From Candidatus Cloacimonadota bacterium (GTDB lineage Bacteria; Cloacimonadota; Cloacimonadia; Cloacimonadales; Cloacimonadaceae): a DNA stretch of 50,103 nucleotides. Location of the stretch: positions 1 to 50,103 of the forward strand of contig JAAYWB010000033.1 of the NCBI GenBank assembly GCA_012516855.1, read 5' to 3'. Below are positions 1-50,103 of this stretch, one piece after another. The notes under the pieces were generated by a model. The model saw only the letters and a program-made list of their open reading frames with translations, was not told where the DNA came from and did not search any database. A program made the translations under genes and the position numbers. How positions within the stretch are numbered: position 1 is the first letter of the stretch; the number at the start of each line of letters is the position of its first letter.

Positions 1-78
1 CATATCGTTGACTGCATAAATGAGGCTCAGGGGCATGAGCGGCAGGATCAGGAGAATCGCAAATCGTAACTTTCCCAT
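1..78 (-). CDS. Secreted or envelope protein, N-terminal fragment
   Basis: Only the first 26 codons lie in the window. They read as a Sec signal peptide: a basic start (MGKLR), a leucine/isoleucine-rich core and a likely cleavage after residues LIYA. The start is fixed by a strong Shine-Dalgarno, GGAGG, five bases upstream of the ATG on the minus strand (complement of 82-86). The mature part is off the left edge, so the function cannot be named. Confidence 0.75.
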   Translation of the reverse strand, partial: MGKLRFAILLILPLMPLSLIYAVNDM

Positions 79-747
79 CGTTCCTCCAGCAAGTTATGGG
101 TAAATAAACATGACAGAATTGCGCGCCATCTTGCCAGACAGGGACAGGCTAAGAAAACGCATCCTTGTTGTGGTTCATGAACTACAAATGAGCAGAAAAA
201 ATCTGTCTCTATCATCTATTCCCCTAATGAATGTGTTTTTCAACACACGACATTTATCTTCTTCTGCGTTCTTTGGTAGGAAGCAATCCCGGCTCAATGG
301 TATCCTTGATTCATTCCAAGACCTACACGCATATTTTTATGCTTGCGTTATTCTTGTCAAGAACTATTTTGCCTCGAGTTCTTTCGTATTTAGAGAAACT
401 GAGCGCATGTACCGATGTTTCCTCGTGTAACTTTGCGTTCAGCGATGCAAAGATAAAAGACCATAGGATATTATGGAACACTCATTCATTGCTGTAATCG
501 ATACTCGTTCCTTGTTGATTTCAGACATAGCGTGGCATGGGTTTTCGGCAGAGTGGGCTCACCAATCTTCCATGGCTTATTTTCACATCTGTTGATCCGG
601 GATTATGTATTTATTCCATATTCTGAAAATTATGCGCAAAGCTCTTTTGAAGTTTACAGAGAGGCTTGGAGGGCTTGTTTTGATTCAGGTCAGGCGTAGA
701 TGATCGGCCAGGTCTGTTAGGGCGATTTTAGCAGTCTCACTTTTCGA

Positions 748-775
748 TTGACAATTTCCCGCTTTCGATTACTTT
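748..775 (+). promoter_or_regulatory. Candidate promoter of the hrcA operon
   Basis: A perfect -35 TTGACA lies at 748-753. The best -10 is TACTTT at 770-775 with a 16-base spacer, which is weak. The start of transcription would fall a few bases before the CIRCE operator, which is the usual geometry for HrcA repression. Confidence 0.45.
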
Positions 776-784
776 GTCCTTAGA

Positions 785-811
785 TTAGCAGATTGCCCGA
801 GCGAGTGCTAA
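785..811 (+). promoter_or_regulatory. CIRCE operator (HrcA binding site)
   Basis: The right arm GAGTGCTAA at 803-811 is a perfect CIRCE half-site. The left arm at 785-793 reads TTAGCAGAT and keeps the outer TTAGCA of the consensus TTAGCACTC but not the inner three bases. The spacer is the canonical nine bases. It lies 28 bases upstream of hrcA, so the heat-shock operon is expected to be repressed by its own first gene product, HrcA. Confidence 0.85.
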
Positions 812-838
812 TAAATACAAGGGAGTGACAGCCGAAAC

Positions 839-1885
839 GTGAAGAAAAATCAGATCAGACTCAATACCGCATTGGTCGCGCTGGTTGATGAATACATCAA
901 CAGCAACGAGCCTGTGTCATCTCGTGTTCTGAATGAAAAGTATCTCACTGAAGTGAGTTCGGCCACGCTGCGCCTCGACCTGATGAAACTGGAGCAGGCA
1001 GATCTGATCCGCCAGCCACACACTTCCGCTGGACGCGTGCCCACCATCATGGGCTATCGCAATTACCTTCGGCTCATTGAAGCGGAGCACGAAAACGTGC
1101 GCTTCCAGAATATGGAGCTGCTGCGCGAGTTGCTGATCAAGCATTACAAGGATACCCCGCTGGCGCTGCATTACATCATGCTGATGCTGGCACAGGAGAC
1201 CGACCAGCTGAGCTTTGTGGCCGAGCCGGAAGTTTCCGGCGGCTATCTTGCCAAGCTGGAAGTCTTTCCCATCGGCAACAGCAAATACATCTTCGTGATG
1301 AGCCTCGATTCGGGGCTGGACAAAACCGTGGTGATGAAGATCGAACAGGAATTCACGAAAGCGCAGCTTAAAAAGCTGGTGCGCTATCTGAATGACGAAC
1401 TGGCCGGTCTCCGCATCTACGATATAGCCAACCGTGTGCTGGTGGAAATGCGTGAAAACATGTACCGCGACAACCCCATGGTGAGTACCTTCCTGCGCGA
1501 GCTGCACAAAGCTTTCGTGGACATCAGCGATTTCTACATCAACTACGACGGCAGCGTCAAGTTTCTCGAGCAGCCTGAATTTGACAACAAACGCAACATA
1601 CTCAGCTTTATGAATTTCATCCAGCGGCAGGACCTCGTTATCAACCTGATGCGCAGCAAAGACAGAGGTAAAGCGGTGAACGTGCTGATGGGAGAGGATT
1701 TCAACGTTCCGGAATGGACGGAGTTTTGCCTCATCTACGGCCGCTATGAGGTGTTCGGGATTCCAGGCTACCTCGGTGTTGTGGCTCCTCTGCGCACCCA
1801 ATACCGAAAGCTCGTCCCGCTGATCCGCGACATCACGCAAACCATCACTGAAACCACCAGAAAAGGCATGATGGTGGCCAAATAG
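839..1885 (+). CDS. hrcA: Heat-inducible transcription repressor HrcA
   Basis: HrcA represses class I heat-shock genes by binding CIRCE, and depends on the GroE chaperonin for activity in studied bacteria. The 348-residue length fits the family. The N-terminal part (residues 1-75) is a winged helix with the typical phrases VSSRVL and HTSAGRVPT. The GAF-like and dimerisation regions follow, and the end contains the typical VVAPLRTQY segment. The start is GTG, preceded by GGGAGTGA at 821-828. It is the first gene of a five-gene operon and sits just after a CIRCE site, so it is autoregulated. grpE follows eight bases downstream. Confidence 0.96.
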   Translation: MKKNQIRLNTALVALVDEYINSNEPVSSRVLNEKYLTEVSSATLRLDLMKLEQADLIRQPHTSAGRVPTIMGYRNYLRLIEAEHENVRFQNMELLRELLIKHYKDTPLALHYIMLMLAQETDQLSFVAEPEVSGGYLAKLEVFPIGNSKYIFVMSLDSGLDKTVVMKIEQEFTKAQLKKLVRYLNDELAGLRIYDIANRVLVEMRENMYRDNPMVSTFLRELHKAFVDISDFYINYDGSVKFLEQPEFDNKRNILSFMNFIQRQDLVINLMRSKDRGKAVNVLMGEDFNVPEWTEFCLIYGRYEVFGIPGYLGVVAPLRTQYRKLVPLIRDITQTITETTRKGMMVAK

Positions 1886-1893
1886 GAGAAGAT

Positions 1894-2568
1894 GTGAAAA
1901 AGAAAAAAGATAAACTTAACGAAGACTTTGAAAAGAAGGCATTTCAGGAAGAACAGGCAGCCGAAAAAGCTTCGGAAGAATTGGCAGCCAACGCCAATGA
2001 CGAAACGCAAGACGAGCCGGACCTGATGAAGCGAATGGCTGAACTGGAACAGGAGAATCAGGAACTGAAGGACAAATACCTGCGCAGCATGGCGGAATTT
2101 GAGAACTACCGCCGCCGCAGCATTGCCGAAAAGAGCGATTGGATCAAGCTGGCCACGCAGAAACTGGCTTTGGAGATTTGCGACGTGATGGACAACTTCG
2201 AGCGCGCCCTGAACCAGGTTGAGGAAGCTGCGCGCGAAGACGCCTTCGTGAAGGGCGTAACGCAGATCGAACAGCAATTGCGCGGTGTCCTTGGCAAGGA
2301 AGGCGTGTGCAGGATCGATGCCCTCGGAAAGGAGTTCGATCCCGCGCTGCATGAGGCTTTGGCACACATTCCCAGCGAATATGAGGCCAACCTTGTGGCC
2401 GCTGTCATCCAAAATGGCTACACCATGCACGACAAGGTGCTGCGCCCTGTGCGCGTGGCCGTATCTTCAGGCAAACATGAAGCCAATCAGGCAGAAACCG
2501 AGCCGCCCGCGGAGGATAAGCCTTCCAGCGGCAACGGTTCCGATAGCATAAACATTGAAATTAAATAA
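1894..2568 (+). CDS. grpE: Nucleotide exchange factor GrpE
   Basis: GrpE releases ADP from DnaK and acts as a homodimer in the cytoplasm. The 224-residue protein has a charged, lysine- and glutamate-rich N-terminal 60 residues, then a long coiled coil with the family phrase AEFENYRRRS. The C-terminal beta domain has the typical hydrophobic pattern ending in KVLRPVRVAVS. The start is GTG with AGGAGA overlapping the hrcA stop region. About 30 extra residues at the C-terminus are low complexity. It stands between hrcA and dnaK in the same operon. Confidence 0.96.
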   Translation: MKKKKDKLNEDFEKKAFQEEQAAEKASEELAANANDETQDEPDLMKRMAELEQENQELKDKYLRSMAEFENYRRRSIAEKSDWIKLATQKLALEICDVMDNFERALNQVEEAAREDAFVKGVTQIEQQLRGVLGKEGVCRIDALGKEFDPALHEALAHIPSEYEANLVAAVIQNGYTMHDKVLRPVRVAVSSGKHEANQAETEPPAEDKPSSGNGSDSINIEIK

Positions 2569-2590
2569 AAGTACCATGGAGGAATAAGAA

Positions 2591-4540
2591 ATGGGAAAAA
2601 TAATCGGAATAGATCTGGGTACCACCAACTCCTGCGTAGCAGTTGTAGAAGGTGGCAAACCCGTCGTAATCACCAACGCTGAAGGTGGTCGCACCACCCC
2701 TTCGGTGGTAGGTTTCACTAAGGACGGACAGCGTCTTGTTGGCCAACTGGCCAAGCGTCAGGCTGTCACCAACCCCATCAACACGGTGTTTTCGATCAAA
2801 CGCTTCATGGGCCGCTCTTTCAGCGAAGTCGGCTCCGAAATGAAGCAGGTGCCGTTCAAAGTGAAGTCCGGCCTCAAAGGCCAGGCGGCTGTGCATATCG
2901 ACACCGACAACAAGGATTACACCCCGCAGGAAATCTCCGCGATGGTGCTCGCGAAGATGAAGGAGACCGCGGAAGTCTATCTGGGACAGAGCGTAACGGA
3001 AGCCGTGATCACCGTTCCCGCTTATTTCAATGACGACCAGCGCCAGGCCACCAAAGACGCCGGCAAGATCGCCGGGCTGGACGTGAAGCGCATCATCAAC
3101 GAGCCCACGGCCGCGGCTTTGGCTTATGGCATGGAAAACAAAAAAGAGCAGAAAGTGGCCGTTTACGACTTTGGCGGCGGCACCTTCGACATCTCAATCC
3201 TCGACATATCGCAGGGAGTGGTTGAAGTGCTCTCCACCAAGGGAGACACCCATCTTGGCGGAGACGACTTTGACAAATGCGTCATCGACTGGATGCTGGA
3301 TCAGTTCAAGAAACTGGAAGGCATCGACCTTTCCAAGGATCCGATTGCGATGCAGCGCCTGCGCGAAGCCGCTGAAAAAGCCAAAATCGAGCTTTCGGGC
3401 ACGCAAACAACCAACATAAACCTGCCCTTCATCACTGCCGACGCCACCGGCCCCAAGCATCTGAGCATCGACCTCAGCCTGGCTGAATTCAACCGTCTCA
3501 CGGAAAACCTTGTCCAGCGTACGCTCGGACCCTGCAAACAAGCCCTGGCGGATGCCAAGGTGAGCGCCTCTGATATCAATGAAGTGCTGCTCGTGGGCGG
3601 AAGCACACGCATCCCCGCAGTGCAGGAAGCGGTGGAGAAATTCTTTGGCAAAAAGCCGAACCGCAGCCTCAACCCCGACGAAGTGGTGGCCATCGGTGCC
3701 GCCATCCAGGGCGCCATCCTTTCCGGCGACGAAAAGGTTAGCGATGTGCTGCTGCTCGACGTTACGCCCCTCACCCTGGGAATCGAGACCCTCGGCAGCG
3801 TGATGACGTCACTCATTCCGCGCAACACCACCATCCCCACGAAAAAAAGCCAGGTGTTTTCCACCGCCGCGGACAACCAGACAGCCGTCACCATCCATGT
3901 GCTGCAAGGTGAGCGTCCCATGGCGCAAGATAACAAGTCCCTTGGCCGTTTCGACCTTGTCGGCATTCCTGCCGCCCCCCGCGGGATTCCGCAGATCGAA
4001 GTCACCTTTGATATTGACGCCAACGGCATCCTGCACGTTTCTGCCAAGGACATGGGCACTGGCAAAGAGCAGTCCATCCACATCGACCGCGCCGGTGACA
4101 TGAGCAAGGATGACATCGACCGCATGATCAAAGAAGCGGAAATGCACGCTGAGGAAGACAAGAAGCGACAGGAATTCATCTCCGCGCGCAATGAGCTCGA
4201 CGGCCTCATTTTCGGCACTGAAAAAAGCCTGCGCGAATATGGCGACAAGCTGAGCGAAAGTGAGAAGAGCGAGCTCGAAGCAGAGCTGAAGAACGCCAAA
4301 GAGGGTATGGAAAAAGCAACTGAGGCTTCCGAAATCGAATCAATCAAGCAGAACCTGGCACAGAAAGCGCAGCGCCTCGGCGAGATCATCTACGCTCAGG
4401 CGCAGCAGCAGCAAGGCACGGAAGGACCAAACACCTCCGGCTTTGACCAACAGGGTTTCCAGGGAGAAGCGCCTGCCGAAGAAGCGCAACAATCTGAAGG
4501 CCCAATCGACGCCGATTTCGAAGTTGTGGATGATAAATAA
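2591..4540 (+). CDS. dnaK: Chaperone DnaK (Hsp70)
   Basis: DnaK is the ATP-dependent Hsp70 chaperone working with DnaJ and GrpE. The 649 residues match the family length. The ATPase domain has IDLGTTNSC near the start, the phosphate-2 stretch DFGGGTFD and the adenosine loop [10 protein letters not shown]. The linker DVTPLTLG leads into the substrate domain. The C-terminal lid ends in the acidic tail EVVDDK, the usual co-chaperone tail. GGAGGAAT lies just before the ATG. A hairpin separates it from dnaJ. Confidence 0.98.
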
Positions 4541-4548
4541 ATATGAAA

Positions 4549-4580
4549 GGTCCCGGCGGGGAATATCTTTCGCCGGGGCC
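4549..4580 (+). other. Intercistronic hairpin between dnaK and dnaJ
   Basis: The arms GGTCCCGGCG (4549-4558) and CGCCGGGGCC (4571-4580) form a 10-bp stem with one G.U pair and a 12-base loop. No T-run follows, so a simple intrinsic terminator is unlikely. It could protect the upstream dnaK mRNA or lower dnaJ expression. Confidence 0.6.
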
Positions 4581-4609
4581 TCACCTTATTCGCGAGCAGA
4601 GGAGTAAAA

Positions 4610-5767
4610 GTGGCGAAACGAGATTATTACGAAGTTTTGGGCGTGCCCAAGACGGCAGATGAAGCCGAGATCAAAAAAGCGTATCGCAAACTGGCGATGC
4701 AGTTCCATCCTGACAAGAATCCGGACAACAAGGAAGCGGAGGAGAAGTTCAAGGAAGCCTCCGAAGCCTACGAGGTCCTTTCCGACAAGGATAAGCGCCA
4801 GATTTACGATCAGTATGGGCACGCTGGCATCGATCAACAGTTTGGCAGCGGCGGCTTCAACTGGGAAAATTTCAGCCGCTTTGAAGACATCAGCGACCTC
4901 TTTGGCGGTGGGAGCTTCGGCTCCATCTTCGACACCATCTTTGGCGGAGGTTTTGGAAGAAGTGGAGGGCAGTCGTCGCGCTCCAACAAGGGCAGCGATT
5001 TGCGCATCGAGCTCTCACTTAGTCTGAAAGAAATCGCCCTCGGCACCGAAAAGACCGTAAAGATCAACGCCAAAACAGCTTGCGACGCCTGCAACGGCAG
5101 CGGCAGCGCGGATGGAAACACCGAAACCTGCACCCAATGCCGCGGCACTGGTCAGGTGCGAACAGTGCGCCAATCGCTGTTCGGACAGATGCAGACGGTC
5201 TCCGAATGTCCTTCCTGCCGCGGGGAAGGCAAGATCATCCGCAATAAATGCTCCAAATGCTACGGCGAAGGCCGAATGGCCAAGACGAAAGAAATCAAGG
5301 TCAAGATTCCCGGCGGCATGGAGGAAGGACAAATCCTGCGTGTGCGCGGTCAGGGCCATATCGGCCCGCGCAACGGCCCCCATGGCGATTTGCTGGTGCA
5401 GGTAAACGAAAGGCAGGACGATCTTTTCGAGCGCCACGGCAACAATGTGGTCCTCGAGTTTCCTGTGCATTTCACGCAGGCTGTGCTGGGAGACGAAATC
5501 ATCGTGCCCACCATCACCGGCAAAGCCAGGATGAAAGTTCCCGCTGGAACCCAGAGCGGAAGGGAATTCCGTCTCAAGGGGGAAGGCATCCAGGGCCTTT
5601 ACAGCGATTCCCGCGGTGACCTCATCGTGCGGATAAACGTCCATACTCCCAGCCGGCTATCACGCGAGGAAACAGAGCTTTACAAACGTCTCGCTGATCT
5701 CAACAAGAAGCGCGAACTCAAGCCCGGCAAGACCTTCAAGGAAAAGCTGAAGGATTTCTTCACATAA
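4610..5767 (+). CDS. dnaJ: Chaperone DnaJ (type I Hsp40)
   Basis: DnaJ delivers substrates to DnaK and stimulates its ATPase. The J domain (residues 1-70) has the essential HPD at 33-35. A Gly/Phe-rich stretch follows (about 75-125). Four CxxCxGxG zinc motifs come next ([32 protein letters not shown]), then the two beta-barrel substrate domains. The length of 385 residues is normal. The start is GTG with GAGGAG upstream at about 4599. It is co-transcribed with dnaK, separated by 69 bases and a hairpin. Confidence 0.97.
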
Positions 5768-5780
5768 TCAGAGTAGCGCG

Positions 5781-6506
5781 ATGCCGTCTGTTTATTATCC
5801 CGGTCTGGAAAGGCTGCAAGCAGATAGTCTTGTAAGGCTCGAAGGCGAGGAATTCCATCATTTGGCACGGGTGGCCAAACGCCGCCTAAAAGATATTTTG
5901 CTGCTTAATTCGGGCAAAGGCACTCTCGCCACCGCAAAGGTGGAAAAACTGGAGGCGCACTCGGTCCTGTTGAGGCTCACGGAGATAAAATTCCCAGAAG
6001 AGCGGAGGCATCCCTTCGCGATAGCTTTCGCCCTCCTCAGGAACCGAAACGATGAGCTGCTGGTGGAAAAATGCACCGAACTTGGCGTATCGGCTTTGGT
6101 TCCTCTCATCACGGAGCATTCGATACACCAGGCCATTGACAATACCATAACCCGTTTTGGCAGGATCAGCCTTGCCGCCGCCAAGCAATGCGACAATCCC
6201 TGGCTGCCTGAGATACGTCATCCGCAAAAGCTCGAAACCGCTTTGGAAACCATTCGCGAAGCCGGTTATACTCCCATCCTCTGCTCGGAACGCAAACCGG
6301 ATAGATGGTTGCATCATTTGACGGAGGAAGAGGTGGGACGGCCATGTTTCCTGATCGGACCGGAAGGTGGATGGAGCGAGGCGGAATTCAAGCTGATGGA
6401 GGGTTTGACAGAGATCACCTTGGGGGATCTTATCACGCGGGCGGAAACGGCTGGCATCGTGGTCGCGGCTCAGTGGCAAGCCTTTGCCAATAATCTGGAT
6501 CAATAG
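5781..6506 (+). CDS. rsmE: 16S rRNA m3U1498 methyltransferase RsmE
   Basis: RsmE is a SPOUT methyltransferase that modifies U1498 of 16S rRNA with S-adenosylmethionine. The 241-residue protein has an N-terminal PUA-like part (HHLARVAKRR near residue 30) and the C-terminal trefoil-knot signature LIGPEGGWSEAEF, followed by LGDLITRAETAG, which builds the cofactor site. It is 13 bases downstream of dnaJ; rsmE after dnaJ is a common order in several phyla. It is the last gene of the heat-shock operon. Confidence 0.93.
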   Translation: MPSVYYPGLERLQADSLVRLEGEEFHHLARVAKRRLKDILLLNSGKGTLATAKVEKLEAHSVLLRLTEIKFPEERRHPFAIAFALLRNRNDELLVEKCTELGVSALVPLITEHSIHQAIDNTITRFGRISLAAAKQCDNPWLPEIRHPQKLETALETIREAGYTPILCSERKPDRWLHHLTEEEVGRPCFLIGPEGGWSEAEFKLMEGLTEITLGDLITRAETAGIVVAAQWQAFANNLDQ

Positions 6507-6633
6507 CCCCTTGTGGGCGTTTGAAAGAGAGCCTTTGTAAGAGAAACCTATTTCATAGAGAGTAAAAGCTACTTTCCCCACAGCAATATCCTGCCAGTTG
6601 CGTCCTTAGCGCCCGAATTCACTCCCCTCTCAC

Positions 6634-6680
6634 GCCCCGCGCAAAATACTCGCATCAAATGCGGGCATCATGCGGGAGGC
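6634..6680 (-). repeat. 47-nt dispersed nested palindrome, copy 1 (reverse orientation)
   Basis: Read on the minus strand it is GCCTCCCGC-N6-CCCGCAT-N3-ATGCGAG-N6-GCGCGGGGC, an outer 9-bp and an inner 7-bp stem with two six-base internal loops. It lies in the convergent gap between rsmE and lpxK. The downstream flank on the minus strand carries the family's GGGCGCTAAGG. Confidence 0.85.
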
Positions 6681-6785
6681 GCTTCAGGGACACGGGGCAA
6701 GGCCTTCATGGCCAGACGGCATTGCTTCTTCCCGGTTACTTCTAACACCAATTAACACATTCATACCCATGGCGTTATCTATATC

Positions 6786-7853
6786 TTATAAAAGAGGAAC
6801 TTTAAGCTTTAGCAACTCCATCAATGCCTCTTCGTCCTCGCAAACGAGATCCATCCTCAATGCCAGCAGCATATCCCTCAATTCCCCGTGCCGCGCCAGT
6901 TTCGCCAGATCCTTTTCTGTGCAAAGCAGCGTTTCGGCTCCGTATTTTCTGGCCAGGCAAGCCATTCGCCTGATCTCTGCTTTGTTTGTGAAAGCGTGGT
7001 GGTCGGCAAACCGGAAGTGGTGCAGCCGGCTTAGCCCTGCTGCTTTCAGAGTTGCTTCAAACGAGTCGGGATTTGCTATTCCGCTTATCAGCAGCAGCTT
7101 TTTCCTCCTTAAACTGCAGATTTCTATCGCTTTGCTATCTGCCGTGACCACATCCCGCGGTTGCAGCCTGCAGTGGAGCAAGGGTTGGCGAAATTCAGCC
7201 CAAAAGTCACTACCAGCTTCTGTTTCGCGGTAAGGGTGTTTGTGGTTGACAACGATCAGGGAAGCGAAGTTGAGGGCAGAGAGAGGTTCGCGCAAATATC
7301 CTGCTGGCAGAACCCTTCCGTTGCCGCAGCCGGTGTCCGCGTCGAAGCAGACTACATCTAGGTCGCGGGCGATGCTGAGGTGCTGAAACGCGTCGTCCAG
7401 AAGCACCGCGTCAAGATCGGGATACTTAGCCAGCAACAGGGAAACTGCTGCCACACGGTGTTTTCCCACCACCACGGGGATGCCGGGCAGACGGCTGGCG
7501 ATGAGCAGAGCTTCGTCGCCCGCAGCTTCAACTTCATGCAGTAAGCCATCCCTGCCTGAAATCAGCGTGGGAGCGGATTTTTCCAGTCCGCCCTTATAGC
7601 CTCTGTGCGAAACTCCGACCCTGTATCCGGAAGCTTGCATAAGGGCGGCAAGATAGATGGTGAAAGGTGTTTTTCCGCTGCCTCCGCACACGATGTTACC
7701 GATGCTTATCACCTTGCAATGTGGACGCCAGGCATTGTTGGAAAGCCGCTTACGGCGCTGTGTCTGTAAAAGGGAGTTGATCCGGCCAAGGGGACTGAGA
7801 AGGTCGCTGAGCGGTGAGGGGCGTTTAAGGTGCCGGTCTGCGAAATCCGTCAA
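6786..7853 (-). CDS. lpxK: Tetraacyldisaccharide 4'-kinase LpxK
   Basis: LpxK phosphorylates the 4' position of the lipid A disaccharide at the inner membrane. The 355 residues include the typical N-terminal P-loop segment SIGNIVCGGSGKTP (about 50-63), where the family usually has SIGNITVGGTGKTP. The LDDAFQH motif corresponds to the usual DDGFQH. The start is TTG, immediately after the TGA of the response regulator, with GGAAGG just upstream. It is the last gene of an eight-gene leftward run. Together with lpxB at 47991 it shows that the organism makes lipid A. Confidence 0.92.
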   Translation of the reverse strand: MTDFADRHLKRPSPLSDLLSPLGRINSLLQTQRRKRLSNNAWRPHCKVISIGNIVCGGSGKTPFTIYLAALMQASGYRVGVSHRGYKGGLEKSAPTLISGRDGLLHEVEAAGDEALLIASRLPGIPVVVGKHRVAAVSLLLAKYPDLDAVLLDDAFQHLSIARDLDVVCFDADTGCGNGRVLPAGYLREPLSALNFASLIVVNHKHPYRETEAGSDFWAEFRQPLLHCRLQPRDVVTADSKAIEICSLRRKKLLLISGIANPDSFEATLKAAGLSRLHHFRFADHHAFTNKAEIRRMACLARKYGAETLLCTEKDLAKLARHGELRDMLLALRMDLVCEDEEALMELLKLKVPLL

Positions 7854-8234
7854 TCAACCTTCCGGTTCAAGTTTGCTTTCGATCAACGCTATCAGTTTGT
7901 CGATGTCGAACGGTTTGAACAGAATATCCTGCAGGCCGTCGGTTTTGGCCCGCACCAGCACGTGGTTGGGGTCGTAGCCGAAGCCCGTCATCATGATCAC
8001 GGGCAGGCTGGGATCGTGGTCTTTTATACGCCAGAAAAGCTCGTAGCCGTCCATGTCCGGCATGGCTATATCTGTGATAACGAGGTCAATACCGCCGCTG
8101 ATGATCTCTCTGATGGCGTTCAAACCGCTGTTGAACCCCACCACTTTCCAGGCGGGGCGGAGCGTCTCCAATTCCTGTTTCAGACCAGCGATTATGCTTT
8201 CTTCGTCATCCACTATGCATATTCTTTTGGGCAT
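7854..8234 (-). CDS. Single-domain response regulator (CheY-like)
   Basis: The 126 residues are a lone receiver domain. The conserved residues are all present: acidic pair D9/D10, phospho-acceptor D55 in ITDIAMPDMDG, switch threonine T83 and lysine K107 in LFKPF. There is no output domain, so it must act through protein contacts. GGAG lies eight bases before the ATG, inside the end of purC. No histidine kinase is encoded nearby, and its placement between purC and lpxK says nothing clear about the signal. Confidence 0.92.
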   Translation of the reverse strand: MPKRICIVDDEESIIAGLKQELETLRPAWKVVGFNSGLNAIREIISGGIDLVITDIAMPDMDGYELFWRIKDHDPSLPVIMMTGFGYDPNHVLVRAKTDGLQDILFKPFDIDKLIALIESKLEPEG

Positions 8235-8237
8235 GGA

Positions 8238-9113
8238 TCAATCTCCAACGATTAGGTCTCGGATTTGCCGGTATTTCTCAAGTGCTTTATGCACAATTTC
8301 TTCCGGCAGGCACGGCGCGGGCGGTTGTTTGTCCCAACCTGTGCTGATGAGGTAATCGCGCACGATCTGCTTATCAAAGCTGGCAGGACTATGCCCAACC
8401 TCATACAGCGAAAGGTCCCAAAAGCGCGAGGAATCAGGGGTAAGGGCTTCATCGGCGAGGATTATATCGCTGCCGAGGGCTCCGAATTCGAATTTGGTGT
8501 CGGCCAATACGATGCCTTTATCCAGCAGCTTCGCGTGTGCCCATTTGTATAGTTCGAGGGATTTTTCCTTGATGTAATCGGCAATGGCAGGATCCATGTG
8601 CTGTTTCATCTGCTCGAAGCTGATGTTCACGTCGTGGCCGGTTGAGGCCTTGGTTGATGGAGTGAAAAGCGGTTGGGCGAATTTCTGGCTTTCGCGCAAA
8701 TCTTCTTCTATGGCCATGCCGCCAATGCTGCGCGACTGCTGATATTCGCTCCAGGCAGAGCCGCTGATGTAGCCGCGCACGATGCATTCCACGGGGATGA
8801 CGCGCAGCCTTTTCACCAACATGCTGCGTCCCTCAAGATAACTCTTAAAAGGCCTCAGTTCAGGCGGATAGTCCTCGATTTTGTCGGTGATGAAATGGTT
8901 GGGAACGATGTTCGCGGTAGTTCTGAAGATGTGCGCCGCGATCTGATTGAGGATCACTCCCTTGCCGGGAAGCGGATCGGGGAAAACCACATCGAAGGCG
9001 GAAATGCGGTCGCTGGTGACGATCAGCAGTTTGTCGCCAAGGTCGTGAATATCCCGAACTTTGCCCTGATGGCTGCTAAATACAATATCCAACTCATCTA
9101 TTTGTTTGTACAT
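8238..9113 (-). CDS. purC: SAICAR synthase (phosphoribosylaminoimidazole-succinocarboxamide synthase)
   Basis: PurC joins CAIR with aspartate, using ATP, in purine synthesis. At 291 residues it is the longer form, as in yeast ADE1, not the about 240-residue form of many bacteria. Family phrases include QGKVRDIHDLGD, SDRISAFDVVF near the N-terminus, ECIVRGYISGS near the middle and LADTKFEFG before the C-terminus. AAGGAT precedes the ATG and overlaps the stop of the upstream UvrC-like gene. No other purine gene is in the window. Confidence 0.96.
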   Translation of the reverse strand: MYKQIDELDIVFSSHQGKVRDIHDLGDKLLIVTSDRISAFDVVFPDPLPGKGVILNQIAAHIFRTTANIVPNHFITDKIEDYPPELRPFKSYLEGRSMLVKRLRVIPVECIVRGYISGSAWSEYQQSRSIGGMAIEEDLRESQKFAQPLFTPSTKASTGHDVNISFEQMKQHMDPAIADYIKEKSLELYKWAHAKLLDKGIVLADTKFEFGALGSDIILADEALTPDSSRFWDLSLYEVGHSPASFDKQIVRDYLISTGWDKQPPAPCLPEEIVHKALEKYRQIRDLIVGD

Positions 9114-9116
9114 AGA

Positions 9117-10064
9117 CTATCCTTTACGATGTTTAACATGATATTCATAGAGCAATCTTGCTTCATCGGTGTCGATTAGGTTGATCGCCAGCAGCTCGTT
9201 GTCCCGATAGGAGACCGGTGCTTTGGCGAATTCGTAGCTCACCCCTTCATACAGACACCAGCTCATAAGGCCGTTCATCACACCGAATTTCTCTTCATTA
9301 TAATTCAAAGACTTGGTCACGTAAAGAAAATTGAGCCAGTCGCGGTATTGGGTCAGTTTTTCGATCTCGTCATCCAGCAGGTCCGCCTTGGCAAATTCGA
9401 GATCATCGAAATAGCGGTCGCGTTCTTTTGAGATCATCTCCAGAATGCCGTTTTGGGGATGCAGATATGTTTCGCGCAGAAGGATCTCGAGCTTTTCCAG
9501 ATCAGGTTTCTGGTCTTCGCTAAGATCCTCCGCGAAGGCCTGGCACCAGCCCTGGCAGGCGCCGCTTTCCAGCTTCTCGCAGGGATGGCTGTCAGTTTCG
9601 CAGTTGGGTAGCTTCAGGATGCGCGCGAAGCTGTCTATCACATCGGTAAGGAAAAAGCGTCCGCGCCATGGCCCCAGATATGTCCAGTCGTCATTTGTGT
9701 CCTCTTTTACGCAGACAAAGGGGAAGCGGCGGGCATCGAGGGCAAGATATACATAGTCACGGCTGGTCCGCATGGCATGCTGGAAACGGGGCTGTTGCTT
9801 GCTTAGAAAGACTTTGAAGCGGATTAGGGCGTCGATCGCCCGCGGATAGCTTTCTATCCGCAAAGTATCCGCGGCAGAGGAATTTTCCCCATAGCGGGAG
9901 TCGTTTTCCGCTTTCTGGCGGATGACCTTCAAACGCTGTGCCACATTGGGTGTGATGCCACACCACAAAGGCTCGTCGCCTTGCCGGAAGGTGTAAAAAA
10001 CCCAGCCCGAAGGCAGTTCAATGTTATTTGGACAGCGATTTTTATCCCATTTTATACTAATCAT
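9117..10064 (-). CDS. UvrC-related protein with degenerate GIY-YIG domain
   Basis: The 315 residues look like the first half of UvrC or Cho. A GIY-YIG-like fold spans about 19-95, but GIY is replaced by WVF (21-23) and YIG by WCG (34-36). No acidic residue is present between 79 and 95, where the catalytic glutamate is expected. The UvrC-type cysteine cluster C-x6-C-x7-C-x3-C is kept (C155, C162, C170, C174), and a UVR-like helical hairpin follows at about 215-250. The RNase H-like and helix-hairpin-helix parts of UvrC are absent. I infer a DNA- or UvrB-binding protein without nuclease activity. It lies upstream of purC with only three bases between. Confidence 0.6.
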   Translation of the reverse strand: MISIKWDKNRCPNNIELPSGWVFYTFRQGDEPLWCGITPNVAQRLKVIRQKAENDSRYGENSSAADTLRIESYPRAIDALIRFKVFLSKQQPRFQHAMRTSRDYVYLALDARRFPFVCVKEDTNDDWTYLGPWRGRFFLTDVIDSFARILKLPNCETDSHPCEKLESGACQGWCQAFAEDLSEDQKPDLEKLEILLRETYLHPQNGILEMISKERDRYFDDLEFAKADLLDDEIEKLTQYRDWLNFLYVTKSLNYNEEKFGVMNGLMSWCLYEGVSYEFAKAPVSYRDNELLAINLIDTDEARLLYEYHVKHRKG

Positions 10065-10202
10065 ATGCCCATCGTTTTGCCTGTGCAGATTGTGTCAATA
10101 GATATTCGAGCGGGTTTGGACATCGTTTATCCCTGCTTCTTTCCGTCATTAAACCACGCCCGTCAGGACGCCATCATCAGTACTGTAAGGCCGTTCCCGA
10201 CT

Positions 10203-10538
10203 TCATTTCAGCTTTATCAACCAATGCGTTATGAAATAGCAGCCCACCATCACCAGCGTGGAGATGGCAAAGGCGAGATAAAAATTCATAGCGCGCTTCA
10301 GCAGAACCGGGAAGAGGATGAAAAAGACCAGCGAGGGAAGCACCAGCCAGAAGATTTCCGTGGAAAGAGTCGCGATCCTTGCCGTGTCCTTGGTTTCAAG
10401 GTATATCCAGAGGATGGCGAGGAAAGAAACCAACGGGATGGAGGCCAGCACCGCTCCCAAGATAGTGCTGCGTTTGGAAATCTCGCTGACCAGCACGATC
10501 AGGGCGGCAGAAACAAGGACTTTAATCACATAATACAT
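10203..10538 (-). CDS. Small four-helix membrane protein (DUF3147-like)
   Basis: The 111 residues contain about four hydrophobic helices (roughly 2-18, 25-47, 60-80, 86-107) with short loops. The opening MYYVIKVLVSAALIVLVSE and the SIPLVSFLAILW segment resemble the DUF3147 family, whose function is unknown. The start ATG overlaps the TGA of mnmA (TGATG), so translation is probably coupled. Confidence 0.65.
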   Translation of the reverse strand: MYYVIKVLVSAALIVLVSEISKRSTILGAVLASIPLVSFLAILWIYLETKDTARIATLSTEIFWLVLPSLVFFILFPVLLKRAMNFYLAFAISTLVMVGCYFITHWLIKLK

Positions 10539-11614
10539 CAGGCTATGGTACCTCCTCCCAAAAGGATGTCTCCATCGTAAAAAACAGCGTATTGCCCCGA
10601 GGTTATTGACATTTGCGGGGTATCGAACACCGCCTCGACAGAGCCGTTTGCCAGGATTCGGAGTGTGCCGGGAGCGGGGTTATGGCCCAGTCGGATCTTT
10701 ATTTCGGCGCGGGTTTCAGCGCTGGTGGGCTGGATTGAAACCCAGTTTACCTTGGTTGTCGTGAGGCGGTCTTTGTATAGAAAGCTTTGGGGACCTACTT
10801 TCACCCGGTTTCGCTTATTATCAAGTCCAATCACATACCAGGGTTCGGACATTCCACTAAGGCCCAGATGCCTGCGTTGGCCGATAGTGTAATGTATCAA
10901 GCCGCGATGATTTCCCACAACTTTGCCGAGGGGATCGACCATTTCTCCCGGCTCGATTTTAGCCGATTTGAAAAGGCGGGGATGGTCCTCCTCGCTCAGG
11001 AAATCTTGGCTTTCGGCTTTGCTGAGCAGAAAATCCAAGCTGTGCAGACGGGCAATTTCCCTCACCCTGGCTTTGGTGAGTTCGCCCAGGGGGAAAAGCG
11101 TGGTGGCAAGATGTGCCTGTGTAAGCAGGCAAAGGAAATAGGACTGGTCTTTGAAGGAATCGCTGCCTTTGAGCAGTTGCCAGCGCCCGGATTGTTCACA
11201 GAAGCGGGTTCTGGCATAGTGTCCGGTGGCAAAAAGGTCGAATTTCATGCCTTTGTCCCTCAGCATTTTGGGCAGCAGGCCAAATTTCAGCCGGGAATTG
11301 CAGACCACACATGGATTGGGTGTCCTTCCTTCTAAATAGTTGGAGCGGTAATATTCCAGGACCTCGTTTTCGAACTGCTTGCTCAGGTCAATTGTCAGGA
11401 TCTGGATGCCGAGTTTTTTCCCCACCCGTTCCAGTATTTGCCGGTTTTGCGGTTCCTGGGGGCCAAAACAGCCGCTGCTCACACCGTAGGGGTCACCATC
11501 AGAATTACGCAGACGCATCGTGGCACCCATCACTTCGAAACCTTGTTCCTGAAGCAAAACGGCGCTCACAGCGGAATCGATACCACCGCTCATGGCCAGC
11601 AGAACCCGCTTCAT
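10538..11614 (-). CDS. mnmA: tRNA-specific 2-thiouridylase MnmA
   Basis: MnmA makes the 2-thio group of wobble uridine 34 in tRNA-Glu, -Gln and -Lys. The 358 residues begin with the PP-loop AMSGGIDSAVSA (about 8-19). The catalytic cysteines sit in NPCVVCNSRLKFG (about 99-111) and the second region around residues 190-200, where the usual cysteine position appears to hold SQDFLSEED instead of SQDIC, so the second catalytic cysteine may be missing. The C-terminal beta-barrel has TIGQRRHLGLSG. The ATG overlaps the TGA of the upstream gene (ATGA). Confidence 0.93.
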   Translation of the reverse strand: MKRVLLAMSGGIDSAVSAVLLQEQGFEVMGATMRLRNSDGDPYGVSSGCFGPQEPQNRQILERVGKKLGIQILTIDLSKQFENEVLEYYRSNYLEGRTPNPCVVCNSRLKFGLLPKMLRDKGMKFDLFATGHYARTRFCEQSGRWQLLKGSDSFKDQSYFLCLLTQAHLATTLFPLGELTKARVREIARLHSLDFLLSKAESQDFLSEEDHPRLFKSAKIEPGEMVDPLGKVVGNHRGLIHYTIGQRRHLGLSGMSEPWYVIGLDNKRNRVKVGPQSFLYKDRLTTTKVNWVSIQPTSAETRAEIKIRLGHNPAPGTLRILANGSVEAVFDTPQMSITSGQYAVFYDGDILLGGGTIA

Positions 11615-12588
11615 CCGTGCACCTCGAAAAAACTCTCCAAACGCAGCAGAGTCCTGTTATCCAGCGCTTCCGGCTGATCGCCTTCGAGAGTGAGGAAGGG
11701 CAGGTCGATGTGCTTTTTTAGCAGAATGTTGTCGATCTGCAGATGGCAAAAAGACTGGGTGTAGCTAATCACCACGTCGATGCGGCGCTGGCTGAGCTGG
11801 GGCAGGATATCCTCCAGACGCTCGAAAACGCTGTAGGGATAGGTGTAAGCGAGGTATTGGTCCACGATGTCCGGCAATAGAGATGGCATCGCGAACTGGC
11901 GCTGCACCTCATTGTAGAGCACATCCGCGCCCTGTTGAACGATGCTGTCATAGATATCACGGTATATGGGAGGCACGCCAAGATAGGCACAGCGCAGCCC
12001 GGAGGGTATGGGATCGCGGTTGGCGGCCTCGCGCAGAAAGGAATCGAGCTCTTCTTCGAAGCGATCAGGATCGCCCCAAAAATCAGACGAATTCACCAGC
12101 CAGATATGGTTTTCCTTGCCGGTCACAAGGCGTTCGCGCCAGGTCCATTCATCCAGCGTTTTAAGCTTGGCGCGGATGGCATCCAGGCGTCTTTTCACCT
12201 TCATCACCTCATCCCTGCTAACTTCGAAATGCGCTTCCAGTTTGATTATCTCGGCATCCAACGCTTCCCAGGTGCGCTCCAGCGGAAAGGAAAAATGCCA
12301 GACCGGCAATCCTGCTTCTGCCAGCATCGCGCTTAGCGAAGCGCCGTTTGAGCAATCTCCCTGCACAATGCCGACAACTTCATCAAGGTCAGCGCTGAGG
12401 GCAGCGTCGTAATTACCCTTTATCCAGGCACAGATTGTGCGCGGAAAGCCTTTCAGCTCAGCGTTGCGGACGTGCGTAGCTGAATCACCCTCCACAAATA
12501 TGTTGTTGAGGTCAACCGGAGTGTGCCCCGCCGCGAAAACCACTTCAACGGGGAATGAGGTGGTGAAGCCTATCCGCTTATTGTTCAT
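11611..12588 (-). CDS. 2-hydroxyacyl-CoA dehydratase D-component family protein (double-cubane type)
   Basis: The 325 residues match the HgdB/FldB/BcrC superfamily, which binds iron-sulfur clusters for radical dehydrations or difficult reductions. Three candidate cluster cysteines are C53 (RTICAWIKG), C79 (IVQGDCSNG) and one near residue 288 (YTQSFCHLQIDN), followed by the typical LPFLTLEGD. Only one subunit is present: no second subunit and no ATPase activator (HgdC type) is adjacent, so a dehydratase role cannot be assigned. The protein more resembles single-subunit double-cubane proteins. The start overlaps the end of the ABC-F gene by 11 bases. Confidence 0.75.
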   Translation of the reverse strand: MNNKRIGFTTSFPVEVVFAAGHTPVDLNNIFVEGDSATHVRNAELKGFPRTICAWIKGNYDAALSADLDEVVGIVQGDCSNGASLSAMLAEAGLPVWHFSFPLERTWEALDAEIIKLEAHFEVSRDEVMKVKRRLDAIRAKLKTLDEWTWRERLVTGKENHIWLVNSSDFWGDPDRFEEELDSFLREAANRDPIPSGLRCAYLGVPPIYRDIYDSIVQQGADVLYNEVQRQFAMPSLLPDIVDQYLAYTYPYSVFERLEDILPQLSQRRIDVVISYTQSFCHLQIDNILLKKHIDLPFLTLEGDQPEALDNRTLLRLESFFEVHG

Positions 12589-14488
12589 AGCTTTGCCGCA
12601 GATACTGCTCTTCCCATTCGTCTATCTGGTTTTCCAAGGTCCCGATCTCGCTTTCGAGCTCAGCCATCCGCGTTTGCAGGGTGCTAAGGCGTCCCGGTTC
12701 CGCATAAGTTTCCGAGCGCGAAAGCTCTGCGTGGATAGATTCAAGCTCGTTCTGCAGTTCTCCGAGGCGTTGCCCGCCCTGTTCAATACTCAGATGTATC
12801 TGCTCCAGATACCAGGGATTTACCTTCTTTTTGCGCTCACGGGGTGGGGGAGGGGCCTTGGTCAGTTCCGGTTCCTCGAAAGACAGCTCGATCGCTCTCT
12901 GCCAGTCGCAGTCGGGTTCCTCCACGGTAGTGTAGATTCCTTCTGGTGAGGTTTTCTTCCGGAAAACCCAGAACTTGGTGGCCAGTTGGCTGAGGAACCA
13001 GCGGTCGTGGGAAACGAAGATGATTGTACCGGAAAAGGCTTTCAGCGCTTCCAGCAGGGCGTCGGTCATGTCAATATCAAGATGGTTGGTGGGTTCGTCA
13101 AGTATCATCAGATTGGGATTTTCGTGGATCATCTGGCAGAGGTAAAGCCTGGAACGCTCGCCGCCACTAAGCACGTGAACCTTTTTATCCACATTGTCGC
13201 CGCGGAAGCCGAAGCGCGCCAGCCAGCCCAGAACATAGCCCTGCGGTGCCTGAGGCACAAGCTGCCAGATGGTTTCCATCACGGTGAGGCTGTCATCCAG
13301 CAATACCTGATGCTGGTCGTAATAGCCAATATCGAGGCTGGCACCGGTTTTGAGGCTGCCGCCCATGATCTCGTGTTCCCCGAGAAGGATGTTCAAAAGG
13401 GTGGTTTTACCGCATCCGTTTGGTCCTATAACACAGATACGATCACGGTAATGGGCTTTGAGGTCAAGCTCCCGGGCAAGCTCGAGCTCCGGCGGGATGC
13501 CGAAACAGAGGTTGGTGAGGGTGTAAACGTCATTGCCGCTACGTTTTCCGGCCGCCACGGGCAGTCGCAGTTGCTTCTGCTGGCCCGGCTTTTTCACTAT
13601 TTCCATCCGCTCAAGCATCTTTTGGCGCGAACGGGCTGAACTGGTGCGGGTTCCGGCGATGAATTTCTGGATGTAGGCTTGGGTTTCCGCGATGAACTTT
13701 TGCTGGCGCTCATACTGGCGTTCCTGGCTGAGGCAGGCGATTTCGTCAGCGGCCTTGAAAGAGCTGTAATTACCCTTGGTAATAGATATCTGGCCTTCGC
13801 GCAGGCACCAGATGCTGCTCACGGTGTTATCCAGGAACTGGCGGTCGTGTGATACGATCAGAAAGGGTTTGGCCTGCTTCAGCAGATATCTTTCCAGCCA
13901 GGCCATCATCGCCAGGTCGAGGTGGTTAGTGGGCTCGTCCAGAATAAGCAACTCGTGCTCCAGCAACAGGATGGCGGCCAGGCAGATACGGGTTTGCTCG
14001 CCGCCGCTGAAATCTCCGCAGCGCTTGTTCCAAATATCCGGCGGCAGGTTAAGCGAGGTGAGTACATATTTAAGCTCGTTTTCAAACTCGTAGCCGCCCA
14101 AGCTGGTGTAGCGCTCCACGCAAAGATTCAGCCGGGCTTCGGTCTCCGCGCTGTGGGTGGCAGCAAGTTCCCGGGAGAGGCGGTCTATCTCATCTCCCAG
14201 GGAAATCAGGTCGGCTCGGGAGGCGCGAACATGCTCCAGCAGTGTGATGTCCGGTTCGAGCTTGAAATCTTGCGGCAGCCAGGCCACGCGGCAGTTCCTG
14301 GCGCGCAAAACCTCTCCGGAACTTGGCTGCAGTAAGCCAAGAAACAAGCGGATGAGGGTCGTCTTACCGGAACCGTTGGCCCCGATCAGCCCCACCCGGC
14401 TGTTCTGCTCCAAACTGCAGTCCACCTGGTCCAGGATGTAATTGCCGCCAAACTCCAGCGACAAATCACGCGCACGGATCAAACTCAC
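12578..14488 (-). CDS. ABC-F family ATPase (Uup/YheS-like)
   Basis: ABC-F proteins have two ABC ATPase domains on one chain and no membrane part; known members act on the ribosome. Both domains are complete: Walker A GANGSGKTT and GPNGCGKTT, signatures FSGGEQTR and LSGGERSR, and Walker B ILDEPTNHLD in each. The two are joined by a basic linker (about 230-300). The C-terminal about 90 residues form a coiled coil, as in Uup. I take GTG at 14488 (636 residues), because AAAGGAA lies 12 bases upstream. A TTG at 14533 would add 15 residues but has no ribosome binding site. First gene of the leftward run. Confidence 0.9.
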   Translation of the reverse strand: MSLIRARDLSLEFGGNYILDQVDCSLEQNSRVGLIGANGSGKTTLIRLFLGLLQPSSGEVLRARNCRVAWLPQDFKLEPDITLLEHVRASRADLISLGDEIDRLSRELAATHSAETEARLNLCVERYTSLGGYEFENELKYVLTSLNLPPDIWNKRCGDFSGGEQTRICLAAILLLEHELLILDEPTNHLDLAMMAWLERYLLKQAKPFLIVSHDRQFLDNTVSSIWCLREGQISITKGNYSSFKAADEIACLSQERQYERQQKFIAETQAYIQKFIAGTRTSSARSRQKMLERMEIVKKPGQQKQLRLPVAAGKRSGNDVYTLTNLCFGIPPELELARELDLKAHYRDRICVIGPNGCGKTTLLNILLGEHEIMGGSLKTGASLDIGYYDQHQVLLDDSLTVMETIWQLVPQAPQGYVLGWLARFGFRGDNVDKKVHVLSGGERSRLYLCQMIHENPNLMILDEPTNHLDIDMTDALLEALKAFSGTIIFVSHDRWFLSQLATKFWVFRKKTSPEGIYTTVEEPDCDWQRAIELSFEEPELTKAPPPPRERKKKVNPWYLEQIHLSIEQGGQRLGELQNELESIHAELSRSETYAEPGRLSTLQTRMAELESEIGTLENQIDEWEEQYLRQSYEQ

Positions 14489-14640
14489 TGTATCTTCATC
14501 TTCCTTTCTGAAACTTGGCGCTTGCGGCTTCAATGCACACTTGCGCTAACGAATAGACCATCCTTTCCAAAGGGGCCGGGATGTCAAATACAAATTTTGC
14601 TTGTCAAAAACGGGGTATGTTTTTTTTAGGTTCCACGGTC

Positions 14641-14718
14641 CGGGATGTAGCGCAGTCCGGCTAGCGTACTTGAATGGGGTTCAAGTGGTCGCAGGTTCAA
14701 ATCCTGTCATCCCGACCA
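14641..14718 (+). tRNA. tRNA-Pro (anticodon GGG)
   Basis: The acceptor stem CGGGATG (14641-14647) pairs with CATCCCG (14708-14714), followed by discriminator A and an encoded CCA. The D stem is GCGC/GCGT. The anticodon stem CTTGA/TCAAG closes the loop ATGGGGT, giving anticodon GGG. The T arm is GCAGG-TTCAAAT-CCTGT. A 5' C1 paired with G72 is typical of bacterial proline tRNA. It decodes CCC and CCU. Confidence 0.95.
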
Positions 14719-14728
14719 ACACTATCAG

Positions 14729-14757
14729 ACCCGGGTGGAAGCCCGGGTTTTGTTTTT
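14729..14757 (+). terminator. Intrinsic terminator of tRNA-Pro
   Basis: A perfect 7-bp stem, ACCCGGG/CCCGGGT, with a six-base loop is followed by TTTGTTTTT. It ends the tRNA transcript 11 bases after the CCA. Confidence 0.9.
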
Positions 14758-14804
14758 CCCGGTGGTTTACCCTTCCTTTGCCCCTTCCAGTCCACCTCTT
14801 TTTC

Positions 14805-14851
14805 GCCTCCCGCTGAGTTCCCGCACTTCAAACGGGAAGTTAGCGGGAAGT
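14805..14851 (+). repeat. 47-nt dispersed nested palindrome, copy 6 (diverged)
   Basis: The left outer arm GCCTCCCGC is perfect; the right arm GCGGGAAGT has drifted. The inner part CCCGCAC-TTC-AAACGGG is shortened, yet all spacings and the total of 47 bases are kept. It lies in the convergent gap between tRNA-Pro and ygiQ. Confidence 0.65.
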
Positions 14852-14974
14852 GAATGGGTTGTGAGTGGGATAGGGCAAAGGGCGAATAAACAGCCAACAA
14901 AAGCTGAAATCAGCTTGGAGCGAGGCTTTTGATGAATGCAGAGGCTCCGATGAGTGAAAGGGTCGGGGAGGATA

Positions 14975-16642
14975 TCAATTCAAATGCCAGAGGGCGAGTT
15001 CTTTTTGGCGCCTGATCTCTGAAGGTTTCGGCACGTGGATGGGTTTGCCGGTGTAATAATCCAGTCCCGTGTAATACATGCAGGTGCTGATCGTCATTGG
15101 CGTTGGGGTGAATTCCTGCACCTGTTCCACCTTCAGGCGGTTCCGGATCAGCCATTTGCGGAGTTCCAGAGCGTCCTGGATTGTGGTGCCGGGATGGCCG
15201 ATGATGATGTAGGGGATGATTTGGCGCTTGAGGCCGGCTTGTTTGCAGGCATGGAGAAACTCGCGGGAAAACTCTTCAAAGCTGCTGACATCAGGCTTTC
15301 CCATCAGACGCAGAACACCCGGCACACTGTGCTCGGGGGCAAGCTTTAGACGTCCTCCGGTGTGTTTTGTGGCCAGGGATGAGATGTAGTCGGGGCTTCG
15401 TAAAGCCAGGTCGTGCCTGATTCCGGAAGCGATGAAAACGTGATTAACCTGGGGCAGATGCTCCAGCTTTTCCAGCAGACGAAGCTGCTCCTGATGGTCT
15501 GGCTTGAGCCGGGGGCAAATCTTCGGATAGAGGCAGGATGCGCGTTTGCAGCTTTCCGGCCAGCCCAGTTCACAGCTCGAGGCATACATGTTGGCAGTGG
15601 GGCCGCCCACATCGGTGATGGTTATGGCTTTCTTGCGGCGAGTGGAGAGGCTTTTGGCTTCGTTAACGATGGAATCTGCCGACCGGGACTGGATGGCCCG
15701 ACCCTGATGTGAAGAAATGGCGCAGAAATTGCAGCCACCGTAACAGCCCCGGTGAGAGGTGAGCGAATCCCTGATTTGTTCGAAGGCCGGAATCTTTTGC
15801 TGGCCGTATCGCGGATGGGGGGCATGCTCGAAAGGCAGGGCGTAGAGCGCGTCCATGTCATTTCGCGAAAGCGTTTTCGCTGGAGGATTATGCCGCAGCC
15901 AGCGGCCGCCGTTCAACTGGAAAAGGGTTCTGGTATGCTGGTTTTCCTCGAAGAGGTGGGTCATGCGGTGAAAGGTGAGTTTGTCAGCGCAGACGAGGTT
16001 GTCAGGCAGCACCAGATCATCCTCGGAAGGTGGTTCCGGACTGAAAGCCACGGTCCCGGGGAGTTCGGTCAGTTCGTTTGCCTGTTTGCCTTCCCGAAAA
16101 GACCGGGCTATCTCTACAACCGCATTTTCCGCCATCCCGTAAACCAGAAGGGAGGCTTTGGTATCGGCCAGCAGGCTGCCCCGCACTTTGTTCTGCCAGA
16201 AATCGTAATGGGCCAATCTGCGCAACGAGGCCTCGATGCCTCCCAATACCAGCGGAACCTTTTTGTAGAGCCGCTTCAGGACGTTCGCATAGATCAAGGA
16301 AGCACGGTCCGGACGCAAACCCGCCCTGCCGCCGGGGCTGTAGGCGTCCTCATTGCGTTTTTTGCGCTGGGCCGTGTAGTTGCAGACCATGGAATCCATG
16401 TTTCCAGCCGTGATGCCGAAAAACAGGCGGGGCTCTCCCAAAACGGTAAAATCCCCGTCCCTGGCGGGATCAGGCTGTGGAATGATTCCCACGCGGAACC
16501 CGGCTGCTTCCAGGTGTCGGCCAATGATGGCAGCTCCGAAGCTGGGATGGTCCACATAGGCGTCCCCGGTGACGATTATAACGTCAAGTTCGCTCCAGCC
16601 GCGGGTTTGGGCTTCCTTCAGGTTCGTGGGCAGAAATGGCAT
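14975..16642 (-). CDS. YgiQ family radical SAM protein
   Basis: The 555 residues match the YgiQ/UPF0313 family, whose substrate is unknown. The N-terminal B12-binding-like part begins FLPTNLKEAQ and VTGDAYVDHPSFG. The radical SAM cluster motif CYGGCNFC (CxxxCxxC) lies near residue 305, followed by ISSHQGRAIQSRS. The end HVPKPSEIRRQKELALW is also typical. The chosen start fits the family N-terminus, but no Shine-Dalgarno precedes it. The T-run of the cspA terminator ends only five bases before the ATG, so how this gene is transcribed is unclear. Confidence 0.9.
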   Translation of the reverse strand: MPFLPTNLKEAQTRGWSELDVIIVTGDAYVDHPSFGAAIIGRHLEAAGFRVGIIPQPDPARDGDFTVLGEPRLFFGITAGNMDSMVCNYTAQRKKRNEDAYSPGGRAGLRPDRASLIYANVLKRLYKKVPLVLGGIEASLRRLAHYDFWQNKVRGSLLADTKASLLVYGMAENAVVEIARSFREGKQANELTELPGTVAFSPEPPSEDDLVLPDNLVCADKLTFHRMTHLFEENQHTRTLFQLNGGRWLRHNPPAKTLSRNDMDALYALPFEHAPHPRYGQQKIPAFEQIRDSLTSHRGCYGGCNFCAISSHQGRAIQSRSADSIVNEAKSLSTRRKKAITITDVGGPTANMYASSCELGWPESCKRASCLYPKICPRLKPDHQEQLRLLEKLEHLPQVNHVFIASGIRHDLALRSPDYISSLATKHTGGRLKLAPEHSVPGVLRLMGKPDVSSFEEFSREFLHACKQAGLKRQIIPYIIIGHPGTTIQDALELRKWLIRNRLKVEQVQEFTPTPMTISTCMYYTGLDYYTGKPIHVPKPSEIRRQKELALWHLN

Positions 16643-16647
16643 AGGTC

Positions 16648-16685
16648 AAAAAAACAGGGACAAAAGCAACGTGCTTCCGCCCCTG
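16648..16685 (-). terminator. Intrinsic terminator of the cold-shock gene
   Basis: Read on the minus strand, a 14-bp stem (three G.U pairs) with a three-base loop at 16655-16685 is followed by seven T (complement of 16648-16654). It ends the cold-shock transcript directly before the ygiQ start codon. Confidence 0.88.
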
Positions 16686-16710
16686 ATCAGAACATGGATC
16701 TGGCTGGATT

Positions 16711-16923
16711 TCAGCCGGAAATCCTGATAATATTGATAGCTTGGGTGCCTTTGTCTGTTTCCATCAAATCGAAAGTGACGATCTCGTCCTGTTCGAGCAC
16801 TTTCAACTCCCTGGGGGAATTTGTGACGATGGACTTCCAGTGCACGAAGTATTCTTTGTTGTCTTCGGTAATAATAAAGCCGTAACCTTTATTCTTGTTA
16901 AACCACTTGACTTTTCCTCTCAT
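16711..16923 (-). CDS. Cold-shock domain protein (CspA family)
   Basis: The 70 residues form one cold-shock OB-fold that binds single-stranded RNA or DNA. RNP1 is KGYGFI (residues 12-17) and RNP2 is YFVHW (about 25-29), with the usual opening GKVKWFN. It has its own terminator, and its 5' side is divergent from the response-regulator gene at 17151. A leader of up to about 110 bases is possible, but I could not fix a promoter. Confidence 0.95.
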   Translation of the reverse strand: MRGKVKWFNKNKGYGFIITEDNKEYFVHWKSIVTNSPRELKVLEQDEIVTFDLMETDKGTQAINIIRISG

Positions 16924-17033
16924 TGGTACCTCATCAGTATTTGTGATTCCACTAATAATATAGTCCGAATTCAGTCAATATAAAAATGAAATTCAGAACA
17001 AGGGGAAAAGCAGATGGGTCTGGATTATTTTAG

Positions 17034-17062
17034 TTGACATTTTTGTGGGGATTTCTGAAAAT
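17034..17062 (+). promoter_or_regulatory. Candidate promoter for the response regulator/FemAB-like pair
   Basis: A perfect -35 TTGACA at 17034-17039 is followed after 17 bases by GAAAAT at 17057-17062 (four of six matches). Transcription would start about 80 bases before the first ATG. Confidence 0.55.
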
Positions 17063-17150
17063 GCAAGTCAGACTAAAAACACCACTCCGACAATTGCTTG
17101 AAAAGGGCAGGACGCGGTGTGGAAAAATCAACCCAAGCCAAGGCGGTGAA

Positions 17151-17513
17151 ATGAACACAAGAATCCTGCTGGTTGACGACGACCGGCTTCTGCGAGAAGT
17201 CATAGGCGACTTTTTGCGCTCAAGAGGATATGTTGTGGACATCGCCAAGAACCGCAAGGAGGCGGAGGAGCATTTGCAAAAAGAACAATATGGGCTGGCC
17301 CTGATCGACCACGGCCACAGGCAAGCCAGCGGGATTAGACTGATGCGTGAGGTTCGTCAGGCCTATCCGAACGTGTTTTGTCTGATCATGACTGGCTATT
17401 CTGGCGTGAAAACAGTTTCCGGGGCGATGGAGGAAGGTTTCACCGATTATATCCTCAAGCCCTTCCAACTTGAGGAACTGATCAACATCCTGAAAAAGCA
17501 CTCATATGTATGA
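17151..17513 (+). CDS. Single-domain response regulator
   Basis: The 120-residue protein is one receiver domain. Key residues are D9-D11, phospho-acceptor D53 (LIDHG), T80 (IMTGYS) and K102 (ILKPF). The chosen ATG follows AGGCGGTGAA and starts exactly at the receiver fold; an upstream in-frame start at 17034 would add 39 residues without a good ribosome site. It overlaps the next gene by eight bases, so the two are translationally coupled and probably act together. No kinase is adjacent. Confidence 0.9.
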   Translation: MNTRILLVDDDRLLREVIGDFLRSRGYVVDIAKNRKEAEEHLQKEQYGLALIDHGHRQASGIRLMREVRQAYPNVFCLIMTGYSGVKTVSGAMEEGFTDYILKPFQLEELINILKKHSYV

Positions 17514-18408
17514 CATAAGTCTCCGCGCTCCTTCCGACCAGGCTTTGCCGTCTCCCCCCATCTGGATTGATTCGCGCTTTATGCTGGCGGTTCAGGAACT
17601 GCATCAGCTGGAAGCGCTGCAATTGCTTTGTCACAAAGGCGAACAACTGGTCGCGGTGCTGCCGCTATATGAAAAAAAGAGCCTGGGCCTGAGGCGGCTG
17701 ATCTGTCCCATGAGTTCTTACTATCAGGGTTTGTGGTTTTTCTGGGAACCGGAGCGTGAGCAGAACCGCAATCTGCTGGACGAACTCAAGGTAACCACGG
17801 AAGTGGCGAAGTGGCTGAAATCCCGCTATAAGCGGATGCAATTCAACCTGTCGCCGCACAATTATGACGTCCGCGGATTCACCTGGCAGGGATTGAAAGT
17901 CTTACCCTATTACACTTTCTCCTACAACAGCGCCAAAGAAATGAAAATGCTGAGAGACGAACGCGAGAAACTGCGTTCCGCCAGGAAACACGATTACAAG
18001 CTGGTGGAGGAATTCCGTCCGGAGGAATTCATCACTTTGATCAAGGACCTCTACGACCGCAAAGAAAAGAGCTTGGGATTGTCCTACAAAGCCTTGCAGA
18101 CTTGGATGGAGCGGTTGCACCGGGATGGCCTGTTGGCTCAGTTCAACCTGATGGAGCAGGACCGCATTGTCAGCACCAACATAGTGTTAGGCGGCATAAA
18201 CGACCAGCGCGGCTATTCCATCATGCGCAGCACCCTTCCCAGTAGCTTTAAAAGTGGGGCGAGCACCTTGCACAGCCTGCTGTTGGTGGAGATGCTCAAG
18301 GATAGGTTTGCCTGCCTGGATTTCTGCGGCGCGAACTATCCTGATGTGGCAAGGTTCAAAGCAGCTCTGGGTCTTGATTTGGAGATGTTCTTCAAGATAG
18401 TGCGCTGA
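17506..18408 (+). CDS. FemAB/GNAT-like acyltransferase family protein
   Basis: The 300 residues resemble the BioF2/FemAB-like branch of the GNAT fold: a degenerate N-terminal half (to about 150) and a C-terminal acetyltransferase-like half. The latter has the typical glycine-containing segment SGASTLHSLLLVEML, then LDFCGANYPDVARFKAALG, matching the family's final strand pattern of an aspartate, a glycine and a phenylalanine-lysine. Such proteins transfer amino acids or acyl groups, often in cell-wall or exopolysaccharide work. Coupling to a receiver-domain gene is unusual. The D-Ala-D-Ala ligase gene follows 33 bases later. Exact substrate unknown. Confidence 0.65.
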   Translation: MYDISLRAPSDQALPSPPIWIDSRFMLAVQELHQLEALQLLCHKGEQLVAVLPLYEKKSLGLRRLICPMSSYYQGLWFFWEPEREQNRNLLDELKVTTEVAKWLKSRYKRMQFNLSPHNYDVRGFTWQGLKVLPYYTFSYNSAKEMKMLRDEREKLRSARKHDYKLVEEFRPEEFITLIKDLYDRKEKSLGLSYKALQTWMERLHRDGLLAQFNLMEQDRIVSTNIVLGGINDQRGYSIMRSTLPSSFKSGASTLHSLLLVEMLKDRFACLDFCGANYPDVARFKAALGLDLEMFFKIVR

Positions 18409-18441
18409 GGCGGTTTATATAAGCTGACAAACAGAGGAAAC

Positions 18442-19398
18442 ATGGAAAGAATAACAGTTTTGAAAGGCGGCGACTCTTCCGAGCGGAAGATTTCGCTGTT
18501 GAGTGGAGCGGCGGTCGCGGAGGGGCTGAGAGTAAATGGTTATGAGGTCACGGAACTTGATCCGGCTGATTTTTCAACCTTGGGCCAAATGATCGAGCGG
18601 ATGCAGGAATTGGAAACCGAGCTCGTCTTTCTTGGTTTGCACGGCGGTTCTGGTGAAAACGGGCAGTTGCAAGCCGCTCTGGACCTCGCTGGATTGCGCT
18701 ACACGGGGTCGGGGTTCCAGGCTTGCGCCCTCACCATGGACAAATACGTGTCAAAACTGATGGCCAGGGAGGAGGGGGTGCCTGTTGCTGACTGGGTGCT
18801 GCTTCGCGGTGACCAATTGGGCGATTATAATGATCCCCGCGACCTTCAGGGCATAGTGGACAAGCTGGGGCTACCCCTGATCGTAAAGCCGAACGATGGC
18901 GGCTCTTCGGTCGGCATCAGCAAAGTGGAGCGTGTAGAGCAGCTTCGGGAAGCATCTCAGCATGCCCTTAAATACAGCTCCAGCGCGCTTTTGGAGCGCT
19001 TCATCCCAGGCCGCGAGCTTACGGCTACCGTGATTGACGGCCAGGCCCTGCCTTTGGTTGAGATCAAGCCACTGAGTGGCTGGTATGATTATGACAACAA
19101 ATACAACGCCGGACGCACTGAGTATCTGGCCCCAGCCCCAATCGAAGAATCAGTGGCCCAATTGATGCAGACATACGCTGTACGGCTGTGGCAGGTTTTC
19201 GGCTTGCGGGGCTACGCGCGGATAGACTTTCGCTATGACGGAGAAAAACCGTATTTCCTGGAAGTGAACACCCTCCCCGGGATGACGACGCTCAGCCTGA
19301 CCCCGATGGCAGCCAAGGCCGTGGGGATCAGCTTTGTGGACCTGGTGGACAAGATAGCCCACCTGGCTTTGGATCAAGATAACACAGAAGCGACATAA
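18442..19398 (+). CDS. ddl: D-alanine--D-alanine ligase
   Basis: Ddl makes the D-Ala-D-Ala dipeptide of peptidoglycan with ATP. The 318-residue length is normal. Motifs: GGDSSERKISLLSG near the N-terminus, LHGGSGENGQLQ (about 70-81), LIVKPNDGGSSVGISK in the ATP-grasp domain, and the metal-binding end FLEVNTLPGMTTLSLTPMA. The ATG follows AGAGGAAAC. A 33-base gap separates it from the FemAB-like gene, so the three rightward genes may be one operon. Confidence 0.96.
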   Translation: MERITVLKGGDSSERKISLLSGAAVAEGLRVNGYEVTELDPADFSTLGQMIERMQELETELVFLGLHGGSGENGQLQAALDLAGLRYTGSGFQACALTMDKYVSKLMAREEGVPVADWVLLRGDQLGDYNDPRDLQGIVDKLGLPLIVKPNDGGSSVGISKVERVEQLREASQHALKYSSSALLERFIPGRELTATVIDGQALPLVEIKPLSGWYDYDNKYNAGRTEYLAPAPIEESVAQLMQTYAVRLWQVFGLRGYARIDFRYDGEKPYFLEVNTLPGMTTLSLTPMAAKAVGISFVDLVDKIAHLALDQDNTEAT

Positions 19399-19444
19399 GA
19401 AACCATCCGTCCCTCCTTAACCCCTGCTAGTTCCCATCTAGCAT

Positions 19445-19490
19445 GCCCCCGCATGATTCCCGCATTTTATGCGGGCATTTGGCGGGAGGC
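19445..19490 (+). repeat. 47-nt dispersed nested palindrome, copy 2
   Basis: GCCCCCGC-N6-CCCGCAT-TTT-ATGCGGG-N6-GCGGGAGGC; the left arm is one base short. It lies in the convergent gap between ddl and the Sel1 gene. The flank GAGGGCTAAG follows about 20 bases later, as in other copies. Confidence 0.85.
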
Positions 19491-19554
19491 AATACAGGGA
19501 AACATCAGCGAGGGCTAAGAACGAACCTGGGTGAACCCGAAATCCGGGATAACC

Positions 19555-19887
19555 TCATTTGTTGAAATAGGAGGTATGCACCCACATGCCACGTTCTTCA
19601 AGCCAGACATCCGCCCGGCTGTTGACCAGGTCTATCTGTTCCTGCGAGAGTTCCTGCATAAGTTTGATCCTGTTGGTATATCCGTCAACGCTGCCGAACG
19701 AACTTGAGAGCATGAACCAGTAATAGGCTTCCAGACTGTCACGCTCCACCCCGCAGCCGTAGAGATAGCACTCCCCGAGTTTGTTCTGGGATTCCGAATG
19801 GTCTTGCAAAGCGGAAAGCCGGAACATGTTGAAAGCGCGCTCCTGATCCATGGACACCGTTTTTCCGCTTTCATACAGGGTGCCCAG
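19555..19887 (-). pseudogene. C-terminal remainder of the Sel1-repeat gene, beyond an in-frame TGA
   Basis: The frame of the upstream Sel1 gene stays open for 110 codons past the TGA at 19888-19890 and continues the repeats without any shift. It reads LGTLYESGKTVSMDQERAF, then LGECYLYGCGVERD, and ends in a non-repeat helical tail. The codon replaced is most simply TGG, since Sel1 units often have an aromatic residue there (the first unit of the same protein has AQYYLG). Either one point mutation truncated the protein or the stop is read through. An ATG at 19857 could start an independent product, but no good ribosome site precedes it. Confidence 0.75.
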
Positions 19888-21075
19888 TCAATACTGCGCT
19901 TCCTTGGAACCCGCCGCCGCTCCTGAAGACAGCCATCTGACAGCTTCCTTTGGATTCGGCCAGGTGCCTTGCCCTTTCAGATACATCAGGCCGAGATAGC
20001 CCTGAGCCTCTGCGTGGCCTTGTTCCGCGGCCAGTTTGAAGTTACGAAAGGCTTCAATGCGATTGACACCGATACCTGTGCCGTGGTATTTATAAAAAGC
20101 CAGGGCAAACTGACCAGGCGCGAAATTCAATTCCGCGGCCCGGCCAAACCATAGCTCGGCTTCCTTCAAGTTTGCCGTGATCCCCGCTTCGGTTCTTTGG
20201 AGATAGTATCCCAAGTTATAGCAAGCCTCGGGCAGATTCTGTTCCGCCGCAAGGCGATAAAGACGCATGGCTTCTGGCAAATTCCTGTATATGCCCCGGC
20301 CCGTGGCATAACACCCAGCCAATTTGAACTGCCCCCAGCTGTAGTTTTGCTCCGCAGCGAGAGCGTACAGGCGGGAAGCTTCATCCTCGTTTTTCAGTAC
20401 TCCCTCGCCATTCATGTAGCAGTTCTCGAGATTCACCAAGGCGGGCGGATGACCCTGTTCCGCAGAACGGATGAACCACTTTATCGCCTTCGCCAAATCT
20501 GGTTTGAAGCCAATTCCCTCTTTGTAGCATCTGCCGATGGCGTTCTGAGCCCTGGAATCACCTTCCGAGGCAGCTTGGCGCAGGTATTTTAGTGCCCTGC
20601 CAACATCAGGGTTATCCTGTTCCAGCAATCTTACCCCGATGATGCCAAGCGCTCTGGATTCACCGGCGGCAACAGCTTTTATGTACCACTTTAAGGCAAT
20701 ATCTGCATCGGCTTGTGTTCCAACGCCTTCCAGATATAGATCTGCGAGAGCCGTCATCGCCTTTGGTACACCGGCAACAGCAGCAAGATGAAACCTGCGA
20801 AACGCCTGCTTTTCATCTTTGCCGACACCCCAGCCCTGGAGGTAACAAAGCCCCAAATAATACTGTGCCTCGTCTACACCACCGTCTTTGGCCAGACGGA
20901 ACAACTTCACCGCCAGAGCTGGATCCTGCTCCGCCCCGTCATCCTGATACAGCGACAATGCCTGTTCAAAAAGCTGTTTGGCTGATTCAGCGGCTTCAAG
21001 TGCCGGATTATTGTAAAGTCCGTCTGTGGCTGCAACGCACACAAGACACACAGCGATGATCAGTAAAGTACGCAA
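19888..21075 (-). CDS. Secreted Sel1-repeat (TPR-like) protein, truncated by an in-frame stop
   Basis: The 395-residue product has a signal peptide (about 1-20, MRTLLIIAVCLVCVAA) and about nine Sel1-like repeats of 36 residues with the pattern A-x-LG-x-x-Y-x-x-G-x-G. Sel1 repeats form alpha/alpha solenoids for protein binding. The TTG start is preceded by AGAGGTG, and a good promoter lies 27-55 bases upstream. The stop TGA falls inside a repeat (AQY-stop-LG), and the frame continues for 110 codons to 19555. The full-length form would be about 506 residues. TGA is a normal stop elsewhere in the window, for example in mnmA. Confidence 0.85.
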   Translation of the reverse strand: MRTLLIIAVCLVCVAATDGLYNNPALEAAESAKQLFEQALSLYQDDGAEQDPALAVKLFRLAKDGGVDEAQYYLGLCYLQGWGVGKDEKQAFRRFHLAAVAGVPKAMTALADLYLEGVGTQADADIALKWYIKAVAAGESRALGIIGVRLLEQDNPDVGRALKYLRQAASEGDSRAQNAIGRCYKEGIGFKPDLAKAIKWFIRSAEQGHPPALVNLENCYMNGEGVLKNEDEASRLYALAAEQNYSWGQFKLAGCYATGRGIYRNLPEAMRLYRLAAEQNLPEACYNLGYYLQRTEAGITANLKEAELWFGRAAELNFAPGQFALAFYKYHGTGIGVNRIEAFRNFKLAAEQGHAEAQGYLGLMYLKGQGTWPNPKEAVRWLSSGAAAGSKEAQY

Positions 21076-21101
21076 TTGACACCTCTCATGCCATGGGTCT
21101 T

Positions 21102-21130
21102 CTTTTATTCAAGCCGGGCAATAATGTCAA
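21102..21130 (-). promoter_or_regulatory. Candidate promoter of the Sel1-repeat gene
   Basis: On the minus strand, TTGACA (complement of 21125-21130), a 17-base spacer, then TAAAAG (complement of 21102-21107). It suggests that the interrupted gene is still transcribed. Confidence 0.55.
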
Positions 21131-21236
21131 GTAAAAATTGCGTTTTCCACAGCGAGAAATCCCTTGACGAAAATAGGACTTACAAAAATGTTGGCGCAAA
21201 ATAGACTCATCTTATTGATAATAGCAAGGAGAAATA

Positions 21237-21554
21237 ATGGTCAAGTTGAGACTGAGAAGGATGGGAGCGAACGACCAGCCCTTTTACCGGATTGTTGCAA
21301 TTGACTCCCGTGTGAGCCGCGACGGCAAGTACATAGAGAGCATTGGCTGGTATGACCCCAAACCCAACCCTTCCAAAATCCAGATCGAAAAAGATCGCGC
21401 CCTGTATTGGCTTGGAGTCGGCGCGCAACCTAGCGACACCGTGCGTTCGCTGCTGCGCAAGGCTGGCATCCTGCAGATCCGGCACGAGCAGAAAATAGAA
21501 AGCAGAAAAGCAGCAGAAAACACACAAGAGGTAAGAAATGAAGGAACTGATTGA
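21237..21554 (+). CDS. rpsP: Small-subunit ribosomal protein bS16
   Basis: bS16 helps assemble the 30S subunit. The 105-residue protein has the family opening MVKLRLRRMGANDQPFYRIVA and the GWYDPKPNP segment; a charged tail of about 20 residues is added at the end. AAGGAG precedes the ATG. It opens a six-gene operon for ribosome and tRNA maturation. The upstream gap has a TTGACG at 21164-21169 but no clear -10. It overlaps the KH gene by 17 bases. Confidence 0.97.
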   Translation: MVKLRLRRMGANDQPFYRIVAIDSRVSRDGKYIESIGWYDPKPNPSKIQIEKDRALYWLGVGAQPSDTVRSLLRKAGILQIRHEQKIESRKAAENTQEVRNEGTD

Positions 21555-21768
21555 GTTCATGGTCAAGGCACTGGTTGACGATCCAAGCGAAGTCAACATC
21601 ACAGAGATTCAAGGCGACAAGATAACTCTTTACGAGCTTCGTGTTTCCAAGACCGATATTGGCAAGGTGATCGGCAAAAGAGGCCGCACCGCTGGCGCCA
21701 TGCGCACCATCATCAACGCCGTCAGCACCAAGCAGGGGAAGAGAGCCGAGCTCGAAATCATCGAGTAG
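21538..21768 (+). CDS. khpA: KH-domain RNA-binding protein KhpA (YlqC family)
   Basis: The 76 residues are one KH domain with the signature VIGKRGRTAGAMR (GxxG loop at GKRG). In Gram-positive bacteria KhpA pairs with KhpB and affects cell length; here no partner is seen. The position between rpsP and rimM is the usual one. AGAGGTAAGA before the ATG lies within the end of rpsP. Confidence 0.93.
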   Translation: MKELIEFMVKALVDDPSEVNITEIQGDKITLYELRVSKTDIGKVIGKRGRTAGAMRTIINAVSTKQGKRAELEIIE

Positions 21769-22278
21769 ATGAAGGTTTCGGACCTGACAGCCGTCGGCCG
21801 TTTAGGCGGAATGGACGCGGACGGTTTCTTCCAGGTGATGGTGAAACCGCATTACCGCAAGATTCTGACTGAAACCGAAGAAATATTTCTGATCTTTAAC
21901 AGCGATAGAGTGTTTTTCGTAACTATTAGTGATAGAGACATATCCGATCGTAAGCTGCGATTGAGATTTGCTGAGGACGGAATAGACAGGGAACGAAAGC
22001 TTCACCGCGAGGTGATCCTGGCGCTACCTCCAGAGGAAGAAGAATCCGACGAACCGGATGAACTTCTGGGCTACACTGTGGTTTTTCAGGACCGCGAAGT
22101 CGGCAAGGTGACGGACTATTTCCACAATAACGCGCAATATGTACTGGTGGTTACCGCTCCCGACGGGACGGAGATACTCATCCCGCAGGTTGACCATTTT
22201 GTCGGCGAGGTAATTCCCAATCCCGGAGTGGTCGTTTTGATCAATGCCGAGAGCCTTTTGGCGACCAGCACCACATGA
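21769..22278 (+). CDS. rimM: Ribosome maturation factor RimM
   Basis: RimM binds bS19 and assists 30S head assembly. The 169 residues show the N-terminal barrel (VGRLGGMDADGFFQV, a loose version of the usual G-x-x-G-x-x-G start) and the PRC-barrel part (LLGYTVVFQDREVGKVTDYFHN, then a typical ILIPQVDHFV near the end). Its ATG directly follows the khpA stop. No Shine-Dalgarno is obvious, so it probably relies on coupling. It overlaps trmD by four bases. Confidence 0.9.
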   Translation: MKVSDLTAVGRLGGMDADGFFQVMVKPHYRKILTETEEIFLIFNSDRVFFVTISDRDISDRKLRLRFAEDGIDRERKLHREVILALPPEEEESDEPDELLGYTVVFQDREVGKVTDYFHNNAQYVLVVTAPDGTEILIPQVDHFVGEVIPNPGVVVLINAESLLATSTT

Positions 22279-22958
22279 AGATAAACGTCCTCACCCTTTT
22301 TCCGGAAGCTTTTGCCAGCGTTCTGGAAAGCAGCATGATCGCCCGCGCCAGAGCCATGAAAGCTTTGGAGGTGGAGTTCACCGATTTCCGCACCTATAGC
22401 GGAAACAAGCACAATCAGGTGGACGACTATGCTTTTGGCGGATTCGCCGGCATGGTGCTTCGCGCCGAACCGGTGTATCAGGCGATCACTGAACTGGTCA
22501 AGGAAAGCTGGGCCCCGGTTGTGTATTTCACCCCTCAGGGGCGCAAACTCGATCAGGCGGTGCTGGAATACTATGCCGGCCTGCCACGCGTTATCTTGCT
22601 TTGCGGACACTACAAGGAAACTGACCAGCGACTGCGCGACCTGGCTGTTTGCGATGAAATCTCCATTGGAGACTACGTCCTTTCGGGTGGCGAGATTCCC
22701 GCCCTGGCTTTCATCGACGGCGTTGCGAGACTCTTGCCCGGTGTTTTGGGAGACATCTTATCCGCCACCAGCGATTCCTTCAGCGCGAGCAGCGATGAAC
22801 TTGGTTTTTCCTGTTACACTCGGCCGGTGAATTGGATGGGGCAGAGCGTCCCTCCGGTGCTGCGTGAAGGCAATCACGCCAAGATTCAAGCTTGGGCCAA
22901 CGAAAGCGCAAAGCGGTTCACCCGGGTGAGACGTCCTGATCTGAAGCGGGGCAAATGA
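22275..22958 (+). CDS. trmD: tRNA (guanine37-N1)-methyltransferase TrmD
   Basis: TrmD methylates G37 next to the anticodon and prevents frameshifting, including on tRNA-Pro(GGG). The 227 residues carry the knot signatures VYFTPQGRKLDQ, LLCGHYKETDQRL and SIGDYVLSGGEIPAL. The N-terminus MKINVLTLFPEAF and the DDYAFGGFAGMVLR loop are typical. The start overlaps the end of rimM (ATGA). Confidence 0.97.
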   Translation: MKINVLTLFPEAFASVLESSMIARARAMKALEVEFTDFRTYSGNKHNQVDDYAFGGFAGMVLRAEPVYQAITELVKESWAPVVYFTPQGRKLDQAVLEYYAGLPRVILLCGHYKETDQRLRDLAVCDEISIGDYVLSGGEIPALAFIDGVARLLPGVLGDILSATSDSFSASSDELGFSCYTRPVNWMGQSVPPVLREGNHAKIQAWANESAKRFTRVRRPDLKRGK

Positions 22959-23611
22959 GCGTCCTTTATATTGCCCTGACGCATCATCCAGTGCTGAACA
23001 AAGCCGGTGAGACCGTGACCACTTCCATCAGCAACCTGGACATCCATGACATTGCCCGGGCGGCTGAAACCTACGGCGTTAAAGCTTATTATATTGTTCA
23101 TGCCGACCCCCGCCAGCAGGAACTGCTCAACAGCATCAGAAACTTCTGGCAGGATCAGGGATTGCCCTATAATCCGCAGCGCAGCCAGGTCCTGGCCCGG
23201 ATTCGCCCCAGCGATTCGATCGATATGTTGATAAACGAGATAACAACGCAGGAAGAAAAGCGTCCGCTCATCGTTACCACGACAGCGCGGAAGCTGCGAG
23301 ACCAGATATCCTTTGGACATCTGAAAACTCTCACCCTAAATGACAGGCCGGTTTTGCTCATATTTGGCACCGGTTATGGATTATGCGATGAAGTTCATCA
23401 AGCGGCGGACCACGTCCTCGAGCCGGTTACAGGCCCGGGGGACTACAATCATCTGTCCGTCCGTAGTGCCGTGAGCGTCGTGTTGGACCGCCTTTCTTCC
23501 GAGTACATATATGGGAGGAACCATGGATATTCTGCACACAGTTGGCAGAGACCAAATCAGAACCGACTTTCCCGAGTATCGCCCCGGCGATACTGTGAAG
23601 GTCCATTATAA
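22955..23611 (+). CDS. SPOUT RNA methyltransferase (Methyltrn_RNA_4, TM1570-like)
   Basis: The 218 residues match the SPOUT family found after or fused to trmD in Thermotoga and relatives. It has the opening [15 protein letters not shown] and the knot segment LIFGTGYGL, then [19 protein letters not shown]. The RNA target is not established. The domain appears to end near residue 185. The last about 30 codons run 89 bases into rplS in another frame and look unlike any domain, so the natural C-terminus may have been lost. Confidence 0.85.
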
Positions 23612-23876
23612 AATCAAAGAAGGCGCGAAGGAACGCATCCAGGTGTTCCAGGGAATCGTGATCCAGAAACGCGGATCGGGAATCTCCAAATCCTTCACCG
23701 TTAGAAAGATATCGAACGGCGTTGCCGTGGAGCGTATTTTCCCGCAGAATTCGCCGAACATCGATAAGCTTGAAATAGTCCGCTATGGCCAGGTGCGCAG
23801 GGCCAAACTCTTTTACTTGCGCCATGCCAAAGGCAAAGCGGGCCGCATCAAAGAGCGCAGACGTTTCACTGCCTAA
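23523..23876 (+). CDS. rplS: Large-subunit ribosomal protein bL19
   Basis: bL19 lies at the 30S-50S interface. The 117 residues include the typical FRPGDTV-like segment [32 protein letters not shown] and a basic C-terminus ending in RRRF. I start at ATG 23523 because GGGAGGAACC lies directly before it; an in-frame start 12 bases upstream has no ribosome site. It is the last gene before an intrinsic terminator. Confidence 0.96.
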
Positions 23877-23895
23877 TTGCGAAACACTATCCCTC

Positions 23896-23938
23896 AGAGC
23901 CCCAGACTCACTTCAGAGAAAGGGGCTCTCGTTTTTTT
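23896..23938 (+). terminator. Intrinsic terminator of the rpsP-rplS operon
   Basis: A perfect 8-bp stem AGAGCCCC/GGGGCTCT with an 18-base loop, followed after CG by seven T. Confidence 0.88.
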
Positions 23939-23964
23939 GGCAACATAAACAACCGAGGTAAGGA

Positions 23965-24432
23965 ATGGCCGAACAGCAAGTTGGCTATGTGGATTGGGAG
24001 GACTGGGGCCTTGAACTGGTTATGGAGCGAGGAAAACTCCGCAAGCTGCTTTTTGTGGAGAAAGGCAAGGCAGCAGAAGCCCTGGAGCCAGAAATAGCCA
24101 AAGCCTGCCAGCAGTTGCTGGCCTATCTGAATGGAAATGGCAAGGCTTTCAAGCTGGAGCTTGAACCCATTGGCACGAAGTTTCAACAGGAAGTTTGGAA
24201 CGCGCTTTTGGAAATCCCCTATGGCGAAACCCGTAGCTACAAGCAACTCGCTGAGCGGATCGGTCGCCCCCGCGCTTGTAGGGCGGTGGGGCAGGCCGCA
24301 AATAAGAATCCCCTGCCCATCGTGATTCCCTGCCACCGGTTGGTAGGCTCGAACGGCTCTCTTACCGGCTATGCTGGAGGCATTGAAATCAAACGGCGCC
24401 TGCTGGAACTGGAGCGCAGGCATTTGGAGTAG
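23965..24432 (+). CDS. ogt: Methylated-DNA--protein-cysteine methyltransferase
   Basis: This suicide enzyme moves the methyl group of O6-methylguanine to its own cysteine. The 155 residues have the active site IPCHRLV (about 123-129), the helix-turn-helix with the arginine finger segment RACRAVGQAANKNP, and the Ogt-type region KFQQEVWNALLEIPYGET. No AdaA domain is attached. AGGTAAGGA precedes the ATG. It starts a new transcription unit after the rplS terminator. The next gene, acpS, begins two bases after its stop. Confidence 0.95.
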   Translation: MAEQQVGYVDWEDWGLELVMERGKLRKLLFVEKGKAAEALEPEIAKACQQLLAYLNGNGKAFKLELEPIGTKFQQEVWNALLEIPYGETRSYKQLAERIGRPRACRAVGQAANKNPLPIVIPCHRLVGSNGSLTGYAGGIEIKRRLLELERRHLE

Positions 24433-24434
24433 AA

Positions 24435-24839
24435 TTGATAGTGGGGATAGGAACCGATATCGTGAAAGTGGAGCGTGTGCGCAGACTGCTGGAACGGTAT
24501 CCAAACTTCGTTGAACGTGTTTTCTGCGCGGGCGAAATCACCCATTGCCAGGGAAAAGCGAACCCGGAACAAAGTTACGCCGCCCGTTTCGCCGCCAAGG
24601 AAGCCGTGATGAAAACTCTGGGTACGGGCTGGGACGGCATGGTGAATTGGAGGGACATTGAGGTTTTTACAGATAAAAACGGAAAACCGGGCATTCTGCT
24701 CAGGGGCGGGGCGCTGGAACGTTTGACCGCTCTGGCGGCAGATCGCGTTCACCTGTCCCTGACTCACGAAAAAGAATACGCGCTGGCCTTTGTGGTGCTG
24801 GAAAGGCAAAAGCTTGACAGCTTGCGAGTGTCTGAATAA
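24435..24839 (+). CDS. acpS: Holo-[acyl-carrier-protein] synthase
   Basis: AcpS attaches 4'-phosphopantetheine to acyl carrier protein. The 134 residues show the metal-binding GIGTDIVKVERV at the start, RFAAKEAVMKTLGTG in the middle and LSLTHEKEYALAFVVLE near the end. The start is TTG, with GGAG six bases upstream; a GTG two codons later is the alternative. Confidence 0.95.
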   Translation: MIVGIGTDIVKVERVRRLLERYPNFVERVFCAGEITHCQGKANPEQSYAARFAAKEAVMKTLGTGWDGMVNWRDIEVFTDKNGKPGILLRGGALERLTALAADRVHLSLTHEKEYALAFVVLERQKLDSLRVSE

Positions 24840-24863
24840 TTTACCAAAATTGAGGTGTTTTAT

Positions 24864-25502
24864 ATGCGATGTTTCGTGTTCTTCGGTATTCAGGGTAGCG
24901 GGAAAGGCACACAGGCAGACCTGTTAAGCGACAGCCTGCAGTTCCAGCACGTCAGTATTGGCGATCTCTTCCGGGAGCAAATCTCCCTAAAAACCAAGCT
25001 CGGTTTGCAGGTGAGTGAGATAATCAGCCGCGGTGAACTTGTTCCCGACGAACTTGTATTCGACATCATAGACCAATCGCTGCGTCCAGATCGCAAGGGA
25101 ATCATCTTTGACGGCTTTCCCCGAACTTTGATGCAAGCGGAGTATTTGGTGAAGCACTTCGAGGTGAGGCAAGTTTTCTTCCTTGAACTTTCCGAAGCCA
25201 AGGCCATTGCCAGGATTTCCTCACGTCGAATCTGCCGTGATTGCGGCCAAAACTATAATCTGGTGAGCGATCCACCAAGCGTGGAAAATGTATGCGATGC
25301 CTGCGGTGGGGAACTAATCATACGCAAAGACGATAAACCAGAGGCTATCTCACGCCGTTTGGCTGAATTTTACGAACAGACCCTGGCCTTGAAGGATTTT
25401 TTTGCCGAGCGTGGTCTGCTTTCTGAAGTGGATGCCGGCCAGGAGATCGAAGCGGTGGCTAAAGATATCAGTGAAATAGTGGCATCGCTGCCCGCTGAGT
25501 GA
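24864..25502 (+). CDS. adk: Adenylate kinase, zinc-containing
   Basis: Adk interconverts ATP + AMP and two ADP. From ATG 24864 the protein has 212 residues. The P-loop reads GIQGSGKGTQ (about 7-16), followed by HVSIGDLFR, DGFPRT and RRICRDCGQNYN. Four cysteines (CRDC and CDAC) in the lid domain indicate bound zinc. The P-loop has GIQGSG where most have GPPGAG. The ATG was preferred to an upstream GTG at 24855 because TGAGGTG lies six bases before it. Confidence 0.93.
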   Translation: MRCFVFFGIQGSGKGTQADLLSDSLQFQHVSIGDLFREQISLKTKLGLQVSEIISRGELVPDELVFDIIDQSLRPDRKGIIFDGFPRTLMQAEYLVKHFEVRQVFFLELSEAKAIARISSRRICRDCGQNYNLVSDPPSVENVCDACGGELIIRKDDKPEAISRRLAEFYEQTLALKDFFAERGLLSEVDAGQEIEAVAKDISEIVASLPAE

Positions 25503-25504
25503 AT

Positions 25505-27193
25505 ATGCGCAAAATCCTGAAGCTGATACTGAGCCCAGTGGAAGCGGCAGCATATTTGCTTGCCGTGTGGAGCCTTTTGGTTCTTTTTCTGGAACCCCTG
25601 ATCAGCTACTATTCAAATTATCAGTTGGTGCAAACCGCCACAGCCTGGGTCAATCTGCTCCTGCTGGCCTTGGCTATCCTTCACCGCCTGTTGCTGAGGG
25701 AAGGACGCGCCATCCCGATTGTGGTGATCTTCGACACGGTTATGTTGGTGGTGGGATTGTTGCTGATGAACTTCAACGCCAGGTTCGTCATTTTCTTCCT
25801 GCTTGTCCGGCAAACTTACTTCATACTGGATTTCATCCTCTTCCGGTTTTCTAGGGGCAGAATCTACAAATGGCTGGCAGACAACCCCCCGGTGACCATG
25901 ATGCTTAGTTTTATCCTGGTGATTCTTATCGGGACCATATTGCTGATGCTGCCTGTGGCATCAACACAAAAAAGAGTGACGCCTTTCGTGAACGCTCTAT
26001 TCACCTCAACCTCAGCAACCTGCGTTACAGGCTTGATAGTCTATGACACCGCAAACTATTTCAGCAGGTTTGGGCAAGTGGTGATCCTGTTGCTGATCCA
26101 GATCGGAGGGTTGGGAATTATGACAGTTTCCACAGCCTTCGCCCTGTTAATGGGCAGAAACATCGATCTGAAGCTCAAGAACGTTATGAGCCAGGTGGTG
26201 GGAGGCACCAACAGAATCAACTTGGCTCAGCTCCTAAAAAACATTTTGCTGGTGACCGGGATAATAGAACTGACAGGAGCAGCGCTGCTTTTCAGCAGGT
26301 TTTATCATCACCATTCGCTGGCCCGGGCGCTTTATCTCTCCATGTTCCACTCGGTTTCAGCCTTTTGCAACGCTGGTTTCGCTCTTTTTTCGGATAATCT
26401 GGTTGGGTTTCGCGACAGCGCTGTGGTAAGCATCGTTATTCCTTTGCTTATCATTTTTGGAGGTTTGGGGTTCTCAGTTATTATCGATCTTTACCGCTAT
26501 TTCTTCAAGCGCGACAATGTGCGGAAACTGACCCTGCACAGCAAGATAGTGCTGGTAACTACCGCATTTCTCATTGTGGGGGGAATGATCTCCTTTTTTG
26601 TGATGGAGTATTACGGCACGATGAAAGGCTTCGGAATCCATCAGCGCTTGCTGAGTTCTTTCTTCCAGTCTGTTACCACGCGCACGGCGGGTTTCAACAC
26701 ACTTGATTTCGGTGCTATGGGTAAAGCGACCCTGTTGGTTAGCATGTTTCTGATGTTCGTCGGCGCTTCGCCAGGCTCCACAGGCGGCGGGATCAAGACT
26801 ACAACTTTTTCCATATTAGGGCTCACGATGGTCTCACTGCTGAAGGGGAGAAGAGATATCAGCGTGTTCAAGCGGCGAATCCCTTCCAGCAATTTCCGGG
26901 AAGCAGCAGGACTGGTATTTCTTTCAGCCTCCCTGGTCTTTTTCATAGTTTTGATACTGTTACTGGTGGAACCCTTACCTTTTGAAAAGATTATGTTCGA
27001 AGTGATTTCAGCTTTCGGCACAGTGGGCCTTTCCACCGGTATCACACCTTCACTTTCCATTCTAGGAAAAATTCTGATAACTCTTCTGATGTACATCGGC
27101 AGGATCGGTCCGCTGACTTTGATCTACGCTTTCGCAGTTAGAAACAGGAAAACCAATATCAATTATGCCGAGGAAAATATAGCTATCGGCTAA
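25505..27193 (+). CDS. ktrB: Potassium uptake protein, TrkH/KtrB family
   Basis: This is the membrane pore subunit for potassium entry. The 562-residue chain has about 130 extra N-terminal residues with about four hydrophobic helices, then four M1-P-M2 repeats. Filter-like segments are TSATCVTGL, FCNAGFALF, TTRTAGFN and FGTVGLSTG; each keeps the single essential glycine. The gene begins just after adk (an alternative GTG lies at 25499). ktrA follows 10 bases later, giving a Ktr-type pair. Confidence 0.9.
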   Translation: MRKILKLILSPVEAAAYLLAVWSLLVLFLEPLISYYSNYQLVQTATAWVNLLLLALAILHRLLLREGRAIPIVVIFDTVMLVVGLLLMNFNARFVIFFLLVRQTYFILDFILFRFSRGRIYKWLADNPPVTMMLSFILVILIGTILLMLPVASTQKRVTPFVNALFTSTSATCVTGLIVYDTANYFSRFGQVVILLLIQIGGLGIMTVSTAFALLMGRNIDLKLKNVMSQVVGGTNRINLAQLLKNILLVTGIIELTGAALLFSRFYHHHSLARALYLSMFHSVSAFCNAGFALFSDNLVGFRDSAVVSIVIPLLIIFGGLGFSVIIDLYRYFFKRDNVRKLTLHSKIVLVTTAFLIVGGMISFFVMEYYGTMKGFGIHQRLLSSFFQSVTTRTAGFNTLDFGAMGKATLLVSMFLMFVGASPGSTGGGIKTTTFSILGLTMVSLLKGRRDISVFKRRIPSSNFREAAGLVFLSASLVFFIVLILLLVEPLPFEKIMFEVISAFGTVGLSTGITPSLSILGKILITLLMYIGRIGPLTLIYAFAVRNRKTNINYAEENIAIG

Positions 27194-27203
27194 GGGAATA
27201 ATT

Positions 27204-27914
27204 ATGGCACGTTACGCGGTAATCGGACTGGGCCGGTTTGGCATGACCGTGGCCACGATCCTGGCAGAGAACGGCATGGAAGTTCTTGCCATCGACAAAA
27301 AACAGGAACTGGTGGATCAAATTAGCAGCAAGGTCGCGCAGGCTGTGTGCACGGACTCCACAGATGAAAACTCTCTGAGGGACATGAATCTGAACGAAGT
27401 TGACGCAGTGATCATGGCTATCGGCAGCAACATCCAGGAATCCATCCTCAGTTGCGCGATTCTCAAGAAAATTGGCGTTGGCATTATCTACGCAAAGATA
27501 GAAAACCATTTGCACGGCCGTATCCTTGAACTGATAGGAGTTAAGCGCACCATCCTGCCCGAAGAGACGGTGGGGTCGCAACTGGCTAATACGCTGATAT
27601 CGAAAAACATCCTGGAGTACTACAATCTAACCAGCGGCCATGTGGTGCTTGAATTGGTCGCGCCCTTGGAATTTGTCGGTAAGTCTCTGCAGGAGTTGGC
27701 TCTGCCCACCGGCAGGGGGATAAATGTGATTGCCATCAAATACAATTACCTGACAGTGACTGACGAGGGCAAGAACAAGGTGGAACAGAGGCTGAATGAC
27801 ATGCCCGGAGCCAATGATGTAATCAACGAAGGGGATGTGATGATGCTAATGGGAAGAAAAAACGCCATCGACTCCCTGATCCGGGACGTCGCGAACAAGA
27901 GGGACCTGCCATGA
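27204..27914 (+). CDS. ktrA: Potassium uptake regulatory subunit, TrkA/KtrA (RCK) family
   Basis: KtrA is the cytoplasmic gating ring of KtrB and senses nucleotides. The 236 residues have an N-terminal Rossmann fold with GLGRFG (7-12) and the acidic residue at the end of the second strand (VLAIDKK), and a C-terminal RCK/TrkA-C domain from about 140. It has only one such pair of domains, as in KtrA and not TrkA. It overlaps the next gene by four bases. Confidence 0.92.
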   Translation: MARYAVIGLGRFGMTVATILAENGMEVLAIDKKQELVDQISSKVAQAVCTDSTDENSLRDMNLNEVDAVIMAIGSNIQESILSCAILKKIGVGIIYAKIENHLHGRILELIGVKRTILPEETVGSQLANTLISKNILEYYNLTSGHVVLELVAPLEFVGKSLQELALPTGRGINVIAIKYNYLTVTDEGKNKVEQRLNDMPGANDVINEGDVMMLMGRKNAIDSLIRDVANKRDLP

Positions 27915-28660
27915 AACACTCTATTAGCAAACGCTATCATCTTGCCATATCCATCCTGCTGGGACTGATCCTGCTGGAGACACTCTTGCTATGGATTATC
28001 ATCAGCCGGAAAACGGATTTGGCCACCATGGTCAATGATCTGCAAACAACCCTGATTGTTTCAGTTTTAGCTATCTTTGTCTGCGGTGTGGTTATTTACA
28101 ACCTTATTCCGGTGATGCTCAGGAAATCCCTGAGCCGCACAGCCAAAATCGTCAGCGAAATTGCCCACGGTAATTACGAGGTGAATATAGATGGCGAACT
28201 GGCAGCCCATGCCGGAGACAGGGATATTGTGCCACTTTTGGAAGGGTTGAAGATAATGTTGCGAAACATCCACGGTTTTGACCAGGCCAAGGAAAACAAG
28301 ATTTACGAGCATGATCAGCGCATCAAACAGATGATCAACCTGCTGCCCCAGGGGGTCCTGATCGCCCTCAATAACGGCGATATCAGCTATTGCAACGACG
28401 CCCTGCGGCGGCGCTACCCCATGTTCAATGAGAGCAACAATATCCAGGACCTGAAGCTGAAAAGTGAATATGACCAGCGAATCTTTCAAAAGATATTCGA
28501 TTCCCTGCGTTACGGCGATAATCTCTATGACAACAGGATACCCGATAACGATTACCAACGCCTGGCCACGCTAAACGGCGCCATCGTGCGCAACGCTAGG
28601 GGCGATTCAATCGGTGGAGTTTATACACTTGTCTTCACGGAGCATGCAAAACAGGATTAA
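27911..28660 (+). CDS. Two-helix membrane protein with HAMP-like and PAS-like regions
   Basis: The 249 residues have membrane helices at about 13-32 and 46-68 with almost no periplasmic loop. A HAMP-like region follows (about 70-125), then a short helical stretch and a PAS-like domain (about 138-245, MINLLPQGVLIALNNGDI). There is no kinase, cyclase or phosphatase domain after it. It looks like the sensing half of a histidine kinase. The ATG overlaps the ktrA stop, which suggests a job linked to potassium transport. The reading is from patterns only; the family is not recognised. Confidence 0.6.
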   Translation: MKHSISKRYHLAISILLGLILLETLLLWIIISRKTDLATMVNDLQTTLIVSVLAIFVCGVVIYNLIPVMLRKSLSRTAKIVSEIAHGNYEVNIDGELAAHAGDRDIVPLLEGLKIMLRNIHGFDQAKENKIYEHDQRIKQMINLLPQGVLIALNNGDISYCNDALRRRYPMFNESNNIQDLKLKSEYDQRIFQKIFDSLRYGDNLYDNRIPDNDYQRLATLNGAIVRNARGDSIGGVYTLVFTEHAKQD

Positions 28661-29675
28661 GGTTGTTTTCGACAAAGACGGGACTGACCGTCTGGACAGA
28701 TACTTGGTAGATCTACGCATCCAAGAGCTATACAGCCGCAGCTTCATCGAGAAGCTGATAGAAGAAGACCGTGTGCTGGTGAACAAGGTCCCGGTTAAGA
28801 AGAGTTATCTGCTTACCAAGGGCGACGAGGTGGATGTATCCCTGCCGGAATTTAAGCCTGCAGAGGTTGTGCCGCAAAACATTCCCCTGGATGTGGTTTA
28901 TGAGGATGACGACATAGCCGTGATCAACAAACCTGCCGGTATGATAGTCCATCCGGGTTACGGGGCATCTGACCAGACGCTGGTGAATGCCATCGTATTC
29001 CGCTGGAGGGAGGACCTTTCCAGAGGTCGGGAAGCCAATCGCCCTGGCATCGTGCACCGGCTTGACCGAGGCACATCCGGTCTGATGGTCATTGCTAAGA
29101 ATGACCCGGTCCAAAGCGCGCTTAACGATATGTTCGCCCAACGCCAGGTGAAAAAAACCTATCTGGCTATAACTTGCGGAATTCCGGACCCAGCCGAGGA
29201 CAGTATTGAAGACAACATCGGCCGTAGCATCAGCAATCCACGCAAGATGTGCGTGACCCCTGAAGGACGATGGTCGCTTACCAACTACAAGGTGATCAAG
29301 TACTTCCATTGCTTCTCGCTGGTGAAGGTATCACTAGAAACAGGAAGGATGCATCAAATCAGAGTGCATTTTGCGCATCGCAACCTGCCTCTTCTGGGAG
29401 ACCTTCTTTACAACACCCGCAGGCAGGTTCATGCCATAGTTCCGGAAAACTATAAACGAAAAGTGACGCAACTGCTCACAACCCATCTGCTGAGACAGGC
29501 TTTGCACGCATGGAGGCTGCAGTTCGTGCAACCAATTTCAGGCAAGCCTCTGGATATCAAGGTAGATCCTCCGCAAGACTTTAATTATACAATGGCCTGG
29601 CTGGAGAATTATTTTGGCATTGACACAGACACCAGGGATTTATTCTCGATCCTAAACGATAATGAAGAATGGTGA
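28644..29675 (+). CDS. rluD: Ribosomal large-subunit pseudouridine synthase, RluD family
   Basis: RluD-type enzymes form pseudouridines in 23S rRNA helix 69 and elsewhere. From ATG 28644 there are 343 residues: an N-terminal S4 domain (LDRYLVDL to about 75) and the catalytic domain with [12 protein letters not shown], whose aspartate is the nucleophile, and later [15 protein letters not shown]. The start overlaps the PAS protein gene by 17 bases; GGAG sits close to the ATG. A GTG at 28614 is also possible. Whether it is RluD or RluC/A-like cannot be settled. Confidence 0.88.
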
Positions 29676-29677
29676 AA

Positions 29678-30901
29678 ATGACTGAAGTAAAAGGCGACAG
29701 CCCTTTTTGCACGATTGCTGAAGCCATCCAGATCATCGCGGATGGCGGAATGCTGATCGTGGTTGATGACGAGAACCGTGAAAATGAAGGTGACCTGGTA
29801 ATGGCGGCGGACGCTATCACAGCTTCACAAGTGAATTTCATGATTTCCCAATGCAAAGGGTTGCTCTGCGTACCCATGGAAGCCGAATCCCTCAAACGTC
29901 TGGACCTTCCTCTAATGACGCGAAACAGCACTGATCGCCACGGTACCAAATTCACCATCACAGTGGACGTTAAGGAAGGCACTACCACGGGAATTTCAGC
30001 ATCCGAGCGGGCCAAGACCATAATCGCCCTGGCTTCACCCGACAGCAGGGCTGATGATTTCATGCGGCCAGGTCACATCTTTCCGCTCTGGGCTGAAACC
30101 GGGGGTGTGCTTAAACGGGCGGGGCATACCGAAGCAGCTGTGGACCTGGTTAAATTGGCCGGACGTGCGCCGGTTGGAGCGATTTGTGAAATAATCCGCG
30201 AAGATGGGGAAATGGCCCGTCTCGACGACCTGATCCCTTTTGCCACAAAATACGGGTTGAAGATCATCACTATAGCGGAGCTGATCCGCTACCGCCGCCA
30301 CCGCGAAAAGCTGGTGGAGTGCGTATCCCAAGCCAAACTTCCCACACCCTACGGTGACTTCGACATCCTTACCTATGTGAGCACCGTGTCTGAGGAATAT
30401 CACCTCGCCCTGGTGCTGGGAGAGATAAAGGCGGAGGCGGAAGTGCTTGTGCGCGTGCATTCAGAATGCCTCACCGGTGATGCACTACACTCACTGCGTT
30501 GTGATTGTGGCGAGCAGCTGAAGCGTTCATTCGAGCTTATCTCCGAGGCCGGAACCGGCGTGATCCTCTACATGCGCCAGGAGGGTAGGGGCATCGGCCT
30601 GGTTAACAAGCTGCGTGCCTATCATCTTCAGGATGAGGGACTGGACACAGTGGAAGCCAATCTGGACCTCGGTTTTCCCGCTGATCTGCGTGATTACGGG
30701 ATTGGGGCCCAGATCCTCAAGGACATCGGCCTGAAAAAGATACGCCTGCTCACCAACAATCCTAAAAAGATTGTTGGCCTGCAGGGCTACGGACTTCAGA
30801 TTATTGAAAGAGTATCGATAGAGGTAGCCGCGCGCGAAACCAATCTGGAATACCTTCAAACGAAGAAGAAAAAGATGGGGCACATCCTGAATCATGTTTA
30901 A
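29678..30901 (+). CDS. ribBA: Bifunctional DHBP synthase / GTP cyclohydrolase II
   Basis: RibBA performs the two entry steps of riboflavin synthesis. The N-terminal half (to about 205) is the DHBP synthase with [12 protein letters not shown] and RPGHIFPL. The C-terminal half is GTP cyclohydrolase II with zinc cysteines in [18 protein letters not shown], the GTP site RQEGRGIG and [12 protein letters not shown]. The full gene also has an in-frame ATG at 29669 that would overlap rluD. No FMN riboswitch can stand upstream because the gene abuts rluD. Confidence 0.95.
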
Positions 30902-30937
30902 ACCAAGTTTTAAGCGTCTCTTGACTGAGGAGGTCAG

Positions 30938-31516
30938 ATGCTGTTTCTAAAATCACTGCTGTTTATAGTGTTGAACGTTGGTGTCGGCCTGCTGCTGGTC
31001 TATTTTGCCAAGTGGTTTCTGTTCAATTCCACTCAACGCAAGATCTTTGGGGTCAGAAATCCCCTTACACCAGGTTTTGTTGTTCGCAAGCGAGATTGGG
31101 TTTTCAATAAAGCCCGCGACTTATTGCATGATTATTTGGAACAGGCCGGCAACCCCCAGGCCAATACCGGCTATCTTTACAACCTTGAAGAGCAGATTCA
31201 GCAAAAGGTTTGGGAGCAAACCTCCTTCGTGGACGATTGGCCTCTGCTGCCCGGCGGATTAAAGGAAAGTATCCGCAACACCGTTTCCAACGCCGTGCGC
31301 GGCATTGCCAGCAAGATCCTGCGCAAAACCGTGCCCCACTTACTGGAGCATTGGCGCATCGAACACCGCATAGACGAATATGACGAGCAGTTCAACCTGG
31401 AGTTTTTTTATAAATACTTCCGCCAATACCTTTATGTGCCGCTACTTAAGATTGTGGCAGGTATAAACCTGGTCTTCGGAATCTTGAACATGATCTTGTT
31501 CCTGATCTTGGCTTGA
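30938..31516 (+). CDS. Membrane protein resembling DUF445
   Basis: The 192 residues have an N-terminal membrane helix (about 4-26) and one at the C-terminus (about 170-191). Between them are amphipathic helices. The segment NPLTPGFVVRKRDWV resembles the TPG-x-x-x-x-R-R phrase of DUF445 proteins, and the hairpin shape of two end helices also fits, but the chain is about half the usual length. GAGGAGG precedes the ATG. Function unknown; it lies between ribBA and lon. Confidence 0.55.
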   Translation: MLFLKSLLFIVLNVGVGLLLVYFAKWFLFNSTQRKIFGVRNPLTPGFVVRKRDWVFNKARDLLHDYLEQAGNPQANTGYLYNLEEQIQQKVWEQTSFVDDWPLLPGGLKESIRNTVSNAVRGIASKILRKTVPHLLEHWRIEHRIDEYDEQFNLEFFYKYFRQYLYVPLLKIVAGINLVFGILNMILFLILA

Positions 31517-31534
31517 GGCACCTGCAGAGTTATA

Positions 31535-31564
31535 TTGTCTGTGTATCCCAGCCTTGTTTGTAAT
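31535..31564 (+). promoter_or_regulatory. Candidate promoter of lon
   Basis: TTGTCT (31535-31540), an 18-base spacer and TGTAAT (31559-31564, five of six matches). No CIRCE element is near, so lon is not an HrcA target here. Confidence 0.4.
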
Positions 31565-31614
31565 TCATTCTGCTGGGGACATTACGATTTATGTTTGATC
31601 AGGAGCGCAACATA

Positions 31615-33969
31615 ATGGAAGAACAAAACAGCCGGATCCCCAGAACCTTGCCGGTGCTGCACATCAACAACGTGGTGATGTTTCCGCACCTGCTGATGCC
31701 TCTGGTGGTAACCGACGAAGAATCCAGACTGGTCATCGACCATGCTTTGGCACACGATAAAACCATGGCCTTTTTCCTGGATCGTGAAAAAAAAGGTCCC
31801 AGCGACATAGGCCTGAATGAGATTGGCACAGCCGTATCCATACTCCGGATGCTGCGCAATCAGGACGGATCTATCAGCCTTCTGCTGCAGGGAACCTCCA
31901 GAGTCCGCCTTCAGCGCACTGTGCAGAGGGAACCCTTCGTCATGGTGGATGTGGAAACTGTGCATGAACAAATTGAGGAAGACACAGAAATCCATGCCTA
32001 TCGCACAATAGCCATCGAGCTGATGGAAAAGATAGCCTCTGAAAGCACAATCCTGAACAATGAGATGATCGCGGGCCTCAGCAACGTCAAACAATCCGGA
32101 CGGGTGGCAGATATCATAGCGGGAAACCTCGACCTCCAGATCGAAGACCGCCAGATAATCCTGGAAACCATCGACCTCAAGAAACGCTTCAAACACCTGA
32201 ACAACTGTCTGGCTGAGATGATTCGCCAGATGCGGCTGGAAAACGCCATCCGCAGCAACATCCAGTTGGAGATGAGCGAAGATCAGCGTCGTTACTACCT
32301 GCGCGAACAAATGGACGTCATCCGCAAGGAACTGGGCGAAAGCGACGAGGTGAGCAAAGAGGTCCTCAAATGGAAAGAGCTCATCGAGAAAAACAAGCTG
32401 CCGGATTATGTGGAGGAAGTGGCTTTCGAGGAACTTGACCGCCTGGCCACAATGCAACCTGCCGCCAGCGAATATGCCGTGGTGAGGAACTATCTGGACT
32501 GGATAGTGAATATGCCCTGGACCACCTACAGCAAGGACAGGCTGGATTTGGTCAAGATCGAAAAGATCCTCACCCAAGACCACTATGGCCTGGCCAAGCC
32601 CAAGGAACGCGTGCTTGAATACATAGCTGTGAAAAAGCTGAAGGGCAGCCTCAAAGGCCCTATTCTCTGTTTTGTAGGGCCACCGGGCACTGGCAAGACC
32701 TCGATCGGACAATCTGTCGCCCGGGCCCTCAAGCGCAAGTTTATCCGCATGTCTTTAGGCGGAATTCATGATGAAGCTGAGATTCGCGGCCACCGCCGCA
32801 CCTACATTGGCGCCATGCCCGGCAAGATTATGATGGAGATTAAACGCCAAAGCACCGCCAACCCCGTTTTCATGCTGGACGAGATCGACAAGCTGGGCCG
32901 TGATTTTCGCGGAGATCCAGCCTCAGCCCTGCTTGAAGTGCTTGATCCAGAACAGAACCACAGCTTTGTGGACAACTATCTGAATCTGCCTTTCGACCTT
33001 TCCGAAGTGATGTTCATCACCACAGCAAACTCGCTGGACACCATCCCTCCAGCCCTTCGCGACAGGATGGAGATCATAGAATTCACCAGCTACCTTGAAA
33101 ATGACAAGGTGCAGATAGCCCGCCATTACCTGATTCCCAAGGAAAAAGACGCCAACGGGCTGAAGGAATACAAGATCACTTTCCACAAATCTGCGCTGCA
33201 GGAACTGATCCGCTATTATGTGCGGGAAGCCGGGGTGCGCAATCTGCAAAGGCGTATTGGATCCATCTACCGCAAAATAGCCCGGCAAGTTGCTTCCGGG
33301 GATGTCCATCCCCGGGTGATCAATGCCAAATCCGTAAAGGATTACCTGGGGCCCCGCAAATTTAGTTTGGAACTGGCCAACCGCAAACCAGAGGAGGGCA
33401 TCGCCACCGGCCTTGCCTGGACCAGTTACGGCGGGGAAATCTTGTTTTGCGAAACTACCCGGATGCCAGGTAAAGGAACGATCATCCTAACCGGTCTGTT
33501 GGGTGAAGTGATGAAAGAATCAGCCAGGATCGCCCTCAGCCATCTGAAGGCAAATCACCAAAAATACGGTATCGAACCCCGTGAATTGGAAAAATATGAC
33601 ATCCACATCCATTTCCCCGCTGGCGCCGTGCCCAAGGACGGTCCCTCAGCCGGAATCACCCTCACCACAGCTTTGGCATCGCTATTCACCGGTCGCAAGG
33701 TGAGACACGATCTGGCCATGACCGGCGAAATCACCCTCACCGGCAAGGTTCTGGGCATCGGCGGGCTCAAGGAAAAAGTGCTGGCCGCCAAACGCGCTGG
33801 CATCACCCAACTCATCCTTCCCCGCGAAAACGAGGAAACCATCAGCGATTTTCCCCGGGACATCCTGGAAGGAATGGAAATCACTTGGGTGGACAGTGTT
33901 AAGGATGTGCTGGACATGGTGCTGATGGCCAAACCCGCACCCAAGGCCGGTAAGCCAGCCCAAACTTGA
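31615..33969 (+). CDS. lon: ATP-dependent protease Lon (LonA type)
   Basis: Lon degrades misfolded and regulatory proteins in the cytoplasm. From ATG 31615 the protein has 784 residues; AGGAG lies nine bases upstream, while the ATG at 31591 lacks a ribosome site. The N-terminal substrate domain begins with LPVLHINNVVMFP. The AAA+ domain has Walker A GPPGTGKTS and Walker B VFMLDEIDK. The protease domain has the catalytic serine in PKDGPSAG and the lysine in GIGGLKEKVLAAKRAG. The stop overlaps the following gene (TGATG). Confidence 0.97.
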   Translation: MEEQNSRIPRTLPVLHINNVVMFPHLLMPLVVTDEESRLVIDHALAHDKTMAFFLDREKKGPSDIGLNEIGTAVSILRMLRNQDGSISLLLQGTSRVRLQRTVQREPFVMVDVETVHEQIEEDTEIHAYRTIAIELMEKIASESTILNNEMIAGLSNVKQSGRVADIIAGNLDLQIEDRQIILETIDLKKRFKHLNNCLAEMIRQMRLENAIRSNIQLEMSEDQRRYYLREQMDVIRKELGESDEVSKEVLKWKELIEKNKLPDYVEEVAFEELDRLATMQPAASEYAVVRNYLDWIVNMPWTTYSKDRLDLVKIEKILTQDHYGLAKPKERVLEYIAVKKLKGSLKGPILCFVGPPGTGKTSIGQSVARALKRKFIRMSLGGIHDEAEIRGHRRTYIGAMPGKIMMEIKRQSTANPVFMLDEIDKLGRDFRGDPASALLEVLDPEQNHSFVDNYLNLPFDLSEVMFITTANSLDTIPPALRDRMEIIEFTSYLENDKVQIARHYLIPKEKDANGLKEYKITFHKSALQELIRYYVREAGVRNLQRRIGSIYRKIARQVASGDVHPRVINAKSVKDYLGPRKFSLELANRKPEEGIATGLAWTSYGGEILFCETTRMPGKGTIILTGLLGEVMKESARIALSHLKANHQKYGIEPRELEKYDIHIHFPAGAVPKDGPSAGITLTTALASLFTGRKVRHDLAMTGEITLTGKVLGIGGLKEKVLAAKRAGITQLILPRENEETISDFPRDILEGMEITWVDSVKDVLDMVLMAKPAPKAGKPAQT

Positions 33970-35411
33970 TGGACCGCTTCCCGAACATCCTCATTCTGCT
34001 TGATTTGCCGAGGGATTTCATACCCAAGGCCGAGTTTGTGCTGAGGACGTTCTGCAACATCCTGCGCCTGAACCCACAATTCACATACGGAGAGAGGATT
34101 GAAGGGGTTCATCTTTATTACGGGCCGGAAAGCGAACGCGCCTATCCAATAAAGATCCACTTTGATCCCGCCACTCCTGATTTTTTCAACCGATTGGAGC
34201 TTTATCCCCTGGACCGAGTGGATTTCTGCCTCTATCAGAAGGAATACATACCCTTCCTATTCTCCCAGCCCGGGGCGATTTTCGCCATCGGCGCGCAATC
34301 CATGACATTCCGCAAGGACATCGTGGCCAGCGCTTTCTACTTCCTAACCTGCTGGCACGAATACATTCTCAGCCGCCACGGTGAACAGCGAGGACGGGTT
34401 GATTACTTTGAATCGCTGCAATACCGATGGGATTTTACAGATATTCCCGTGGTCGATGTCTATTGCCAGATGCTACTCTACGCCATGGAAAGAGCATTGC
34501 CTCAATTCATCCGCGAAATCGTTTGGAATGAGGAAAACCGTTTCTGCATATCGCTTTCCCACGATGTGGATTATTGGAACTACTGGGCTGGAACACAGAA
34601 GGTTGACACCCTCAAATACAACCTCCGCACTTGGTACAAACGCCCTGTTACCGCCACATTTAAAATCCTCGGCCACACCCTCCATAAAAACCTGATCCAC
34701 AATCCCCGCCGCCAAATCCGCTGGATCGTGCAGAAGGAAAGGAACCTCGGGGTTAAGGCCACCTGGTTTCTCTTTGGCAAGGGCGATTTTAAGGACAAAC
34801 GCCAAAACTACATATCCAACCCCAAGGTGCTGAGGCGGCTCAAAGAATTGCTGGCCGGTGAGGAAGTGGGACTGCATGGCAGTCCGGAATCAGCTTTCGA
34901 CGAGGAAGTCCTCCGAGCAGAGATGGACCGTCTGGTCAAAGCGGGATTTGAGGTGCGCGGATACCGATCCCATTACCTCCATTTCGATTATCAGAAGAGC
35001 TTCCGCATTCTCGAAAACGCCGGAATCCTCTACGATTCGACCCTCGGCTACTGGGAAAACATCGGCTTCCGGGCGGGGATATCCTTTCCCTTTTATCCCT
35101 TCAACATAGAGGAAAACCGTCCCTTCAGGGTGCTGGAGATACCTCTCATCGTGATGGACACAACCCTCCACTCCAAAAAAGCCATGAACATGAATCCGCT
35201 GGCGGCCAGATTAACCCTGCGCCGTTTGATCGACATGGCGGACAAATATCAGTCCCATCTGTCTCTGCTCTGGCACAATGTAACCTTTGACCCCATAGAT
35301 TTTCCCCTCTGGGCTGGAGTTTACTGGAGTACCCTGCGCCATGCCATCAGCAAAGGCGGCTGGATCACCTCCCTGCACGATATCTGGACAGAATGGACCT
35401 ATTTCGACTGA
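33969..35411 (+). CDS. Polysaccharide deacetylase-like protein (NodB-type fold)
   Basis: The 480 residues have an unassigned N-terminal half (1-200) and a C-terminal half like the polysaccharide deacetylases of carbohydrate esterase family 4. The motif LSHDVDYW (about 198-205) matches the TFDDG-type metal motif, the HxxxH-like motif appears as GLHGSPESAF, and the end has SLLWHNVTF and ITSLHDIW. No signal peptide is seen, so it may act in the cytoplasm, as similar proteins near surface-polysaccharide genes do. The ATG overlaps the lon stop and may be translated by coupling. The substrate is unknown. Confidence 0.75.
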   Translation: MDRFPNILILLDLPRDFIPKAEFVLRTFCNILRLNPQFTYGERIEGVHLYYGPESERAYPIKIHFDPATPDFFNRLELYPLDRVDFCLYQKEYIPFLFSQPGAIFAIGAQSMTFRKDIVASAFYFLTCWHEYILSRHGEQRGRVDYFESLQYRWDFTDIPVVDVYCQMLLYAMERALPQFIREIVWNEENRFCISLSHDVDYWNYWAGTQKVDTLKYNLRTWYKRPVTATFKILGHTLHKNLIHNPRRQIRWIVQKERNLGVKATWFLFGKGDFKDKRQNYISNPKVLRRLKELLAGEEVGLHGSPESAFDEEVLRAEMDRLVKAGFEVRGYRSHYLHFDYQKSFRILENAGILYDSTLGYWENIGFRAGISFPFYPFNIEENRPFRVLEIPLIVMDTTLHSKKAMNMNPLAARLTLRRLIDMADKYQSHLSLLWHNVTFDPIDFPLWAGVYWSTLRHAISKGGWITSLHDIWTEWTYFD

Positions 35412-35424
35412 CCAAGGAAAACCC

Positions 35425-36150
35425 ATGTTCAACAAACTAACCAGCATTCTCTGGAAAGTCTTCTTCGTCATCATGATGCTGTTGTTGTTCATCTTTCTGC
35501 TTTTTCACCTTGTCACCAAGCTGTTTTTGTCACCAAGCCGTTACCGCAGGCTAACCTGGCAGATGGCAAGGGTTTGGGGCTGGTTCACGGTGGTCAGCAC
35601 CGGCACGCGGGTGAAGGTTTCCGGGCGCGAGAACATTCCTTTGGAAGGTCCCATCTGCTTCATGGGCAATCACCAAAGTTATTTTGACATTCCCACCCTC
35701 CTTGGTTTTGCGGGCTGTCCCATGGGCTTCATTGCCAAGCAGGAATTGGCCAGGGTGCCTGTGCTCAAGCAGTGGATGGTCCAGCTACCCAGCTTCTTTC
35801 TGGACCGAGACAACGCCCGCCAGGCCATCAAAGTCTTTCAGGCAGCGGCCAAAGTGATGAAGGAAGGCCATCCCATGGTCATTTTTCCTGAAGGGTTGCG
35901 CGCGGAGCGGGGCAAAGTGGCTGATTTTCATCTGGGCAGCCTCAAACTCGCGCAAATGGCTGGCGCCACCATTGTGCCATTCGCCCTGGACGGCACCTGG
36001 CGCATGTTGGAGATCGACGGCGATATCCACGCCGCCAGGGTGAACTTCACCATCCTGCCGCCCGTGAGACCAGGTGATCCCATTTACGACGATAAAATCG
36101 CCCTCGCCGCTCATCTGAAAAGCTCTATCGAGGCCTGCCTCACGGATTGA
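35425..36150 (+). CDS. plsC: 1-acyl-sn-glycerol-3-phosphate acyltransferase (PlsC family)
   Basis: PlsC-type enzymes acylate lysophosphatidic acid to phosphatidic acid at the inner membrane. From ATG 35425 there are 241 residues: a membrane helix at about 10-32, then the catalytic NHQSYFD (the H-x4-D motif), the substrate-binding FPEGLRAERG and a later VPFALDGTW. AAGGA lies six bases before the ATG. A longer in-frame start upstream would run into the previous gene. Confidence 0.9.
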   Translation: MFNKLTSILWKVFFVIMMLLLFIFLLFHLVTKLFLSPSRYRRLTWQMARVWGWFTVVSTGTRVKVSGRENIPLEGPICFMGNHQSYFDIPTLLGFAGCPMGFIAKQELARVPVLKQWMVQLPSFFLDRDNARQAIKVFQAAAKVMKEGHPMVIFPEGLRAERGKVADFHLGSLKLAQMAGATIVPFALDGTWRMLEIDGDIHAARVNFTILPPVRPGDPIYDDKIALAAHLKSSIEACLTD

Positions 36151-36209
36151 GAGACAGATTTATTCCAAGCCGCTTCGCCCTTATGGGGTATGTTGATATC
36201 CTGTTTTTA

Positions 36210-36256
36210 GCCTCCCGCACAATACCCGCATCGAGTGCGGGAATATGACGGGAGGC
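36210..36256 (+). repeat. 47-nt dispersed nested palindrome, copy 3
   Basis: GCCTCCCGC-N6-CCCGCAT-CGA-GTGCGGG-N6-ACGGGAGGC. It fills the convergent gap between plsC and the SpoIIE-type phosphatase gene. The flank AGGGTTAAGG follows about 20 bases later. Confidence 0.88.
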
Positions 36257-36291
36257 AATAGAGTGGCAGAAGATAGAGGGTTAAGGGTGTG

Positions 36292-38205
36292 TCAGCAGTT
36301 CAGAGGCTTCAGGAACTCCACGACCAGGATGGTGGTGTCGTCGTGGCTTTTTTGGGTGTCCGCAAACTCGCCAACGGCAGCCAGGACCGCCTGAACGGTT
36401 TCTTCAGGCGAAGAGCCTGCTTCTTTATTCAGAACCTGTTCCAGCCCGTCTGTGCCGAATAGTTTGTCATATCGGTCCACTGCTTCGGAAACGCCATCCG
36501 TGAAGACGAGGATTTTGTCACCGGGCGCAAGTTGCAGCACATCGGAAGTGATCTTGATATTGTCAAAAAATCCCAGCGCAGTGGAATGGGTGGTGGCGAA
36601 TTTGCTGAATCCGCCTGCCGCCTTAAGCTGATATATTGGTGTATGGCCGGCATTGGAAAACACGCAACTTCCGCTTTCAAGATCGATGATGCCTAGGACC
36701 ATGGTCACAAAGTCGGATTTCGGATTGTTTTCCACCAAAAAGGTGTTCAGGATGTGCAGGATATCCTCCGGCTTGTCTTTATCCGATGAAACTGTGCGCA
36801 GCAAGGTTGTCATCATGGTCATGGTCATGGCGGCGGCAACGCCTTTTCCCGCCACGTCGGCAATTGCGAAGAGAAAGTGCTTGTCGTCCTTGAGGAAATA
36901 ATCGTAGAGGTCGCCGCCAATGGCTCCGGCTGGTTCGAGGATGCCAAAGGCTTTAAGGTTGGCCGGCAACTTTGAGGCATCATCGTTTTTTGGGATAAGG
37001 TTGCGCTGGATGATCGAAGCAAAGGCAACTTCAGCCATGATGCGGTTCTTTTCCTCGGTCACTTGCTGAAGGTTGTTTATATGGCTGGTTAGCGAGCTCT
37101 TCATTTTTTCGAAGTTCTCGGCGATAACTTGGATTTCGTAAGTGTTTGAATCAATCTCCGGGCCAGACTGCAGCTCGCCTTCCCCTGCCAGTTTGATGGC
37201 ATCCACCAGTTCTGAGAGAGGTTGGTTAAGGGCACTGGTGCGGTACCAGATCGTGCCTGAAAAGATCAGGAAAGCAAGCACGAAAGCAATCGTGGTGATA
37301 ATGGAGAGAGAGTGCAAATCGGCAAAAACCTCACTGTTGGGAACCTCCACCAACAGGCTCCAATGATTGGAAGGCAGGGGCCGATAGGCTATCCAGACAT
37401 CAGGGCCAGGTTTTTCAAAACGGAAGCGCTCAAAGCCGCTTTGGCCACTCACGGCGTTTTTACATATTTGGCGCAGTTCCTGATCGCCGTAACGGTTGGC
37501 GAAATCAAACGCGGAATAGTTCATGGCCAGGGAATCCCTGGGATGGGCTACGATCATGCCGTTGCTTGCAATCATGAAGGCAAAGCCGGTTTTTTTCACC
37601 CGGATCGGCTTCACGATGCGGTGCAGGCTTTCCATCGGAGTGTCCAAACGGATAATGCCTTGATGCTTGCCTTTGATGGTGAGCGGAAGGGAGTAAGAGC
37701 ATACTCTTTCTTTGGAACCCAGGTTGTCGAACCAGGGATCGCTCCACCAAGGCCTAAGAGACAGCCAGGGTATCTGAAACCAGTCCTTGTAAAGGTAATC
37801 GTCATCTTCTGCTGGGATGCTACGAATCTGCTGGTTTTCCAAATAGAAGGTTTGGGTGCGTTTGGTGGATGGTTTGTCATAGGCCAGGCAAACCGAGATC
37901 AGCCTGGGGTTATCGATCAGCAGATGGTGGATGTGACGCTTAAGCTGTTTCGGGGTGTAGAGATCGTCGTTGATCACCGTCCTCAGTTCCTGGGCGATGG
38001 TCATGATGTTGGAGAGGTTCTTGTCGATCATCTGCGCGTTTGTCTCTGTGAGGTTGCTGATGCTTTCTTCTGCGTTGCTGCGCATCACTTTGTAGGCCAG
38101 TTGGCGGGTGATGAGAAAGGTCACCAGAAAGAGGATCAACATGAAGATGAACATGAAAGAGATGAGCTGTTGCCCCAGGTATTTGGTCTTTTTACTTGTG
38201 TTCAT
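36292..38205 (-). CDS. Membrane sensor with SpoIIE/RsbU-type PP2C phosphatase domain
   Basis: From ATG 38205 the protein has 637 residues. A membrane helix (about 12-32) is followed by a periplasmic dCache-like region with GFAFMIASNGMIVAHP, a second helix near 305-325 and a HAMP segment. The SpoIIE-type PP2C phosphatase (about 395-637) has GGDLYDYF, IADVAGKGVAAAM, FSNAGHTP, FTDGVSEA and DDTTILVV. Such proteins usually dephosphorylate anti-sigma-factor antagonists. No partner kinase or antagonist is near. The start overlaps the NMT1-like gene by 14 bases; a GTG at 38250 is the alternative. No clear ribosome site is seen. Confidence 0.88.
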   Translation of the reverse strand: MNTSKKTKYLGQQLISFMFIFMLILFLVTFLITRQLAYKVMRSNAEESISNLTETNAQMIDKNLSNIMTIAQELRTVINDDLYTPKQLKRHIHHLLIDNPRLISVCLAYDKPSTKRTQTFYLENQQIRSIPAEDDDYLYKDWFQIPWLSLRPWWSDPWFDNLGSKERVCSYSLPLTIKGKHQGIIRLDTPMESLHRIVKPIRVKKTGFAFMIASNGMIVAHPRDSLAMNYSAFDFANRYGDQELRQICKNAVSGQSGFERFRFEKPGPDVWIAYRPLPSNHWSLLVEVPNSEVFADLHSLSIITTIAFVLAFLIFSGTIWYRTSALNQPLSELVDAIKLAGEGELQSGPEIDSNTYEIQVIAENFEKMKSSLTSHINNLQQVTEEKNRIMAEVAFASIIQRNLIPKNDDASKLPANLKAFGILEPAGAIGGDLYDYFLKDDKHFLFAIADVAGKGVAAAMTMTMMTTLLRTVSSDKDKPEDILHILNTFLVENNPKSDFVTMVLGIIDLESGSCVFSNAGHTPIYQLKAAGGFSKFATTHSTALGFFDNIKITSDVLQLAPGDKILVFTDGVSEAVDRYDKLFGTDGLEQVLNKEAGSSPEETVQAVLAAVGEFADTQKSHDDTTILVVEFLKPLNC

Positions 38206-39256
38206 GGGGGTAGAAGGTCTGGTAATCAACAGGTTTGTCGATGATGCCACGCTCTATCAGGATGCGATTGGCAAGATCAAAATCTTTGGGATCGAGATAA
38301 CCAACGCGGGCGGGATTTTCCAGAATACGGGACTTTATATGTTCCAGCATCCAGGCCTGATGCTCAAGGTTTGCCGGTTGATGGTTTTCCCTCAGGTAAC
38401 GTAGCACCACAGCCAGGGTTTCCTCAGGATTCTGGAAGGCATAGTTCCAGCCCTCAAGGGTGGCGGCTGTGAAATCCCGGCACTGCCGGGGGTGTTTTTC
38501 AAAAAAGTCCCTGGTAGTGTAGATTCCATCGTCAACAAGGTCAAAGCCATAATCCGCAAGGTCAAAGACCACCAGGTCTTCTTCATCCAAACCGGTCATG
38601 AGCAGACGGTGATACTCATTGTAGTACATGGCGTTGATCATATCCACGGCATTTTCCAGCAGCAGGTTGACAGACCAGTCCATGGGTATCGCTCTTATGT
38701 TCAGGCCCAGGCTTTCCAGAAAGAAAAGGGTGTGGTCGCCACCTTCTTCTCGCCAGACGCCAATCTTTTTCCCATCAAGATCTTGTATGGTTTTGATTCC
38801 GGAACTCTTTTTCCCCACCAACACCGTGGAATTTTTCTGCGATATCTGAGCCATTAAAACAGCGGGATTTTTGGGATTATGATACTTGAGAGCGGTGACC
38901 AGGTTAAAGCTGGCTATGTCGGCGGAACCTTCCATAAGCGATTGGTAAGGTGGATGATCTCCTCCTCCGGGCAGGAACTCGACATCCAAGCCCCGTGCCT
39001 GATAGAAGCCTTTTTCCTTGGCCATGTAAGCTCCGGCGAATTGGGCCTGGTGCAGCCATTTCAGCCGGTAACGCAATTTGAAAAGCTCTCTGGGTTGAAC
39101 TTCCTCCATACTGGGTCTGTTTTTCTTGCTTCTGCCAGAATCAATGCACTTGTCCCCGCAACTGGACAATACAAACAGCATTAGAACCACGATCAGCCTG
39201 ACCGCGTGACGTATGCCACGATGTTGAGGAAGTTTGGGTTGAAGCAATGGGTTCAT
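38192..39256 (-). CDS. NMT1/THI5-like periplasmic solute-binding lipoprotein
   Basis: The 354 residues start with a basic leader and hydrophobic core ending in a lipobox (LFVLSSC, cysteine about 33). The mature part matches the NMT1/THI5-like substrate-binding fold: LKWLHQAQFAGAYMAKEKGFY, FLPGGGDHPPYQSLMEG and the GKKIGVWREEGGD segment. Relatives bind pyrimidine precursors of thiamine, or nitrate, taurine and similar ligands. No ABC permease or ATPase gene is adjacent. Its gene overlaps the phosphatase gene, so it may be the ligand-binding partner of that sensor and not a transporter part. Confidence 0.82.
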   Translation of the reverse strand: MNPLLQPKLPQHRGIRHAVRLIVVLMLFVLSSCGDKCIDSGRSKKNRPSMEEVQPRELFKLRYRLKWLHQAQFAGAYMAKEKGFYQARGLDVEFLPGGGDHPPYQSLMEGSADIASFNLVTALKYHNPKNPAVLMAQISQKNSTVLVGKKSSGIKTIQDLDGKKIGVWREEGGDHTLFFLESLGLNIRAIPMDWSVNLLLENAVDMINAMYYNEYHRLLMTGLDEEDLVVFDLADYGFDLVDDGIYTTRDFFEKHPRQCRDFTAATLEGWNYAFQNPEETLAVVLRYLRENHQPANLEHQAWMLEHIKSRILENPARVGYLDPKDFDLANRILIERGIIDKPVDYQTFYPHEHK

Positions 39257-39347
39257 AATATAAAAACACTAAAACCTAAGCCAATGTTGGGCCCATAATT
39301 GTTTAAGCAATGTCATCCTAGATGATACAATGATCAAGTCAAGGCAT

Positions 39348-39356
39348 AATATACCA
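39348..39356 (-). promoter_or_regulatory. Candidate extended -10 promoter of the NMT1-like gene
   Basis: On the minus strand TGG-TATATT gives an extended -10 (complement of 39348-39356); the -35 is weak. A small inverted repeat TCATC-CTA-GATGA at 39313-39325 lies in the leader, and might be an operator. Confidence 0.4.
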
Positions 39357-39413
39357 AAATAACCACAATTTAGTGGAAATATTTACACAAAGGCGGCAGA
39401 AGTCTTTTCTTAT

Positions 39414-41027
39414 CTACTGTTTGGACTTACCGGAAGAATAGGCATGGGCGGCACCAAAGAAATCCCGGAAAAGGGGGTGTGCCTTGTTTGGACGGGATTT
39501 GAACTCGGGATGGAACTGCACGCCGAGGTAAAAACCCTTTTTGGGAAGTTCCACCACTTCCACCAAAAGCCCGTCAGGTGAAAAGCCGCTCAGGCACATG
39601 CCTTTGGAGGTTAGTTTATCCCGATAAGCATTGTTGAATTCAAAGCGGTGCCGATGCCTTTCGCTGATCCTGGCACGGCCGTAAGCCTTTCTGGCTAGTG
39701 AACCTGGCTCCAAATTGCAGGGATAAGCCCCCCGCCGCATTGTGCCTCCGGTAAGTTTCTGGTAGATTGAGTCTTCCATCTTGTGGATAACCGGATGGGG
39801 TGTGTCGGCAAAGAATTCTGTGCTGTTGGCGTCTTTGAGGTGACAAACGTGGCGGGCGAATTCTATCACAGCAACCTGCATGCCCAGACAGATGCCCAGG
39901 AAAGGTATGTTGCGCGTTCTGGCATACTCCGCTATGGCGATCTTGCCTTCGATTCCCTTTACTCCAAATCCGCCTGGGATCAGGATTCCGTCCACGTCCT
40001 TGAGTATTTTTGCCAGGGAGGATGGTTTGAATTTCTGTTCGGAATTCACCCATTTCACCTGCAGCCCCATCCTATGGTGGGCCGCGGCATGGAACAACGC
40101 TTCCTCGACGCTTTTATAGGCATCCTGGTGCTTTACGTATTTGCCGCAGACGGCGATGGTGACTTTTTGCTCCCAACTGGTGCTGTTTTGCAGGAACTTG
40201 TTCCAGGCGGTCAGGCGCAGAGGCTTGCATTCCAATCCGAAGTGACGGCATATGATCTTGTGCAGATTGGCATTCTTGAAGGTGATGGGGCATTCGTAAA
40301 CGCTTTTTACATCGATGGCGTTGATCACATTGGCACGGGGCACGTTTGTGAAGAGGGCGATCTTGTCGTAAATCTCGCTTTCAAAAGGTTTTTCCGAGCG
40401 GCAGAGCAGTATCTCAGGCTGGATTCCGATCTCACGCAGCTTGTAGGCGCTGTGTTGGGAGGGTTTGGTCTTCAGTTCGCCCGCTGCGTGGATAAATGGA
40501 ATATAGGTAAGCATCACGTAGAGGGTGTTCTGCAGGCCAAGGTCCAGTCGCAACTGGCGCACGGCTTCTAGAAAAGGAAGGATTTCGATGTCGCCGACGG
40601 TTCCGCCGATTTCGGTGATGATGATATCGTAATCGGCATCCAGTTTTTGGATGCGGCGCTTTATCTCATCCGTCACGTGCGGAATCACCTGCACTGTTTT
40701 ACCCTTATAAATTCCCTTCCTTTCGTTCTGCAGCACCCTTTCGTAGATTTGGCCGGCTGAACAGCTCGAGTGTCGGGTTAGGGCTTCATCCACAAAACGT
40801 TCATAATGACCCAGGTCGAGGTCGGTCTCGGCGCCGTCGTCAGTAACGAAAACTTCGCCGTGCTGGAAGGGGCTCATTGTGCCGGGGTCCACATTCAGGT
40901 AGGGATCAAATTTCTGGGTTGCCACGCGGTAACCCATTGATTTAAGAAGCAAACCGATGGAGGCGGTGGCGATCCCCTTGCCAAGGGAAGATAGAACGCC
41001 GCCTATCACGAAGATGTATTTTGCCAT
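39414..41027 (-). CDS. pyrG: CTP synthase
   Basis: PyrG aminates UTP to CTP with glutamine. The 537 residues have the synthase domain with SSLGKGIATASIG near the start, FDPYLNVDPGTMSPFQHGE and EIGGTVGDIE. The glutaminase domain has the active site GICLGMQ, and the end shows GVQFHPEFKSRP. A TMRRG replaces the usual TMRLG. A 10-bp hairpin lies 25 bases upstream. The transaminase gene precedes it by 66 bases. Confidence 0.97.
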   Translation of the reverse strand: MAKYIFVIGGVLSSLGKGIATASIGLLLKSMGYRVATQKFDPYLNVDPGTMSPFQHGEVFVTDDGAETDLDLGHYERFVDEALTRHSSCSAGQIYERVLQNERKGIYKGKTVQVIPHVTDEIKRRIQKLDADYDIIITEIGGTVGDIEILPFLEAVRQLRLDLGLQNTLYVMLTYIPFIHAAGELKTKPSQHSAYKLREIGIQPEILLCRSEKPFESEIYDKIALFTNVPRANVINAIDVKSVYECPITFKNANLHKIICRHFGLECKPLRLTAWNKFLQNSTSWEQKVTIAVCGKYVKHQDAYKSVEEALFHAAAHHRMGLQVKWVNSEQKFKPSSLAKILKDVDGILIPGGFGVKGIEGKIAIAEYARTRNIPFLGICLGMQVAVIEFARHVCHLKDANSTEFFADTPHPVIHKMEDSIYQKLTGGTMRRGAYPCNLEPGSLARKAYGRARISERHRHRFEFNNAYRDKLTSKGMCLSGFSPDGLLVEVVELPKKGFYLGVQFHPEFKSRPNKAHPLFRDFFGAAHAYSSGKSKQ

Positions 41028-41051
41028 AGATCCTCAGTAAAGCATAGCTGT

Positions 41052-41075
41052 CCGGGGCTGGAAATCCAGCCCCGG
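41052..41075 (-). other. Perfect 10-bp hairpin upstream of pyrG
   Basis: CCGGGGCTGG/CCAGCCCCGG with a four-base loop. No T-run follows on the minus strand, so it is not an ordinary terminator. It stands between the kat-like stop and the pyrG start and could limit read-through or stabilise the upstream mRNA. Confidence 0.7.
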
Positions 41076-41093
41076 CAGACGGTTCATTTATAT

Positions 41094-42338
41094 TCAGGCC
41101 AGCTTTTTAAGCTCGGCCAGCGATTCTTTTATAGCCTGCACCGTGAAGGCGAGGTCGGCGTCGGTGTGACGGTAGCAGATGTAGCCGTGATGATAAGGCT
41201 GAAGGAAAACACCCCGGCGGATGAGCTGGGTGTAAAACTCCACCCGCAGCTTTTTGTAGAGGCCTTCTTCATCTCTTGGGAATGTGATGAAGGGCATCCA
41301 CGGCGAGCCGGAAAAACGGGCTGGAATGCCGGATTCAGCCACCACTTTTTCCACATCTTCACCGAACTTTTTGCCTTTGGCCGCCACCACATCCAGAATC
41401 TTGTCACGCTGAAGGATCTCGATGGTCTTCAGGGCCGCAATCTGGGCATCTGAATTGGGGAAGAAGGTGGAGGAGAGGAAGACGTCCTTGGTTAGGACAT
41501 CCATGACCTCCCGCTTGCCCACCAGCGCTGCGATCGGATAGCCGTTGGCCATTGCCTTGCCGAAGGTTGAGAGGTCTGGAGTTACTCCAAATAATTCCTG
41601 CGCGCCACCAAGGGAACAGCGGAAACCGCTACGGATTTCGTCGAAGATCAGCACGCAGCCATATTTGTCTGCCAGTTTGCGCACGCCTTCCAGGTATCCC
41701 GGCTTGGGCATCTGCACTTCAGCTGCCAGGGGATGGCCAACCGGGGTCACGATGATGGCGGCCATATCGTTGGCATTGGCTTTCAGGATGTCTTCCAGTT
41801 GGTCGAGGTCATTGTAGTGGAATTCGATGACGTCTTCGTAGAATTTCTCTGGGATGCCGCCTTTCACTTCCACGCACCAGTCGTGCCAGCCGTGATAGCC
41901 ACAGCGTGCAACTTTCACCTTGCCGGTGTAAGCTCGGGCAACGCGGATGGAGATGGTGGTTGCGTCGCTGCCGGTTTTTACTATCGCGGCCATCTCGCAG
42001 CTGGGAATCACTTCCTGCAGCTTGCGTACCAGCTTGTTTTGGATGGATTGGGTGAGTGAGAAACAAAAGCCTTTGTTCTTGATCTGCTCGATCACCGCGT
42101 TGTCGATTTCTTCCTCGCGGTAGCCAATGATAATGGGGCCGTAAGCGCAAAGGTAATCTATGTATTCGTTGCCGTCCACATCGCGGATGCGTCCGCCCTT
42201 GCCTTCTTCAAAGAAGATGGGGTATTCGCCCTCAACGAAGTTGTAGGGTCTGCGTATGCCGGCCACAGCGCCGGGCACGAGGGTTTTGGCCTCGGCATAG
42301 AGAGCCATGCTCTTGTCCAGTTTCAGTTTGTCTGCCAT
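41094..42338 (-). CDS. kat: Class III aminotransferase, probable 3-aminobutyryl-CoA aminotransferase
   Basis: The 414-residue PLP enzyme resembles glutamate-1-semialdehyde aminomutase. It has TGSDATTISIRVARA, YHGWHDWC, the PLP aspartate in LIFDEIRSGFR and the PLP lysine in TFGKAMANGYP. Heme genes are absent, while an acetoacetyl-CoA thiolase gene lies directly upstream. An acyl-CoA beta-transaminase of this family is known from Cloacamonas acidaminovorans, where it turns 3-aminobutyryl-CoA into acetoacetyl-CoA with 2-oxoglutarate as amino acceptor, in lysine fermentation. The thiolase would then use that product. The stop of thiolase and this start are one base apart. Confidence 0.72.
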   Translation of the reverse strand: MADKLKLDKSMALYAEAKTLVPGAVAGIRRPYNFVEGEYPIFFEEGKGGRIRDVDGNEYIDYLCAYGPIIIGYREEEIDNAVIEQIKNKGFCFSLTQSIQNKLVRKLQEVIPSCEMAAIVKTGSDATTISIRVARAYTGKVKVARCGYHGWHDWCVEVKGGIPEKFYEDVIEFHYNDLDQLEDILKANANDMAAIIVTPVGHPLAAEVQMPKPGYLEGVRKLADKYGCVLIFDEIRSGFRCSLGGAQELFGVTPDLSTFGKAMANGYPIAALVGKREVMDVLTKDVFLSSTFFPNSDAQIAALKTIEILQRDKILDVVAAKGKKFGEDVEKVVAESGIPARFSGSPWMPFITFPRDEEGLYKKLRVEFYTQLIRRGVFLQPYHHGYICYRHTDADLAFTVQAIKESLAELKKLA

Positions 42339-42339
42339 G

Positions 42340-43542
42340 TTAGTTACTCCTTTCCCAGAGGGTTGCTATGCCCATTCCACCACCTATGCAGAGGGCGGCA
42401 AGGCCTTTATTGAGGTTGCGTTTGCCCATTTCATGCAGCAGGGTAACGATGATGCGGGCTCCGCTGGAGCCGATGGGATGTCCCAAAGCGATGGCTCCGC
42501 CGTTGACGTTAACTTTGTCCATATCCAGTTTGCCCACGCCTTCCATTTCCAATCCTTTGAAAACAGCCAGGGATTGAGCGGCAAAGGCTTCGTTGAGCTC
42601 AGCCAGTTCGATGTCTTCAAGTTTCCAGCCGGTTTTGGCCAGCAGGTTCTTTATCGCCGGAACCGGCCCATATCCCATAATGGCGGGGTCCACACCTCCG
42701 GAGGCGTTGCCGACCAGAGTGGCAAGGATGGGCAGATTTAGTTCCAGGGCTTTTTCTTCGCTCATCAGCAAAAGAATGGCCGCGCCATCATTGATGCCGG
42801 AGGCGTTGCCGGCAGTAACGCTGCCGTCTGCCTTGAAGGCGGGTCGCAGCTTGGCCAGGGCTTCCACTGTCACGCCCTTGCGGGGAAATTCGTCGGTGTC
42901 GATCACCAGGGGATCGCCTTTGCGCTGGGGAATGATGATTGGCACGATCTCGTCGCGGAAACGGCCGGAGTTAATTGCCTTCTCGGTTTTATTCTGGCTG
43001 GCTGTGGCAAATTGATCTTGTTCCTCGCGGCTGATCTGATATTTTTCAGCGAGGTTCTCAGCCGTCATTCCCATGTGATAATCATTGAAAATGTCGCTCA
43101 GGCCGTCACGGATCATCAGGTCGGTGAGAGTTTTATCTCCCATTTTACCACCCCAGCGCGTGTCCATCGACGCATAGGGGATCTGGCTCATGTTTTCCGT
43201 GCCGCCGGCAACAACTATGTCTGCTTCGCCAGTGCCGATCATCAGTGCGCCCAAGGTCACGCTTTTCATGCCTGAGCCGCAAACCTTGTTCACTGTATAG
43301 GCTGGGATATGGTCTGGAACACCACTTTTGATGGCCACTTGACGGGCGATGTTCTGTCCGTGTCCGGCGCCGCAAACGTTGCCGAGGATCACTTCATCGA
43401 TCTGTTCGACTTTCAGGTTGGTTTCCGCGATGATAGCTTTAAGAACGGCGACACCCAGTTCCACTGCCGACACATTCTTGAAAACTCCTCCGAAACTTCC
43501 GATGGGGGTCCGCTTGGCGCTTACCACAACGGTTTTTCTCAT
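42340..43542 (-). CDS. Acetyl-CoA C-acetyltransferase (thiolase)
   Basis: Thiolase cleaves acetoacetyl-CoA with CoA to two acetyl-CoA, or runs in reverse. The 400 residues have the nucleophilic cysteine in NKVCGSGMK (about 86-94), the histidine in [10 protein letters not shown], and the second cysteine in CIGGGMG near the end. I choose the ATG at 43542 because GGAGG lies immediately upstream; the ATG at 43554 lies before this ribosome site. It heads a unit with the transaminase, and maybe pyrG, from a good promoter. Confidence 0.95.
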
Positions 43543-43575
43543 GATTTCCTCCATGTCTGTATTTTGTTTTTTCTC

Positions 43576-43603
43576 ATTTTATTTACGGGGCGGTTTTGGT
43601 CAA
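43576..43603 (-). promoter_or_regulatory. Promoter of the thiolase-transaminase unit
   Basis: On the minus strand TTGACC (complement of 43598-43603), a 16-base spacer and TAAAAT (complement of 43576-43581), each five of six matches. Transcription would begin about 27 bases before the thiolase ATG. Confidence 0.65.
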
Positions 43604-43607
43604 CCGC
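43590..43607 (-). promoter_or_regulatory. Inverted repeat overlapping the thiolase promoter, possible operator
   Basis: GCGGTT-N6-AACCGC, a perfect 6-bp inverted repeat, covers the -35 hexamer and part of the spacer. No T-run follows, so an operator is more likely than a terminator for the ferredoxin gene upstream. Confidence 0.45.
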
Positions 43608-43704
43608 TATTTATTATCTTTGGTCCTGAAAGCTCGCGATCAAGGACAGTAGAATGTTTGGAACGCTATTCCTTTGCTGCCAGCAAGCACGTTTGAGCAA
43701 AGCA

Positions 43705-44325
43705 TTAGGGCACACTGATGGCCTTCACCGGGCAACCCTTGAAATCAGCTTTGTTGCCTGTTTTGCAGATGCTGCAGTTGATGCATTTGGCTGGGTTGAT
43801 TACCGCCTTGTTGTTAAGCATGGTAATCGCGCCCGTAGGACAGTAGATGGCGCAGAGGCCGCATCCGATGCATTTAACAGCATCAACCCGGTGCTTTGAT
43901 TCGCTGGTTTCGGCTTCGATTGTGGCAGCGGTTACAGGCTTTGAAGGTTTCTTAGCTGGCGGAGCTTTCTCGGTCTCAGGAGTCTTTTTCAAAGCCCGAG
44001 TTTTCTTGGTTTCCTCTATCTTTTCCAATGGTGGATTTGTAGCCAGAATATCAGGTTTCTCTATAGAGGAGCCTAAAGAATCTACAACAAGCTCTGAATT
44101 CTGTTCCAAATATCCGGAAGGAACCATCACCCCTGCCACGCAGCGTCGGCAGCCGATGCAATTTGTTTTGTCTATCACTGCTTTACCGTTCTGCATGGAT
44201 ATGGCGTCCACGGGGCAGATTTCCACCCGTTCCTGCCTGGGAAAGATATTCAGGGCGGCCAGGATCTGCAAGGCTATCACGGCAACAAGTAGCAGGGTTA
44301 TCAAGATCGCGGCTGGTTTTCGCAT
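43705..44325 (-). CDS. Membrane-anchored ferredoxin with three predicted [4Fe-4S] clusters
   Basis: The 206 residues begin with a membrane helix (about 5-27). A first cluster site is made of C37 (ICPVD) plus C56, C59 and C62 (CIGCRRC), half of an ordinary two-cluster ferredoxin. A proline-, lysine- and glutamate-rich linker (about 95-145) follows. The C-terminal ferredoxin has CIGCGLCAIYCP and CINCSICKTG with a later GCP, enough for two clusters. It overlaps the next upstream membrane ferredoxin by 25 bases, so the two likely form one electron-transfer unit. The partner enzyme is unknown. Confidence 0.82.
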   Translation of the reverse strand: MRKPAAILITLLLVAVIALQILAALNIFPRQERVEICPVDAISMQNGKAVIDKTNCIGCRRCVAGVMVPSGYLEQNSELVVDSLGSSIEKPDILATNPPLEKIEETKKTRALKKTPETEKAPPAKKPSKPVTAATIEAETSESKHRVDAVKCIGCGLCAIYCPTGAITMLNNKAVINPAKCINCSICKTGNKADFKGCPVKAISVP

Positions 44326-45113
44326 TCGCGCTCCTCGGTGTAGGTTCCCGGTTTGGGGCAGCTTTCTGCGCAGAGGCCGCAGTGGATGCAGTTGCGGTCT
44401 TGCACGAATTCATTTTCAGCGATGTTGATGTTCATGGGGCAGTTGAGCGAACACAAACCGCAGTCGGTGCAGCGTTCCAGGTTTCTTCTGATCTTTTTCC
44501 GCTGAATCCCGACCGTATCACCCAGCCATTGGAAGATGTTCATCAAAGCCGCATAAGGACAGAGGAAGCGGCACCAAACCCGATCGCTGAAACAGGAAAT
44601 AAGTAATACAATGCCCAGGACCAAAATACCCGGCGCGAACAGCTTGGGCAGCAAGGAAAGAGAATAAAAGGGACAGAGCCTGATGAAGAGATAATTAAAT
44701 CCCAGCAGAGTTAGAACTATTGTTATCAACAGGATGAGATACTTTAGAAAGGCCAGCTTGCGCTCCACGTACAAAGGCGACCTGTGCTTCATCCGATAAC
44801 TCTTTCCCCTCAGGGAGAATAGCAGTTCCTGGACTGTTCCCAACGGACACAACCAGGCACAGAACTTCCTACCCTGGAATATCGTATAAACCAGCATGGC
44901 GAAGCCAAAGACGACCATCCCGGCTATGGCCCAGCCTCCCAACCTCAGGAAGGTGCTGCCGCTGAGACCAAAACAAACCAAAGCGTAGGGACAGGCTTCA
45001 TGAATGCTGTAGTTTGTGCCCCTAATCACTAGCGCGAGAAACCCCAAGGCAAGCGCCAAACTGGCGATTTGAACAATCATGCGCCTTGTTTGGGCTTTGC
45101 TTTTTTTCATCAT
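44301..45113 (-). CDS. NapH/NosR-like polytopic iron-sulfur membrane protein
   Basis: The 270 residues have about five membrane helices. Two cysteine pairs at the membrane edge, CAWLCPLG (about 85-92) and CRFLCPYAA (about 183-191), are typical of NapH, NosR and CcoG relatives. The C-terminus has two [4Fe-4S] motifs, CTDCGLCSLNCP and CIHCGLCAESCP. These proteins pass electrons from the quinone pool or a cytoplasmic donor across the membrane. AGGAAG precedes the ATG; TTGACA (complement of 45195-45200) may be its -35. No nap, nos or rnf genes are near. Confidence 0.85.
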   Translation of the reverse strand: MMKKSKAQTRRMIVQIASLALALGFLALVIRGTNYSIHEACPYALVCFGLSGSTFLRLGGWAIAGMVVFGFAMLVYTIFQGRKFCAWLCPLGTVQELLFSLRGKSYRMKHRSPLYVERKLAFLKYLILLITIVLTLLGFNYLFIRLCPFYSLSLLPKLFAPGILVLGIVLLISCFSDRVWCRFLCPYAALMNIFQWLGDTVGIQRKKIRRNLERCTDCGLCSLNCPMNINIAENEFVQDRNCIHCGLCAESCPKPGTYTEERECENQPRS

Positions 45114-45418
45114 GGGCTTCCTTTGCTTTTGTAGCAGCGGTGAACTACATCGTTATGTCCACGCTCGTTTCCTTTTCTTTTCAGACCGGACTGCTGTCAA
45201 TGAAAAAGTCCATGTTAGCATATGGGGGTTCCGAAACCAAACCTGTTTGTCATATTTGAAATACCATGCCGGAGTCGAAGCTCATTCCTGCTTGTTCTGG
45301 TTCTCATTCATACTGGGTGGATAACTCCCTCATATTGTATGCGATAGCGTGTGTTTGAAGTTGCCTTGTCAAAGCGGAGCCTACTGGCCGTTAAGGCCCT
45401 TTCTTTGATTCCAGAGTT

Positions 45419-45465
45419 GCCTCCCGCATGATACCCGCATTTAATGCGAGAATCTGGCGGGAGGC
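45419..45465 (+). repeat. 47-nt dispersed nested palindrome, copy 4
   Basis: GCCTCCCGC-N6-CCCGCAT-TTA-ATGCGAG-N6-GCGGGAGGC; the outer arms are perfect. GGCCGTTAAGGCC lies about 20 bases before it, and GGGCGCTCAGG about 20 after. It sits in a gap between two leftward genes. Confidence 0.9.
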
Positions 45466-45530
45466 GGGAGAGAGGGAAGGTCGCGGGCGCTCAGGACGAG
45501 ACTGGTAGGATATTGAAGTGAGTTAGCGTT

Positions 45531-45632
45531 TTATGGCTCTTTTTGAATCAAGTGGATGCGGGTGTTCAGCCCGAAAGCAGTCCGAAGGGCTTTTTCCACT
45601 GGCTTGGCCAGCGCCTGAGCATAGGTAGGGTT
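45531..45632 (-). pseudogene. Possible C-terminal gene remnant
   Basis: On the minus strand a 33-codon stop-to-stop frame encodes YAQALAKPVEKALRTAFG, then LNTRIHLIQKEP before TAA. It has no start codon. The composition and codons look like a coding tail, and the phrase faintly recalls the C-terminus of phenylacetate-CoA ligase-like proteins. This is weak and may be chance. Confidence 0.25.
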
Positions 45633-45714
45633 TTAACTGCCGGTTCACTAAGAAGAATGTGATAATAGCGACTCAAGGGTTTCACAGATACTTTGTGAAA
45701 TCGTAAGAAGTCAT

Positions 45715-45750
45715 TGGAAAATAAGAAAGCCGCCTTTTGAGAGGCGGCTT
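45715..45750 (-). terminator. Intrinsic terminator of the zinc-ribbon gene
   Basis: Perfect 8-bp stem AAGCCGCC/GGCGGCTT (45727-45750) with an eight-base loop. On the minus strand it is followed by a T-rich tract (TCTTATTTT). Confidence 0.75.
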
Positions 45751-45836
45751 GTTGTGATAATTACCAATCCTGTATGAGTTGAATTAATCTTACCCGACTG
45801 GGGTATGAATCTGCCAGGCTGAGTGAGGACCGCTCC

Positions 45837-46256
45837 TTACTCCGGGCGTTGGGCTTGAATCTCGAATTCGTTGAAGAAATGGTTGATGGCAGTGTTGAGG
45901 TCTTCGAACTCGATTGAGTGCTTGGTGCAGCCAACACGTGAACAGATGGAGACCTTGCCGCCTTCAAAGAGGTGAAAATCCACGAGAGGGGCCTGGCAGA
46001 TGTTGCAGTTTTCTTCTGAAGTTAGGTCACCGCCGCAATGGGGGCAGGAGAAGACACTGATCTCGCCGTCCCGGGGTGAAAGGCTGGATTCCTTGCTGTA
46101 GCTTCCGTAAAGGGCTGAAAGCCATACACAGCCTTCTTCTTGGCCGGTGCGCGCCATTAGTTTCACAGCGGGAACTTTGTCGATGAGTTTGGTCTCGTCG
46201 CCGAGTTCCTTTCCGCATTTGGGGCACTTGAGAGTTAGCTTGTAGTAGTTTTGCAT
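45837..46256 (-). CDS. Zinc-ribbon protein of unknown function
   Basis: From ATG 46256 the protein has 139 residues; GGAGGAACG directly precedes the ATG, so a longer in-frame start at 46328 is rejected. It has three cysteine pairs or near-pairs: CPKCGKELG near residue 11, CPHCGGDL near 70 and CNICQAPL near 84, and a final CSRVGC. These suggest two zinc ribbons. The tail is acidic. No enzyme domain is seen. It is a single-gene unit with its own promoter and terminator. Confidence 0.8.
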   Translation of the reverse strand: MQNYYKLTLKCPKCGKELGDETKLIDKVPAVKLMARTGQEEGCVWLSALYGSYSKESSLSPRDGEISVFSCPHCGGDLTSEENCNICQAPLVDFHLFEGGKVSICSRVGCTKHSIEFEDLNTAINHFFNEFEIQAQRPE

Positions 46257-46300
46257 CGTTCCTCCAGGAAATCTGTCGTTTGGTATTGAGTATTTCAGAC

Positions 46301-46328
46301 AATATAGTCGCATTGTTGGGAGTGACAA
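46301..46328 (-). promoter_or_regulatory. Promoter of the zinc-ribbon gene
   Basis: On the minus strand TTGTCA (complement of 46323-46328), 16 bases, then TATATT (complement of 46301-46306), five of six matches in each. The leader would be about 38 bases. Confidence 0.6.
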
Positions 46329-46465
46329 ACACAGTTATGGGGATTGGGGAAATTGTTCAAATGAAAAAATTGCAGGATTGTGATATCGAGGTGGTATATA
46401 GCGTAGAGAGCTGTCCAGGAGATCCTGGGAAAAGAACTCGCTTTTTGCGTTAAATCAATAAAAGC

Positions 46466-46471
46466 TTGACA
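46466..46471 (+). promoter_or_regulatory. Candidate -35 element of the lipoprotein gene
   Basis: A perfect TTGACA lies 57 bases before the ATG. The sequence at the expected -10 is GATTAA or ATTAAG, a poor match, so the promoter is only suggested. Confidence 0.35.
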
Positions 46472-46527
46472 AATAACGGTAGATACAGGATTAAGACTCT
46501 CAGAAACCAAAACTAAAGGAGAATTAA

Positions 46528-47265
46528 ATGCGTAAATTCTTTATACTGATGATTATCGCAACTCTCGCCTTGGGCTTGTTCCTCACCGGCTGTGAGAACA
46601 TTACCGAGCCTGAAGACGCCAAATGGTCCGTGATGGCCATTGCCGGCCCCGAAGGCAAAGAAGACAGCCACATCGTTACTGTGATGTGGATTGGCCCCAT
46701 GGGCGATTATGTCGAGCCCACCACGCTTGAACTCAAGATCGGTGGCGAGACCGTCGCGCTTTCTGCTTGGGGCGATTTCTGGACGGGTGGGACAAACCTT
46801 ACTCCCGGCAACGCCTACTACTTCCAGCTTATAGTGGACGGAGAAACCGTCGTCAACACCCGCCAAACGATTGTTTACAATGCCGACGGGACTTTCCCGC
46901 TCACCTTCAACCCCGCCCAAAGCGCTTACATTTACTGGACCCTCGAAGCCAGCAACCAAAGCCAGACCGCTTCTGCCTACGCCTTCGATCCGGACGATCC
47001 CTACGATGACGAAGTTGCCGATGTTGATTTGGCTGCTTCAGTCCGCGAATACACCTTCCCCGCGAACGTCGTGCAGGACCATGGAGACGGTTCCCTATAC
47101 TCCCTTGAGATCACCCAGATGAACCACAAGTATGTGGATAATGTTATGGTTGCCACCGCCCAGAGCGATTGGCAGGATTACGGCGATGCTAAGATCGACC
47201 GCTTCTCACCTGCCCGTTTGGCCAACTACGTCCGCCGCCTCACCGAGCGCGCCCTGTCCAGATAA
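46528..47265 (+). CDS. Lipoprotein of unknown function
   Basis: The 245 residues start with a lipoprotein signal (MRKFFILMIIATLALG, lipobox LTGC, cysteine 22). The mature part is rich in aromatic, aspartate and small residues and looks beta-rich for the first 120 residues (possibly an immunoglobulin-like sandwich). It then has acidic stretches (FDPDDPYDDE, about 151-160) and a basic C-terminal helix. No family is recognised. AAAGGAGAA precedes the ATG. It is a single-gene unit with an intrinsic terminator and probably faces the periplasm or cell surface. Confidence 0.85.
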   Translation: MRKFFILMIIATLALGLFLTGCENITEPEDAKWSVMAIAGPEGKEDSHIVTVMWIGPMGDYVEPTTLELKIGGETVALSAWGDFWTGGTNLTPGNAYYFQLIVDGETVVNTRQTIVYNADGTFPLTFNPAQSAYIYWTLEASNQSQTASAYAFDPDDPYDDEVADVDLAASVREYTFPANVVQDHGDGSLYSLEITQMNHKYVDNVMVATAQSDWQDYGDAKIDRFSPARLANYVRRLTERALSR

Positions 47266-47287
47266 GTCTTATCTTTCAAATTAAATA

Positions 47288-47324
47288 CAAGCCGGAGATG
47301 TTATTCTCCGGCTTGTTTCTTTTA
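47288..47324 (+). terminator. Intrinsic terminator after the lipoprotein gene
   Basis: Perfect 11-bp stem CAAGCCGGAGA/TCTCCGGCTTG with a six-base loop, followed by TTTCTTTT. The complementary strand also has a T-rich tract after it, so it may serve the convergent acyltransferase gene too. Confidence 0.9.
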
Positions 47325-47389
47325 TCCTGTATAACTGGACGATCCCACTGACTCGAAAGCGCAGATTTCCTCTATTGGGCAATAATTGA

Positions 47390-47998
47390 TTACTGACGTA
47401 GGGGAGTGGACTGGAGATTTTGCCAGGCTTGGCGAATGGCCTCTTCAGCGGCGGGAAAATCCTCCCGTGAGCGCACCCAAATCTCAGGTCCATAGATGGC
47501 GGTGAGCCTGCTGAAGGGATGGGGGAGGCGAAAGAGGTCCCAAGAATCCAACTGCCACATCCGGCTGGCGGAGGCGACCACTGGAATGATGGGGACCTGA
47601 GCCAGCAGAGCAAGTTGGAGAATTCCGGGCTGAACTGATCCGGCAGGGCCTTTGGGGCCGTCTGGCGTTAGTGCCAGGCTACGTTCACGGGCCAGTCTAA
47701 CCATAACTTTCAAAGCCTGGGAGCCGCTTCTGGAGGTTGAGCCGCGCACCGGGAAAAAACCCAGGCGGGCCAGAGGGCGGGCGATGAGTTCTCCATCCCG
47801 GGAGCGAGAGACCATCACGGCGATATCATGATCTATCCTCTGCAAGGTGAGCAGCAGCAAATCTCGGTGCTGAAGCGCGTAAACGCAAGGATGGCCAATG
47901 GGAGGTTGATTCAGTGCTACTACACGCAGGGTGCGGCGCCACAAACGCAGCAGCAAAGCGCCAAGAACACCCTCCAGCCTCAATAGCAGTTCAGACAT
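47390..47998 (-). CDS. Lysophospholipid acyltransferase family protein (DUF374)
   Basis: From ATG 47998 there are 202 residues, overlapping the lpxB stop by eight bases. The DUF374 signature is present: LQHRDLLLL (usual W-H-x-x-x-L acyltransferase box) and LTPDGPKGPAGSVQPG. Near lipid A genes such proteins are candidates for late acylation of lipid A, but direct evidence is lacking. A start 29 codons upstream would lie wholly inside lpxB. Confidence 0.82.
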   Translation of the reverse strand: MSELLLRLEGVLGALLLRLWRRTLRVVALNQPPIGHPCVYALQHRDLLLLTLQRIDHDIAVMVSRSRDGELIARPLARLGFFPVRGSTSRSGSQALKVMVRLARERSLALTPDGPKGPAGSVQPGILQLALLAQVPIIPVVASASRMWQLDSWDLFRLPHPFSRLTAIYGPEIWVRSREDFPAAEEAIRQAWQNLQSTPLRQ

Positions 47999-49139
47999 GG
48001 ACGTCCAGAAGGTCTTTCGCCAAGCGCGGCATTTCCAGGCTGGGATACGGTTCGGACAATGAAGTCTGAAGCTTGAGCAGTTCAAGCTTTATTTCCTGTA
48101 ACCGGTCTTGGTCAGACAGCAGGCTGAGTGCTGTCCGGACGATGTTTTCGGGTGTGCAGGCGGATTGGATCAGCTCAGGCAAGAGGTTTTGGTCCAGCAG
48201 GATGTTGGGAAGTCCAACGCGCTTGATTTGCACCAGGCGGCGGCCGATGGCATAGGAGAAGGCGGAAGTTTTGTAGCAGATCAGCATTGGAGTGCCGATA
48301 AAGGCAGCTTCCAGGGTGGCCGTGCCGGATGTGCAGACCAGCAAATCGGCATGGCGCATCAAATCGTAGCGGTAGCCGTCGATTACCTTCAGTCCCGCGG
48401 TCCGGGTGTTTTCAAGCAGTGACGTGAAGAGACCGTGAGAAACGGTGAGGGCTTTGGAAACAAGGAGTTCGAAACCTTGGGAGGCCAGTTTCCGTGCCGC
48501 TTTCAGATAGACAGGCAGCATCCGGCTTATTTCATTGTCGCGGCTGCCGGGAAAAAAGCCAATCCAGCGTTTGGCAGGATCGAGACCATATAAACTGGCA
48601 AAGCTGTCACGGTCGAGTTCAAAACTTATTTCCTCCGCGATGGGATGGCCCACATAGGTGGCAGCAACATTGTGCCTAGCCAGCAATTCCGGCTCAAATG
48701 GCAGGATGCAGGCTACGTGGCGAACGTGGTCACGCAGTTGGAAAACTCGGTTGTGTTTCCAAGCCCAAAACTGGGGGCAGATATAGTAAAGCACAGGCAC
48801 GCGATGTGAATCTGCCAGACGGGCGATGCGTAAGTTGAAGCCGGGATAATCCACCAAAATGGCCAAATCAGGCCGATCGTCCCTGAAAAAAGTGTCCAGA
48901 AAACGTTCCACTTTCCAGAAAAAGCCCAGACGGCCAAGCACTTCCGCAAAGCCCATCACGTTGAATCTGGAGAAGGGAAATAACGGTTTTAAGCCCTCGC
49001 GTTGCATTCTGGGCCCGCCGATGCCGCTGTGGCGCAGGCCGGGAATGGCGGCGTTGAGGCTTTTCATCACCAAGCTGGCATGCAGGTCGCCGGAGTTTTC
49101 ACCAGCCAGCCAGAAGATGTGAAAAGCGGGGGAGCCCAT
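47991..49139 (-). CDS. lpxB: Lipid-A-disaccharide synthase
   Basis: LpxB joins UDP-diacylglucosamine and lipid X into the lipid A disaccharide at the inner membrane. The 382 residues have the typical opening LAGENSGDLHA, YYICPQFWAWKHNR, the nucleotide-binding FPGSRDNEISRMLP and CTSGTATLEAAFIGTPM. It starts three bases after the exporter gene ends and overlaps the DUF374 acyltransferase gene. lpxK is about 40 kb away, so the lipid A genes are dispersed. Confidence 0.95.
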   Translation of the reverse strand: MGSPAFHIFWLAGENSGDLHASLVMKSLNAAIPGLRHSGIGGPRMQREGLKPLFPFSRFNVMGFAEVLGRLGFFWKVERFLDTFFRDDRPDLAILVDYPGFNLRIARLADSHRVPVLYYICPQFWAWKHNRVFQLRDHVRHVACILPFEPELLARHNVAATYVGHPIAEEISFELDRDSFASLYGLDPAKRWIGFFPGSRDNEISRMLPVYLKAARKLASQGFELLVSKALTVSHGLFTSLLENTRTAGLKVIDGYRYDLMRHADLLVCTSGTATLEAAFIGTPMLICYKTSAFSYAIGRRLVQIKRVGLPNILLDQNLLPELIQSACTPENIVRTALSLLSDQDRLQEIKLELLKLQTSLSEPYPSLEMPRLAKDLLDVHV

Positions 49140-49142
49140 GAT

Positions 49143-49709
49143 TCAGAATATTGTGGTGCCCAGCAAAGTGATCAGCGTAACGGCGATTGCAGCCAGCAGC
49201 ACACCGAGGAAGACACAGACAAAGGACTTCCAGAAATCAAGTCCAAAGATCTTGGCAGCCACCGCTCCGGTCCAACCTCCCGTGCCGGGCAGGGGGATAC
49301 CCACAAATATGATCAGGCCGAGCTCCGCGTAACGTTCCACCACCTTGCCCTTGCTGCGAGTGCGGGCGTAGAGCCAGTCGGTGAACTTCTTGCCCCAGCG
49401 GAAGCGGGAAATCCGCTTCAGAAACCACTCCAGAAAGAGAAGCAGAAAGGGAATAGGAATCATGTTACCCAATATCGACAGCAACACTGCCTCCTGCCAG
49501 GACATGCCAAAAAGCGCAATGGCAACCGGGATGGCCCCACGCAGTTCAACAACGGGCAACATTGAGATAATCACCACAATTAGCCAGGGACTCACACCAC
49601 GGGCCCGCAATGAAGCGGCGGTGCGCGAGCCGAAGGATTCAGCGCCCAGCAGGCTGAAGCTGAGCAGCAGGACTGTCACAAGGACCAAAGCGCGAAGTTT
49701 CGGTTTCAA
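49143..49709 (-). CDS. Small multi-drug export-like membrane protein (COG2426 / PF06695)
   Basis: The 188 residues have about five hydrophobic segments, the first a possible signal or membrane helix (6-24). The family phrases SMLPVVELRGAIPVAIALFG and VGIPLPGTGGWTGA are clear. The family name suggests drug export, but the evidence is thin, and it resembles the DedA-like SNARE-associated group. The start is TTG, with AGGAAG six bases upstream. Confidence 0.82.
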   Translation of the reverse strand: MKPKLRALVLVTVLLLSFSLLGAESFGSRTAASLRARGVSPWLIVVIISMLPVVELRGAIPVAIALFGMSWQEAVLLSILGNMIPIPFLLLFLEWFLKRISRFRWGKKFTDWLYARTRSKGKVVERYAELGLIIFVGIPLPGTGGWTGAVAAKIFGLDFWKSFVCVFLGVLLAAIAVTLITLLGTTIF

Positions 49710-50036
49710 GCGGTCTTCCTATTCATCATTTTATAGCGAGAATCCATATTTGGCTATGTGGAGATTTTGACAAGGGAAATTCCGGCGCACAGCCTGAAAT
49801 TGAGCTTGCGATCCTGTCGGGCCGTTAAGGCCTTGTCATGGGCCGCGAATGCGCCTCCCGCATTATCCCCGCATTCGATACGGGAATAGTACGGGAGGCG
49901 GGGGAGAGGTATAGACTCGGGCGCTAAGGGTGTGACCGGCATGATATGGTTGTGAGTAAACAATTAATACCATTTCGCTTGCATAAATACTAGAATTGAT
50001 TATCCTGTCTCTGTATTCATATCACTGGAGGTAGTG
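49710..50036. other. Divergent intergenic region at the right end
   Basis: It holds a TATAAA on the minus strand (complement of 49730-49735) that may be the -10 of the exporter gene, palindrome copy 5, and the ribosome site of the last gene. No gene is seen. Confidence 0.5.
49853..49899 (+). repeat. 47-nt dispersed nested palindrome, copy 5
   Basis: GCCTCCCGC-N6-CCCGCAT-TCG-ATACGGG-N6-ACGGGAGGC. GGCCGTTAAGGCC precedes it by about 20 bases and GGGCGCTAAGG follows by about 20, like copy 4. It lies in a divergent gap. Confidence 0.9.
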
Positions 50037-50103
50037 ATGAGAAAGATTCAAGTAAGCGACACCTTGCCGGCATCAGAACTCAAACGTCGGATGCTAAGTA
50101 GCA
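50037..50103 (+). CDS. Unidentified protein, N-terminal fragment
   Basis: The ATG at 50037 follows GGAGG by five bases, and 22 codons are open to the window edge. The residues (MRKIQVSDTLPASELKRR) are hydrophilic with no signal peptide. Too short to name. Confidence 0.6.
   Translation, partial: MRKIQVSDTLPASELKRRMLSS

Follow-up and report, generated by a model that had tools for sequence, protein, structure and literature searches.

The window, that is, the whole stretch of 50,103 nucleotides analysed, carries on one strand two overlapping genes, for a solute-binding lipoprotein and for a membrane phosphatase with its own periplasmic sensor domain (Table 1). The initial annotation had described an NMT1/THI5-like lipoprotein overlapping a membrane PP2C by 14 bases, and both reading frames and family assignments are confirmed: the lipoprotein belongs to PF09084 (NMT1; 128.5 bits, cut-off 20.5) and the phosphatase to PF07228 (SpoIIE; 162.7 bits, cut-off 25), the latter being the sole SpoIIE match in a profile search of the organism's own genome. 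The motifs GGDLYD, DVAGKG, NAGH, TDG and DDT are aligned in the SpoIIE domain, and we take GGDLYD, DVAGKG, TDG and DD to be the metal-site motifs of the SpoIIE/RsbU PP2C phosphatases; the PP2C fold matches include SiaA-PP2C (6k4e) and RssB (3f79). Of the dCache-HAMP-SpoIIE architecture proposed initially, the two ends stand, with dCache_1 (PF02743) at 51 bits against a cut-off of 45 and fold matches of the sensor domain to 3lib and other dCache domains, but the middle is weak, HAMP (PF00672) reaching 13.7 bits against a cut-off of 25; HAMP is above cut-off in three relatives (L115, L133 and L052). The phosphatase frame has two candidate starts, GTG (38250) and ATG (38205), and the overlap of 14 bases holds because the ATG was taken, since the GTG would not give it.

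Table 1. Features of the two-gene locus in the window
Feature	Position	Strand	Basis
NMT1-family solute-binding lipoprotein, 354 aa	38192..39256	minus	ORF and PF09084
Signal peptide with lipobox LSSC, predicted lipidated Cys33	39158..39256	minus	read from translation
NMT1 domain, aa 71-279	38420..39046	minus	profile match
dCache-SpoIIE membrane phosphatase, 637 aa	36292..38205	minus	ORF and domain matches
Periplasmic dCache sensor domain, aa 41-286	37348..38085	minus	PF02743 and fold match
HAMP-like linker, weak, aa 325-372	37090..37233	minus	13.7 bits, below cut-off
SpoIIE/PP2C phosphatase domain	36313..36888	minus	PF07228
14-base overlap of lipoprotein and phosphatase genes	38192-38205	minus	ORF coordinates

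Within the order (Cloacimonadota), 106 genomes were compared. A phosphatase orthologue (best E<1e-60) occurs in 49, and the binding-protein gene is adjacent in 44 of these, including one genome whose phosphatase match (G012) and one whose solute-binding protein (SBP) match (G001) has one TGA, both counted as pairs. Four orthologues end at a contig edge and one (L040, in genome G025) has no binding protein, which counts against the docking model set out below; the pairing on which the initial annotation was built is absent in 1 of 45 resolvable genomes. When loci were found by binding-protein patterns alone, a dCache-SpoIIE gene lay directly downstream in 67 of the best 80 of 580 confirmed, and in 63 of the 76 outside Cloacimonadota, under about 12 phylum labels; five further loci have a dCache gene in that place. 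The scan used a pattern of the QxQFAG type and one of the YNEY type, so that these motifs are to some extent built into its results. Four of the 80 wider loci (L108, L150, L159 and L171) are Cloacimonadota loci that appear to repeat order-set genomes; in all 80 the SpoIIE, dCache, HATPase and STAS calls come from home-built profiles, which were checked against Pfam in L115 and L133. Gene overlaps recur in both sets, and in the close relative L007 the overlap is also 14. Across the 67 wider pairs from the best 80 loci the gap is negative in 50 (-14 in 14 of these) and 106 at most, though both counting rules favour overlaps, the start codon being the one nearest the SBP stop in the wider loci and that of the longest ORF in the order set. 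The adjacency of binding protein and phosphatase is not chance. Over 61 of the 67 pairs from the best 80 loci (complete ORFs, SBP under 420 aa), tree distances of the binding protein and the dCache domain correlate with r=0.90, a value reached by 0 of 2000 permutations, and those of dCache and SpoIIE, which share one chain, with 0.84; the distance correlation is confounded by shared ancestry.

As stated initially, no anti-sigma genes are near, every STAS and HATPase_c_2 match in the organism's own genome lying on contigs other than the window's. A search for orphan STAS proteins, also suggested at the outset, found a single stand-alone one, on contig C68, whose neighbour is a receiver-HATPase protein with an in-frame stop in its gene in the window genome. 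This module was ruled out as the exclusive partner of the phosphatase, the receiver-HATPase persisting in 6 of 7 genomes of family f1 that are without a phosphatase orthologue. The other STAS match, on C71, was ruled out as a partner because it is a fusion in which a weak STAS part is joined to an MlaE permease (239 bits), and a HATPase match on C60 was set aside at 22.6 bits against a cut-off of 27.4, in a cluster that is hydrogenase-related by our own reading. HATPase_c_2 and STAS genes come after the pair at four loci of the order's family f10 (L046, L049, L050 and L051); a fifth (L047) has a HATPase there before its contig ends. Among the 67 wider pairs from the best 80 loci, 35 have a HATPase gene, a STAS gene or both no more than 3.5 kb away on the strand of the pair, the HATPase being fused to the phosphatase in 8 of these, and 32 have neither within that distance, some flanks being short. 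Rhodopseudomonas palustris JSC-3b has four genes in a row, for STAS, HATPase, SBP and phosphatase. The clustering in relatives supports a predicted partner-switching role of the phosphatase, one part of the proposed partner-switching sigma pathway. For the sigma factor there is no such support: the two region-3 sigma factors found in the genome both look RpoD/RpoS-like by our own reading, and none is SigB/SigF-like in that search, which covered region-3 factors. The final target of the switch is presumed, and a candidate sigma factor in that role is not supported.

Gene pairing, domains, fold models, co-divergence and the switch genes linked in relatives form the basis of the model that we favour, with a probability of about two in three: that the gene pair specifies a single, split receptor in the periplasm, in which the ligand-bound binding protein docks on dCache and so controls the activity of PP2C towards a STAS protein. 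The binding protein, lipid-anchored in this organism, would capture a small ligand, probably not a thiamine precursor, and its putative docking on the periplasmic dCache domain would alter cytoplasmic PP2C activity via the HAMP-like linker, in a direction that we infer. The phosphatase would act on a phosphorylated STAS protein, its presumed substrate, and so shift the partner switch with an RsbW-like kinase. Likely partners in trans would be the C68 STAS protein and its receiver-HATPase neighbour; in related families kinase and STAS genes lie in one cluster with the pair. That the lipoprotein serves a sensor, as first proposed, agrees with the conservation of the pair and with four loci (L041 to L044, the last cut by the contig end) at which the NMT1 domain of this binding-protein type is fused to histidine-kinase domains, suggesting that direct signal input is possible; at another (L045) the binding protein lies beside a hybrid histidine kinase. 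It is unlikely, but the strongest rival, that the phosphatase senses a ligand of its own via dCache, the binding protein concentrating, buffering or sequestering that ligand in the periplasm with no docking, so that the link between the two would be functional and not physical. dCache domains often bind ligands directly, and besides the orthologue L040 there is an SBP-less dCache-HAMP-SpoIIE paralogue (L052), accompanied by HATPase and STAS, which, together with the phosphatase's own sensor domain, makes the binding protein an add-on. Such a division of labour fits poorly with the fusions, with the close co-divergence of binding protein and dCache, and with a motif in the binding protein that tracks receptor type: in the best 80 loci, [ED][DENG]G[ILMVYF][YF] is found in 65 of 72 binding proteins with a dCache neighbour and GDxLF in 0 of 72, whereas GDxLF is found in 6 of 6 whose neighbours are without dCache, a split confounded by shared ancestry because these six form one clade (the counts used all 80 loci, the tree a hand-picked 25 of them and 21 other sequences). 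The window protein carries DDGIY.

Initially the lipoprotein was also said to be without an ABC permease or ATPase, which is borne out. In the own-genome search, BPD_transp_1 permease has no match on the window's contig, the matches being on other contigs, and a pattern search found one ABC-ATPase-like ORF in the window (12578-14533, 651 aa), about 24 kb away. No ABC transporter using this protein was seen in relatives by gene linkage, ABC-ATPase-like ORFs occurring by pattern search in the flanks of only 8 of the best 80 of 580 loci, none of them less than 1.4 kb from the SBP gene. It is therefore quite improbable that the binding protein is part of an importer with a permease encoded elsewhere and that its co-transcription with the phosphatase is incidental. 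The family does include transport proteins, and the genome encodes on C29 a Tau/Thi-like permease and on C25, next to a ThiY-like protein, an ATPase (names by our own reading), which could in principle be shared. But this ThiY-like protein, 24% identical to the window one, already serves that importer, and a phosphatase pairing that spans about 12 phylum labels among the best 80 loci is unlikely to be incidental. Because the pair is conserved and the NMT1 domain fused to histidine kinases, the signalling reading, with the binding protein as a predicted sensor part rather than an importer, is well supported.

The AlphaFold2 model of the binding protein (mean pLDDT 91.5) has as its nearest solved folds, among the matches listed, 3ix1, a FAMP-binding ThiY, and 4nmy, which is thiamin-bound; these are also the best sequence and structure matches listed, with only 19-20% identity over the fold. 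The loop WxPNxxH of thiamin-type proteins, the ligand-contact loop of ThiY-type proteins, is present in the genome's own protein on C25 and in the alignment with 4nmy (WYPNAVH in 3ix1) and is absent from the window protein, where it is replaced by WLHQAQFAG, the family form being WxxQxQFAG. Its W, Q, Q, F, A and G are invariant in 61 of 61 aligned sequences (60 of the best 80 loci and the window protein; a second alignment took 44 of 80 and the window protein), an invariance partly built in because the search patterns contain the QxQFAG type, and a whole-protein search found WxxQx[QE]FAG in 41 of 43 paired binding proteins of the order. A lipid anchor was ruled out as a defining trait, a simple lipobox-like pattern occurring in only 29 of 45 order-set sequences (which include L045 and G001 twice) and 24 of 79 elsewhere (from the best 80 of 580 loci). 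The NMT1/THI5-like label itself can mislead, according to a published warning (PMC7373994). With the loop motif replaced, a separate ThiY-like protein in the genome and such a label, the thiamine precursor put forward initially is weakened and not supported, and is probably not the ligand. That the lipoprotein presents a thiamine precursor, with a partner-switching sigma factor as output, is hardly credible, as the resemblance to 3ix1 and 4nmy is offset by the low identity, the altered loop, the absence from the window of any riboswitch that reaches Rfam thresholds and region-3 sigma factors that are only RpoD/RpoS-like.

To our knowledge, little is established about what most membrane PP2C phosphatases of partner switches respond to, and a dedicated binding protein, being soluble, offers a way to find the ligand with ordinary screens. 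The pairs in records named as the cultured species R. palustris (L133), Azonexus hydrophilus (L134) and Trichlorobacter thiogenes (L135) make the split-receptor model directly testable. More tentatively, we consider it a real possibility that an old, widespread and apparently undescribed receptor class exists, in which an NMT1-fold binding protein (WxxQxQFAG, YNEY, [ED]DGxY) and dCache receptors drive PP2C partner switching (and, at a single locus, an adenylate cyclase) across about a dozen phyla and share one ligand or ligand class. The pair also suggests that the NMT1/THI5 label conceals a branch with a signalling role, whose members annotation may take for components of transporters. Among the papers listed, judged by titles and abstract openings, no description of the pair was found, in a literature search in which few subscription journals were covered.

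Among known systems, AioX is described as a PhnD-like periplasmic arsenite-binding protein dedicated to signalling and encoded with the histidine kinase AioS, in a source that also names LuxP and TorT (PMC5908839). AioX-AioS-AioR resembles the window in that the gene for a dedicated binding protein lies directly with that for a sensor, and the AioX fold (6esv) is among the structural matches of the window protein (Z 16.2, rmsd 3.8, 234 aligned); it differs in its PhnD-like protein, in arsenite and in the histidine kinase, the window sensor being a dCache-PP2C phosphatase. LuxP-LuxQ and TorT-TorS likewise have a binding protein working with a periplasmic sensor domain, as the window pair would, but with another binding-protein fold class and a histidine-kinase output; the periplasmic region of LuxQ is a tandem PDC/dCache-like one. 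SiaA of Pseudomonas aeruginosa is a single membrane protein that joins a periplasmic sensor to HAMP and PP2C and acts on a STAS-like protein, and its PP2C fold is matched by that of the window; however, we know of no binding protein in SiaABCD, and the window phosphatase scores 65.5 bits against the cut-off of 700 of the SiaA equivalog NF038263. RsbU/RsbV/RsbW and SpoIIE/SpoIIAA/SpoIIAB are partner-switching systems which share with the window's relatives the linked SpoIIE phosphatase, HATPase_c_2 kinase and STAS protein, although the window system adds a binding protein and no SigB/SigF-type sigma factor was found. ThiY/THI5 proteins (3ix1, 4nmy and 4esx) have the same fold as the window binding protein, which differs in its loop motif and in that no linked permease was seen. 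The principle of a binding protein serving a sensor is known; the works-alikes AioX-AioS and LuxP-LuxQ end in histidine kinases, where the output of the window pair would be a PP2C phosphatase.

An ORF search of the window located the binding-protein and phosphatase genes as the initial annotation had described them (see table), and their NMT1, dCache_1 and SpoIIE domains all exceed the Pfam cut-offs. The dCache-HAMP-SpoIIE architecture proposed for the phosphatase holds for its two outer domains, HAMP being below the cut-off. The SpoIIE domain is the sole match across the window's own genome (2.25 Mb, 98.8% complete). The structure model of the binding protein (mean pLDDT 91.5) best matches the fold of 3ix1 (Z 32.4, rmsd 3.0, 294 aligned), followed by 4nmy (Z 30.4, rmsd 3.0, 288 aligned), and that of the phosphatase (mean pLDDT 83.4, pTM 0.51) matches dCache 3lib and the PP2C proteins SiaA (6k4e) and RssB (3f79).

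Coordinates of the features discussed (L, extracted loci)
Feature	Position	Strand	Remarks
NMT1-family binding protein	window 38192-39256	minus	354 aa; LSSC lipobox
dCache-SpoIIE phosphatase	window 36292-38205	minus	637 aa; start, ATG at 38205
ORF with ABC-ATPase patterns	window 12578-14533	minus	651 aa
CTP-synthase-like gene and unpaired phosphatase (G025)	L040:2044-5724		
Binding protein and dCache-HAMP-adenylate cyclase	L115:6004-9142		
GPP34 (GOLPH3-like) gene	L049:45-641		Pfam-confirmed
GPP34-like gene	L052:6576-7220		by sequence likeness
GPP34-like gene	L048:1229-1906		by sequence likeness
Metallo-beta-lactamase-fold gene	L047:1421-2386		Lactamase_B_2
Metallo-beta-lactamase-fold gene	L046:5850-6845		by likeness
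Metallo-beta-lactamase-fold gene	L051:1524-1799		by likeness; short ORF
Receiver-HATPase gene after STAS gene	L036:7862-8785		contig C68; in-frame stop
LysM-peptidase gene and following sigma gene	L187:24-1986		

Conservation of the gene pair was checked in relatives. A phosphatase match (best E<1e-60) occurs in 49 of 106 genomes of the order, and 44 of the 49 have the binding-protein gene adjoining it, upstream and on the same strand, G020 and G029 being counted from broken or contig-end pieces. In four others (G002, G030, G047, G070) the contig stops where that gene would be, and in G025 the binding protein is absent and a CTP-synthase-like gene takes the upstream position, so that this genome offers a natural experiment on phosphatase function without the partner. 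The ORFs of the pair overlap in all 43 genomes where both were measured (longest ORF taken), and the pair stays intact while the flanking genes, read as CTP synthase, MeaB, CoaE and alanine racemase, differ between genera.

Beyond the order, 84,980 species genomes were scanned with an alignment of the binding proteins only (A1), and the best 80 of at least 580 confirmed relatives were analysed, among them Cloacimonadota loci that appear to repeat genomes of the order, such as L159 and G023:C104 (same genus as the window). A dCache-SpoIIE gene lies directly downstream on the same strand in 67 of these best 80 loci. By record title, the 67 pairs span about 12 phylum labels, including Planctomycetota, Omnitrophica, Deltaproteobacteria, Lentisphaerae, Elusimicrobia, KSB1, Bacteroidota with Chlorobi, Neomarinimicrobiota, Synergistaceae and Proteobacteria, of which single assignments may be wrong because many are MAGs. 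Among the remaining loci of the best 80, two dCache genes are cut by a contig end, two loci end at a contig edge, and three have a dCache gene without detected SpoIIE: short ORFs in L162 and L179, and in L115 an adenylate cyclase in place of the phosphatase. The other six of the 80 have different neighbours, namely a HAMP-GAF receptor (L158, L161, L163; L160 resembles L158 in layout) or a HAMP-PAS kinase-type protein with receiver (L167, L178). L158, L160 and L161, labelled Chloroflexi, Anaerolineae and Phycisphaerae, are possibly another receptor system built on the same binding-protein fold; Pfam supports the HAMP-GAF receptor of L161 and that of L158, the latter being followed by a Cache_3-Cache_2-HAMP-GAF protein.

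Across 61 pairs from the best 80 of 580, distances between binding proteins correlate with those between dCache domains (r=0.90) and SpoIIE domains (r=0.85), and dCache with SpoIIE distances (r=0.84), with partial correlations of 0.66 and 0.39. The ThiY-like loop WTPNTNHxG is replaced by WxxQxQFAG in the window-type binding proteins. All six fixed residues of the latter motif (W, Q, Q, F, A, G) are conserved in 61/61 sequences of the wider alignment (A3), partly built in by the search pattern. Of the 43 paired binding proteins that whole-protein searches found in the order, 41 carry WxxQx[QE]FAG, 40 the [ED]xG motif and 36 YNEY. Among the best 80 of 580, binding proteins beside dCache genes carry [ED][DENG]G[ILMVYF][YF] in 65/72 cases and GDxLF in 0/72, and those beside other receptors carry GDxLF in 6/6, although these six are not independent because all form one clade in the tree. 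Shared descent adds to this motif split and to all the distance correlations.

The binding protein could conceivably use the Tau/Thi-like permease (named by reading) on contig C29 of its own genome. On C25 the same genome encodes a distinct ThiY-like protein next to an ABC ATPase (names by reading), and a pattern search of the best 80 of 580 loci found an ABC-ATPase-like ORF in 8, always at least 1.4 kb from the binding-protein gene. L041-L044 encode histidine-kinase domains joined to an NMT1 domain of the same kind (L044 truncated by a contig end), and in L045 the NMT1 protein adjoins a hybrid kinase. This supports a role of the binding protein as a sensor rather than as part of an importer.

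Partner-switching genes lie close to the gene pair in many relatives. In family f10 of the order, L046, L049, L050 and L051 carry an RsbW-like HATPase_c_2 gene and then a STAS gene after the pair (domains confirmed); the L047 contig shows the HATPase gene and then stops, in L054 a HATPase-STAS protein lies at a greater distance, and L048 ends before either. Among the 67 wider pairs from the best 80 of 580, one or both of HATPase and STAS lie no more than 3.5 kb away on the strand in 35: both as separate genes in 23, STAS together with a HATPase-phosphatase fusion in 8, STAS alone in 3 and HATPase alone in 1. The other 32 have neither within that distance. Rhodopseudomonas palustris JSC-3b carries STAS, HATPase_c_2, NMT1 and dCache-HAMP-SpoIIE genes in a row (Pfam-confirmed). 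GPP34-type genes lie beside partner-switching clusters in L048, L049 and L052, and metallo-beta-lactamase-fold genes adjoin or approach the binding-protein gene in some f10 clusters, with a similar ORF in L111.

The search for orphan STAS proteins yielded one stand-alone STAS in the window's own genome, on contig C68, adjoining a receiver-HATPase protein and bearing the motif ISSTG, whose Ser we take to be the residue phosphorylated. The C68-type receiver-HATPase (E<1e-15) is present in 40/42 f1 and 0/7 f10 genomes carrying the phosphatase orthologue; 6/7 of the latter instead show a HATPase gene inside the cluster of the pair or close to it, and the G069 contig stops too early. A link between the C68 module and the window phosphatase is plausible, although not exclusive, since 6/7 f1 genomes lacking the orthologue keep the receiver-HATPase. 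The in-frame stop in the C68 copy, intact in relatives, may be a real mutation or an assembly error. No clear candidate for the sigma factor of the originally proposed pathway was found: the search of the genome gave two region-3 sigma factors, one RpoD-like and one 291-aa RpoD/RpoS-like, and no SigB/SigF-type gene was identified among them. The 291-aa sigma gene directly follows a LysM-peptidase gene, an arrangement like that of nlpD and rpoS in E. coli.

The observed linkage, domains and co-divergence are consistent with a split receptor in which the signal would run from the binding protein through dCache and PP2C to STAS; docking, a ligand, the direction of control, STAS dephosphorylation and a final target are the parts that we infer. 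LuxP-LuxQ is a known case of a binding protein acting through the periplasmic domain of a sensor, with a histidine kinase as output. Full-text literature searches on NMT1 sensors or on this pair, judged by titles and abstract openings and incomplete in coverage, returned no description of the pair. As far as we have seen, binding-protein-coupled sensing and partner switching, both known, are joined here in a widespread and apparently undescribed combination.
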